Source: a virus. Taken from it: 35,758 nucleotides of DNA. Of the stretch, positions 1-35,758 are shown piece after piece. Numbering within the stretch: position 1 is the first letter of the stretch; every line of letters starts with the position of its first letter. Both the position numbers and the translations under genes were made by a program. The stretch covers positions 1 to 35,758 of the IMG/VR virus record IMGVR_UViG_3300037858_000046; one strand, 5' to 3'. The notes below the pieces were generated by a model, which was not told where the DNA came from, made no database searches, and saw only the letters and a program-made list of their open reading frames with translations.

Positions 1-127
1 AGCGGTCGGCGAACGTCTCGAAGCTCTCGGACAGCTGGCCGAGCTCCGAAACGGACATTTCCTCCTGGACAAACTGATCGTAGGTCGCCGCGAAGTTTTG
101 GGCGAACGACGTCGGCAGGCCGGTCGA
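1..127. repeat. Terminal direct repeat, left copy (contig circularises)
   Basis: Bases 1-127 are identical to 35632-35758. The length of 127 equals a common assembler k-mer size, so this is most simply the overlap left when a circular or circularly permuted genome is assembled, not a biological terminal repeat. An open reading frame passes through the join without interruption, which supports closure. Confidence 0.95.
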
Positions 128-178
128 CAGGTTCCGGCGGGCGTGGTCGATCGCATCGCGCTTGTCGTAGAACACCAT
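1..178 (-). CDS. N-terminal end of the 1,046-residue polyvalent internal virion protein (continues at 35631)
   Basis: The ATG at 178-176 overlaps the TAA of the preceding 867-residue gene in a TAATG junction, the same coupling seen at 2781 and 3557. Forty codons from this ATG stay open and in frame to the ATG at 58, which corresponds to 35689 at the far end. The true protein therefore starts here (MVFYDKRDAIDHARRN) and runs across the contig join to 32669. A start at 35689 alone would lose 40 residues. The rest of the protein is described at 32669-35758. Confidence 0.9.
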   Translation of the reverse strand, partial: MVFYDKRDAIDHARRNLSTGLPTSFAQNFAATYDQFVQEEMSVSELGQLSESFETFADR

Positions 179-2781
179 TAGTCAACGCCCTGCAGGAGAT
201 CGTCGACGCGCCGCTCGTCCCGCTGCGTCTCGGCCTCGGTGCCTTCGCCGCGCGCCGGCTGGTTAAGCAAGTCCATCGTGTCCGCGGTCGCGGCCTCGGC
301 CGCCTCCAGGCTGTCATACCGTGGGAACGTCTCGCCGCGTTGGCGCTCCCACTGGCGGGCCACGCGCCCGGCCTGATCTTCGGACAGCATCACCGGGCCA
401 TCCTCGCTCTGCCAAACGGTCGGCACGGTGATGAACGTGTTGTCGTCCAGCTGCACGGCGGTCGCCATATCGCGGCCGCTGGTCCCGCCGTCCGGCATGG
501 TTACGGCCTCGTCGTCCTGCAGCGGCCGCAGATCGCTCATGCCGCTCACGCTCTCGACGCGCTGCGGGGTGCCAAGCTCGACCGGCTCGCCGCCGCCGCC
601 GGCCCCGGCGCTGCCGCGCGCGCTGCTCTGCTGGCGCCGCTCGCCTGTCCCGGCCGAGGTGCTGCCGTTGCGGATGATGCGCTTGAGATCGAGCTCGTAG
701 GGATCGCCGTCCGGGCCCTGGGCGTAGCCGTTGCCGACCTTCACGAGATACAGGCCGTCGCCGACCGTCTCCAACGTGCCATAGCGGCGCAGCCGATCGG
801 CCGTCACCGGCTTGTCGCCGGCTTTCGGCATGACGCCACCGACCGCAAGATCCTCGTTCGACAGGTTTTCCATGACCGTCTCGAACCGCCCCTCGTCCAT
901 CCCGCGCATCGGCGCGACGACCTTCTGGCCGTTCCACTCGAACACGCCGCCGGTCACTTTGCGCAGGCTGTCCTTGAAGTCGGACACGTCGAAGTCCTGC
1001 CGGGTGAACTCGCCGCGCTGCATCCGGCGCCGTGCGTCCAAGGCCAGGGCCGCTTTGATCGTCGCGTCGTAGGCGTCCGGGTTCCAAAACATACTGTCGC
1101 CGAGGACGTCGTTCGCCGCGCTGATATAGTCGGACGGCGACGGCATGGCCTGGGAACTCTCGGCGTTGTCGATGATGTCCTTCCCGCGGACGATGTTCTT
1201 CGCCAGCTGGAAGTCCTCGCCCGCGATCGAGGCCGCGACGGCGAACTCTGGATTATCGGGCGCGAGATCCGACATCAGCTGCCGCGTGTCCGGGCCGCCG
1301 AGGTTGTTGTGGATCGTCCCCATGAGCGAGATCTTGCCCTCGGTGTCCAGCTGCGACAGCCGGCCCTGGATCATATCGACCTCGTCCTGGGTGAAGCCGT
1401 GCGTCTGCACGCCGTAGTGCGCCTCGATCTTTTTGGCGGCGGCCTTGCGCTGCTGGAACGTCGAGGGGTCGTCGAAGTCGAGCGGCTGCGCGTTGACCAG
1501 CCCGCGGCGCGCGGCAAGGCTGACCGGATCCTGCTTCAAGCCGGTCACGGTGTCGTTGTGGACGCGGTTCAGCCGCTCCCGGAGCTCGACGCCGCGGCGG
1601 GTCTGCGGCGGCTCCTGGGCCAGCGAGTTGAGGATCTGCTGCTGTTGCGCCGGCGCCATCTTGCCGAACTCGGCCGTGCGCTCGCGATCCGTCTCGGCCG
1701 CCTGCAGCCGGCCCTGGAGCTCCGGGAACTGGCTGGTCGCGCGGCGCAGCTGCTCCAGGTTGGCCGGCTCGCCGCCATGCTCCAGGATATACGTCGCATC
1801 GTCGACGCGGTCCTCCAGCTGGTTCCGGCGCGCGCGGACCTCGGCCTCGTTCGAGCGGATCACCGACCGCATGTTCGAGGCCAGCTTCTCCACCTCGTTT
1901 AGCGAAAACGGGCTCTGCGTGTTGTCGCGCTGATCCTCGACCCAGGAGTTGAGAAACGCCCGCTTGTCGTCGGCGCGCTGGAACTTCCCCATGACGCGCG
2001 CGGTGCGCACGCGCTGGTCAAACCGCTCGACGATCCGCTGCATATCCTTGATGGAGAACGTACCCGTCCGGGTCGGGTCCGCCTCCATTTCGACGCCCTT
2101 AAACTCAAAGGCCCCTTCGGGGCCCTGGGCTGCGAGCATCTGGATTAGGTGTGTGCGTTCGCCTGCAAGGTTTTCGGCGGCTTCCTCGTCGATGTCCTGG
2201 ATCCGAGCGAGCCGTTCGGACGTCCGGAAGATCTGATCGACCGTCTCCAGCGCCTCGACCTCATACTCGGCCGCCTGGATCTCTCGGTAATTCTGCCCCG
2301 CCTGCCGGATCCGCGGCATGGTGTGGCGCTGGAACGTCGCATCGAAGTCCTGGACAAGCTCGGGCGCGGCCTGCTGGAGCTCTTTGACCATGCCCTCGCG
2401 GTAGCCGCGATAAGCGGCCTCCAGGTCGTCGGGCGAGGCGCTGTTCTGCTCGTAGAGCTCGTCGACCTTCCGGCGCGCGCGGATCTCCAGCTGGTTGAGA
2501 AACGACTGCTTGCCGGCGCGGTTGAAGGCGTTGGCTGCGATCGTGTCGCCTTCCATCGGCTCAAAGCCGGGCTTTTGCCCGGCGATCGCACCCTTGATGC
2601 TGGCCTCGCGCCGGGTCTGCTCGTCAAGCCGATCCTGCATCTGGCTCGACAGCCGGAACATGCTATCGGCGAAGTCCTCGGCCGCGCGCGCGCTGCCTTC
2701 CGAGAACCGGATCTCCGGGATCTGCTGGACATCGGGCTCGCCACGAACGCGGGTGCGGCCGAAACTGGCGCGCTCGGCCAT
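178..2781 (-). CDS. Large internal virion (ejection) protein, 867 residues
   Basis: This is a long, charged, glutamine- and glutamate-rich protein with extended predicted helices over roughly residues 30-420. It lacks a signal peptide and clear membrane segments. A Gly/Ser linker lies near residues 690-720. The C-terminal part (about 770-840) carries TVPTVWQSEDGP followed by a spaced FPRYDSLEAAEA, a motif pattern common at the ends of phage structural proteins. It sits directly after the gp14-like protein and before the polyvalent protein, the place of the inner core proteins (gp14, gp15, gp16) in T7-like phages. By position it is a gp15-like core protein that probably leaves the capsid with the DNA. 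I see no lytic transglycosylase motif. It joins both neighbours by TAATG overlaps (2781 and 178). Confidence 0.7.
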   Translation of the reverse strand: MAERASFGRTRVRGEPDVQQIPEIRFSEGSARAAEDFADSMFRLSSQMQDRLDEQTRREASIKGAIAGQKPGFEPMEGDTIAANAFNRAGKQSFLNQLEIRARRKVDELYEQNSASPDDLEAAYRGYREGMVKELQQAAPELVQDFDATFQRHTMPRIRQAGQNYREIQAAEYEVEALETVDQIFRTSERLARIQDIDEEAAENLAGERTHLIQMLAAQGPEGAFEFKGVEMEADPTRTGTFSIKDMQRIVERFDQRVRTARVMGKFQRADDKRAFLNSWVEDQRDNTQSPFSLNEVEKLASNMRSVIRSNEAEVRARRNQLEDRVDDATYILEHGGEPANLEQLRRATSQFPELQGRLQAAETDRERTAEFGKMAPAQQQQILNSLAQEPPQTRRGVELRERLNRVHNDTVTGLKQDPVSLAARRGLVNAQPLDFDDPSTFQQRKAAAKKIEAHYGVQTHGFTQDEVDMIQGRLSQLDTEGKISLMGTIHNNLGGPDTRQLMSDLAPDNPEFAVAASIAGEDFQLAKNIVRGKDIIDNAESSQAMPSPSDYISAANDVLGDSMFWNPDAYDATIKAALALDARRRMQRGEFTRQDFDVSDFKDSLRKVTGGVFEWNGQKVVAPMRGMDEGRFETVMENLSNEDLAVGGVMPKAGDKPVTADRLRRYGTLETVGDGLYLVKVGNGYAQGPDGDPYELDLKRIIRNGSTSAGTGERRQQSSARGSAGAGGGGEPVELGTPQRVESVSGMSDLRPLQDDEAVTMPDGGTSGRDMATAVQLDDNTFITVPTVWQSEDGPVMLSEDQAGRVARQWERQRGETFPRYDSLEAAEAATADTMDLLNQPARGEGTEAETQRDERRVDDLLQGVD

Positions 2782-3557
2782 TAGACGGTGCCCCTCTGGA
2801 CGAAGCGGTTAGCGGTGTCGAGCAGGCCGAAGGCCGCCCGCTGTGTTCCCTGCCGGCGCGCGGCGCGGGCCTCGGTGCGCAGCTGCACGCCGCGCGCGGC
2901 CCGGCTTGTCGAGCGCGTGATGCCGCCGCGGCGGGACACGGACAGCTGCTCGCCGGCCTGCCGAACGGACTGCTGGATACCGCTCTGCACGGAGCCGCTG
3001 CTGATGTCGATCCCGGACGCCGCCGCGGCCGCGCGGTTCTGAGAGATCGACGACACTAACCGGCGGCGCGTCTCGCTCATATCCCGCAGGGCGTTCGCCT
3101 GTTCGACCTGCGCCCGCGCGTCGGCCTGCTGCGCCTGAGCCTTCAAGATGTCGGAGCGGGTCTGCCCGGCCTGATACGACGCCAGCGCACCGAACGCCGA
3201 GGATGCGCCCGCGATGATCTCGGTCGCGGTGCCGATCGCGCTGCCGATCGACGCCAGCGTGCCGGCCGTCTGCGCCGCGGCGTAGGACGAGGCTGCGGCT
3301 GCAGACGTCACGCCGCCGGCCGTCGCGCCAGCCACGCCGCCCACGCTCGCCAGCGTCGAGCCGGCTGCGGCCGCGGACGTACCGGCCGCCGCTGCGCTAC
3401 CGGCCGCCGCTGCGCCGCCGGCCGCAGCACCCGACGAGCCCGCCCCCGCCGCAACAGTCGCGAACGCCGCCGCCAGCGTCTCGAAATTACACAGGCAAGG
3501 ATCCTCTGGAACGGCGATCTCGCCTGTCTTGGCGTCAAATCCGTGCTGGAACTTCAT
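2781..3557 (-). CDS. Internal virion protein, T7 gp14-like, Ala/Gly-rich
   Basis: The protein has 258 residues. Residues about 30-130 are an Ala/Ser/Gly-rich, mildly hydrophobic stretch. A charged helical region with QAQQADARAQVEQANALRD follows, and the C-terminus is Arg/Gln-rich. This composition, the size and the place immediately after the tail nozzle gene match the T7 gp14 family, a small core protein ejected first and placed in the outer membrane. The SQNRAAAAASGID motif is common in these proteins. Both ends are TAATG overlaps (3557 with the nozzle gene, 2781 with the 867-residue gene). Family assignment is by layout and composition; the family is poorly conserved in sequence. Confidence 0.7.
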   Translation of the reverse strand: MKFQHGFDAKTGEIAVPEDPCLCNFETLAAAFATVAAGAGSSGAAAGGAAAAGSAAAAGTSAAAAGSTLASVGGVAGATAGGVTSAAAASSYAAAQTAGTLASIGSAIGTATEIIAGASSAFGALASYQAGQTRSDILKAQAQQADARAQVEQANALRDMSETRRRLVSSISQNRAAAAASGIDISSGSVQSGIQQSVRQAGEQLSVSRRGGITRSTSRAARGVQLRTEARAARRQGTQRAAFGLLDTANRFVQRGTV

Positions 3558-5662
3558 TAGGTCTGCACCTTCTGTTCGACCGCCAGGATCGTCATTGGGC
3601 CCGGCTCGGCTTGGCTGAATGTTAGCTGGTTCAGGTCCGAGAACCCAAGCCGACCCTCGATCGTCTTGCGGCCGGTGACAAGCGGCGGCGGTTGATCGAG
3701 CGTGTTCGAGCCGAACCGACGCAACGGGACCAGCTGATCGTCGATCGTGACGTTGGTCGTCTCGAAAAGCTCCAGCGTGAGCTCGACCGTCCGCTTCTTA
3801 CGGCCGAGCGGAATGTTGTCGCCGGATCGCCCGACCTGCGGCATGAGCTTGATTTCCGGCTCAAACTCCAGGCCGACCTCGATCTTTTCCTCGGCCGCGC
3901 GATCCAGCGTGATCTCGCCACCTGACACGGTCTTGTCCTGCTGGTTCGCGCCGTCAACGCGCACCTTCACCGTCTCGCCTTCAAGGTGATCCAGGCCGGT
4001 GACAGTCGACGTCGGCAGGCCGGTCGTCTGCAGCTTGCCCGCGTCCATGTGCAGGCCCTCGACCCATCGCTCCAGATACCGGACGGTGTTGCCGTTGATC
4101 GTGCGCTCGGTCACGACATAGATCTCATCGAGATCCACCCCGACCGACACGAACTTGTCGGAACCGCTGTTGCCCGGCGTGGTCTGCAGGGTCCAGGCGG
4201 TGATTTCCTGATCGCGCAGCGTCGTGAGGATTGCCAGCGAGCCGTCGTCGCTGTTCACCATCAGCGCGAAGTCGGCGTCGTCCGTCGACGTCGAGCGCCG
4301 GATGCGGAGCTCTTTCGGGCCCCGAAACAGATGCGAAGCCAGCAGCGAGATCGACAGGGCGTTATACCGCTGGTCGACCTCATTGAAGATGAACTCGCGC
4401 ATCGTCGAGCCTTCGCGCTGCACGAACATCGTCGCGCCGCTTACCTGGATCGGATCAACGCCGGCCTTGATGCCGTGCTGTGTGGCCTCGCGCACCTGGA
4501 TATTCTGCGGCGTGATCGCCTGCTGCGTCGACGTCGGCACCCATAGCTCGTTCGACTGCGTGAAGATCTGCAGGTGAAGCCCCGACACGAGCGCACGGAT
4601 CGCCGCGACCTCGTCGCTTTCGATGGTGACGTCAATCGCATCGTCCGGCAGCGGATCCTCGGGATCCGTGGAGAAGTCGAAGAACAGCCCGATCCGCGAC
4701 CCCCACAGATTATCCGGCAGCGACGGCGTCCCGCCGAACCATAGGCGCTGTTGATGGAACACGACCGTCTGCGGCCAACCGCGATCGTTGCTCCAGGCGT
4801 CCTCGCCCTCGGGTAGACCTAGCTGTTCGCGGTTGGCCGAAATGGCGAGCGCCGTGTTGAACGAGAACACGTCCAGCAACGGCCAGATTTGCTTGCCGTC
4901 GTCGCCGCCGAACTCGATGTCGAACACGCCACCCCCGACATTCGACACGGTAATGCCGGTGTCCGATGTGTTGGGAAGATCTCGAAGCGCCTGCTCGATG
5001 TTGTCGGCATTGGTGGCGTTATCGCTGTTAGCCCAGGCATAGGTGCGCGTTCGCTCGCCAGCGAGAGACAGAACCCAATCGTCCTGTGTCTCGCCGTTCC
5101 AATCGCCGACGAACTCGATGCGCTGGATCTCGTTCTGCCCGCCGGTGCCGGCGCCGAAATCGTGCTGCGGGATCGGAAAGACGCCGCTCCCAACGCGGTC
5201 GGTCGAGAACGTGATCGTCGAGAGGGTCCAGCTGGTATCGCTGGTGCGCGTCAATTTCCGCGGTGCATAGTCCGGATGCACGATTATCATCGTGTCGAAG
5301 GACTGAGCCGTGTCGATCAGCGCGAGATCGTCCTCGCCGTATGGTGTCGTGACCGTCGTCTGCTCGACGCCGTCCTTGTAAACGACGATTGTCTCGTGCG
5401 CGAACAAGAGCAGGTAGCGCGTGATCGTCGAGAACTGGAACGGTTCGAGCCGGGTCTTGGACGGGTTGCCGGATCCATTGTCCGGGACGTCCGCGATGTA
5501 TTCCAGCCCGCCGCGCCGCCGCGCGCCGCCCTGGGGGATCGCGACCGCGTTCCGGAAGCGGTCGGCCCCGTTGTAATAGTGCTTGATGTCGATCCGGCCC
5601 TGCAGCTTCGGATCAAGCTCGCCGCTCGTGAAATTGGTCTGCAGGTCGACAACGCGCGGCAT
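3557..5662 (-). CDS. Tail tubular protein B (nozzle), T7 gp12-like
   Basis: The 701-residue protein begins MPRVVDLQTNFTSGELDPKL, and the following RIDIKHYYNGADRFRNAVAIPQGG is the typical opening of the T7 gp12 / phage nozzle family. It goes on as a beta-rich chain, with blocks such as RWVEGL and a C-terminal GRLGFSDLNQLTFSQAEPGPM that are also typical. It would form the six-fold end of the short tail below the adaptor ring. A clear ribosome site (AAGGAG) lies just before the ATG at 5662. It follows the gp11-like adaptor gene by 9 bases, the usual gp11-gp12 pair. Length is in the family range (about 650-800). Confidence 0.92.
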   Translation of the reverse strand: MPRVVDLQTNFTSGELDPKLQGRIDIKHYYNGADRFRNAVAIPQGGARRRGGLEYIADVPDNGSGNPSKTRLEPFQFSTITRYLLLFAHETIVVYKDGVEQTTVTTPYGEDDLALIDTAQSFDTMIIVHPDYAPRKLTRTSDTSWTLSTITFSTDRVGSGVFPIPQHDFGAGTGGQNEIQRIEFVGDWNGETQDDWVLSLAGERTRTYAWANSDNATNADNIEQALRDLPNTSDTGITVSNVGGGVFDIEFGGDDGKQIWPLLDVFSFNTALAISANREQLGLPEGEDAWSNDRGWPQTVVFHQQRLWFGGTPSLPDNLWGSRIGLFFDFSTDPEDPLPDDAIDVTIESDEVAAIRALVSGLHLQIFTQSNELWVPTSTQQAITPQNIQVREATQHGIKAGVDPIQVSGATMFVQREGSTMREFIFNEVDQRYNALSISLLASHLFRGPKELRIRRSTSTDDADFALMVNSDDGSLAILTTLRDQEITAWTLQTTPGNSGSDKFVSVGVDLDEIYVVTERTINGNTVRYLERWVEGLHMDAGKLQTTGLPTSTVTGLDHLEGETVKVRVDGANQQDKTVSGGEITLDRAAEEKIEVGLEFEPEIKLMPQVGRSGDNIPLGRKKRTVELTLELFETTNVTIDDQLVPLRRFGSNTLDQPPPLVTGRKTIEGRLGFSDLNQLTFSQAEPGPMTILAVEQKVQT

Positions 5663-5671
5663 GGCGGCTCC

Positions 5672-6298
5672 TTACGAAAAGCGGGCGTCGACGAGGCTGA
5701 AATCCTGGATCTGGATGGGCGGGCTGGTCATGGCGTTGCGGTTCATGGCGACCAGGGCGAGCCCGCCGCCGTAGTTTTCGCCGCGCGTGCCCCAGGCGCG
5801 GGCGTTCCATTCCTCGGCCAGCGCCGCGATGTCGGTGATCGTCGGTGCCAGCTTTGCCGCCAGCGCCGTCGCCACGAGCTCGACGAACCACGCCGGCCAC
5901 TTCGCCTCGCTCGCCCGGAACTTATAGTCGATCCAGATTTCCTTGTGGTTGGCGGCCAGCTGCTCGCCGAAGATCTCGAACTCCTGGATCGGGTGGGCGT
6001 GGATCCGGCCGGTGTTGAACACGGCCCACGGCCCGCCGTCGATGTCGCCGACCTCATTCGGCAGCTGAAAAGCATACTGCCATTCGTTGAGCGGGCTGGC
6101 GTTGAGACGGCCGAGCTTGGCCTTCGCCATCGCAAACCGCCAGGGGTGCATCCCCAGGCAGAAGTCCCGAAGGGCCGGGTACTGATTAGCGCACGCGAGC
6201 GCCTTGTCCGTCCCTTCGGTGAACGAGTTGATGGTGCCCGATCCGAGCAGGATCAGGGCTTTGTTGCACACGTCGATGTCGGAGTTGACGCCGGTCAT
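5672..6298 (-). CDS. Tail tubular protein A (adaptor), T7 gp11-like
   Basis: The protein has 208 residues with the family signature: an N-terminal helical part (SDIDVCNKALILLGSGTI) then LRDFCLGMHPWRFAMAKAKL, where the HPWRFA core is diagnostic. A middle section with YAFQLPNEV and a late helical segment (FVELVATALAAKLAPTIT) follow. The protein forms the dodecameric ring joining the portal to the nozzle. The ATG at 6298 lies 6 bases after the stop of the small gene at 6305. It pairs with the gp12-like gene downstream. Confidence 0.92.
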   Translation of the reverse strand: MTGVNSDIDVCNKALILLGSGTINSFTEGTDKALACANQYPALRDFCLGMHPWRFAMAKAKLGRLNASPLNEWQYAFQLPNEVGDIDGGPWAVFNTGRIHAHPIQEFEIFGEQLAANHKEIWIDYKFRASEAKWPAWFVELVATALAAKLAPTITDIAALAEEWNARAWGTRGENYGGGLALVAMNRNAMTSPPIQIQDFSLVDARFS

Positions 6299-6304
6299 GG
6301 CCCG

Positions 6305-6511
6305 TTAGTCCGCGACCGTGTCGCCGTCCGGCCATTCGGCATAGAGCAGGTATTCGCGGAGCTCGGCGAGGGCCTGCGTGACCGCTTCGCGGCTGGCGTT
6401 GTCGGCGATGCGGGCCTCGATGATGCCGGCCGAGGGATCGGTCTGCCCGGTCGTGGCCGCGACGTCGTAGCTGCGTTTGCCCTCGGCGATGGTGAAGTGC
6501 GTGGCCGTCAT
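6305..6511 (-). CDS. Small protein in the head-tail cluster, 68 residues
   Basis: I do not recognise a family. The protein is acidic with MTATHFTIAEGKRSYDV at the start and a helical C-terminal half (REAVTQALAELREYLLYAEW). It has one of the strongest ribosome sites in the window (AAGGAGGATCAGG before ATG at 6511), so it is probably abundant. It lies between the decoration-like gene and the gp11-like adaptor and may be a minor structural or assembly protein; this is inference from position only. Confidence 0.65.
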   Translation of the reverse strand: MTATHFTIAEGKRSYDVAATTGQTDPSAGIIEARIADNASREAVTQALAELREYLLYAEWPDGDTVAD

Positions 6512-6534
6512 GATCCTGATCCTCCTTACAAGTT

Positions 6535-6561
6535 GGGGGCGAGCCCTGCCGGCCCGCCCCC
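6535..6561. other. GC-rich intergenic hairpin
   Basis: GGGGGCG at 6535-6541 pairs with CGCCCCC at 6555-6561, with three more pairs inside after one mismatch. It lies in the 88-base gap between the 85-residue and 68-residue genes. There is no T-run on the minus strand after it, so it is more likely an mRNA end-stabilising or processing structure than an efficient terminator. Confidence 0.45.
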
Positions 6562-6599
6562 GTCAACGCGCCCCGATGAGGTGACGGCACCGGGCCGCG

Positions 6600-6857
6600 T
6601 TAGAACACGATGTCGTTGCTTCCGTCGTTCGCCGCCACGACCGTCACCGCGCCGGCCGCGGAGATCGCATCCACGTTGTAGATCTTCTTGCCGTCGCCCA
6701 TGACGGCGATGATCGTATCCCCGACGTTGAGGCTGTCGGCGACGTCGTCGAAGTAATTGGCCCCCTCGACGGTCGCGATGTTGTCGGACGTGTTGTAGAG
6801 CCAGAGGTTCAGGCCCTTCGTGTTCGGGGTGGAAAACCCCTGAATGTCGAACGCCAT
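6600..6857 (-). CDS. Small capsid-associated (decoration-like) protein, 85 residues
   Basis: The protein begins MAFDIQGFSTPNTKGLNLW and continues NTSDNIATVEGANYFDD and LNVGDTIIAV. This is the pattern of a widespread small phage protein found beside major capsid genes, in which an aromatic Trp/Tyr-T-(S/T)-D-x-I-A-T-V stretch is followed by a beta sandwich ending in VTVVAANDG. It probably binds the capsid surface or helps assembly; the role is inferred from position and family resemblance. The ribosome site is GAGGAT. The gene is flanked by GC-rich hairpins on both sides (6535-6561, 6891-6911), which suggests separate control of its mRNA. Confidence 0.75.
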   Translation of the reverse strand: MAFDIQGFSTPNTKGLNLWLYNTSDNIATVEGANYFDDVADSLNVGDTIIAVMGDGKKIYNVDAISAAGAVTVVAANDGSNDIVF

Positions 6858-6890
6858 TTGCGGATCCTCGCTGCTGCAGGGAGCGTGCGA

Positions 6891-6911
6891 CCGGCGGGGA
6901 TCACCCGCCGG
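6891..6911. other. Perfect intergenic hairpin between major capsid and decoration-like genes
   Basis: CCGGCGGG at 6891-6898 pairs perfectly with CCCGCCGG at 6904-6911 around a 5-base loop. It lies between the major capsid stop (6929) and the next ATG (6857). No T-run follows on the minus strand. It may act as a partial terminator or protect the 3' end of the capsid mRNA. Confidence 0.5.
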
Positions 6912-6928
6912 CCGTCATGCGCCGCCCG

Positions 6929-7771
6929 TTACTCGGTCGTGGTGATCTCGACGATGCCGTTGGCGTCGACGCCGACCGCACCGGCCTTAAAGATGCCGTT
7001 GGACAGCCACGAGGTTTTCTGCGGGATATAGTTGACCTCCGTGCGGAAGTCGATCCCGATCGCGAGGCCGCTGGACATCTTCTCGTAGGCGTAGCTGGTC
7101 CGGGTCGAGCCCGACAGCGGAAGGCCGCCCTCGTCGCGGTCCTCCATCTGCATGACCTCGAAGCCGACCCAGTGGGAGATCTCGCCGTCGTACAGCGCCT
7201 TGATGTTGTTCTTGTCGACGCTGTTGGCGTCCGGATCGCCGAGCAGGCTTTCCAGGCCGTCCGCAGAGATCACCATCGTCCGCATCCCGCGGCCGCTCTG
7301 CACGCCCTGAGCGTCGAGCAGCTTCTTGGCGCGGCGGACCTTGGCCGTGTTCATATCCGTGCCGGTGCCGCCGACGTCGGTCGACACGGTGAGCGACGTC
7401 GAGGCCGCGTCGAGCGCGTCGAGGATCAGCTGGTCCTCGCGCCGGCCGATGGCCGAGGCGATCACGAACGCGAGCTCGCGGCGCTCGTCGAAGTTGACCT
7501 CCTGCTGATCGAAGATGTCGGTGTATTCGGGCGCGTTCCAATCCTCCAACGTCGCCGTCGCGTTGCTGTGCGTGATGTTCATCGGCGTGACGTCGGTCTG
7601 CGGGACGCGCTGCGTGGCCTGCCCCTTCCCCATCTTCGGGAAGCGGTGGGACGAGCCGACGACGCCGGTGCGCACGCGCACGGTGTTCCGCAGCATCGCG
7701 GTCCCCTGGTACGCCTGCTTCACCTCGGCGTCGAACTGCGTGATCGCAGCATCGGTGAGATATTTCGACAT
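6929..7771 (-). CDS. Major capsid protein
   Basis: The 280-residue protein starts MSKYLTDAAITQFDAEVKQA and continues LRNTVRVRTG and SSHRFPKMGKGQA, the N-arm and E-loop pattern of podovirus HK97-fold coat proteins. Later segments typical of the family are VNFDERRELAF (about residue 92), SAIGRREDQLILDALDA (about 110) and the C-terminal KTSWLSNGIFKAGAVGVD. It would assemble the icosahedral shell on the scaffold encoded just upstream. It is preceded by a terminator and a possible promoter (7904-7968), so it is probably expressed at its own level. The ribosome site is GGAGAAG upstream of the ATG at 7771. Confidence 0.93.
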   Translation of the reverse strand: MSKYLTDAAITQFDAEVKQAYQGTAMLRNTVRVRTGVVGSSHRFPKMGKGQATQRVPQTDVTPMNITHSNATATLEDWNAPEYTDIFDQQEVNFDERRELAFVIASAIGRREDQLILDALDAASTSLTVSTDVGGTGTDMNTAKVRRAKKLLDAQGVQSGRGMRTMVISADGLESLLGDPDANSVDKNNIKALYDGEISHWVGFEVMQMEDRDEGGLPLSGSTRTSYAYEKMSSGLAIGIDFRTEVNYIPQKTSWLSNGIFKAGAVGVDANGIVEITTTE

Positions 7772-7903
7772 GGAGTGCTTCTCCAGCCTCTACGGTTGTG
7801 AACGGAAAATGCTCACGTCCGCAGCGGTAGGCCGATCGGCTGGAGGCCCGGCCGCGCCGGGTAAGTCCAGCGGCTCGGGGCCGCCTTTAAGACGTCTGCC
7901 TAA

Positions 7904-7932
7904 GTCTTATGCACACGCCTGACGCTGGTCAA
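7904..7932 (-). promoter_or_regulatory. Possible promoter for the major capsid gene
   Basis: On the minus strand TTGACC (7932-7927) is followed after 17 bases by TAAGAC (7909-7904); CATAAG one step upstream is an alternative -10 with a short spacer. The -35 box overlaps the T-run of the terminator just before it. The 228-base gap before the capsid gene is the longest non-coding stretch in the window, which also suggests a control region. The match to the sigma-70 consensus is only moderate. Confidence 0.35.
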
Positions 7933-7968
7933 GAAAAAGGCCCGGCCGCATATCGCCAGCCGGGCCTT
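7931..7968 (-). terminator. Intrinsic terminator after the scaffold gene
   Basis: AAGGCCCGGC at 7937-7946 pairs perfectly with GCCGGGCCTT at 7959-7968 around a 12-base loop. Reading leftwards the stem is followed by TTTTTCTT (7938-7931). This is a textbook rho-independent terminator for minus-strand transcription, 31 bases past the scaffold stop and upstream of the capsid gene. Confidence 0.85.
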
Positions 7969-7999
7969 GTGCGGACGGTGCGCACCTACCGAGCGACCG

Positions 8000-9178
8000 T
8001 TAGGATCCGCCCGCGCTGTTACTCTGCCCGCCGCGGGTGGGGTAGGTAAAGCCCTGTCCGCGCGGCACGCCCAGGCCGGGCTGCGACGAGCCGGCCGGCG
8101 CATCGCCCATGACCTTCTGGAACATCTCGGTCACGTACTGCGTGAACTTGCTGTCCTGCCCGTACCGCGGATCCGCGACCATATCGTAAAGCTCCTGCTT
8201 CGAGGGCAGGCCGGAGACGGCGTTCGTGTCGGTCGGGATCGGCTGTTCGCCGGTGTAGTGCTGCCGGATCTTGTTGAGCGCGCGCAGCCCCTCGGCGGTC
8301 GAGCCCAGGATGATGAGCTCGTCGAACTCGTCTTGGCCGATAACGCCCGTCTCCATCAGCTGTTGTCCCCATCGGTAGGTGCTGCTGATGATCGCGTCGG
8401 CGTGCTTGCCGAGCTTCTGTTTTTCCTGCTCGATCGAAATCGGCTCCGGCATGGCGCCGCTTTCGTGGAGCTCGCCGAGGAAGTCCTGGAACACGCCCTG
8501 CGCCTGCTCCTGGGTCAGACCGTGCTTGTGCGCGACCTTGGCGAACGCCTGCCGGCCGGGATCGTTCTCGTCGACCTGCCGGGGGAGATCCTGCGGCGCG
8601 GACAGTTGATAGTCGTCCGGCTTCTCCGGCGGCTTGCTCTCCTGCCGCTGCTGCACCTGCCGGAGCTCGTCGCGCGTGTCCTTCCATGCCTTCACGAGAC
8701 TGTCGGTGCGGACCTGCTGGTTATCCGGATCCCAAAACTGATCCGGCAGGCCCTCGGGCTTGCCCTGCTGCGGCGTGTCCTTCGTGCCGTCGTCGCCGCC
8801 TTCGCCCTGCTGCTGGCCGTCACCCTGGCCCTGGCCTTGGTGCGCGGTCGCGAGCAGGCCCTCGCCGTCGCCCTGGCCCTGGCCTTGGCCGGCCGGCTGA
8901 CCCTGGCCGGTGCCCTGGCCTTGGCCGTTTGCGCCCGTGCCGTTGCCCGACGAGGCGCCGCCGTCCTGGCCGCTGCCCTCGCCGGTGCCCGTCCCGGCGC
9001 CGGATGCGCCGTCCTGGGTGCTGGCGCCGGAACCCTGTCCCTGACCTTGGCCCTGGGCCGCCGGGTGCGCGCCGGTCACGCCCTGGGACTGCTGGCCGCC
9101 GCCCTGACCGGCTCCCGCGCCTTCCTCGGGCGGGGCCAGCGCCGCGGCGGTGCGCAGCAGGTAGCTTCGGATCTTCAT
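8000..9178 (-). CDS. Capsid scaffolding / assembly protein with Gly-Gln-rich repeats
   Basis: The 392-residue protein has three parts. Residues about 20-145 are a low-complexity Gly/Gln-rich stretch built from repeated GQGQ units. The middle has LPDQFWDPDNQQVRTDSLVKAW (about 144-166) and KPPEKPDDYQL, which are family hallmarks of podovirus scaffold proteins. The C-terminal part is helical (QAFAKVAHKHGLTQEQAQGV, then DEFDELIILGSTAEGLRALN). It would direct coat assembly inside the procapsid and then leave. It lies between the portal group and the major capsid gene, the canonical place, and starts in an ATGA overlap with the 87-residue gene at 9175-9178. Confidence 0.85.
   Translation of the reverse strand: MKIRSYLLRTAAALAPPEEGAGAGQGGGQQSQGVTGAHPAAQGQGQGQGSGASTQDGASGAGTGTGEGSGQDGGASSGNGTGANGQGQGTGQGQPAGQGQGQGDGEGLLATAHQGQGQGDGQQQGEGGDDGTKDTPQQGKPEGLPDQFWDPDNQQVRTDSLVKAWKDTRDELRQVQQRQESKPPEKPDDYQLSAPQDLPRQVDENDPGRQAFAKVAHKHGLTQEQAQGVFQDFLGELHESGAMPEPISIEQEKQKLGKHADAIISSTYRWGQQLMETGVIGQDEFDELIILGSTAEGLRALNKIRQHYTGEQPIPTDTNAVSGLPSKQELYDMVADPRYGQDSKFTQYVTEMFQKVMGDAPAGSSQPGLGVPRGQGFTYPTRGGQSNSAGGS
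8800..9100. repeat. Imperfect short tandem repeat encoding Gly-Gln
   Basis: The plus strand shows many copies of CCCTGGCC/CCTTGG-type units, which read as GQGQGQ on the coding (minus) strand. The repeat is in frame and degenerate, so it can change length without breaking the scaffold gene. Confidence 0.7.
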
Positions 9179-9438
9179 CGCCTCACCTTCTCCTTGCCGA
9201 TCGGATGCTCGGCGAGCGACGTCCGCGCGTTTCGCAGCACGTCGTCGAGGTTCTGAGCCGTGCCGAGCCGCTTCCCGGTCTGCCGGCTCGCGGCCGCGAG
9301 CGTGTCGCGGAGCGCGTCGATCTGCTCGATCACGGTCGTCGTGCGCCGGGCCTTCGCCTTCGAGCCACCTTTCGCCTTCGCCTGCTCGTCGCTCGGCTCG
9401 GCCGCGGCCGGCGCCTGCTGCTGATCTTCATCCGCCAT
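9175..9438 (-). CDS. Small charged protein upstream of the scaffold, 87 residues
   Basis: I do not recognise a family. Residues 1-30 are Gln/Ala-rich and disordered, followed by a Lys/Arg patch (KGGSKAKARR) and a helical part with IEQIDALRDTLAAASRQTGK. It has a good ribosome site (AGGAGGA) and is coupled to the scaffold gene by an ATGA overlap. A minor head-assembly role is possible from position only. Confidence 0.6.
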   Translation of the reverse strand: MADEDQQQAPAAAEPSDEQAKAKGGSKAKARRTTTVIEQIDALRDTLAAASRQTGKRLGTAQNLDDVLRNARTSLAEHPIGKEKVRR

Positions 9439-9450
9439 CGTGCGGTCCTC

Positions 9451-9837
9451 CTACTGCTGAGAGTTGCCCTGGCCGTCCTGGCTGAGATCCGGCGGCCCTT
9501 CCTCGGCCACCTTGATACACTGGTCGAGCCAACGGACGACGCTCGCCTGACCCTCGCGGAACACGCCGTAGCCCACCGCGTTGATGAGGCCGAGCTCGTC
9601 GACCGGCCACTTCGGGTTGCCGGCCAGCTGCTCGCGCATCTTCTCCAGCGCCTCGCGCCCCTGGGCCGTCATGAACGGTGCGGCGATCACGCGCGCCGCC
9701 TCGTACCGCTGCAGCGCGTGGGCCCGCGTCTGTTCCTCGGTCGCCTGCTCGGCCTGCTGACCCAGGCCGCTCCAGCCGTCCAGGTTGTTCGTGTTCTGCA
9801 GGAGCTCGTTAAGCTGCTGCATCGGGTCATACGTCAT
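9451..9837 (-). CDS. Bbp19-like phage protein, 128 residues
   Basis: The central part, about residues 48-105, has PFMTAQGREALEKMREQL, then NPKWPVDELG and FREGQASVVRWLDQCI. This resembles the Bbp19-like family found between portal and scaffold genes of BPP-1-like and related podoviruses, where a short 'F-x-T-x-x-G-R-x-x-L' helix is followed by 'REGQ'. The function is unknown; it is probably a minor virion or assembly protein. The ribosome site is AAGGTGA. It follows the portal gene by 36 bases. Confidence 0.6.
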   Translation of the reverse strand: MTYDPMQQLNELLQNTNNLDGWSGLGQQAEQATEEQTRAHALQRYEAARVIAAPFMTAQGREALEKMREQLAGNPKWPVDELGLINAVGYGVFREGQASVVRWLDQCIKVAEEGPPDLSQDGQGNSQQ

Positions 9838-9873
9838 GGTGTCACCTTCACGTCTTGGGAGATCGGGCGGGTA

Positions 9874-11541
9874 CTACGCCGCGTTCGCTGCCCCAATCGT
9901 CTGCAGCGGCGGCTGTGCCACATTACCGGACGAGGCTGGCGCTGTCGTCCCGGCCGGCGCGGCGCCGGACGCGGCCGCGCCCTGCATCCGGCCGAACATC
10001 TGCTGCATCTGCTTCCGCTCGTCCTCGCTGCGGATCAGTTTGGACGGCACGCCGAGCTTTTCGCCGATCCAGGGGCCGGCGTCCTCGACCTTGGCCGACA
10101 GGACCATCTGCTCCTGCCCGAACGACGACAGCAGCGACAGCCAGCGCACGACCGTCTCGACGTCGTTCATGTTCTGCGCCTGGGCCAGCTGGCTCATGAC
10201 CTGCACCTGCACGGCCAGCCCGTCGACCTTCACCTTCTGCACCAGCTGTTTCTTGCGCAGGATCTCCAGCGTGCGCTGCAGCAGCGGCCGGATTAGCTCG
10301 GTCATCATCCGCCCGAACGGCGCGCCGAGCATCTGCACGAGCTCTTTCACCCGCTCGACGATCTCGGTCGCCGACCGGACGGGCCCGGACTGCGGCGGAA
10401 GCCGGTTGTCGAGCAGGATTTCCTTGATGCGCATGACCAGCTGTTCCCACTGGACATTCGCCAGATCGAACGAGCCGGTGCGCTCCAGCGGCATGAGCGA
10501 GGGCCCGCGCGTCCCGCCGTTCGAGGCGACGGGGATCACCGCGCCGGGCGTGATGCGGACGGTGTTCGGGTTCAGCACGCCGTCGCTGACGCCGGTGTAG
10601 ACGCCGGAGATGTGCAGGCTCGCGTTCTTGAGGACGAGCTCGACCATCTTGTTCAGCGTCTTGATGTCCGGGAGCGCCTGGATCACCGGGCCGCGGCCGT
10701 AGACCTCGCCCGCGACCTTGATCCAGCGCGGCGTTACCCACGGCGAAACGTCGTAGGTGCGGCTGACCAGCCGCTTGCCCTCGTCCGTCTTGGCCTCGGT
10801 GCGGTTGCGCTCGATCACCTCGTAACGCCAGATGTCCTCGTCCTGGTCGTAGTAGGTCGCCTCGATCAGCTGCACCTCGGCGTCCGGGTTGTTCTCGAAC
10901 TCCTTCTGCTTCTGATCCGACAGCGGATCCGCGTCCGGCCACTGTTGTTCGACGTTCCGCACCTTCTCGGTCATATCGCGGAAGATCGCCGAGACGGTGC
11001 CCCAGGGCCCTTCCTCCAGCATTAGCTTCGCCAGCGGGACCGGGATATACATCACCGGCTGGTCGGGCGTGGGCCCCTCCAGGATCAGCATCCCGCCGGT
11101 CCCGATCGCGAGATCCAGCAGCGTCTCATTGATCGCCGTATCGAAGTTGGACGCATGGATCACGGCGAACATGGTCTTTGTGACCTGCTCCAGCCGGGCA
11201 TTGACCTCGTCCTTGACGTCCTCGGGGACCATCGGCCCGGCCTGCAGGCTCGCCCACCGCTGGAACGGCGGCATGAGATCCGATTGGATCCGGTTGGCGA
11301 AGTTGATCGTCGAGGTGACGGCCGTGCTGTCGAACACGCGGTCGACCTTTTTCTGGCCGCCGGGGACCGCGCGATGCGAGCCGGCCGGATGCTGCGAGCT
11401 CGTGTCCTGGCCGGTCTTGAACAGGTTGCGCTGCGGCAGGGCGTACTCGTAGGCGTCGGCGTGCAGATCCCGCCACTCTTGCTTGATCTGCCACGCCTGA
11501 TCGCGGCGCTTCATGAGCGTTCGGACGTCGGCCTGCGCCAT
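9874..11541 (-). CDS. Portal protein (T7-type head-to-tail connector)
   Basis: The 555-residue protein begins with a helical region (KRRDQAWQIKQEWRDLHADAY) followed by EYALPQRNLF, then VFDSTAVTSTINFANRIQSD and LMPPFQRWASLQAG, which are diagnostic of the T7 gp8 connector family. The wing and stem regions include GTGGMLILEG, YGRGPVIQALPDIKTLNKM and the late RSATEIVERVKEL. The C-terminus is an Ala/Gln-rich tail. It forms the twelve-fold ring through which DNA is packaged and ejected. Its ATG at 11541 overlaps the previous stop in a TGATG junction. Confidence 0.95.
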   Translation of the reverse strand: MAQADVRTLMKRRDQAWQIKQEWRDLHADAYEYALPQRNLFKTGQDTSSQHPAGSHRAVPGGQKKVDRVFDSTAVTSTINFANRIQSDLMPPFQRWASLQAGPMVPEDVKDEVNARLEQVTKTMFAVIHASNFDTAINETLLDLAIGTGGMLILEGPTPDQPVMYIPVPLAKLMLEEGPWGTVSAIFRDMTEKVRNVEQQWPDADPLSDQKQKEFENNPDAEVQLIEATYYDQDEDIWRYEVIERNRTEAKTDEGKRLVSRTYDVSPWVTPRWIKVAGEVYGRGPVIQALPDIKTLNKMVELVLKNASLHISGVYTGVSDGVLNPNTVRITPGAVIPVASNGGTRGPSLMPLERTGSFDLANVQWEQLVMRIKEILLDNRLPPQSGPVRSATEIVERVKELVQMLGAPFGRMMTELIRPLLQRTLEILRKKQLVQKVKVDGLAVQVQVMSQLAQAQNMNDVETVVRWLSLLSSFGQEQMVLSAKVEDAGPWIGEKLGVPSKLIRSEDERKQMQQMFGRMQGAAASGAAPAGTTAPASSGNVAQPPLQTIGAANAA

Positions 11542-11744
11542 CAGTTAGATCCCTGCTTCTTGGTCTGCGCCTTGCGCGCCTCGGACAGCGCGATCGCGAC
11601 CGCCTGGGCGTTCTTCGTGACCTTCTCGCCGTTGGACTTAAGCTCGCCCCGCGAGAACTCGCCCATGACCGTCTTGAACTTGTCCTTCTGGCGGCCAGAC
11701 AGCCGGCGGATCGCCGCGGACGTCTTGCCTTTCTGGCTCGGCAT
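11541..11744 (-). CDS. DUF6496-like small basic protein, 67 residues
   Basis: The sequence KFKTVMGEFSRGELKSNG followed by GEKVTKNAQAVAIALSEARK matches the small basic family DUF6496 seen in bacteria and in phage head operons. Its function is not known. It is highly basic and could bind DNA. It has a strong AGGAGG ribosome site and is coupled to the portal gene by a TGATG overlap. Confidence 0.75.
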   Translation of the reverse strand: MPSQKGKTSAAIRRLSGRQKDKFKTVMGEFSRGELKSNGEKVTKNAQAVAIALSEARKAQTKKQGSN

Positions 11745-11756
11745 GAGGCGGCCCTC

Positions 11757-12704
11757 CTACTGCCGTTCCAGGACGGTGAAATACACGTCCGTCGCGGACG
11801 GGTTTGCGCCTTCGCCCCTCGCCAGTACGCACAACGGCTCGCTGCCACGCAACGGGATTAACGCCGCCTCGGCCGTGGTCAGCTGCGGTGCGTTACCCTG
11901 CTTCGACGACGTCGCCGGAAACGGCCCGCTCGAATAGCGGATGCTCCCAAAGCTGGTAACGCCGGTGTTGAACTCCAGGCCCGTTTCGTCGTTCGGTGTG
12001 CTGGCCGGCGTTCCCCATGTGCCGCCGCTTACGCTGTCGACGGCCGCCACGAAATACGTCGTCTTGGCGTCGGTTATGACGTCGACGCGCTGCGCGAACG
12101 CGCTGACGGTGTTCTCTCGGCCGGTGCCGGCCGGGTAGACGTCCTTGCGCCGCACGCAGACCGTTGCCGCCAGCGTGCCGTCCGCAAGGTCGATCCCGGT
12201 GCGCACCGAGCCGGCCGTCCGGTTGTCGCGCTCGTCCTTACCCGTCACGTCGTAGCGCCGGCCGATCAGGTGAAGCTCGACATTCGCGCCGCTGTCGATG
12301 TTGTACGCGCCCCACCGCATGTAGGCAGTCGAATTGGCCGCCGGCAGCGTGATCGGCACGATGCCCTGCCCGGCTTCGCCGGTGCGGCCGGCCGCGTAGA
12401 TCCCCGGCCGAACACTCTGCAGGAGCGCGTTGTCGTCGGTGCCGGTCCCACTCTCCAGCGAGATCGCGCCACCCTCCAGGTCAATCGAGCCGGCACCGCT
12501 TGTCGTCTGAATGTCGTGGCGATCGGTCAGGCCGTAGACCGAGAGGTAGTTATAGACCGGCTCCAGCTGGTACGTGCCGACCTCACCGAACGGCGAGATC
12601 CGGTCGAACGTCGTGTCGGGCGAGCCTTCGCCGGGAGACACCTGGGCCGCGGCCGGGCCAATCACGCCGCCGGCCAAGGCGACGGCCAGCAGCAGCGCGC
12701 GCAT
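11757..12704 (-). CDS. Head-cluster protein with a predicted signal peptide, 315 residues
   Basis: The N-terminus MRALLLAVALAGGVIGPAAA is a convincing Sec signal peptide with an A-A-A cleavage site before QV. The remainder is beta-rich. It opens with FGEVGTYQLEPVYNYLSVYG, then ALLQSVRPGIYAAGRTGEAG, a layout like capsid-associated or fibre-like phage proteins that follow the pattern 'FGe..t..l.Pv..' and 'S.r...Y.aG.g'. A virion protein with an export signal is odd: either it is a secreted or periplasmic factor, or the first 21 residues are not used. The ATG at 12704 has a GGAGG site inside the end of the previous gene. Function unknown. Confidence 0.7.
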   Translation of the reverse strand: MRALLLAVALAGGVIGPAAAQVSPGEGSPDTTFDRISPFGEVGTYQLEPVYNYLSVYGLTDRHDIQTTSGAGSIDLEGGAISLESGTGTDDNALLQSVRPGIYAAGRTGEAGQGIVPITLPAANSTAYMRWGAYNIDSGANVELHLIGRRYDVTGKDERDNRTAGSVRTGIDLADGTLAATVCVRRKDVYPAGTGRENTVSAFAQRVDVITDAKTTYFVAAVDSVSGGTWGTPASTPNDETGLEFNTGVTSFGSIRYSSGPFPATSSKQGNAPQLTTAEAALIPLRGSEPLCVLARGEGANPSATDVYFTVLERQ

Positions 12705-12707
12705 GGC

Positions 12708-12992
12708 CTAAGCCTCCGTGACGAGGACGTTCGAGTCGGCCCCGCCAGCGATCGCACGGATCTCGCGACTGTCGATGTTCCTCTCGGCCAGCGACATCGT
12801 GAACGATCCGCCGTTAGCGCCGAGGCGGATCCCCTCGTTCGCGGCCGCGGCGGCGCCGGCCTTGATCCAAACCGTGTTGCTGCTGTCGTTCTGGATCAGG
12901 AGATACGTCCGGTCGGGGTTGGCCGCGACGAGCGATGCGTCGGACGTGCCGACCGAGACTGCGGAGTGCGCCAGCTGGCGTCCCTGTGCCAT
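12708..12992 (-). CDS. Small virion-associated beta protein, 94 residues
   Basis: The pattern ANPDRTYLLIQNDSSNTVWI, then AANEGIRLGANGGSFT and IRAIAGGADSNVLVTEA is that of a common small phage structural protein with a single beta sandwich. Such proteins occur beside head and tail genes and are thought to decorate the virion. The gene ends 4 bases before the signal-peptide gene and begins just after the 73-residue gene (12996). Confidence 0.7.
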   Translation of the reverse strand: MAQGRQLAHSAVSVGTSDASLVAANPDRTYLLIQNDSSNTVWIKAGAAAAANEGIRLGANGGSFTMSLAERNIDSREIRAIAGGADSNVLVTEA

Positions 12993-12995
12993 GCC

Positions 12996-13217
12996 TTAGC
13001 CCCCCAGGTTTTCTTTGCCGGTGTTGACGTTGACGCCGCTGACGTCGTCGGCGAGCAGCAGGGCGCGGCCGCGCTTGCGCTGCTTTGTGGCGGCCCGGAC
13101 AGCGCGCGATTGGCTTTCGGCCTTGGTCTGCGCTTCCTCTTTCTCCAGCTGCGCGATGTCGCGCTGCGGCTTGGTCGGGGACGAAAGGCTCGGGCCACCT
13201 CCGAATAGATCACCCAT
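12996..13217 (-). CDS. Small basic phage protein of the 'KTLLG' type, 73 residues
   Basis: I chose the ATG at 13217 (MGDLFGGGPSL), which overlaps the previous stop by 8 bases. The sequence has a proline/serine N-terminus, a helical charged middle and RKRGRALLLADDVSGVNVNT, then GKENLGG. This matches the shape of small head-cluster proteins of podoviruses that read 'RRGR..T.LT....G' and end in 'KTLLG'. Function unknown; it may be a minor virion component. Confidence 0.65.
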   Translation of the reverse strand: MGDLFGGGPSLSSPTKPQRDIAQLEKEEAQTKAESQSRAVRAATKQRKRGRALLLADDVSGVNVNTGKENLGG

Positions 13218-13656
13218 CGGCTTTGATCTCCTGTGCATCCGCTGACCGCAAGAGCCAGCGGTAGAGCTGGTAAGGGGTTATGATCCTCCAGCCCGTCACC
13301 CCCGCCATCGCCTTCACGACGCTGACGCAGGTGATGAGGCCGCGAACACGGTATGCCTCGGGATAAACGGTGTCCAGACGGACGACGCGATGGTGCGGCA
13401 GGGCCGCGATCTTGCGCGCCGCGTCCTCGGCGTCGATGGGATACCAGCTGACGCGCACCGACAGGCCGACAGGATCCAGGATCACGATCCCGAGCGTCTG
13501 CTGCTTGATCGCGTAGACGTGCCGGAAGTCCGGGCAGGTGAAGATGCGGACCCACCAGGGCGCGATACGCGGCGCGTCGGGGCGGTCGGCGAACACGATG
13601 TAGACCGTCTGCGGCTGGCCCGCGAGATCTTCATACTGCAGCTCGAGCTCGGGCAC
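13210..13656 (-). CDS. Conserved phage protein with a late Cys motif, 148 residues
   Basis: The start is a GTG at 13656 with a GAGG site, placed 6 bases after the large terminase stop. Segments ITCVSVVKAMAGVTGW and ITPYQLYRWLL at the C-terminus, together with PDFRHVYAIK at about residue 43-52, resemble a phage family with a conserved His and a later Cys followed by a 'TP.qLy..L' helix. The His/Cys pair recalls papain-like or NlpC-like folds in permuted order, but that is speculation. It is located in the packaging-to-head part of the block. Confidence 0.65.
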   Translation of the reverse strand: MPELELQYEDLAGQPQTVYIVFADRPDAPRIAPWWVRIFTCPDFRHVYAIKQQTLGIVILDPVGLSVRVSWYPIDAEDAARKIAALPHHRVVRLDTVYPEAYRVRGLITCVSVVKAMAGVTGWRIITPYQLYRWLLRSADAQEIKADG

Positions 13657-13662
13657 GTCACC

Positions 13663-15261
13663 TCACCACAAGTCGAAGTCGACGACGGCGTTGAACGGAT
13701 CGGACACCGGCTCGCGGCCGCCGAAGCGCAGATCTTTCGCCTCGCCGCCGCCGAGCAGGCCATAGCCGAGCGCATCGCCAACGTCGGAGTACGGATGGTT
13801 CTTGTTCGGGATGTCGTGATAGCGTTCCTCGCCCGCGATCTGCACCCGCTTGAAGTGCCAGCCGCCGGCCAGGGCCTTCCGCAACGTCCCGCACCGCTTA
13901 TGCACCAGCAGGCCGGGCTTGCCGTCGATGAACCGCCCGACCGCGTTGTTCACCGCCTCGATCCGCAGGTGCGGCTTGTTCGAGTGAGCCGGCTGCGCCG
14001 GGACGCCGCGGCTGCGCAGATGGTCGAACGCCGCGACCTCGTAGAGCTCATCGCGCCCGGTGCCGGCCGGGTCGCCGTAGCCGACCTCGATTTCCATTCC
14101 CGGAAACAGCGTGTGCGCCACGCGGATGATCTCGTCGGTGAACCGCTTGAGGCCGTGGTCGGGCGCGACGACCTCGGCGTGCGCCAGCCACGCGCCGCGC
14201 GGATGCCGCTGCAGAAACACGGCCGCCGGCTGCAGCGTCCCGCCGCCGACGTCCAGGCCAAGCTGCAGCGGCACGCCCTGGAGCAGCGGGAGCTCGTCGC
14301 GCGCATAGACCTCGTCGACGTAGTCCGGGACGACCGGCTTGCCCTCCTGGACGAAGCCATAGCGGCCCTGCAGGTAGCGCCGGATCCAGTCGAGCCGCGC
14401 GCCGGGTAGCTGCTGGCGCGTGTAGTAGCCGGCCAGCAGGTTCACAAGGTTCTCGGCGTAGGGGTTCTGGATCCAGAAGCGGTCGGCCGCGGACACGATC
14501 TCGCAGCCCTCGAACACCTGACCCTTGAACTCCGGCTCGCGGCACCGGGCCGAGCCCTGCAGGTAGCCGTCGCCGGCCGGCCGCGTCTCGACCGGATCGA
14601 CCTCCAGCACGGCCGGCGGCTGGCGATCGAACGACCACCCGGCCGGCCGCTCGTGCATATCCAGGCTCGCGAGCCAGTGGTCCTCGTCCGGCGGGTTGGT
14701 ATCGCCGAACACGCCGACGCGCCGCGCCTGATAGCCGGTCTGCCGATCAAACGCCGGGAAGCGCCCGACGCGGCCGCGGAGCATCTGGACGATCGCCCGC
14801 GGCATTTCGCTGACCTCGTTGATGTACGCGGCCGTGAGCTCGAACGACAGCAGCTTCTTGACGTCGCCCGGCTTGTCGAGCGGCACGAAGATGAACTCGG
14901 CGTCGAGGCCGGGATAGCCGCCGCGCGGCTTGCGGATGATCCGATGCGTGATCGGCGACGAGTAGCGGACTTCGCTGCCGACCTTGTCCTCGGGCCAGCA
15001 CTCCAGCCAGCTTTTGATCGTGGTCTGTTTGAGCTCGGGCGAGGTGTTCCGGATCAGGGCGATCCGCGACCGCTTCCAGCCGTCGCTGTCGACGTCCTGG
15101 GCCGCGGCGATCCGCATCGCGTCGACACAGCAGGCCGTCGTCTTACCGGAGCCGACCGGGCCGATCAGCATCCGCACGAACTCGTCGCGATCGAGGAAGC
15201 GCGCGACCGTGGGGGAACTGGAGAAGTCGAACTGCGGACGGTAGCTCGGCCGCTCGCTCAA
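13663..15261 (-). CDS. Terminase large subunit
   Basis: The 532-residue protein carries the packaging ATPase and nuclease. Walker A is GPVGSGKT (34-41), the Walker B region is LTAAYINEVSEM (142-153, E149 the likely catalytic acid), and GDTNPP (186-191) is the coupling motif. The RNase H-like nuclease has GLDVGG (D337), GDPAG (D397) and DVGDALGY (D493, D496). The enzyme pumps DNA through the portal and cuts concatemers. Motif spacing and the missing cohesive-end or direct-terminal-repeat signs fit headful packaging, but this is not proven. The ATG at 15261 forms an ATGA overlap with the previous gene. The small subunit is 1.8 kb upstream, separated by seven small genes. Confidence 0.96.
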   Translation of the reverse strand: MSERPSYRPQFDFSSSPTVARFLDRDEFVRMLIGPVGSGKTTACCVDAMRIAAAQDVDSDGWKRSRIALIRNTSPELKQTTIKSWLECWPEDKVGSEVRYSSPITHRIIRKPRGGYPGLDAEFIFVPLDKPGDVKKLLSFELTAAYINEVSEMPRAIVQMLRGRVGRFPAFDRQTGYQARRVGVFGDTNPPDEDHWLASLDMHERPAGWSFDRQPPAVLEVDPVETRPAGDGYLQGSARCREPEFKGQVFEGCEIVSAADRFWIQNPYAENLVNLLAGYYTRQQLPGARLDWIRRYLQGRYGFVQEGKPVVPDYVDEVYARDELPLLQGVPLQLGLDVGGGTLQPAAVFLQRHPRGAWLAHAEVVAPDHGLKRFTDEIIRVAHTLFPGMEIEVGYGDPAGTGRDELYEVAAFDHLRSRGVPAQPAHSNKPHLRIEAVNNAVGRFIDGKPGLLVHKRCGTLRKALAGGWHFKRVQIAGEERYHDIPNKNHPYSDVGDALGYGLLGGGEAKDLRFGGREPVSDPFNAVVDFDLW

Positions 15262-15464
15262 TGCGTGCGCTCCGCTACGCCGTGGCGCTCCCGGAGCTCG
15301 GCGGCCGGCACGCGCTCGCTGTACCCGGTGCCGTTCTCCAGATCGACGATCGAGCAGAGATCGCCCGTCGCCTCGTCGAGCCAGCTTTCGCAGCGGACGA
15401 CGCGCACCCGGCCGATGTCGCGCGGGTGCGGCCTGGGCCTGTCGGGGTGCGGACCGCGCTTCAT
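15258..15464 (-). CDS. Small protein upstream of the large terminase, 68 residues
   Basis: The N-terminus is Pro/Arg/His-rich (MKRGPHPDRPRPHPRD). The rest reads as a small beta domain (VRVVRCESWLDEATGDLCSI, VDLENGTGYSERVPAAEL). Both ends are ATGA overlaps, with 15461-15464 upstream and the terminase at 15258-15261 downstream, which fixes the start. I do not recognise a family. Confidence 0.65.
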   Translation of the reverse strand: MKRGPHPDRPRPHPRDIGRVRVVRCESWLDEATGDLCSIVDLENGTGYSERVPAAELRERHGVAERTH

Positions 15465-16036
15465 CGCTTCGAGCCCCGCTTGATCCGCTGCACCATGCCG
15501 GCCGCGCGCTGGCCGTGGAGCTCTTTCGGCGCCATGCCGAGCCGCTGGTCCCGCAGGTGGTCGGCCAGATGCCGGCGAGCCGGCTCGACGTCGGGCACCT
15601 CGACGTGATGGTGATGCCACGTCCGGACGACCTGCAGCTTCTCGCGCTGATCCAGCTGGTCCCAGGGCAGGCCGCGCAGGATCCCGGACGGGATCACGTC
15701 GGCGAGCTCGGCCCGGCTGATCGCCGCGGCGGCGCCGGCCGGCGTGGCGTACACCGTGCGCTGCTGGTTCTTCTCCTTGGCGATTAGGTGCCGGCCGGTC
15801 TGATCCCACCACGCCGAGGCGCGCTCGACGGCCTCGCCCACGCTCATGCCGCTGTCGAGCTTGGCCGAGGGATCGAAGCCGCGCCCGCTGGCCGAGGCCG
15901 CGTAGCCGGTGCCGCCGCAGTCGTCGCAGAACACCTCGACGTGCGTCTGCGCCGTGTCGCCCGGCTCGGTGCGCGCGACCAGCATCTTGCCGTCGCCGCC
16001 ACAGCCAGGGCACCGCGGGAACAGCTGTCGGGCCAT
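15461..16036 (-). CDS. DnaJ-type zinc-ribbon protein, 191 residues
   Basis: Residues 9-45 contain CPGCGGDG and CDDCGGTG, two CxxCxGxG knuckles like those of the DnaJ zinc domain, so the N-terminus should bind one zinc ion. The rest is helical and charged with AWWDQTGRHLIAKEKNQQ and RTWHHHHVEVPDVE. No J-domain is present. A nucleic-acid or protein-binding role is possible, but I do not recognise a characterised family. Confidence 0.6.
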   Translation of the reverse strand: MARQLFPRCPGCGGDGKMLVARTEPGDTAQTHVEVFCDDCGGTGYAASASGRGFDPSAKLDSGMSVGEAVERASAWWDQTGRHLIAKEKNQQRTVYATPAGAAAAISRAELADVIPSGILRGLPWDQLDQREKLQVVRTWHHHHVEVPDVEPARRHLADHLRDQRLGMAPKELHGQRAAGMVQRIKRGSKR

Positions 16037-16040
16037 CGCG

Positions 16041-16220
16041 TCAGCCCTCCTTGCGCCAGCACCACAGCCACTCGCCGGGCGAATAGGCCAGGATCACCTT
16101 GCCGCTGGCGTCCAGGAGCTCCAGCGAGCCGGCGTAGGTGACGCGCATCCCGTTCGCCGCGACGTCGTGCTTCTGCCGATCCGCATCGCAGACCGTGAAC
16201 CCGGATCCGTTCGCCATCAT
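16041..16220 (-). CDS. Small protein, 59 residues
   Basis: The protein MMANGSGFTVCDADRQ... reads as a compact beta domain (GMRVTYAGSLELLDASGKVI) ending with YSPGEWLWCWRKEG. The first ATG at 16220 makes an ATGA overlap with the stop of the 52-residue gene, and the next codon is also ATG. No family recognised. Confidence 0.6.
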   Translation of the reverse strand: MMANGSGFTVCDADRQKHDVAANGMRVTYAGSLELLDASGKVILAYSPGEWLWCWRKEG

Positions 16221-16375
16221 CGGCCCCCGGTCACGCGGCGCACATGCTCGCGCCGCCGTTCGATGTCGTGCTGGTCGATCTTGCGGCCAGCCCATCGGAC
16301 GACCGTGCAGAGCCCGATCGCCGCCAGCACCAGCACGACGCCGATCGCCACGCCCTCGCTCACATCGCCAACCAT
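16217..16375 (-). CDS. Small single-span membrane protein, 52 residues
   Basis: This short frame starts with ATG at 16375 and stops with TGA at 16219-16217. Residues about 8-27 form one membrane segment (GVAIGVVLVLAAIGLCTVV), followed by a strongly basic tail (RRREHVRRVTGGR), giving an N-out, C-in topology by the positive-inside rule. It fills the gap between the 66-residue and 59-residue genes exactly, and its stop overlaps the next start, so it is likely a real gene. Function unknown; it could be an accessory lysis or superinfection protein. Confidence 0.6.
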   Translation of the reverse strand: MVGDVSEGVAIGVVLVLAAIGLCTVVRWAGRKIDQHDIERRREHVRRVTGGR

Positions 16376-16379
16376 CGTG

Positions 16380-16580
16380 TCACCCTTGCTTGCCAGTGAT
16401 GAGCCGGTGCAGCCGGCTCGCCAGATCCTCGGCGGCCATCGCGCCCACCGCCGCCATGCCGACCGCTGCCAGCACGTTCGCCGCGTCCGGCAGGCCGAGG
16501 TATGCGGCGAGGGCCGGCCCGGCGTGCAGCCCGGCGGCCGCTGCGCCTACGATTGCCGCGACGTAGATAAGACTTCCCAT
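16380..16580 (-). CDS. Small Ala-rich membrane protein, 66 residues
   Basis: Two hydrophobic stretches are visible, IYVAAIVGAAAAGLHAG and ANVLAAVGMAAVGAMAA, followed by a charged amphipathic tail (EDLASRLHRLITGKQG). The size and topology fit a class II holin, but it lies in the packaging cluster and far from the endolysin, so a holin call would be weak. It overlaps the 98-residue gene by 34 bases. Confidence 0.55.
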   Translation of the reverse strand: MGSLIYVAAIVGAAAAGLHAGPALAAYLGLPDAANVLAAVGMAAVGAMAAEDLASRLHRLITGKQG

Positions 16581-16843
16581 CGCTGTCGAGCTCCCCTCGG
16601 CAGGAACGTGACGACCTGATCCACCTCAGCCGTCACGACGACGATCAGATCCGTGCCGCGCCATCGTGCGGCGTAGATCCGCCGGCCGTCGTCCTGGACT
16701 TCGAGCAGCTTAACCTTGCGGCGACGACCTCGCTGCAGCATCGCCAGCAGATCCGCAAGATCGCCAACCGATACGACCAAACCATAACGCTGCCAGCAGC
16801 GGTGAACGGCATGGCGGGAGCTCGACCGCTCAACGCCCGCCAC
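16547..16843 (-). CDS. Conserved-looking small protein, 98 residues
   Basis: The start is GTG at 16843, overlapping the previous stop by 14 bases. The sequence has a helical N-terminal half (HAVHRCWQRYGLVVSVGDLA, then LLAMLQRGRRRKV) and a beta C-terminal half (RRIYAARWRGTDLIVVVTAE, FLPRGARQRW). The alternating 'IYAARWRGT-LIVVVT' recalls small toxin-like or nuclease-like beta folds, but no catalytic set is evident. Unknown function. Confidence 0.55.
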   Translation of the reverse strand: MAGVERSSSRHAVHRCWQRYGLVVSVGDLADLLAMLQRGRRRKVKLLEVQDDGRRIYAARWRGTDLIVVVTAEVDQVVTFLPRGARQRWEVLSTSRQS

Positions 16844-17099
16844 GACGGGACTGCGCCCGCTTCTCGGCCTCGGCCTGGACGCGCTTGGCGCGCTCGTCCT
16901 GGCTCTCGAAGTGCCGCCGGAGCTCCCGCGGCACCTGCTCGGCCGGAAGCCAGAACCGCGAGATCTCCAGGACGCGGGCGAGCTCGTAAGGCGTGATCGT
17001 CGGATGCGCCCGGAACATCAGCCGCTCGGACTGCTTCTCGGCCTTGTCCTGGTCACTCGCTCGCTGGTTCGGATCCGCCTGGGCCTGCGCTGTCGCCAT
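16830..17099 (-). CDS. Small protein downstream of the small terminase, 89 residues
   Basis: The middle reads HPTITPYELARVLEISRFWL, then PAEQVPRELRRHFESQDERA, a short helix-turn-helix-like region between disordered Gln/Asp- and Arg-rich ends. It overlaps the small terminase by 47 bases, a large overlap for this genome but with good codon use. Function unknown. Confidence 0.55.
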   Translation of the reverse strand: MATAQAQADPNQRASDQDKAEKQSERLMFRAHPTITPYELARVLEISRFWLPAEQVPRELRRHFESQDERAKRVQAEAEKRAQSRRGGR

Positions 17100-17664
17100 C
17101 GTCGCTCGCTCCCTGCTGCTGGTGGGCCTGATCGGTCAGCCGGTGCTGCCGGCCGTCCGGCATGATTACATCGAAGCCGGTGAACGGCAACTCGTCGTCG
17201 TTGTCCCGCGGATCCTGCGTTGCGCCGGTGCAGATCGCAAGCAGCTTCAACGGCTCGTGCTTGCTGTGCATTTCGATCTCAACCTGCGTGTACGGATCGC
17301 CGTTCGGCGGGTTGTAATGGCGCGTCTTGACCTTCTTGATTGCCTTCCGCACCCGCGCCGGAAGTGCCTTCAACCCCTCGACCGAGTGTTCGACGCCAAG
17401 CGTTTCGGTGATGTCTGAAAACGCGAGGTATGCCGTCTCTCGCATGACCCGCAGCTGGTCGACTTCTACTCGCTCGCCGAGCTCGTGACGCTGGATTTCC
17501 TTGATGCGCTCTCGGATATGCGGCTTTTCGGCCAGATCGTAGGCGTACCGGATGGAATATCCGGCGTTTCTGGCGGCCTCAGACACGGAGAGCGTGGCTG
17601 CGTAGCTCTGGCAGAACCGCTCCTGCTGGTCGTTGATGCCGTTGACGGACTTGCCTGCGGTCAT
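17053..17664 (-). CDS. Terminase small subunit
   Basis: The 203-residue protein has the classic N-terminal helix-turn-helix: INDQQERFCQSYAATLSVSE followed by AARNAGYSIRYAYDLAEKPH, matching the Terminase_2 family pattern 'Q..F...Y.....v..AA..AGYs'. Then IRERIKEIQRHEL, and a mid-region involved in oligomer formation. The C-terminus is acidic and disordered. It binds the packaging site on the phage DNA and recruits the large subunit. The ATG at 17664 overlaps the stop of the replication gene as ATGA. Confidence 0.9.
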   Translation of the reverse strand: MTAGKSVNGINDQQERFCQSYAATLSVSEAARNAGYSIRYAYDLAEKPHIRERIKEIQRHELGERVEVDQLRVMRETAYLAFSDITETLGVEHSVEGLKALPARVRKAIKKVKTRHYNPPNGDPYTQVEIEMHSKHEPLKLLAICTGATQDPRDNDDELPFTGFDVIMPDGRQHRLTDQAHQQQGASDDGDSAGPGGSEPASE

Positions 17665-18431
17665 GATCCGGTCGCCTTGGCGTGTGTGGGTGTGGGTGGT
17701 TCGTGTTCTCTGCGGCGTCCCAGGTTCGGGTATTTGTGGGCTTCGCTGGCGTGCTGGCGACAGTGTGGCGTGCTGCCTGTGGCGCCTACGGCTTCGCGAT
17801 CGCAGAAGCGGCAGCGGTTGGTGTACCGGCCGCCTTGGGCGTCGACGTTCTTGGCCCGGCTGTTGGTTCGGTTGGCGCGTGGGTTCGTGCCGTTGGCTCG
17901 TGGTGAGCCTCGGGGCTGGCCCTTAGATAAATTATCAGACCTGGTCCCCCCACTCGCGTCAGCGGTGGGGGTAAGGGGGTTATCTCTTTCTCTCCTCTCC
18001 TCTGCATTGCGTTTGCCATCGTCAGAAGGGGGGTTTTTGGGGGTTTTGCCATTGGCATCCGCATGGCAATTGCCATTTCCCGATTTTTTGTGGTTCCAGC
18101 GGGACTTAGCACCGGCTGACCCGGCCTTTGAGCGGGCGCTTTTCACCGATTGGACGTCTTTCACGACTTCCCGAGCGAGGGAGTTAGTGAGCTTTCCCGA
18201 TGCAGGACCGCGCACGTATTTCAGCTTCTTCTGACGGATTAGATTTTCTAAAGCGTCCTGCCATCCGTCGATGCCTTTGCAGAGGATGCCGACGCGGTCG
18301 TAGTGGACGGGCTCGCCGGTATCCCATATCGCGAGGCAGACCCGGAAATAGACATACTCCTCGGTCGGCGTGAGGTACTGCGCGCCGGCTTGCCAGCTTT
18401 CGGGCCAGAACTTCACCCAATGTGCTGTCAT
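17661..18431 (-). CDS. DUF1376-type replication protein with zinc-binding C-terminus, 256 residues
   Basis: I chose the ATG at 18431 (MTAHWVKFWPESW), which has a GGAGG site and an ATGA overlap with the previous stop. Residues 1-85 match DUF1376/YdaU-like replication proteins: WPESWQAGAQYLTPTEEYVY, FRVCLAIWDTGEPVH, then a helix with GIDGWQDALENLI. Such domains are winged-helix-like and occur in phage replication initiators. Residues about 95-200 are a low-complexity Asn/Lys/Arg/Pro linker with repeated RAN-x-TN units. Residues about 205-240 contain CRFCDREAV...CRQH, a likely zinc knuckle. Without a phage polymerase or helicase, replication must use host enzymes. The linker-coding DNA is unlike the rest of the genome and holds a candidate origin (17920-18080). 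Confidence 0.75.
   Translation of the reverse strand: MTAHWVKFWPESWQAGAQYLTPTEEYVYFRVCLAIWDTGEPVHYDRVGILCKGIDGWQDALENLIRQKKLKYVRGPASGKLTNSLAREVVKDVQSVKSARSKAGSAGAKSRWNHKKSGNGNCHADANGKTPKNPPSDDGKRNAEERRERDNPLTPTADASGGTRSDNLSKGQPRGSPRANGTNPRANRTNSRAKNVDAQGGRYTNRCRFCDREAVGATGSTPHCRQHASEAHKYPNLGRRREHEPPTPTHAKATGS
17920..18080. other. Candidate replication origin inside the replication gene
   Basis: This stretch is lower in G+C and rich in asymmetric tracts. It holds three direct copies of TTGCCAT (18013-18019, 18046-18052, 18070-18076) and one inverted copy (18063-18069). The last two form a perfect 14-bp palindrome ATGGCAATTGCCAT. Nearby are G6T5G5T4 (18028-18047), a 21-base pure pyrimidine tract (17983-18003), a CCCCCAC/GTGGGGG hairpin (17947-17971) and an AT-rich inverted repeat GATAAATTATC (17926-17936). 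Origins with iterons beside an AT-rich asymmetric tract inside the initiator's own linker are known from lambda O. The assignment is inference. Confidence 0.5.
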
Positions 18432-18703
18432 GGGCTGCTGTCCTCCTGGAGAGCGGCCCACGCCATGCCGATGTTCGAGCGCGGGACGGTGTTCGTGTAG
18501 CCGTGTAGATCGAGCCAGCTGCGCTCGACGGCGAGGACAGCGTCGGCGTAGCGGTTGACCGTGGGCGTGCGGCCGATCGCCCGGTAGATGTCGGCGACCG
18601 ACCAGCCCTCGGCGCGGGCCCAGGCGACGAACTCGACCGCGATCCAGAACGCCGCTTCCTCGATCTCCTGCTCGACCGGCACGGCCGCGGCTGCCGCTGG
18701 CAC
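18428..18703 (-). CDS. Small helical protein upstream of the replication gene, 91 residues
   Basis: The start is GTG at 18703, 9 bases after the previous stop. The sequence has an Ala-rich N-terminus, an amphipathic helix (IEEAAFWIAVEFVAWARAEG) and a helix-turn-helix-like stretch (WSVADIYRAIGRTPTVNRYA). It may bind DNA and could act with the DUF1376 protein, to which it is coupled by an ATGA overlap. No family recognised. Confidence 0.55.
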   Translation of the reverse strand: MPAAAAAVPVEQEIEEAAFWIAVEFVAWARAEGWSVADIYRAIGRTPTVNRYADAVLAVERSWLDLHGYTNTVPRSNIGMAWAALQEDSSP

Positions 18704-18712
18704 GGTTGCGGC

Positions 18713-19108
18713 CTACTCGGCGACGCGGCGTTCTCGGAACTCGGCATGGCGCATGGAGGCGCCGGACGCGGGCTTGTAAAGGGCGTAGTGTTCGCGGACG
18801 ATCTTCTCCAGGGCCTTGCCGTCCGTGACGCCGCCCATGCCCTGCGCCATCGCCCGGACGTAGCCGGCGTGCCGGCGCTGGAGATCCACGGCGAACCTGA
18901 TGTGGTTCTCGGCGAACTGGATCCCCTCGTCGGGCGTGACCTCGGCGGCCTGCTCGGCCGCGTCGGCGCGCTCGCGCTGCTTCTGGAGATCCTGCTGCAG
19001 CTGCTCGATCTCGGCGCGGGCGTCGTCGAGTTGCTTCTGCAGCTGCGCGGCGTCGTCTTGGCCGTTGCCCGTCGTCTTGCTCTGCGATGTCGCCTTGCGC
19101 TGTGCCAT
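18713..19108 (-). CDS. Coiled-coil protein, 131 residues
   Basis: The ATG at 19108 (MAQRKATSQSK) is preferred to an upstream in-frame start at 19171 because the upstream segment is proline-rich and shadow-like. Residues 20-60 are a coiled coil (AAQLQKQLDDARAEIEQLQQ, then DLQKQRERADAAEQ). The C-terminal half is helical (GIQFAENHIRFAVDLQRRHA, ALEKIVREHYALYK). Function unknown; it lies in the replication/regulation part of the block. Confidence 0.6.
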   Translation of the reverse strand: MAQRKATSQSKTTGNGQDDAAQLQKQLDDARAEIEQLQQDLQKQRERADAAEQAAEVTPDEGIQFAENHIRFAVDLQRRHAGYVRAMAQGMGGVTDGKALEKIVREHYALYKPASGASMRHAEFRERRVAE

Positions 19109-19217
19109 CTGTGCATAACCCTGTGAATAGCGTGGGAAAGGTGCCCCGGCCGGCGTGGGGATGGGGATCACCGGCCGGGGCTGCGCAGGCGGGGCGGCAC
19201 CGCCCGCGCGTTCGGGC

Positions 19218-19607
19218 TCAGTGGATCGAGGTGACGTTGTCGCCGTCGCTTGGATCCGCCGAGATCTCGCCGTCCTCCTGCTCGTCCTCGTCCTTGGACT
19301 GCTTCTGCTCGGCGGCCTTCTGCCGGGCGAGGAAGTCCTCGACGTCGTCCTGCAGCGGCAGGCCGAGGGCTTCGCGGACGATCTGATACGCCATATCGAA
19401 GCCGCGGCGCTGGTCGGGATCCATCTTGGCGTAGGCGCGGGCCATCTGCAGGGCCTTGCGCGGGATCCCCTTGGCCTCCAGCTGCGATCGGATGCTCTCA
19501 GCGTCCTCGTTCATGGACGACCGCTCGCTCTCGATCTTGTCCAGCTGCTCGCACAGCTGCGACACCTGCTGCTTGGTTTCGTCGAGGTTGTGGTTCTTGG
19601 TCGACAT
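19218..19607 (-). CDS. Coiled-coil protein, possibly UPF0335/GapR-like, 129 residues
   Basis: The N-terminal half is a coiled coil (KQQVSQLCEQLDKIESERSS). It is followed by LEAKGIPRKALQMARAYAKM, then DPDQRRGFDMAYQIVREALG. That order, 'coiled coil, then AKG-x-x-x-KAL, then DP-x-x-R-x-x-x-x-x-x-Y-x-x-AlG', recalls the UPF0335/GapR family of DNA-overtwisting proteins of alphaproteobacteria and their phages. The acidic C-terminal tail (KDEDEQEDGEISADPSDGD) is extra. The match is by eye and weak. TGATG overlap with the 74-residue gene fixes the start. Confidence 0.55.
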   Translation of the reverse strand: MSTKNHNLDETKQQVSQLCEQLDKIESERSSMNEDAESIRSQLEAKGIPRKALQMARAYAKMDPDQRRGFDMAYQIVREALGLPLQDDVEDFLARQKAAEQKQSKDEDEQEDGEISADPSDGDNVTSIH

Positions 19608-19831
19608 CAGCTGTCGCCCTCCTTGGCGTTGGTCTGCTGCTCGTTTGGCAGGGCCACGGTAAGCCGGGCGCTGGCGCCGTCGCCGCCGTTCATCTGGACC
19701 GTGATGTTCTCGCGGTCGCAGACCGGCAGCTTGTGGGTGCGCCGGACCCGCGGCGTGGTGAGGTAGGTCTTGATCGCGTCCTCGATGTCCGCGGGGGACA
19801 ATTCGACGTCGACGCTCTTTCTCTGCTGCAT
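19607..19831 (-). CDS. Small protein, 74 residues
   Basis: A short protein with an N-terminal amphipathic helix (LSPADIEDAIKTYLTTPR) and a beta C-terminal half (ENITVQMNGGDGASARLTVA). The ribosome site is AAAGGTGA before the ATG at 19831, and it is coupled to the next gene by a TGATG overlap. Similar short proteins are common in phage early regions, but I cannot name a function. Confidence 0.6.
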   Translation of the reverse strand: MQQRKSVDVELSPADIEDAIKTYLTTPRVRRTHKLPVCDRENITVQMNGGDGASARLTVALPNEQQTNAKEGDS

Positions 19832-19834
19832 GGT

Positions 19835-20272
19835 TCACCTTTCGACTGATGTTCGCCGCTTCTGTTCACGAGCGCAGGTGCGGCAATTTCTGCGCTCGGC
19901 TCCGTTCGACCGCTTGATGATGGTGTTCTCTGGCGTAAACGGATGCCCTCTCTTGCACCGACGCTTCCGGCCGTTGCGATGGTTCTTGGTGTAATCGGCG
20001 GCCGCGACGTTGTCCGCGTGCCTGACCTGCTGCAAATGGTCGGGATTGATGCACGACCGCTCGCGGCAGCGATGGTGGAGCTCGAAACCGTCCCGGATCG
20101 GACCGACGAACGTCTTGAAGCTGGCACGGTGAGCGAGGCTTTCGCCATCAACCGATCCGACCTTCCCATATCCGCAGCGGTCCACGTGTCCTATCCAAAT
20201 CCAGCAGCCGGTGTTCGGCTCCGGCATAGACAAATCGGCCAAGCGTTCGGAAATCGGTTTATGCGCTGGCAT
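19835..20272 (-). CDS. HNH endonuclease, 145 residues
   Basis: The N-terminus has CWIWIGHVDRCGYGKV and LAHRASF, and the core is ELHHRCRERSCINPDHL with H66/H67, N76 and H79 as the likely HNH active site. A second part binds zinc through CKRGHPF (C106, H110) and CRTC (C130, C133). It cuts DNA using a divalent metal. The type, with 'CW.W.G', is that of free-standing homing-like HNH enzymes, which often sit as mobile genes among early phage genes. Its G+C content looks lower than that of its neighbours. The ATG at 20272 overlaps the previous stop in a TAATG junction. Confidence 0.88.
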   Translation of the reverse strand: MPAHKPISERLADLSMPEPNTGCWIWIGHVDRCGYGKVGSVDGESLAHRASFKTFVGPIRDGFELHHRCRERSCINPDHLQQVRHADNVAAADYTKNHRNGRKRRCKRGHPFTPENTIIKRSNGAERRNCRTCAREQKRRTSVER

Positions 20273-20628
20273 TATCGCTCAACCACTGTAACCGGCGTTC
20301 CGTACACCGCAAGAAACAGCTTCATCTTGAGCCGACTTTCTCGCGTGGCGAAGTCTCGCGGTTTACAATCCTCCACCACATACCGATTGCCGTTTTCGAC
20401 GTCGATATAGTCGAAGTCGGCGACATACGCGCACACCTTCACGCCGTTGACCTTGAGGTTGAACCGCGGGTGGACGCGCAACCGCCGGATCTTGCCGGCC
20501 TGCTGGAGCAGGTTGAGCTCGCCGTAGCGCCGCGCCTCGGCCGTGCTGTCGAACTTGTGGCCGTCGACGGTCGTGCGCTTGCGACGGTTCATGCCTTCCT
20601 TGGCCGTGGCAAACCGGCGTGCGCTCAT
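20272..20628 (-). CDS. DUF1064 endonuclease-like protein (possible Holliday-junction resolvase), 118 residues
   Basis: The sequence GHKFDSTAEARRYGELNLLQ, then AGKIRRLRVHPRFNL, YVADFDYIDVENG and YVVEDCKPRDFATRESRLK matches the DUF1064 family of small phage nucleases of the PD-(D/E)xK fold. Likely catalytic residues are E31, D71, D87 and K89. Related proteins act as T7 endonuclease I-like junction resolvases, which would clear branches before packaging. The ATG at 20628 overlaps the stop of the 69-residue gene (ATGA). Confidence 0.82.
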   Translation of the reverse strand: MSARRFATAKEGMNRRKRTTVDGHKFDSTAEARRYGELNLLQQAGKIRRLRVHPRFNLKVNGVKVCAYVADFDYIDVENGNRYVVEDCKPRDFATRESRLKMKLFLAVYGTPVTVVER

Positions 20629-20834
20629 CCCGCGACGTCCTGCTGCTCCTGCTGCTGCACCTTGGCGAGCCGTGCCTGGATCGCCTCGCGGAGAAGGAAC
20701 CGGATCTCGGCCGATCGGCTGCGCTCGTCGCTTTCGGCCAGCCGGTCGATCTGGTCGATCAACTCGTGCCCGAGGCAGACCTGAACGATGCCAGCCGTCA
20801 GGCCGCCCGGCCGTTTTTTCGTGTCGGTTGCCAT
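20625..20834 (-). CDS. Ribbon-helix-helix (Arc-like) regulator, 69 residues
   Basis: I chose the ATG at 20834 (MATDTKKRPGG), preceded by CGGAG. The sequence VQVCLGHELIDQIDRLAESD followed by ERSRSAEIRFLLREAIQARL is a standard ribbon-helix-helix fold: a short beta strand, a helix, 'R-S-x-x-I', then a second helix. Such proteins repress promoters as dimers or tetramers. It is the first gene of the minus block and sits beside the divergent control region, so it most likely controls that region, including its own promoter. Confidence 0.78.
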   Translation of the reverse strand: MATDTKKRPGGLTAGIVQVCLGHELIDQIDRLAESDERSRSAEIRFLLREAIQARLAKVQQQEQQDVAG

Positions 20835-20867
20835 GCTCGCTCCGAAAATGATGTTGAACACGCTTGA

Positions 20868-20880
20868 CTCATATCATGAG
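20868..20880. promoter_or_regulatory. Inverted repeat, possible operator
   Basis: CTCAT (20868-20872) and ATGAG (20876-20880) flank a 3-base spacer, directly after the plus-strand -35 and over the predicted minus-strand -10. A second short inverted pair, GCAT/ATGC, is at 20885-20899. Either could be bound by the ribbon-helix-helix protein encoded at 20834. Confidence 0.45.
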
Positions 20881-20897
20881 CCGTGCATCATGTAAAT
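20868..20897 (-). promoter_or_regulatory. Probable promoter for the minus-strand block
   Basis: Reading leftwards, TTTACA (20897-20892) is followed after 18 bases by TATGAG (20873-20868). It faces the gene at 20834 and overlaps the plus-strand promoter, so the two transcription blocks share one control point. Confidence 0.45.
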
Positions 20898-20930
20898 GCG
20901 AACGGAACGGTGACAACGGAGGACGCACCG

Positions 20931-21203
20931 ATGGCGACGATCGAACGAGCCCGGCGGATCGCGGACGCGCACATGGCGCCGCGGATGCGCTACGGGATGG
21001 GCGGCCTGGAGGATTTGGTCGCCCGGCTCGGCTCCCGCGATATGCACCTGCATCACGCCGCGATTTCGATCATTGAGGCGCGCAAGTGCCGCGAGACGCT
21101 GGTCAAGCAGGGCCGATGGAAGCCGCCCCGGACGACCGGCCCGGACTACTGGCTGCGCAAGGCGGCCTACAACCGCCGCCAAGCGATTTCCGCAACCTAC
21201 TGA
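20931..21203 (+). CDS. First gene of the plus block, 90 residues
   Basis: The ATG at 20931 (MATIERARRIADAHMAPR) has a GGAGG site and is preferred to the upstream in-frame start at 20883, which would lie inside the promoter. The sequence is helical with GMGGLEDLVARLGSRDMHLH and a basic C-terminus (LRKAAYNRRQAISATY). No family recognised. As the first early gene it could be a regulator or host-takeover protein. Confidence 0.65.
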   Translation: MATIERARRIADAHMAPRMRYGMGGLEDLVARLGSRDMHLHHAAISIIEARKCRETLVKQGRWKPPRTTGPDYWLRKAAYNRRQAISATY

Positions 21204-21216
21204 GAGGACAGGAACG

Positions 21217-21855
21217 ATGATGAATGCAAGCCTGCACGGCCGCCCGCTGACGCTGCTCGCGCTTATGCCGCACAACGGCGGCATGGTCACGATCGGCGAC
21301 GGATCCAAGCCGAACAACACGGTGACGCTGTTCACGCAGTCGGTTGAGACGATGGCCCGGATGGCGCTGTGCGTGCCGAAATGGTCGGGCTCGCTTTACC
21401 TGATCGTGAAGGAAGCGAGCCGGACGGATCCGCACAAGCAGACCGAGCGCACGATCGAGGATCACGACGAGATCGAGGCGTGGCTGATCGACGCGATCCA
21501 CGAGGCCGAGGTGGAGCGGGACGCGAACGGCGACGTGACGCGCCGCATGACGGTGACAGGCTACGTCCAGGGCCGCGACGTCCAGGAGCCGGAAACGTCG
21601 AACCCAATCGAGCGCGTGCTGATCGGCGGTGAGCCGGCGCTGCGCTGGAAGCCGCCGCTCGATCAGCCGAGCGATGCGACTTACCGCGTCACGGTCGACG
21701 CGGTGAACGGCCCGTACCTCGGTGGGATCCGACAGTGGGCGCCGGGCGGTGTCTATTCGGCGATCCATCCTGACGCCTCGACGGCGCACGGCTTCAAGTC
21801 GCCGATCGAGGCGGTGCGCTACCTCATGGATCTTGCGGGGACGTCCGTTGCGTAG
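21217..21855 (+). CDS. Hypothetical early protein, 212 residues
   Basis: The ATG at 21217 (MMNASLHGRPLTLLALMPHN) follows a GAGAGGACAGG site. The upstream part of the open frame (from 21073) lies over the previous gene and is a shadow. The protein looks soluble and mixed alpha/beta, with LYLIVKEASRTDPHKQTERT, EIEAWLIDAIHEAEVERDAN and a C-terminal YSAIHPDASTAHGFKSPIEA. I do not recognise a family. Confidence 0.65.
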   Translation: MMNASLHGRPLTLLALMPHNGGMVTIGDGSKPNNTVTLFTQSVETMARMALCVPKWSGSLYLIVKEASRTDPHKQTERTIEDHDEIEAWLIDAIHEAEVERDANGDVTRRMTVTGYVQGRDVQEPETSNPIERVLIGGEPALRWKPPLDQPSDATYRVTVDAVNGPYLGGIRQWAPGGVYSAIHPDASTAHGFKSPIEAVRYLMDLAGTSVA

Positions 21856-21985
21856 GCCGTCGCCGCTGGCACGGTTCGCCGTGCGCTGGCTGCGGGGCGA
21901 GGGCGCGCTGTGCGTCCTCGCTGCCGCGGCGCTCGCCGCCGGGATCTTCGGATCTGAACTCCTGCTGCTCGTATGGGGGCCTTGA
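21848..21985 (+). CDS. Small membrane protein, 45 residues, TTG start
   Basis: A TTG at 21848 overlaps the previous stop, and the frame ends with a TGA at 21983-21985 that overlaps the next ATG as TGATG. The encoded chain has a basic N-terminus and one hydrophobic span (ALCVLAAAALAAGIFGSELL). The double coupling makes it a probable gene although it is too short for certainty. Confidence 0.5.
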   Translation: MRRPSPLARFAVRWLRGEGALCVLAAAALAAGIFGSELLLLVWGP

Positions 21986-22368
21986 TGGCTGACACGCTGC
22001 TGTACCGGATCCGCGCCGCGATGAACTCGAACCATTACGGCGACTTGTCGCGCCTGCCGAACGCCGCGGCCGAGCGGCAGGTTTGGATCCACGACGCGGC
22101 CGCCGTCCTGCAGGCGCTACTCGATGCCGAGGACGAGGAAACCGGCACGATCAACGTCGCGCCGGATCCGCGGTGTCAGGACTGCACCGGCTGGATCACG
22201 CCAGCGGACAAGGCCGGCGCCTTCTGCCCCAAGCACAAGGCCGAGCGGATGCTGATCCGCTACCGCCGGGACGTGCGCGGGAGCGGGCTGGCCGAGGACG
22301 ATTTCGGCCGGAAGGTCGCCGACTTCTACGAGCTCAAAGGCGCGACGAAACCATCCTGGGAGGACTGA
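21985..22368 (+). CDS. Hypothetical protein with a Cys cluster, 127 residues
   Basis: The ATG at 21985 (MADTLLYRIRAAMNSNHYGD) is chosen over 21973 because it forms a TGATG overlap with the small membrane protein gene. The middle has PRCQDCTGWITPADKAGAFC and then PKHKAERM, a possible CxxC...C..H zinc site. The C-terminus is helical. It precedes the exonuclease gene by 3 bases, so it may act in the recombination module; function unknown. Confidence 0.65.
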   Translation: MADTLLYRIRAAMNSNHYGDLSRLPNAAAERQVWIHDAAAVLQALLDAEDEETGTINVAPDPRCQDCTGWITPADKAGAFCPKHKAERMLIRYRRDVRGSGLAEDDFGRKVADFYELKGATKPSWED

Positions 22369-22371
22369 GCG

Positions 22372-23415
22372 ATGCCTGATCCGAAACGCGAGAGCGTGTC
22401 CTCGACCGAGGCGGCCGCGCTCTACAATCAGTCGCCGTTCATCACGCGCTGGATGCTGTACCACAAGCTCCGCAACGGCGCCGACGTTGAGACGGAGCCC
22501 GACGAGAACGAGCGCATGACGTGGGGGAAGCGGCTGCAGGACGACATTCTCGACGAGACGGCCGCGCGCCTGCACCTGGACGTCACGCCGAACGCCGAGG
22601 ACGTCTACCTGCGCCGGCCGTATATCCCGATCGGCGCCACGCGCGACGCCTCGATCTTCTCGCCCGATTGGGGGCCCGGCGTCGTCGAGGCCAAAAACGT
22701 CGACTGGCTCCAGTGGCGCGACAAGTGGACGCCGGATCTCGCGCCGGCTCACATCGAACTGCAGACGCAAGTCGCGATGATGGTCGGCGACGGCCGGCGC
22801 TCGGCGTCCTGGGGCGTGATCGCCTGCCTCGTCGGCGGGAACGAGCTCCGGCTCTACAAGCGGTCGCCGATGTTGGATCTGTGGCGACAGCTGGCGCGGG
22901 ACGCGCGGGACTTCATGCGCGCCGTCGCCAACGGGAACGAGCCGGATCCGTTCGGCGCGGCCGGAGAGATCCCGATCATCAACCAGCTGTATCCGGAGAC
23001 GACCGAGGACGAGCCGCTGCACCTGGACGACGTCGAGCTTGCCGAGGAAGCCCGCATGTACCGATGGGCGCACGAGCAGTCGAGCTCGTACAAGCGCACG
23101 GCCGACCGCTGCAAGGCGCAGATCCTCGGCCGCGTGAAGGATCACGGCCTCACCTACCTGCCGGAGACGATGGTTAAGGTGAGCAAGTCGCACCAGGAGG
23201 GTAAGATCGTCGAGCTCCCCGACACGGTGCGCCGCCGGCTGACCGAGCTTCTGGACCGCGACGATCTGACCAGCGAGCAGGCCGACGCGATCCGGCAGGC
23301 GGTCGACTTCGAGTATCAGGTCCGCAAGCCGAGCGTCCGGACGACGGTCACGGTGAAGAACCTGGAGCCGGCCGAGCGCGACGAGGCCCCCGAGGTTACG
23401 GAGATCGGCGCATGA
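22372..23415 (+). CDS. YqaJ-type recombination exonuclease, 347 residues
   Basis: The N-terminus SSTEAAALYNQSPFITRWML followed by MTWGKRLQDDILDETA is typical of YqaJ/lambda-exonuclease nucleases. Catalytic residues of the PD-(D/E)xK core are visible as RDASIF (D92), GVVEAKN (E106, K108) and HIELQTQ (Q131/Q133). The enzyme resects one strand of double-stranded ends so that the annealing protein encoded two genes on (RecT) can load. The C-terminal third (ILGRVKDHGLTYLPETMVKV) also matches phage YqaJ proteins. It is followed by an ATGA overlap with the next gene. Confidence 0.92.
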   Translation: MPDPKRESVSSTEAAALYNQSPFITRWMLYHKLRNGADVETEPDENERMTWGKRLQDDILDETAARLHLDVTPNAEDVYLRRPYIPIGATRDASIFSPDWGPGVVEAKNVDWLQWRDKWTPDLAPAHIELQTQVAMMVGDGRRSASWGVIACLVGGNELRLYKRSPMLDLWRQLARDARDFMRAVANGNEPDPFGAAGEIPIINQLYPETTEDEPLHLDDVELAEEARMYRWAHEQSSSYKRTADRCKAQILGRVKDHGLTYLPETMVKVSKSHQEGKIVELPDTVRRRLTELLDRDDLTSEQADAIRQAVDFEYQVRKPSVRTTVTVKNLEPAERDEAPEVTEIGA

Positions 23416-23687
23416 CGTACCAACGCCGCTTCGGAAAGCTGCAGGTCGTGGTCGATCTCGACGAAAAAGAACACGACGGTCTGCAGAGCATCGCCGAGGC
23501 ACGCGGCACCAGCCGCACGAGCGTCGCACGCGATGCGATCCGGCATTACTGCGCCACGAACGCCACGCTCGCCAGCTGGCGCAGCGATGCCGCCAAGATG
23601 CGCCGGGCGATCGAGCAAGGGCACGTCGCCAAGCCGGTCCCCGGCGGGCACCGCAGCCGCGGTTTCAACCTCATCAGGAAAAGGTGA
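23412..23687 (+). CDS. Ribbon-helix-helix protein between exonuclease and RecT, 91 residues
   Basis: The sequence KLQVVVDLDEKEHDGLQSIA, then EARGTSRTSVARDAIRHYCA is a clear CopG/Arc-type ribbon-helix-helix. The C-terminal half is basic (GGHRSRGFNLIRKR). It is coupled to the exonuclease gene by an ATGA overlap. It may control the recombination operon or bind DNA in the recombination complex. Confidence 0.75.
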   Translation: MTYQRRFGKLQVVVDLDEKEHDGLQSIAEARGTSRTSVARDAIRHYCATNATLASWRSDAAKMRRAIEQGHVAKPVPGGHRSRGFNLIRKR

Positions 23688-23693
23688 CAGACG

Positions 23694-24755
23694 ATGGCAG
23701 GACAGGAACTCCAGGTCGTCGAGCAGCAGCTTAACCAGCTGGCCCCGCAATTCGAGCAGGTTCTCGAACCGCTCGGGATCCCGCCGGCCCGCATTGTGCG
23801 GACGGTGCTGGTGTCGCTGGAGCGCACGCCCAAGCTGCTCCAGTGTAACCGGCAGTCCGTGTTGAACGGCGCCATGACGGCCGCGTGCCTCGGCCTCGAA
23901 GTCGACGGCGTCACCGGCCAGGGCTTCTTGATCCCGTTCAAGGATCAGGCGCAATTCGTCGTCGGATATAAGGGCTACAACACGATGGCGTCCCGCGCCG
24001 GCTTCACGGTGAACGGCGGTGTCGTGCGCGAGGGCGACGACTTCGACTTCGACGAGGGCTCGCAGCCCTACGTCCACCACAAGCGCAAGCTCGGCGAGGA
24101 AAGCAAGCGGCAGATCATCGCCGCCTGGGCGACGGCGACGAAGCCGGGCGCGACCCCGATCGTCTCGATCCTGTCGCGGGATCAGATCGACGCGATCCGC
24201 GGCAAGTCGCCCGGCGCGCGCAAGCAGGACAGCCCTTGGAACGACCCCTCGATTGGCTTTCCTGCGATGGCCGAGAAGTCGGCGAAGCGCCGGCTCGCGC
24301 GCAACATGCCGCTTAACACGTTTCTGCAGGCCGCCTCGCTGGAGGAACAATTCGAGGAACGCGGCAAGCCGTCCTGGATTGCGCCCGGCCGCGGCGTGGT
24401 CGCTGACGGCGAGGTAATCGAGCCGGAGACGGTCGACGCTGGCGAGCCGACCGCGCCGGCCGGCAACGCCCGCGCGCTGACCGAGGGCGATCGGCAGTAT
24501 TTCCTGATCCACCTGCCCGACCGGGATCCCAAGCAATTCGCGGACTTCGACCGCTGGTGCGCTCAGTGGGATCTGTGGATCCAAAAGGCGACGGACGCCG
24601 ACCGGCTCGCGAAGCTGCAGGATCTCAACCAGGACACGTTCGATCAGCTGCACGATCAGGGCTACGACGTGAAAGACGTCGAGCGGAAGCTGTCGCAGCG
24701 CGTCCGAGAGCTCCGCGGCAACGGTGACGGCCAGCAGGAGGGCACGCTCGTATGA
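23694..24755 (+). CDS. recT: RecT family single-strand annealing protein, 353 residues
   Basis: Clear RecT hallmarks are SVLNGAMTAACLGLEVDG (about 60-78), then GFLIPFKDQAQFVVGYKGYN and TMASRAGF, KLGEESKRQIIAAWATATKP and FPAMAEKSAKRRLARNMPLN. RecT binds single-stranded DNA and anneals complementary strands, working with the exonuclease encoded just upstream. The C-terminal 90 residues are extra and acidic to helical. Together with the exonuclease this gives the phage recombination for concatemer formation with a host polymerase. It ends in an ATGA overlap with the next gene. Confidence 0.95.
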   Translation: MAGQELQVVEQQLNQLAPQFEQVLEPLGIPPARIVRTVLVSLERTPKLLQCNRQSVLNGAMTAACLGLEVDGVTGQGFLIPFKDQAQFVVGYKGYNTMASRAGFTVNGGVVREGDDFDFDEGSQPYVHHKRKLGEESKRQIIAAWATATKPGATPIVSILSRDQIDAIRGKSPGARKQDSPWNDPSIGFPAMAEKSAKRRLARNMPLNTFLQAASLEEQFEERGKPSWIAPGRGVVADGEVIEPETVDAGEPTAPAGNARALTEGDRQYFLIHLPDRDPKQFADFDRWCAQWDLWIQKATDADRLAKLQDLNQDTFDQLHDQGYDVKDVERKLSQRVRELRGNGDGQQEGTLV

Positions 24756-25120
24756 CTTGGGTCGTGAACGAGATCTCGCCGCGCATGGTCCTCGAAGCGA
24801 ACAAGGCGATCGAGGCCGGCGCACCTGCCCGCGACGTGTTGCGTCGGGCCCTCGACGCCGCGCCGCGGCCGGAGCGAGGACTGACGCCGCGGCAGCGGCA
24901 CGTCCTGTCGTACCTGATCGACCGCGAGCAGGCCGGCCAGCCGACGCCGAGCTTCCAGGAGATCGCCGACGCGCTCGGCGTGACCAGCCGCAGCCAGATC
25001 GCCCGCTACCTGGATTGCCTGGAGCAACGCGGGTACATCACACGCCAGCCAGCAGGGGCCCGGTCGATCCGCGTGATCGCACGCCCGCAGGAGCAGGGAG
25101 GGCAAGACGATGGGCGATAA
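24752..25120 (+). CDS. LexA-like winged-helix protein lacking the peptidase domain, 122 residues
   Basis: Residues 40-110 match the DNA-binding domain of LexA: LTPRQRHVLSYLIDREQAGQ, then PTPSFQEIADALGVTSRSQI, ARYLDCLEQRGYITRQPAGA and RSIRVI. The Ser/Lys autoprotease domain of LexA is absent. It could compete with host LexA at SOS sites or control phage promoters; neither is shown. It is in the recombination operon between RecT and two small genes, coupled at both ends. Confidence 0.82.
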   Translation: MTWVVNEISPRMVLEANKAIEAGAPARDVLRRALDAAPRPERGLTPRQRHVLSYLIDREQAGQPTPSFQEIADALGVTSRSQIARYLDCLEQRGYITRQPAGARSIRVIARPQEQGGQDDGR

Positions 25121-25322
25121 CCTGTTCGGCGACGGCGGGATCCCGGAAGTTGTCACGCTTGACCAGCAGATCGCCGAGGTGCGGCGCGAGATCCAGATGC
25201 GCCGGTCGGTGTATCCGAGCCTCGTCGCCCGCGGTAAGCTGACCGAGCGGGAACGCGCCCGCAGGGAGCAGCGGCTCGAAGCAGTCCTCGTCACCTTGCA
25301 GAACCTCAAGGGGGCGTCATGA
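25110..25322 (+). CDS. Small helical phage protein, 70 residues
   Basis: The sequence LDQQIAEVRREIQMRRSVYP, then SLVARGKLTERERARREQRL and EAVLVTLQNL matches a short coiled-coil protein found beside phage recombination genes, with the pattern 'QI..v.REi.mR...Yp..v..Gk'. Function unknown. It overlaps the LexA-like gene by 11 bases and the zinc-ribbon gene as ATGA. Confidence 0.65.
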   Translation: MGDNLFGDGGIPEVVTLDQQIAEVRREIQMRRSVYPSLVARGKLTERERARREQRLEAVLVTLQNLKGAS

Positions 25323-25669
25323 CCGGCTGCAGCGATCCCGTCCCGGACGGAACGCCACAAACGGCCACACAGCGGCCCCGGCAGATGCGCCTACCCTACC
25401 GGCGTTGCACCTGCCCGGAGTGCGGTGAGCGGTTCCAGACGGCGCGTGCGGACAAGCGGTTCTGCTCGGCCTCGTGCAAGCGCCGCTACTGGCACAAGGC
25501 CGAGCAGCGCGGGGCCCAGGTCTATGATCTACTGATCCGCTGGCGGCGCCGCCGGCACGAGCCAGGCGGGACGAAAGGGATCCTCGGCCAGCTGGCGCAC
25601 ATCGTCGACGGCTGGATCCAAGAGGACCGGCGGCTCAGAAGTGCCAGGGATACCAGCCGCCAACCCTGA
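25319..25669 (+). CDS. Zinc-ribbon protein, last gene of the plus block, 116 residues
   Basis: Residues 30-60 carry CTCPECGERFQTARADKRFC and then SASCKRRYWH, a four-cysteine zinc ribbon with the typical CxxC...FC-S-x-x-C pattern of phage and transposon zinc-finger proteins. The C-terminus is basic and helical. It overlaps the converging DUF1353 gene by 35 bases. Likely nucleic-acid binding. Confidence 0.7.
   Translation: MTGCSDPVPDGTPQTATQRPRQMRLPYRRCTCPECGERFQTARADKRFCSASCKRRYWHKAEQRGAQVYDLLIRWRRRRHEPGGTKGILGQLAHIVDGWIQEDRRLRSARDTSRQP
25629..25661. other. Hairpin at the convergence of the two blocks
   Basis: GGCGGCT (25629-25635) pairs with AGCCGCC (25655-25661) across a 19-base loop, at the tail-to-tail overlap of the two transcription blocks. 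No T-run follows on either strand. It may slow converging transcripts but is weak as a terminator. Confidence 0.3.
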
Positions 25670-26024
25670 CCCCGGAGTACATAATCAGGCGGCGGCTCGG
25701 CCGCACGCCCTCGGATCGCAGGCCGGCGAGGAACAGATCGTCGGCCTGCTTTCGTGTCCAGCCGGCGGGCTGCTTCACGTACAGGTAATCATGCAGAACG
25801 CTCGGCCGGTTCCACTCGCCCACGCTCGGCACGAGCGAGCGGAACACCTGCGGGATCGAGGCGAGATCCGTCTTGAACCCATCGGGAACCGTCAGCTGGT
25901 ACTGCGGTGCCGACGCATCATCGCCCCACCGGCAGACCAGCGGGGCGATGAGCGTCCAGTTTCGGCCGCCCCGGTATTCCAGCCGGAGCGGCCCATAGAT
26001 CGCGAGGTTCGGGAAGTCGGTCAC
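25635..26024 (-). CDS. DUF1353 protein, 129 residues
   Basis: The GTG at 26024 forms a GTGA overlap with the lipoprotein stop and fixes the start. The frame upstream of it (to 26375) lies over the lipoprotein gene and is a shadow. The sequence LTVPDGFKTDLASIPQVFRS, then VLHDYLYVKQPAGWTRKQAD and DLFLAGLRSEGVRPSRRLIM is the signature of DUF1353, a phage family often found next to lysis genes. Its role is not established. It is the last gene of the minus block. Confidence 0.85.
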   Translation of the reverse strand: MTDFPNLAIYGPLRLEYRGGRNWTLIAPLVCRWGDDASAPQYQLTVPDGFKTDLASIPQVFRSLVPSVGEWNRPSVLHDYLYVKQPAGWTRKQADDLFLAGLRSEGVRPSRRLIMYSGVRVGGWYPWHF

Positions 26025-26431
26025 GGTGCGCCGATCGCTGCCCGCGCCGCGCTCACGATGCCGTCGACGGCCGAGCCAGCGACGTCGCCGTACTGCTCGG
26101 CCAGCACCTTTTCGACCTCGGCGCGGAACTGCTGACCCTCGAAGGCGCGCACGCCCTCGGCGGTGTATTCCAGCACCTTCTGACCGTTGGCCGCGTACAT
26201 CGTGACACTGACGCCTTCCTGTTCCTTGCCCCCGATCATCCGGAAGCTGGTCGGCCCGCAGAGCCCGAGATCCGGCTGACACTCGAACTCGTCGAACTCG
26301 ACCACGTTGAGGCCGGCCGCGGTCTGATAGTTGCCGGCGCGGCCGGTGTCGTCGGTGATCGGGTAGCCGGTGCATCCGCCGGCCAGCAGGCCGAGCAGCG
26401 CCGTCATGGCGATGGTCGCGGTCAGTCGCAT
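26021..26431 (-). CDS. Lipoprotein of the lysis cassette, 136 residues
   Basis: The ATG at 26431 follows a GGGAG site. The N-terminus MRLTATIAMTALLGLLAGGC is a signal peptide with lipobox LAGGC (Cys20). The mature part is acidic with C51 and C58, a beta-like middle (SVTMYAANGQKVLEYTAEGV) and a helical C-terminus. Its place after the holin-like gene suggests an outer-membrane lysis role such as an o-spanin, but it is longer than most and has no clear proline-rich region, so that is a guess. Confidence 0.75.
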   Translation of the reverse strand: MRLTATIAMTALLGLLAGGCTGYPITDDTGRAGNYQTAAGLNVVEFDEFECQPDLGLCGPTSFRMIGGKEQEGVSVTMYAANGQKVLEYTAEGVRAFEGQQFRAEVEKVLAEQYGDVAGSAVDGIVSAARAAIGAP

Positions 26432-26433
26432 GG

Positions 26434-26700
26434 TCACTCTCCCTTTCGAGGTTGGCGCAAGGTCACGGCGCGCAGCCCGCTCGGGAGCTCGGCGCCGGCC
26501 AGCTTGAACGCGAGCCACAGCACGCCGCGCACGACAGCCGCGGCCGCGATGATCCACAGGGCAAGACGCCACTCGCCGAGCTCGCCGGCCAGCCACGCCG
26601 ACCAATGCGGCGGGACGTCGATCAGCACGGTTGCGAGCCCCAGGGCAAAGCCCATGCGCGTGTCGCTGATCGCCTGGAGAAGCTGCTGCAGCTGTTCCAT
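26434..26700 (-). CDS. Holin-like membrane protein, 88 residues
   Basis: The start at 26700 forms a TGATG overlap with the endolysin stop; the longer open frame to 27054 is a shadow over the endolysin. Membrane segments are GFALGLATVLIDVPPHWSAW and LALWIIAAAAVVRGVLWLAF, with a basic C-terminal tail (RAVTLRQPRKGE). Size, topology and place between endolysin and lipoprotein fit a holin, which would permeabilise the inner membrane at lysis. Alternatively it could be an antiholin. Confidence 0.75.
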   Translation of the reverse strand: MEQLQQLLQAISDTRMGFALGLATVLIDVPPHWSAWLAGELGEWRLALWIIAAAAVVRGVLWLAFKLAGAELPSGLRAVTLRQPRKGE

Positions 26701-27107
26701 CACCGATACCCTGTCCAGATGGTCGGCCGCGGCCAGCCGTTCTCGCCCTGCATCGTGTCGAGGTGAACGAACCGGCCGTCGTGGTCGCCGTGCTGCTTGA
26801 AGCCCAGGCCGGTGAAGCCGAGATCCGGCGCGGCCGCAGTGAGCCGGAAGCAGTCGGCGCCGGAAATCTTCAAGTCGCTCGCCTTGCCGTAGGTGTGGGG
26901 CCCGTCGCGGCCGGTGTCGCTGACCTCGGCGTTGTATTCCGGGCAGCGGAAGCCCGACGTCACGATCAGCGGAATTTGCAGATGCGAGCGGAGACGCTGC
27001 AGACAGCGCATGAACGACGGATCCATATCCGCACCGCCGCAGCCACAGTGACACTCGAACTCGTGGCGAGCGAAGTCGGGAAACTCGTCCCAGGCCGGCT
27101 CAGTCAT
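26700..27107 (-). CDS. M15-type peptidase endolysin, 135 residues
   Basis: I chose the ATG at 27107 (MTEPAWDEFPDFARHEFECH), which overlaps the previous stop by 8 bases; the longer frame to 27221 runs over the neighbouring gene. The pattern PLIVTSGFRCPEYNAEV, HTYGKASDLK and GRFVHLDT matches the peptidase M15A family, with H71, D78 and H115 as likely zinc ligands. It would cut peptide cross-links of the cell wall at lysis. The HCGCGG Cys cluster at 20-25 is usual in this family's phage members. No signal peptide is visible, so release needs the holin. Confidence 0.9.
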   Translation of the reverse strand: MTEPAWDEFPDFARHEFECHCGCGGADMDPSFMRCLQRLRSHLQIPLIVTSGFRCPEYNAEVSDTGRDGPHTYGKASDLKISGADCFRLTAAAPDLGFTGLGFKQHGDHDGRFVHLDTMQGENGWPRPTIWTGYR

Positions 27108-27369
27108 GAGGGTTGCGTCCTTCGCGCCCGTTCTGAAGTTTGCGCAGCCGGTATTCCAGGACGTTCTGTGTCTCGCGAATTCGCTGCACACGGCGTTCAA
27201 GCGAGGTGACGTCCTTATCAAGCCGGTCGATGCGTTTACCGATCGCCGTCACCTGCTGCTCGCTTCCGCCGAGGCGGTCGCCGAGCGTAAACGCTGCTCC
27301 CACAATGGCAATCGCCGCGCCAGCGGGGATAAGCCATTGAGCGCGACCGTTTCGTTCCGTACCCGCCAA
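27100..27369 (-). CDS. Membrane-anchored coiled-coil protein (i-spanin-like or holin-like), 89 residues
   Basis: The start is TTG at 27369; no other good start is in frame. Residues about 12-30 are one membrane span (WLIPAGAAIAIVGAAFTLGD), followed by a long coiled coil (QVTAIGKRIDRLDKDVTSLE, RRVQRIRETQNVLEYRLRKL). This shape fits the inner-membrane spanin or the XhlA-like haemolysin/holin partner found before endolysins. It overlaps the endolysin gene by 8 bases. Confidence 0.65.
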   Translation of the reverse strand: MAGTERNGRAQWLIPAGAAIAIVGAAFTLGDRLGGSEQQVTAIGKRIDRLDKDVTSLERRVQRIRETQNVLEYRLRKLQNGREGRNPHD

Positions 27370-27379
27370 TGATCTGCAC

Positions 27380-27547
27380 CTAACCCCAAAGTGCGTGCAG
27401 GGTCAGTATGGCGAGCGTGGCTGCACCTGTCACGATGAACACGCGGCTTTCCTGGGAACACCGCTGGCGCAGCCAATGCCAGATTGCATCAGGACGCGGC
27501 ATAGCAGCCGACCTTTCCCGGCCGTCGTGATCGGTCCAGAAAACCAT
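27380..27547 (-). CDS. Small membrane protein at the head of the lysis cassette, 55 residues
   Basis: The frame starts with ATG at 27547 (MVFWTDHDGRERSAAMPRPD) or, 15 codons later, with ATG at 27502 which has a GGAAAGG site. It ends with TAG at 27382-27380, 10 bases before the next start. One hydrophobic segment is present near the C-terminus (VFIVTGAATLAILTLHALWG). It is too short for usual gene finding but fills the gap exactly. It may be a holin partner. Confidence 0.5.
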   Translation of the reverse strand: MVFWTDHDGRERSAAMPRPDAIWHWLRQRCSQESRVFIVTGAATLAILTLHALWG

Positions 27548-27574
27548 GTCGCGCCTGTCCTGTCTTTAATCCTG

Positions 27575-30226
27575 TTACGCTAAAAGCTGCCAGCCGCTCG
27601 CGAAACGGACATACACGCCTGTTCCTGAACCATCGCCGGTGTCGGTGAAGTTGACAATATCGCCGATTTTGTAATCGGCCTCGGTCGGGTTTTCGGCATT
27701 GGCGCTTTCCTCGCCTACGTTGTTAACCGTGTTGCCTGTCCCGCTATCCGAAAAGGTTATGCCCGCAGGCACATAACCGTTGATCGTGTTGTAGTCGCCG
27801 GAGATCTCCAAGAGGTCGGCGGTCTGATCCCCGAGATCGACGCGGCCGTTGTTGCCCTGCAAATCAATTTTTTCGGTGGACCCCGCCAGTAGATCAAAGC
27901 GGCAGTTGATGAAGTTTTCGTCCTCGTCTTTGGTCTGAATAAGGTGGTTCGACAGAACACCGTTGCTCACCGTAACGTTCTCGACCCATGCGTTCGACAC
28001 GGCTTCAAAACCCGCTGCCCCGCCCTCAGATCGGTAGAAGCGGTTACAAGTCCCGCCGAGCAGGTTTACGTCGACGTTTCGCACGATGAAGTTGGGGCCG
28101 GTCGGCCCAATGATCTTGTTGCTCGCCCGCGCGCTTATTCGGCCATTTTCGACAATCGTGTTGACCGTGCCTTCGGAGTTCTTAATTGAAATCAAATCCG
28201 TCCATTGAAGGTTGCTGTTCGTGTAGATGTCAAAGTCGCGCAAGGTACACTTGCGTTTTACGTCGATCAGGATGTTGCCCGACGTATTCTGGCGCGTGCA
28301 ATCGCCGTGGATACTCTCCAACACCGTATGGTGACAACCTTCGGCCAGTTCGCAGAAGTGCTCGTAGAAGCTGACCCAGATGGACGAAAAGCGGCACCGG
28401 CCCAGTCCATTAGCCGAAAGGAAAGCATCTGCGCGCTCGATGTAAAGGTTCGAGAAATTGCCCTCGTAGCAGGCCGCGCGTTGTATCCAGGCGCTCTCGT
28501 TGCAGAACAGACGCAGATTGTGGATCTCGGAGCGATCCGCAATGAAGGTCTGGTAGCCGTTGATTGTCACGCTGTCCAGGAACGTCAGCGCAGTGATGTA
28601 CTGCACCCACCAATCGTCGTAGTAGGGCGCGGTGTCCGCAGCCGGCGGCTCGTTGTCGAGATTGCTGTCTTGGAGAGACTTATACTTGCGACCGTTGTAA
28701 GCAACAATGTCGCCCTTCGAGTAGGTCGTGCCGCTATCCCAAGACGCCGCGGACGGTTCGCTGTGTCCCTCCTCGATGGCGAAGTCGAATTCGATGAAGC
28801 CATTGGCGGTGTCGATCAGATCGACGCGGCGCATCTCAGCGAATAGCGCGTTGTTCGTCTCCGGGCTGTTCTTGGGATAGCCCTCGTAGACGTAGACCAC
28901 ATCGCCAGACGAGAAGTTGCTCTCCTCACTGGCGGTGCGAAGCTCGACGCGTCGATCGCCCGAACTGATGTCTTTGACGAGATAGAACGTCTGACCGTCC
29001 CAGCCAGCTTCGTGCAGCCAGCCGGGTGCGAAGATGAAGTTGTCTCCGAACGTCGATCCGAAGTTCGCAATCAGCGCCCGGCCATCCCCCACGAGGCGAA
29101 TGTTGCTCTTGAGCCGGATCAGCGTCTCGGTGCGGTAGCGCGTCCCGGTCACGGCGGGGATGAAGATAGTGCCCTCGCCGTGGACGTTGCTCAGGTAGTC
29201 GATGGCCGTCTGGAACGCTGCCTGCTGATCGCCGGTGTCGTCGTCGACCGCACCCCACCAGCGGACGTTGACGAACGTCGGCGCTTCGAGCAGCCGCCGC
29301 CATACCCCGCTTGCGCCCGTCTTGTCGCTGGCCGGCGCAACGTGAACGCCACCGTCGCCCTCGGAAGCCGTAACCTCGTCGTTTGCAAGGACGCCATTTC
29401 CGGTCGACGTCGAATAGTCCGTCGTGTCCTTGATGAAAAAGCCGTGCGCCGCGTCGTCGTCGGTGTTGCGGCCGCGCAGGAACACGACGTCGCCAGCGTC
29501 ATAATCGGCGAATGTCAGCGCCTGGAGATCTGCCACGGTTGCCACCCGGCGATCGGCGGCACGACGGGCCAGTGAACGAGCGGTGGCGCCGTTGCTTGCT
29601 ACGACGCGCAGTTTGTCGGCGTCCTTGCTGTTCCGCCAATCACTGTTCGTGCCGTCGTAGCGAAGATAATCGCCGTCGCTTAGGCCGGTAATAGCCGTGT
29701 CGATCGCCGTCGAAACATCGGCCACGTCCCGCGCGATCGGATCTCCGGTCGTCGCGTCAAAGGCCAGCAGCTTGTCCTTGCGCTCAGACAACGTCGGCAA
29801 CAGGCCAATGCTGCCGCCCTGGTCGAACAACGGCGCGCGCAGAGATCGCTGATCGACGGTGTTTAGCTGCTGGATCATCATCACGATCCGGTCGAGCTCG
29901 TCGTTCACCGTCTCGGCAAAGAAGTCGCCCGCCGTCTGAAAGTCGGTCGTGCGCTCGTTCGGGACGTCGCGGTAGATCGTGTAGACGTCGTCCTCGGTCG
30001 CACCGCTGGTCAGCGTGATCGAGCCGCCGGACGTCGAGCCGGCGCCGGTGACGGTGTAATCAGAGCCGAGCGTCAGCGTCGTGACCGCGCCCGTGTCCGC
30101 GTCCTCGCGCGTAACGACGAGATCGCTGTCGTCGAAGATTGGGAAGTCGTAGGTGAAATCGGTCTGCCCGGCGAGGGCAACATACTGGATCAGCGCATCA
30201 TCTTCGGGGACGGTCAGGGTCGCCAT
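27575..30226 (-). CDS. Tailspike with T7-type anchor and pectate-lyase-like beta-helix, 883 residues
   Basis: Residues 1-130 match the N-terminal anchor of T7 gp17-like fibres: QTDFTYDFPIFDDSDLVVTR and TDFQTAGDFFAETVNDELDR. A helical/disordered middle follows. From about residue 318 the pattern VRWWGAVDDDTGDQQAAFQT then EGTIFIPAVTG starts a pectate-lyase-like right-handed beta-helix, probably an enzyme degrading a surface polysaccharide of the host. The C-terminus (GTGVYVRFASGWQLLA) is a common fibre tip. The beta-helix-coding part (about 27580-29100) is visibly lower in G+C than the anchor, as expected for a swapped receptor-binding module. The ribosome site is GAGGA. Confidence 0.9.
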   Translation of the reverse strand: MATLTVPEDDALIQYVALAGQTDFTYDFPIFDDSDLVVTREDADTGAVTTLTLGSDYTVTGAGSTSGGSITLTSGATEDDVYTIYRDVPNERTTDFQTAGDFFAETVNDELDRIVMMIQQLNTVDQRSLRAPLFDQGGSIGLLPTLSERKDKLLAFDATTGDPIARDVADVSTAIDTAITGLSDGDYLRYDGTNSDWRNSKDADKLRVVASNGATARSLARRAADRRVATVADLQALTFADYDAGDVVFLRGRNTDDDAAHGFFIKDTTDYSTSTGNGVLANDEVTASEGDGGVHVAPASDKTGASGVWRRLLEAPTFVNVRWWGAVDDDTGDQQAAFQTAIDYLSNVHGEGTIFIPAVTGTRYRTETLIRLKSNIRLVGDGRALIANFGSTFGDNFIFAPGWLHEAGWDGQTFYLVKDISSGDRRVELRTASEESNFSSGDVVYVYEGYPKNSPETNNALFAEMRRVDLIDTANGFIEFDFAIEEGHSEPSAASWDSGTTYSKGDIVAYNGRKYKSLQDSNLDNEPPAADTAPYYDDWWVQYITALTFLDSVTINGYQTFIADRSEIHNLRLFCNESAWIQRAACYEGNFSNLYIERADAFLSANGLGRCRFSSIWVSFYEHFCELAEGCHHTVLESIHGDCTRQNTSGNILIDVKRKCTLRDFDIYTNSNLQWTDLISIKNSEGTVNTIVENGRISARASNKIIGPTGPNFIVRNVDVNLLGGTCNRFYRSEGGAAGFEAVSNAWVENVTVSNGVLSNHLIQTKDEDENFINCRFDLLAGSTEKIDLQGNNGRVDLGDQTADLLEISGDYNTINGYVPAGITFSDSGTGNTVNNVGEESANAENPTEADYKIGDIVNFTDTGDGSGTGVYVRFASGWQLLA

Positions 30227-30230
30227 TGAG

Positions 30231-32672
30231 CTATTCCTCTATCGCGGCTTCGAGGTTGGGAGCGCGGTGCGGCGTGGTTTCGCCAGGCCTCCAGAAATAT
30301 CGCTGGCCGTATTCTCTTTGGGCGAAGTTTTGCATCCGGCGGAAGTCGTCGCGGGCTTTCGGGTCGACGAACTGCTGCAGCTGATCCAGCACGAGCCGTT
30401 CAAACGCTGCCCGACCGTACCACAGCGAGCCACCCGGCATATATCGCCCGGCAAAGTCGATGATCTCGCGGCCGATCTGTGTATCCTCGCCGAGCGCGAG
30501 CTCCTGCACGTTGCCGACCGTCAGCCGCGCGACGTTGTCGCCAAACTCCGCGACCGGGCCCGCGAACGTCATGGCCGGCCCGCGGCCAAAGCGGTTGACG
30601 TCGGCCAGTAGAAAGTCGCCGAAGATGCCGAGCCCGCCGCCCTGCATCATCGCGCTCATCCAGAAGCGCCGGCCCTGGTCGTTCTCCGGGTTCATGTTGA
30701 CCGGATCCTTGCCGCGCTGGATCTGCTTCGCCTGATAAGCGAACGCGCCAAGGACCGTCATGGTGATGAACATATTGGCGAGGTAGCGGCCGCGCGCGAG
30801 CGGCGTCTCCTGGCTCACACCGCGCATGAGGTGGGTCGCGATCACCGTCACCGGGAACGACTTGTAGAGCGCGATCGAGCGCGTGATCTCGCCGATAAGG
30901 CCGCCCGGCCGGGTGCCCTGGGTCATGATCGCGCGCGTCCGGGCGTCGACCGATGGAACGGCGAACTCCTGCTCGGTCAGGACCATCTGCTGCAGCCGGT
31001 TGGCCGCCTCCAGGCCGCCCGGCTGTTGCGCGATGTTGTGCGACCACACGAAATCCGCGCCGCGGTGCCGCTTGACCGGCGCTTTCCGGATCGTGTCCCA
31101 AGTATCCGGGCCGATCGCATATCGCTTCATGGATCGCTGCAGCGGCTCAGGGAGCTCCCGGAACGTCTTGTCGGTGTTGCGGCCCAGGAAGCCCAGGAAC
31201 TCGGCACCGAACGCCCAACGGCCGGCCTGTGTCCAGGGCGACAGGAGCGAGGCGCGCATGGTCAGATCCGAGATCGCCTTCGTGATCCGCGGCCCCTGGA
31301 TCTCGCCGAGGAACCGCTGTTGCGCCAGCGCCATCGAGCTCCAGTTTTCGGCGATCAGGCCGGCCTGGACCGCAAACTTCTGATCCTCGACGTTGAGCGG
31401 GTTCATGAACCGAAGCTGCTGGCGAACGAGGTTCATCGTCGGCAAGCCGTTGTGTTCCCGGGCGATCTTCTGAAAGCCCAGGTCGGTCGTCGCCGACAGG
31501 AACGCGCCGCCAAGCTGCGCCGAGGTGAGCAGGTTGCGCATCCCGCTCATGAAGCGCGCGACCGGCTCATTGTGGGGCGAGTGAACGCGGTCGGTCAGGA
31601 CGGCGAAGGTGTCCTCGATCAGCTTGATCCGACCGCCGGGGGCCCGCTCGTTATTGAGCGCCGCCTCGCGCCGGATCGTGTCGGTCATGCGCCGAACCAT
31701 CGCGTCCGGGTTGGGGCCCAGGACTTCCAGCAGGGCGATGTCCTTCGCCATCGTGTCGATGTGGTTGACCATCGTCGTGTAGACGTCCTCGCGGCCGAAC
31801 TGCCGCTGGTACGCCAGCCAGTCGTCCGCGCTGCGGAACGTCAGGAACCGATGGTCGGCGTGCCGGTTCGCCAGCTTGCGCTTGCCGGCCGCGCCCGGCG
31901 TGACGTCGATCAGCCCGTTCGTGCGGATCCGTTCGTAGGTCTGATCTAGTAGGTCGGCGAGGCGCGCGTCGGACAGCGGCCGGCCCGTCTCGAAGTCGAC
32001 CATCTTCGAGCGGTCCAGCTTGGGCCAGATGAAGTTGATCCACTCCTGCTTGCTAACCTGCATGACCTTGTTCTGGTCGTGCATCTGCGGCAGGCCCCAA
32101 TCCTCGCGCTTGGCGATCTGCCCGCCGGCCGCGTTGAACCGCTTGCGGAGATACTCGGCCGTGTCGGCCCACTGTTTCGCGACCGTCTTGGCGACGCCGT
32201 CGCCGCTGTCCTCGTTGAATAGCTCCCGGACCATGTTCTCGGTCTTGCGCACCTGGGGGACGACACCGCCGCGTGGCTTGAGCTCCTTGAGGCCGTCAGC
32301 CCATCGCGCGTGCGCTTGGCCGAGGATCGTCCGGTGACGGCTGTCGACGTTCGACCACGCCGCGCGGTCGCCGATGTCCCGAACAAGATGCGTGATCGCG
32401 CCGGTCGCCAGCCCTTTCGGGTGCGCCCGCATGTTGTTCTCGATGCGGTGCGTGGCGACGATCTGCAGGTTCGCCAGCCGCTTCTTGCGTGCGGCCTCGG
32501 CCTCGACCACGCGCTGCGCCTCGCGGGCGGCCTGGGTGCGCGCCTGATCCGGTGACAGCGTCTCGCCGAGCTCCCGCTCCATTTCGTCGACGAGATCCCG
32601 GAGCTCGTTGAACTCGTCCTCGGAGATCCGGCCGGCGCGCGCCTTTTCCCGCAGGCAGTCGATCACGCTCAT
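30231..32672 (-). CDS. Large internal virion protein, LPD38-like, 813 residues
   Basis: The ATG at 32672 makes an ATGA overlap with the polyvalent protein stop, so I prefer it to the GTG at 32681. The sequence begins with a coiled coil, then has an acidic and helical body: RKTENMVRELFNEDSGDGVA, RFLTFRSADDWLAYQRQFGR, and hydrophobic parts QLGGAFLSATTDLGFQKIAR and LANMFITMTVLGAFAYQAKQ. The end YFWRPGETTPHRAPNLEAA is typical of a family of large phage inner proteins annotated with large-polyvalent-protein domains (LPD38-like). Position after the other core proteins and before the tailspike fits a T7 gp16-like ejection protein. Confidence 0.75.
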   Translation of the reverse strand: MSVIDCLREKARAGRISEDEFNELRDLVDEMERELGETLSPDQARTQAAREAQRVVEAEAARKKRLANLQIVATHRIENNMRAHPKGLATGAITHLVRDIGDRAAWSNVDSRHRTILGQAHARWADGLKELKPRGGVVPQVRKTENMVRELFNEDSGDGVAKTVAKQWADTAEYLRKRFNAAGGQIAKREDWGLPQMHDQNKVMQVSKQEWINFIWPKLDRSKMVDFETGRPLSDARLADLLDQTYERIRTNGLIDVTPGAAGKRKLANRHADHRFLTFRSADDWLAYQRQFGREDVYTTMVNHIDTMAKDIALLEVLGPNPDAMVRRMTDTIRREAALNNERAPGGRIKLIEDTFAVLTDRVHSPHNEPVARFMSGMRNLLTSAQLGGAFLSATTDLGFQKIAREHNGLPTMNLVRQQLRFMNPLNVEDQKFAVQAGLIAENWSSMALAQQRFLGEIQGPRITKAISDLTMRASLLSPWTQAGRWAFGAEFLGFLGRNTDKTFRELPEPLQRSMKRYAIGPDTWDTIRKAPVKRHRGADFVWSHNIAQQPGGLEAANRLQQMVLTEQEFAVPSVDARTRAIMTQGTRPGGLIGEITRSIALYKSFPVTVIATHLMRGVSQETPLARGRYLANMFITMTVLGAFAYQAKQIQRGKDPVNMNPENDQGRRFWMSAMMQGGGLGIFGDFLLADVNRFGRGPAMTFAGPVAEFGDNVARLTVGNVQELALGEDTQIGREIIDFAGRYMPGGSLWYGRAAFERLVLDQLQQFVDPKARDDFRRMQNFAQREYGQRYFWRPGETTPHRAPNLEAAIEE

Positions 32673-35600
32673 GACAGGCACCCTTTGAACTCGTCGGCGA
32701 CAGTCTGCGTTCGGTCGGCGTCGTCCAGCAGATCTCGCGCGCTCATGGTTTCAGCCTGGAGCTCGCCGGTGTCTGGATCAACGCGCTGCCCGACCGGGAT
32801 CTGAAGATCGGCGTTGCGCGCTTCCGTGCGGGCGAGGAAATCCTGATAACCTTCCTCGAACATTTCCGTCGCCCGCGCGACATCGGCCTCCATTTCCTGC
32901 CGTTCGGCCGCGGTGAGCTCGGTCTTGCGCTTCCATTTGTCGTAGAGCTTGTGCGCGTCCTCCTGCACGCGCCCAACGCCCTCGGGGACCAGCTGGATCT
33001 CGGCCGTCATGCCGTTGCCGAGGTTGACCTGCATGTGAACGGCGCGGTATCCGCCTTTGGGCCGTTCCAGGAAATCGTCGACCTCGACGACGTCGAAGCG
33101 CCGCCGGATCTCGTCTTGCAGCGCGTTGAGGTTGGCTTTGTCGCCCGCCCACACGCGGCCGCCGATATAGTCCGAGATCGTCTCCGGGGGACGGCCCTGC
33201 TCGATCTTGCCGTTTAGGCCCGGCCGGTCCTTCACGCGCACGCCGACAACCTGGGCGTCGTCCAGCGGCCTTGTGATTTCGTCGAGCGTGGTGCGCAATC
33301 CAGGCTGCAGACGGTTGGCTTCGTTCAACAACGCGCCTACATTATTAGATGCCTGGAGTATCTTCCGACCTGTTGAGGGATCTATGGCCCCGACCGAAAA
33401 CTCCCCGAACGTCCTCTCGCTCGCCAAGCTAGACGGTGCCGTTGCGCGGCTCGTCGAACGTCCGGACGGCGGTGCTGTCGTCGAAACCTGGGACGGTGCG
33501 GCTTGGCGCGAAGGCGGCGCGGACGTCGCCTCGGTGCTGAAAGCGCCGGAGCCCACGGCCGCCGACCTTGCCGAGCTCGGGATCTCGGCCTGACCGTCTA
33601 GGATCCGTTGCGCTTCGCTTGCTACGGCGTCGTCGAACTCCTGCGACGTCGTCCGGCCGGCTTCCATCATGTCGTCGAGGGTCTGCTCGGCGTACTCGGC
33701 CCGCGCCGCGCCCGCGTCTACGTCCGCGGCCGTCTCCCCTGCAACATCTTCACGACCGCGTCCGCCTCCGCTAACGCGCTCCCCATCAAGAGCGCCGTCG
33801 CGAGCTGCCCGTCTGACAGCTGAGAGAAAGTCGTCTGTGGCGCCTGCGAGCTTCCGGTCGCCGCGCTTGAACGATCGGGCTGCTGCGGTGAGGGCGTCTG
33901 AGATGTCGCCTTTCCGGCTCGCGAGCTTTTGGATCGCCTGGAGGATTTGCTCATCTTGGGAAAGCCTCTGCTGGTTGGCCTGGGTCGATAGCTGGTTGCC
34001 GGCTTCCTGGATCGTGTCGTCGCGCGTGACCAGCGTCTTGAACGTCTGCCGGTCCTGCCGGATCCGGCGCAGCGCGTTGTCGAGCAGCCGGGCCCGCTCG
34101 TTGAACAGGCTCTCGGTGATGAACTCTTCGCCGAACAGCGTCGACTGCGTCTCCCGGCTCATGCCGGCTTCCATCGCCTGCCGGATGATCGCCTCGGCCT
34201 GCGTCGTGTTCGCCGGGTTGGTCTGCGACAGCACGCGCATGACCGCTGCCTGCTCGGCCGGATCGTCGATCAGCCGGCCCACGATCGCCGCGTAGTTGGC
34301 CGGCACGACCTCGTTCACGGCCATGCCGAACGCATCGTCGCCCAGGTTGGCAAGCTCCCGGCCCTGCCGCACGAGCGCGCTACGCGGCGGGAGCTCCGGC
34401 AGGCCGCGCTCGCCCATTTCCCGGATCACCTTAGCCGTGTCGACGGCCGTCCCGGTCCCCTCGGCGATGTTCTTGAACGCGGCAATCGCGCGCGCCTGCT
34501 CGGCGGTGATGCCGTCGCTTTCGCGCAAGATGTAGGCGTTAAGCCCGACGTTCTCCTGCCCGCTGGCCTTCGCGCGCTTGGCGAGGGCGAGGCGCTGGTG
34601 GCCGTCCGCGATGAACACGCGGCCGTCCTCCTGCTCGAACACGAGGGACACGCCGGCCAGCCGCTCGTCGAACCGGGTCACGCCCTGCAGCCGCTCGGTG
34701 ACGCCGAACTCGTCGCCGCCGCTTTTGAACTGGAACCGCTCGGCGTCGATCTCGACTTGATCCGGATCAAATCTGGACAGCCCGCTCGCCGCGAACTGCT
34801 CCTGGACGCCATGCGTCGGCGGATCGAGGTTCGGCGGGACGGTGCCCTCGCGCGTCACATGGGCGAGGGTGTCGTTCATGGTCGACGTGTAGGCGGCCGC
34901 CGCGGCGTCGTCGTCCTCTCGGTAGGGGTTGCGTGCTTCAACGTCGAGCTCACGCTCCAGCACGCGCTCTGCGGCCTGCTCCTGCGCATTGGGCCCCCGA
35001 TGTGCGTCGGGGGCCCGGCTGGCGCGGCGGAAGTCGGTAAGCAGCTGGCGTCTTGTCTGAGGGAACTTGCGGATCGCCTCGATCGCCTTGCCGCCGCCGC
35101 GCAGCGCCGCCACGCCGGCCGCGCCGCCCGCGCCCGCGAGGATCGTGTTCAGCACGGCCTGATCGACCGTGTACGGGCTGTCGATGTTCTCCTTGAACTT
35201 GAACACCTGGGGCTGGATCAGGCCCTCGACGCCGGAGCCGATCAGGAACTCGGTCAGGCCGGCCCGCAGGATCGACTGCCCGGCTGACGCGCCGAGCGGC
35301 AGCGAGGCGAGGATCATCGGGTCAGTGACGCCGCCGGCCAGCGTCCCGGACACCATGCCGACGTCGCCGAGGAAGGTCGACCGCGAGCGAATGTCGGCCA
35401 GCCGCTCGCGCCGCTCCTTGCTCTCGACGGCCAGGGCGTCGAACACGCGCTGGCGCGTCGGGAACGGCGGTAGGTCGTCCTGGAGCTCGGGGTTCTCCTG
35501 GGCGCGCTTCTTGAACTGCTCGTGCGCGCGCTCCATGAGCTCCTGTCGCTTGGCCTTCGGATCCGCGTAGGGAGCGCCGAGCGGGACTGCCTTGTACGGG

Positions 35601-35758
35601 TTGGTCAGGCGCTCGCCGGTCCGTTCCTCGAAGCGGTCGGCGAACGTCTCGAAGCTCTCGGACAGCTGGCCGAGCTCCGAAACGGACATTTCCTCCTGGA
35701 CAAACTGATCGTAGGTCGCCGCGAAGTTTTGGGCGAACGACGTCGGCAGGCCGGTCGA
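32669..35758 (-). CDS. Polyvalent internal virion protein with ParB-like and RelA/SpoT-like domains (N-terminus at 178-1)
   Basis: With the 40 residues encoded from 178, the protein has 1,046 residues. Near 160-240 two Gly/Ala-rich hydrophobic stretches (MILASLPLGASAGQSILRAG, LNTILAGAGGAAGVAALRGG) suggest membrane contact. Residues 349-430 form a ParB-like domain, with FIADGHQRLALAKRA (about 399-413) as the core. A long helical part follows. Residues 740-800 are Ser/Ala/Pro-rich and disordered. Residues 846-962 (32924-33274) match RelA/SpoT synthetases: VRVKDRPGLNGK (K860, K868), DYIGGR (D880, R885), GGYRAVH (Y921, H925), AEIQL (E937, Q939) and EDAHKLYDKW (H953, Y956). Such large multi-domain phage proteins are thought to enter the host with the DNA. 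It may make or alter a guanosine nucleotide alarmone, or pyrophosphorylate another target. Confidence 0.82.
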   Translation of the reverse strand, partial: STGLPTSFAQNFAATYDQFVQEEMSVSELGQLSESFETFADRFEERTGERLTNPYKAVPLGAPYADPKAKRQELMERAHEQFKKRAQENPELQDDLPPFPTRQRVFDALAVESKERRERLADIRSRSTFLGDVGMVSGTLAGGVTDPMILASLPLGASAGQSILRAGLTEFLIGSGVEGLIQPQVFKFKENIDSPYTVDQAVLNTILAGAGGAAGVAALRGGGKAIEAIRKFPQTRRQLLTDFRRASRAPDAHRGPNAQEQAAERVLERELDVEARNPYREDDDAAAAAYTSTMNDTLAHVTREGTVPPNLDPPTHGVQEQFAASGLSRFDPDQVEIDAERFQFKSGGDEFGVTERLQGVTRFDERLAGVSLVFEQEDGRVFIADGHQRLALAKRAKASGQENVGLNAYILRESDGITAEQARAIAAFKNIAEGTGTAVDTAKVIREMGERGLPELPPRSALVRQGRELANLGDDAFGMAVNEVVPANYAAIVGRLIDDPAEQAAVMRVLSQTNPANTTQAEAIIRQAMEAGMSRETQSTLFGEEFITESLFNERARLLDNALRRIRQDRQTFKTLVTRDDTIQEAGNQLSTQANQQRLSQDEQILQAIQKLASRKGDISDALTAAARSFKRGDRKLAGATDDFLSAVRRAARDGALDGERVSGGGRGREDVAGETAADVDAGAARAEYAEQTLDDMMEAGRTTSQEFDDAVASEAQRILDGQAEIPSSARSAAVGSGAFSTEATSAPPSRQAAPSQVSTTAPPSGRSTSRATAPSSLASERTFGEFSVGAIDPSTGRKILQASNNVGALLNEANRLQPGLRTTLDEITRPLDDAQVVGVRVKDRPGLNGKIEQGRPPETISDYIGGRVWAGDKANLNALQDEIRRRFDVVEVDDFLERPKGGYRAVHMQVNLGNGMTAEIQLVPEGVGRVQEDAHKLYDKWKRKTELTAAERQEMEADVARATEMFEEGYQDFLARTEARNADLQIPVGQRVDPDTGELQAETMSARDLLDDADRTQTVADEFKGCLS
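33384..33593 (+). CDS. Possible small gene antisense to the polyvalent protein, 69 residues
   Basis: On the plus strand an ATG at 33384 follows a GAGG ribosome site and an unusually AT-rich stretch (ACATTATTAGAT, 33339-33350). The frame encodes MAPTENSPNVLSLAKLDGAV, then ARLVERPDGGAVVETWDGAA and WREGGADVASVLKAPEPTAA. It looks like a folded protein with balanced composition. The minus-strand reading over the same DNA is a Ser/Ala/Pro/Thr-rich linker, more like a shadow. Third codon positions coincide on the two strands, so GC bias alone can mimic coding here; this keeps confidence moderate. No family recognised. Confidence 0.4.
   Translation: MAPTENSPNVLSLAKLDGAVARLVERPDGGAVVETWDGAAWREGGADVASVLKAPEPTAADLAELGISA
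35632..35758. repeat. Terminal direct repeat, right copy
   Basis: This is the identical partner of bases 1-127. One copy should be removed to obtain the circular genome. Confidence 0.95.

Follow-up and report, generated by a model that had tools for sequence, protein, structure and literature searches.

A RelA/SpoT nucleotidyltransferase domain in a putative ejection protein of an uncultured epsilon15-like podophage

The DNA analysed here, referred to as the window, is the whole of IMG/VR record IMGVR_UViG_3300037858_000046, which is 35,758 bases long and has a G+C content of 66%. The record carries an exact terminal repeat of 127 bp and is therefore probably a complete circular assembly. Its genes are those of a podophage whose structural module resembles that of epsilon15, and they include the terminase small and large subunits, a T7-type head-tail connector, a T7-type capsid assembly protein, a Phage_capsid_2 capsid, tail tubes A and B, a gp14-like internal protein, a phrog_992 head protein, a polyvalent protein (P0001), a phrog_684 virion protein and a tail spike. 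The window further encodes RecE/RecT, an M15 peptidase and a GapR-like protein. An alphaproteobacterial host is hinted at by the GapR-like DNA-binding protein (19218-19838, minus strand) and by relatives of the RelA domain described below, which occur in two MAG contigs whose titles name Alphaproteobacteria and Magnetospira. Next to RecE/RecT lies the gene of a small protein whose DNA-binding domain is of the LexA type (24752-25120, plus strand).

The gene for P0001 crosses the circular junction. Its frame begins with an ATG at 178..176, runs down to position 1 and resumes at 35631, continuing to 32669, and this reading across the 127-bp repeat upholds the length of 1,046 residues given in the initial annotation. 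The gene and its two neighbours are as follows:

178..2781, minus strand: upstream head/internal protein, phrog_992, 867 aa, directly preceding the polyvalent gene on the circular map
32669..35758, minus strand: polyvalent ejection-type protein P0001, 1,029 aa within the window and 1,046 aa across the circular junction
30231..32681, minus strand: downstream virion structural protein, phrog_684, 816 aa, overlapping the end of the polyvalent gene by 13 nt

P0001 has four parts, namely an N-terminal region, a ParB/DdrB-like module, a flexible linker with the RelA domain, and a short conserved tail. These can be placed on the window as follows (all on the minus strand):

35087..35743: N-terminal region of the ejection protein, residues 6-224, with homology to an N-terminal region in Vibrio phage ZCVPP1
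35102-35158: hydrophobic segment, residues 201-219, with a hydrophobic segment at the equivalent position in the orthologs
33671..34984: ParB/DdrB-like module, residues 259-696, with the ParB fold at about 327-530 (phrog_10691, E 1.3e-71)
33401..33595: linker between the ParB and RelA domains, residues 722-786, of low complexity and low model confidence
32804..33376: RelA/SpoT nucleotidyltransferase domain, residues 795-985 as modelled, with the Pfam match at 32960-33238
32672..32779: C-terminal tail conserved in orthologs, residues ~994-1029, with ..SARDLLDDAD....F.GCLS at its end

The N-terminal region is 27% identical to the ZCVPP1 protein (E 7e-21). The ParB-like domain that had been proposed from the sequence is present, since the region at about 327-530 matched the ParB structures 7bnr and 6t1f in Foldseek. 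A Pfam scan of P0001 at E<=10 returned RelA_SpoT and a weak DUF1015 match only, and thus no MuF domain; NCBIfam gave a chance-level match only. The full-length model is poor in the N-terminal half (pLDDT 57.7 overall). With a ParB/DdrB-like module and a RelA domain in one protein of the head-tail module, P0001 is a polyvalent protein. The initial annotation had put the RelA domain at the C-terminus. It does lie in the C-terminal half, but it is followed by a tail of ~30-40 residues that is conserved in orthologs. The last ~30 residues look similar in relatives whether or not these carry the RelA domain, as seen at the C-termini of the SI2, ZCVPP1 and phiV10 proteins, and these shared residues are perhaps a packaging or assembly signal.

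The gene order at the locus is tail tube B, head protein, P0001, phrog_684 virion protein and tail spike. Eleven loci share it, either in full or up to the point where the contig ends, and no gene lies between the ejection-type protein and the virion protein in the query or the orthologous loci examined. The same order is found in phiV10, where the slot is filled by p19, which is similar to epsilon15 p16. P0001 thus resembles epsilon15 gp16 and phiV10 p19 in its position between a head/internal protein and the phrog_684 virion protein, and this synteny supports an ejection-protein context. By contrast, phiV10 p19 (600 aa) has no RelA domain in a profile search, and P0001 has no significant BLAST similarity to p19 (gp19). 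The assignment to the epsilon15 gp16 slot therefore rests on synteny and on the similarity to ZCVPP1, and not on homology to epsilon15 gp16.

Does the C-terminal half really contain an enzyme of the RelA/SpoT family? The nucleotidyltransferase proper spans residues ~795-945 of the 1,046. Against the PF04607 cut-off of 27 bits, the whole protein scores 23.6 bits (E 6.4e-5), the domain alone 27.6 bits and the genome search 28.6 bits (E 4.2e-8); the last two values lie over the cut-off, and chance is far from accounting for the match. When scanned independently, 20 of 22 homologues match the same family. P0001 itself found no match among PDB sequences by phmmer, whereas the family profile did: a profile of the 22 relatives matched solved (p)ppGpp synthetases, with E 4.5e-13 for YwaC/RelP, and the Tas1 toxin at 4e-4. 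Residues 795-985 were modelled with AlphaFold2 at a mean pLDDT of 94.7, and the model superimposes on Bacillus subtilis RelQ with Z 17.7 and an rmsd of 2.1 over 167 residues. RelP follows at Z 17, Tas1 and CapRel at about Z 13.5 (CapRel 13.4), and FaRel2 lower, at Z 7.7; the best structural matches are thus the (p)ppGpp synthetases RelQ and RelP. The structure comparison with RelQ, CapRel and FaRel therefore recovers the expected nucleotidyltransferase fold. From profile and model alike, we regard it as confirmed that residues ~795-945 form a RelA/SpoT nucleotidyltransferase.

The motifs named in the initial annotation are all present, in order, on the minus strand:

33230..33241: VRVK, with R841 and K843 equivalent to FaRel2 R64/K66, in the ATP (pyrophosphate-donor) site
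33206-33214: NGK, with K851
33155..33172: DYIGGR, with D863 (metal), G866 and R868 equivalent to FaRel2 D90/G93/R95
33035..33055: GGYRAVH, with Y904 (acceptor base) and H908, and with A where (p)ppGpp synthetases have S, as in PhRel
32990..33004: AEIQL, with E920 and Q922 equivalent to FaRel2 E145/Q147
32933-32962: EDAHKLYDKW

In the structure of FaRel2 with an ATP analogue, the site residues are R64, K66, S70, K74, R77, D90, G93, R95, Y128, E145 and Q147 (PMC11782079). Their counterparts by motif spacing are R841, K843, G847, K851, Q854, D863, G866, R868, Y904, E920 and Q922, so that nine of the eleven are kept in the query domain, the exceptions being S70 to G847 and R77 to Q854 in the donor helix. 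The claim that the metal-binding and stacking residues are present holds, as the catalytic set is intact, including D863 and Y904. Each position is covered by 33-35 distinct domain sequences, and in these K843, D863, Y904, R905, H908, E920 and Q922 never vary. Retention in the donor site is less complete, with R841 in 27 of 33 sequences and K851 and R868 each in 31 of 33. One ortholog clade (L029/L034/L035) retains the domain and has lost R841 and G866, and the orthologs L036/L038 retain it and have lost R841, K851 and R868. Because one clade has lost the first set of residues and another the second, the activity is not essential in all lineages. A degenerate relic was rejected for the query, in which the catalytic residues are all intact, though not for L036/L038. 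For eight pairs the domain gives dN/dS ratios of 0.06-0.29, a ninth pair having no synonymous change, and in each of them the ratio is lower than in the upstream rest of the protein; judged by these ratios, the domain is under purifying selection.

The third synthetase motif (syn3) deserves separate treatment. Most family members have Y-R-A-[VI]-H, whereas the aligned (p)ppGpp synthetases have Y-x-S-x-H and PhRel has Y-R-A-V-H. The PhRel subfamily is reported to pyrophosphorylate tRNA (PMC11559606), and the syn3 of Apk2 is G-x-N (PMC12226406). The difference between A-x-H and S-x-H is a hint, short of proof, that the acceptor may differ from that of the (p)ppGpp synthetases. A rule that would assign a G, A or tRNA acceptor from syn3 alone was not adopted; a swap of syn motifs in Apk2 did not convert the enzyme (PMC12226406).

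How widespread is the domain? Two profile scans of viral contigs found relatives in ~40 distinct IMG/VR contigs. A pattern scan of viral contigs with the single-sequence domain found no relative, and tblastn with the query domain or three other family members gave no match in 50,697 sequenced phage records. It was a weak plasmid match (archaeal element, E 1e-5) that seeded the alignment which reached the true family. The same ejection protein occurs in nine loci, most of them collinear over ~1,050 residues and some cut by contig ends, while eight loci have orthologs of 809-853 aa with the RelA domain and without the ParB module. Other carriers of the domain are proteins of 396-470, about 1,550 or 2,600-4,040 residues, and the giant ones include the polyvalent domains LPD38, ddrB-ParB, RadC and SNF2. 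Linkers related to that of P0001 travel with the RelA domain in other proteins. In a library of viral protein structures, the matches include proteins annotated as RelA/SpoT in uncultured Caudovirales, some of more than 1,000 residues. No RelA match was found in six related or reference loci, namely SI2, the stretch of 45A6 that was read, ZCVPP1, phiV10 and two faecal phage scaffolds. On this distribution, the RelA domain is a recurrent cassette and not unique to the query phage.

The cassette is also likely to move. In the domain tree, the query nests with the giant-polyvalent copies and a few other proteins (support 96/98), apart from the copies in its own ejection-protein orthologs, which argues that the cassette probably moves. 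Monophyly of the ejection-type copies is disfavoured by the AU test (p 0.00016 when every row is included, and more weakly, p 0.03, once the long rows are removed), where the grouping tested was prompted by pairwise identities seen first, so that the p-values do not come from a blind test, and where long branches are present. This amounts to moderate evidence that the RelA cassette has probably been exchanged between phages or gained more than once.

Among sixteen records (fifteen carriers and the window), two have a stand-alone protein of 174-185 aa with an HD_4 domain, resembling alarmone hydrolases and located away from the RelA domain:

G015 (genome of L045), C1:22579-22812, minus strand: HD_4 protein L091
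G012 (genome of L019), C1:14204-14437, minus strand: HD_4 protein L092

Such a protein could protect the producing cell. No HD_4 hydrolase is encoded in the window genome. The initial annotation had seen neither a hydrolase nor an antitoxin next to the domain, and the same result was obtained here, as the adjoining downstream gene encodes a virion protein. Its 13-nt overlap with the end of the polyvalent gene leaves no room for an immunity gene. Neither an adjacent antitoxin gene nor a fused neutralising domain, of the kind expected of a toxSAS, was found, and the arrangement is the same in orthologs.

Ejection proteins of podophages exit the virion and assemble into a conduit; in epsilon15, internal proteins are ejected, and T7 gp16 ends up with its C-terminal part in the cytoplasm of the host (PMC8954989). 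We consider it probable, if well short of assured, that P0001 is an epsilon15-like podophage ejection protein carrying a pyrophosphokinase of the small-alarmone-synthetase type as cargo, which would be injected and become active in the new host. In favour of this reading are the fold and its best matches to RelQ and RelP, the catalytic residues, the purifying selection, the shared gene order, the behaviour of the epsilon15 and T7 proteins and the hydrophobic segment; against it stand the lack of convincing BLAST similarity to phiV10 gp19, the two changed donor-helix residues, the donor-site losses in two ortholog clades and the A-x-H form of syn3. From virion location and entry to activity, acceptor and benefit, we infer the following steps. 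P0001 would probably be packed in the head and exit with or before the DNA. Its C-terminal half, ParB first and then RelA/SpoT, would come to lie in the cytoplasm of the cell just infected, in the manner of the C-terminal part of T7 gp16. There the domain would most likely move pyrophosphate from ATP to an acceptor 3'-OH. A guanosine nucleotide, giving (p)ppGpp, is ranked first among the candidate acceptors because of the profile and fold similarity, and the tRNA CCA end second because of the syn3 motif, followed by ATP/ADP. The benefit to the phage could be a brake on host transcription or translation at entry, or a shift in the GTP/ATP pool that could hamper defence.

Could the domain instead halt translation in the infected cell with no alarmone made, as a tRNA CCA pyrophosphokinase in the manner of toxSAS? 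The YRA[VI]H of most of the family is the motif of PhRel (mycobacteriophage Phrann gp29), whose subfamily uses tRNA (PMC11559606), the known (p)ppGpp synthetases compared here have S at that position, and CapRel matches the fold at Z 13.4. Against this, profile and fold scores are highest for RelP/RelQ and Rel and lower for CapRel and FaRel2, specificity is not set by a single residue, as the failed conversion of Apk2 indicates (PMC12226406), and no antitoxin is seen; we judge a tRNA-directed role rather unlikely. Another rival, in which the fold is conserved but has little or no catalytic activity and serves the ejection protein in assembly or in binding nucleotides or DNA, is distinctly improbable. 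L029/L034/L035 and L036/L038 do keep the domain without some donor-site residues, gene order is maintained where the contig shows it, and the L029 clade is under purifying selection (dN/dS 0.11-0.12). Yet the query and most members keep every catalytic residue, D863, Y904, H908, E920 and Q922 are invariant wherever covered, and the domain is not needed for assembly, because relatives without it exist in SI2, ZCVPP1 and phiV10.

There are two further rival explanations. The domain might work late in the producing cell, for example through a rise in alarmone, host slowing or superinfection exclusion, and not after injection. The gene does sit among the late structural genes, the producing cell has no immunity gene to protect it, and superinfecting phages are the targets of prophage-encoded CapRel and PhRel (PMC11559606). 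However, fusion to an ejection protein under a kept gene order would be an odd site for such an activity, free activity would burden late phage synthesis, and two carrier phages have the separate HD_4 hydrolase that could shield the producer, so that late action seems improbable. Alternatively, P0001 might be a polymorphic toxin of the MuF/Apk2 type, used by lysogens against competitors, as in Apk2, too, a head protein of a phage is fused to a RelA-like domain at its C-terminal end (PMC12226406). P0001 has no MuF domain, no immunity or hydrolase gene lies behind its gene, its syn3 is A-x-H and not G-x-N, and the RelA domain is not the end of the protein but is followed by the conserved tail; we give this explanation hardly any credence.

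The preferred reading, an injected pyrophosphokinase, can be extended beyond the query phage, though to this extension we give somewhat less than even credence. Widespread uncultured podophages might deliver an active alarmone or tRNA pyrophosphokinase through the DNA ejectosome before phage gene expression, with a cassette that is exchangeable and shared with giant polyvalent proteins; the erosion of the catalytic site in some lineages would then suggest an arms race.

RelA/SpoT modules in polyvalent phage proteins are already known. Iyer, Burroughs, Anand, de Souza and Aravind (2017) described them, among other places next to DdrB-ParB in Helicobacter prophages, and suggested that they enter together with the genome and manipulate the host in an alarmone-like way, altering its transcription and translation (PMC5512222). 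P0001 resembles their cases in having RelA/SpoT inside a multidomain phage protein, also beside a DdrB-like ParB. Those cases come from Spirochaete and epsilonproteobacterial (pro)phages and from MuF fusions (PMC5512222), whereas P0001 occupies an epsilon15-like ejection slot, has the domain between a conserved N-terminal region and a tail, and has counterparts in many uncultured phages. Of the initial interpretation, the fold, the intact catalytic residues, the ParB fusion, the lack of a neighbouring hydrolase or antitoxin and the ejection context are upheld, and delivery into the host and an effect on growth or defence would be proposals; the suggestion had moreover been made before (PMC5512222). 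A literature search found no paper on RelA domains in ejection proteins. New in the present case are the setting in an epsilon15-like ejection slot, the fact that it recurs among uncultured phages, a single syntenic slot in which the cassette may be present or missing, and the donor-site erosion in some lineages.

Compared with RelQ/RelP (PDB 5ded, 5dec, 6fgk, 6ewz), the domain has the same fold including the flanking helices (Z 17-18, rmsd 2.1-2.4 over ~170 residues), shares the donor-site and acceptor Tyr residues and likewise lacks an HD domain. It differs in its identity of ~20%, in YRAVH against YRSxH and EIQLVP against E.QIRT, and in being embedded in a virion-type protein of 1,046 aa. 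With the toxSAS PhRel (Phrann gp29), CapRel and FaRel2 it shares the pyrophosphokinase core and the catalytic residues, GYRAVH being common to it and PhRel, but P0001 is not a stand-alone toxin and has neither an antitoxin gene nor a pseudo-zinc-finger domain. MuF-Apk2 toxins make (p)ppApp (PMC12226406). Like Apk2, P0001 fuses a RelA-like domain to a protein of the phage head module; unlike it, P0001 lacks MuF and adjacent IapK/Aph1 genes and has another syn3 motif.

If the proposed mechanism is true, podophages would use their ejectosome to deliver an enzyme that produces a second messenger or modifies tRNA at time zero of infection, and a role would be explained for a portion of the long and variable C-terminal regions seen in ejection proteins. 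It would also allow a direct test of whether phages gain from imposing a stringent-like state. The one conserved slot, with its natural versions carrying ParB and RelA, RelA only, ParB only or neither, offers a ready comparison set.

Two further carriers of related domains can be added. A phage with a 51% identical capsid (L058, 14,582 bases) has a RelA-like domain in a 568-aa protein of other make-up. On an uncultured archaeon plasmid, LC711081, a protein of 1,004 aa (BDI55125; L012:2425-5436) contains a RelA-like domain related to the one described here (profile E 1e-20); read by eye, it also has a His-x-His..Ser..Asp stretch resembling that of a JAB peptidase.
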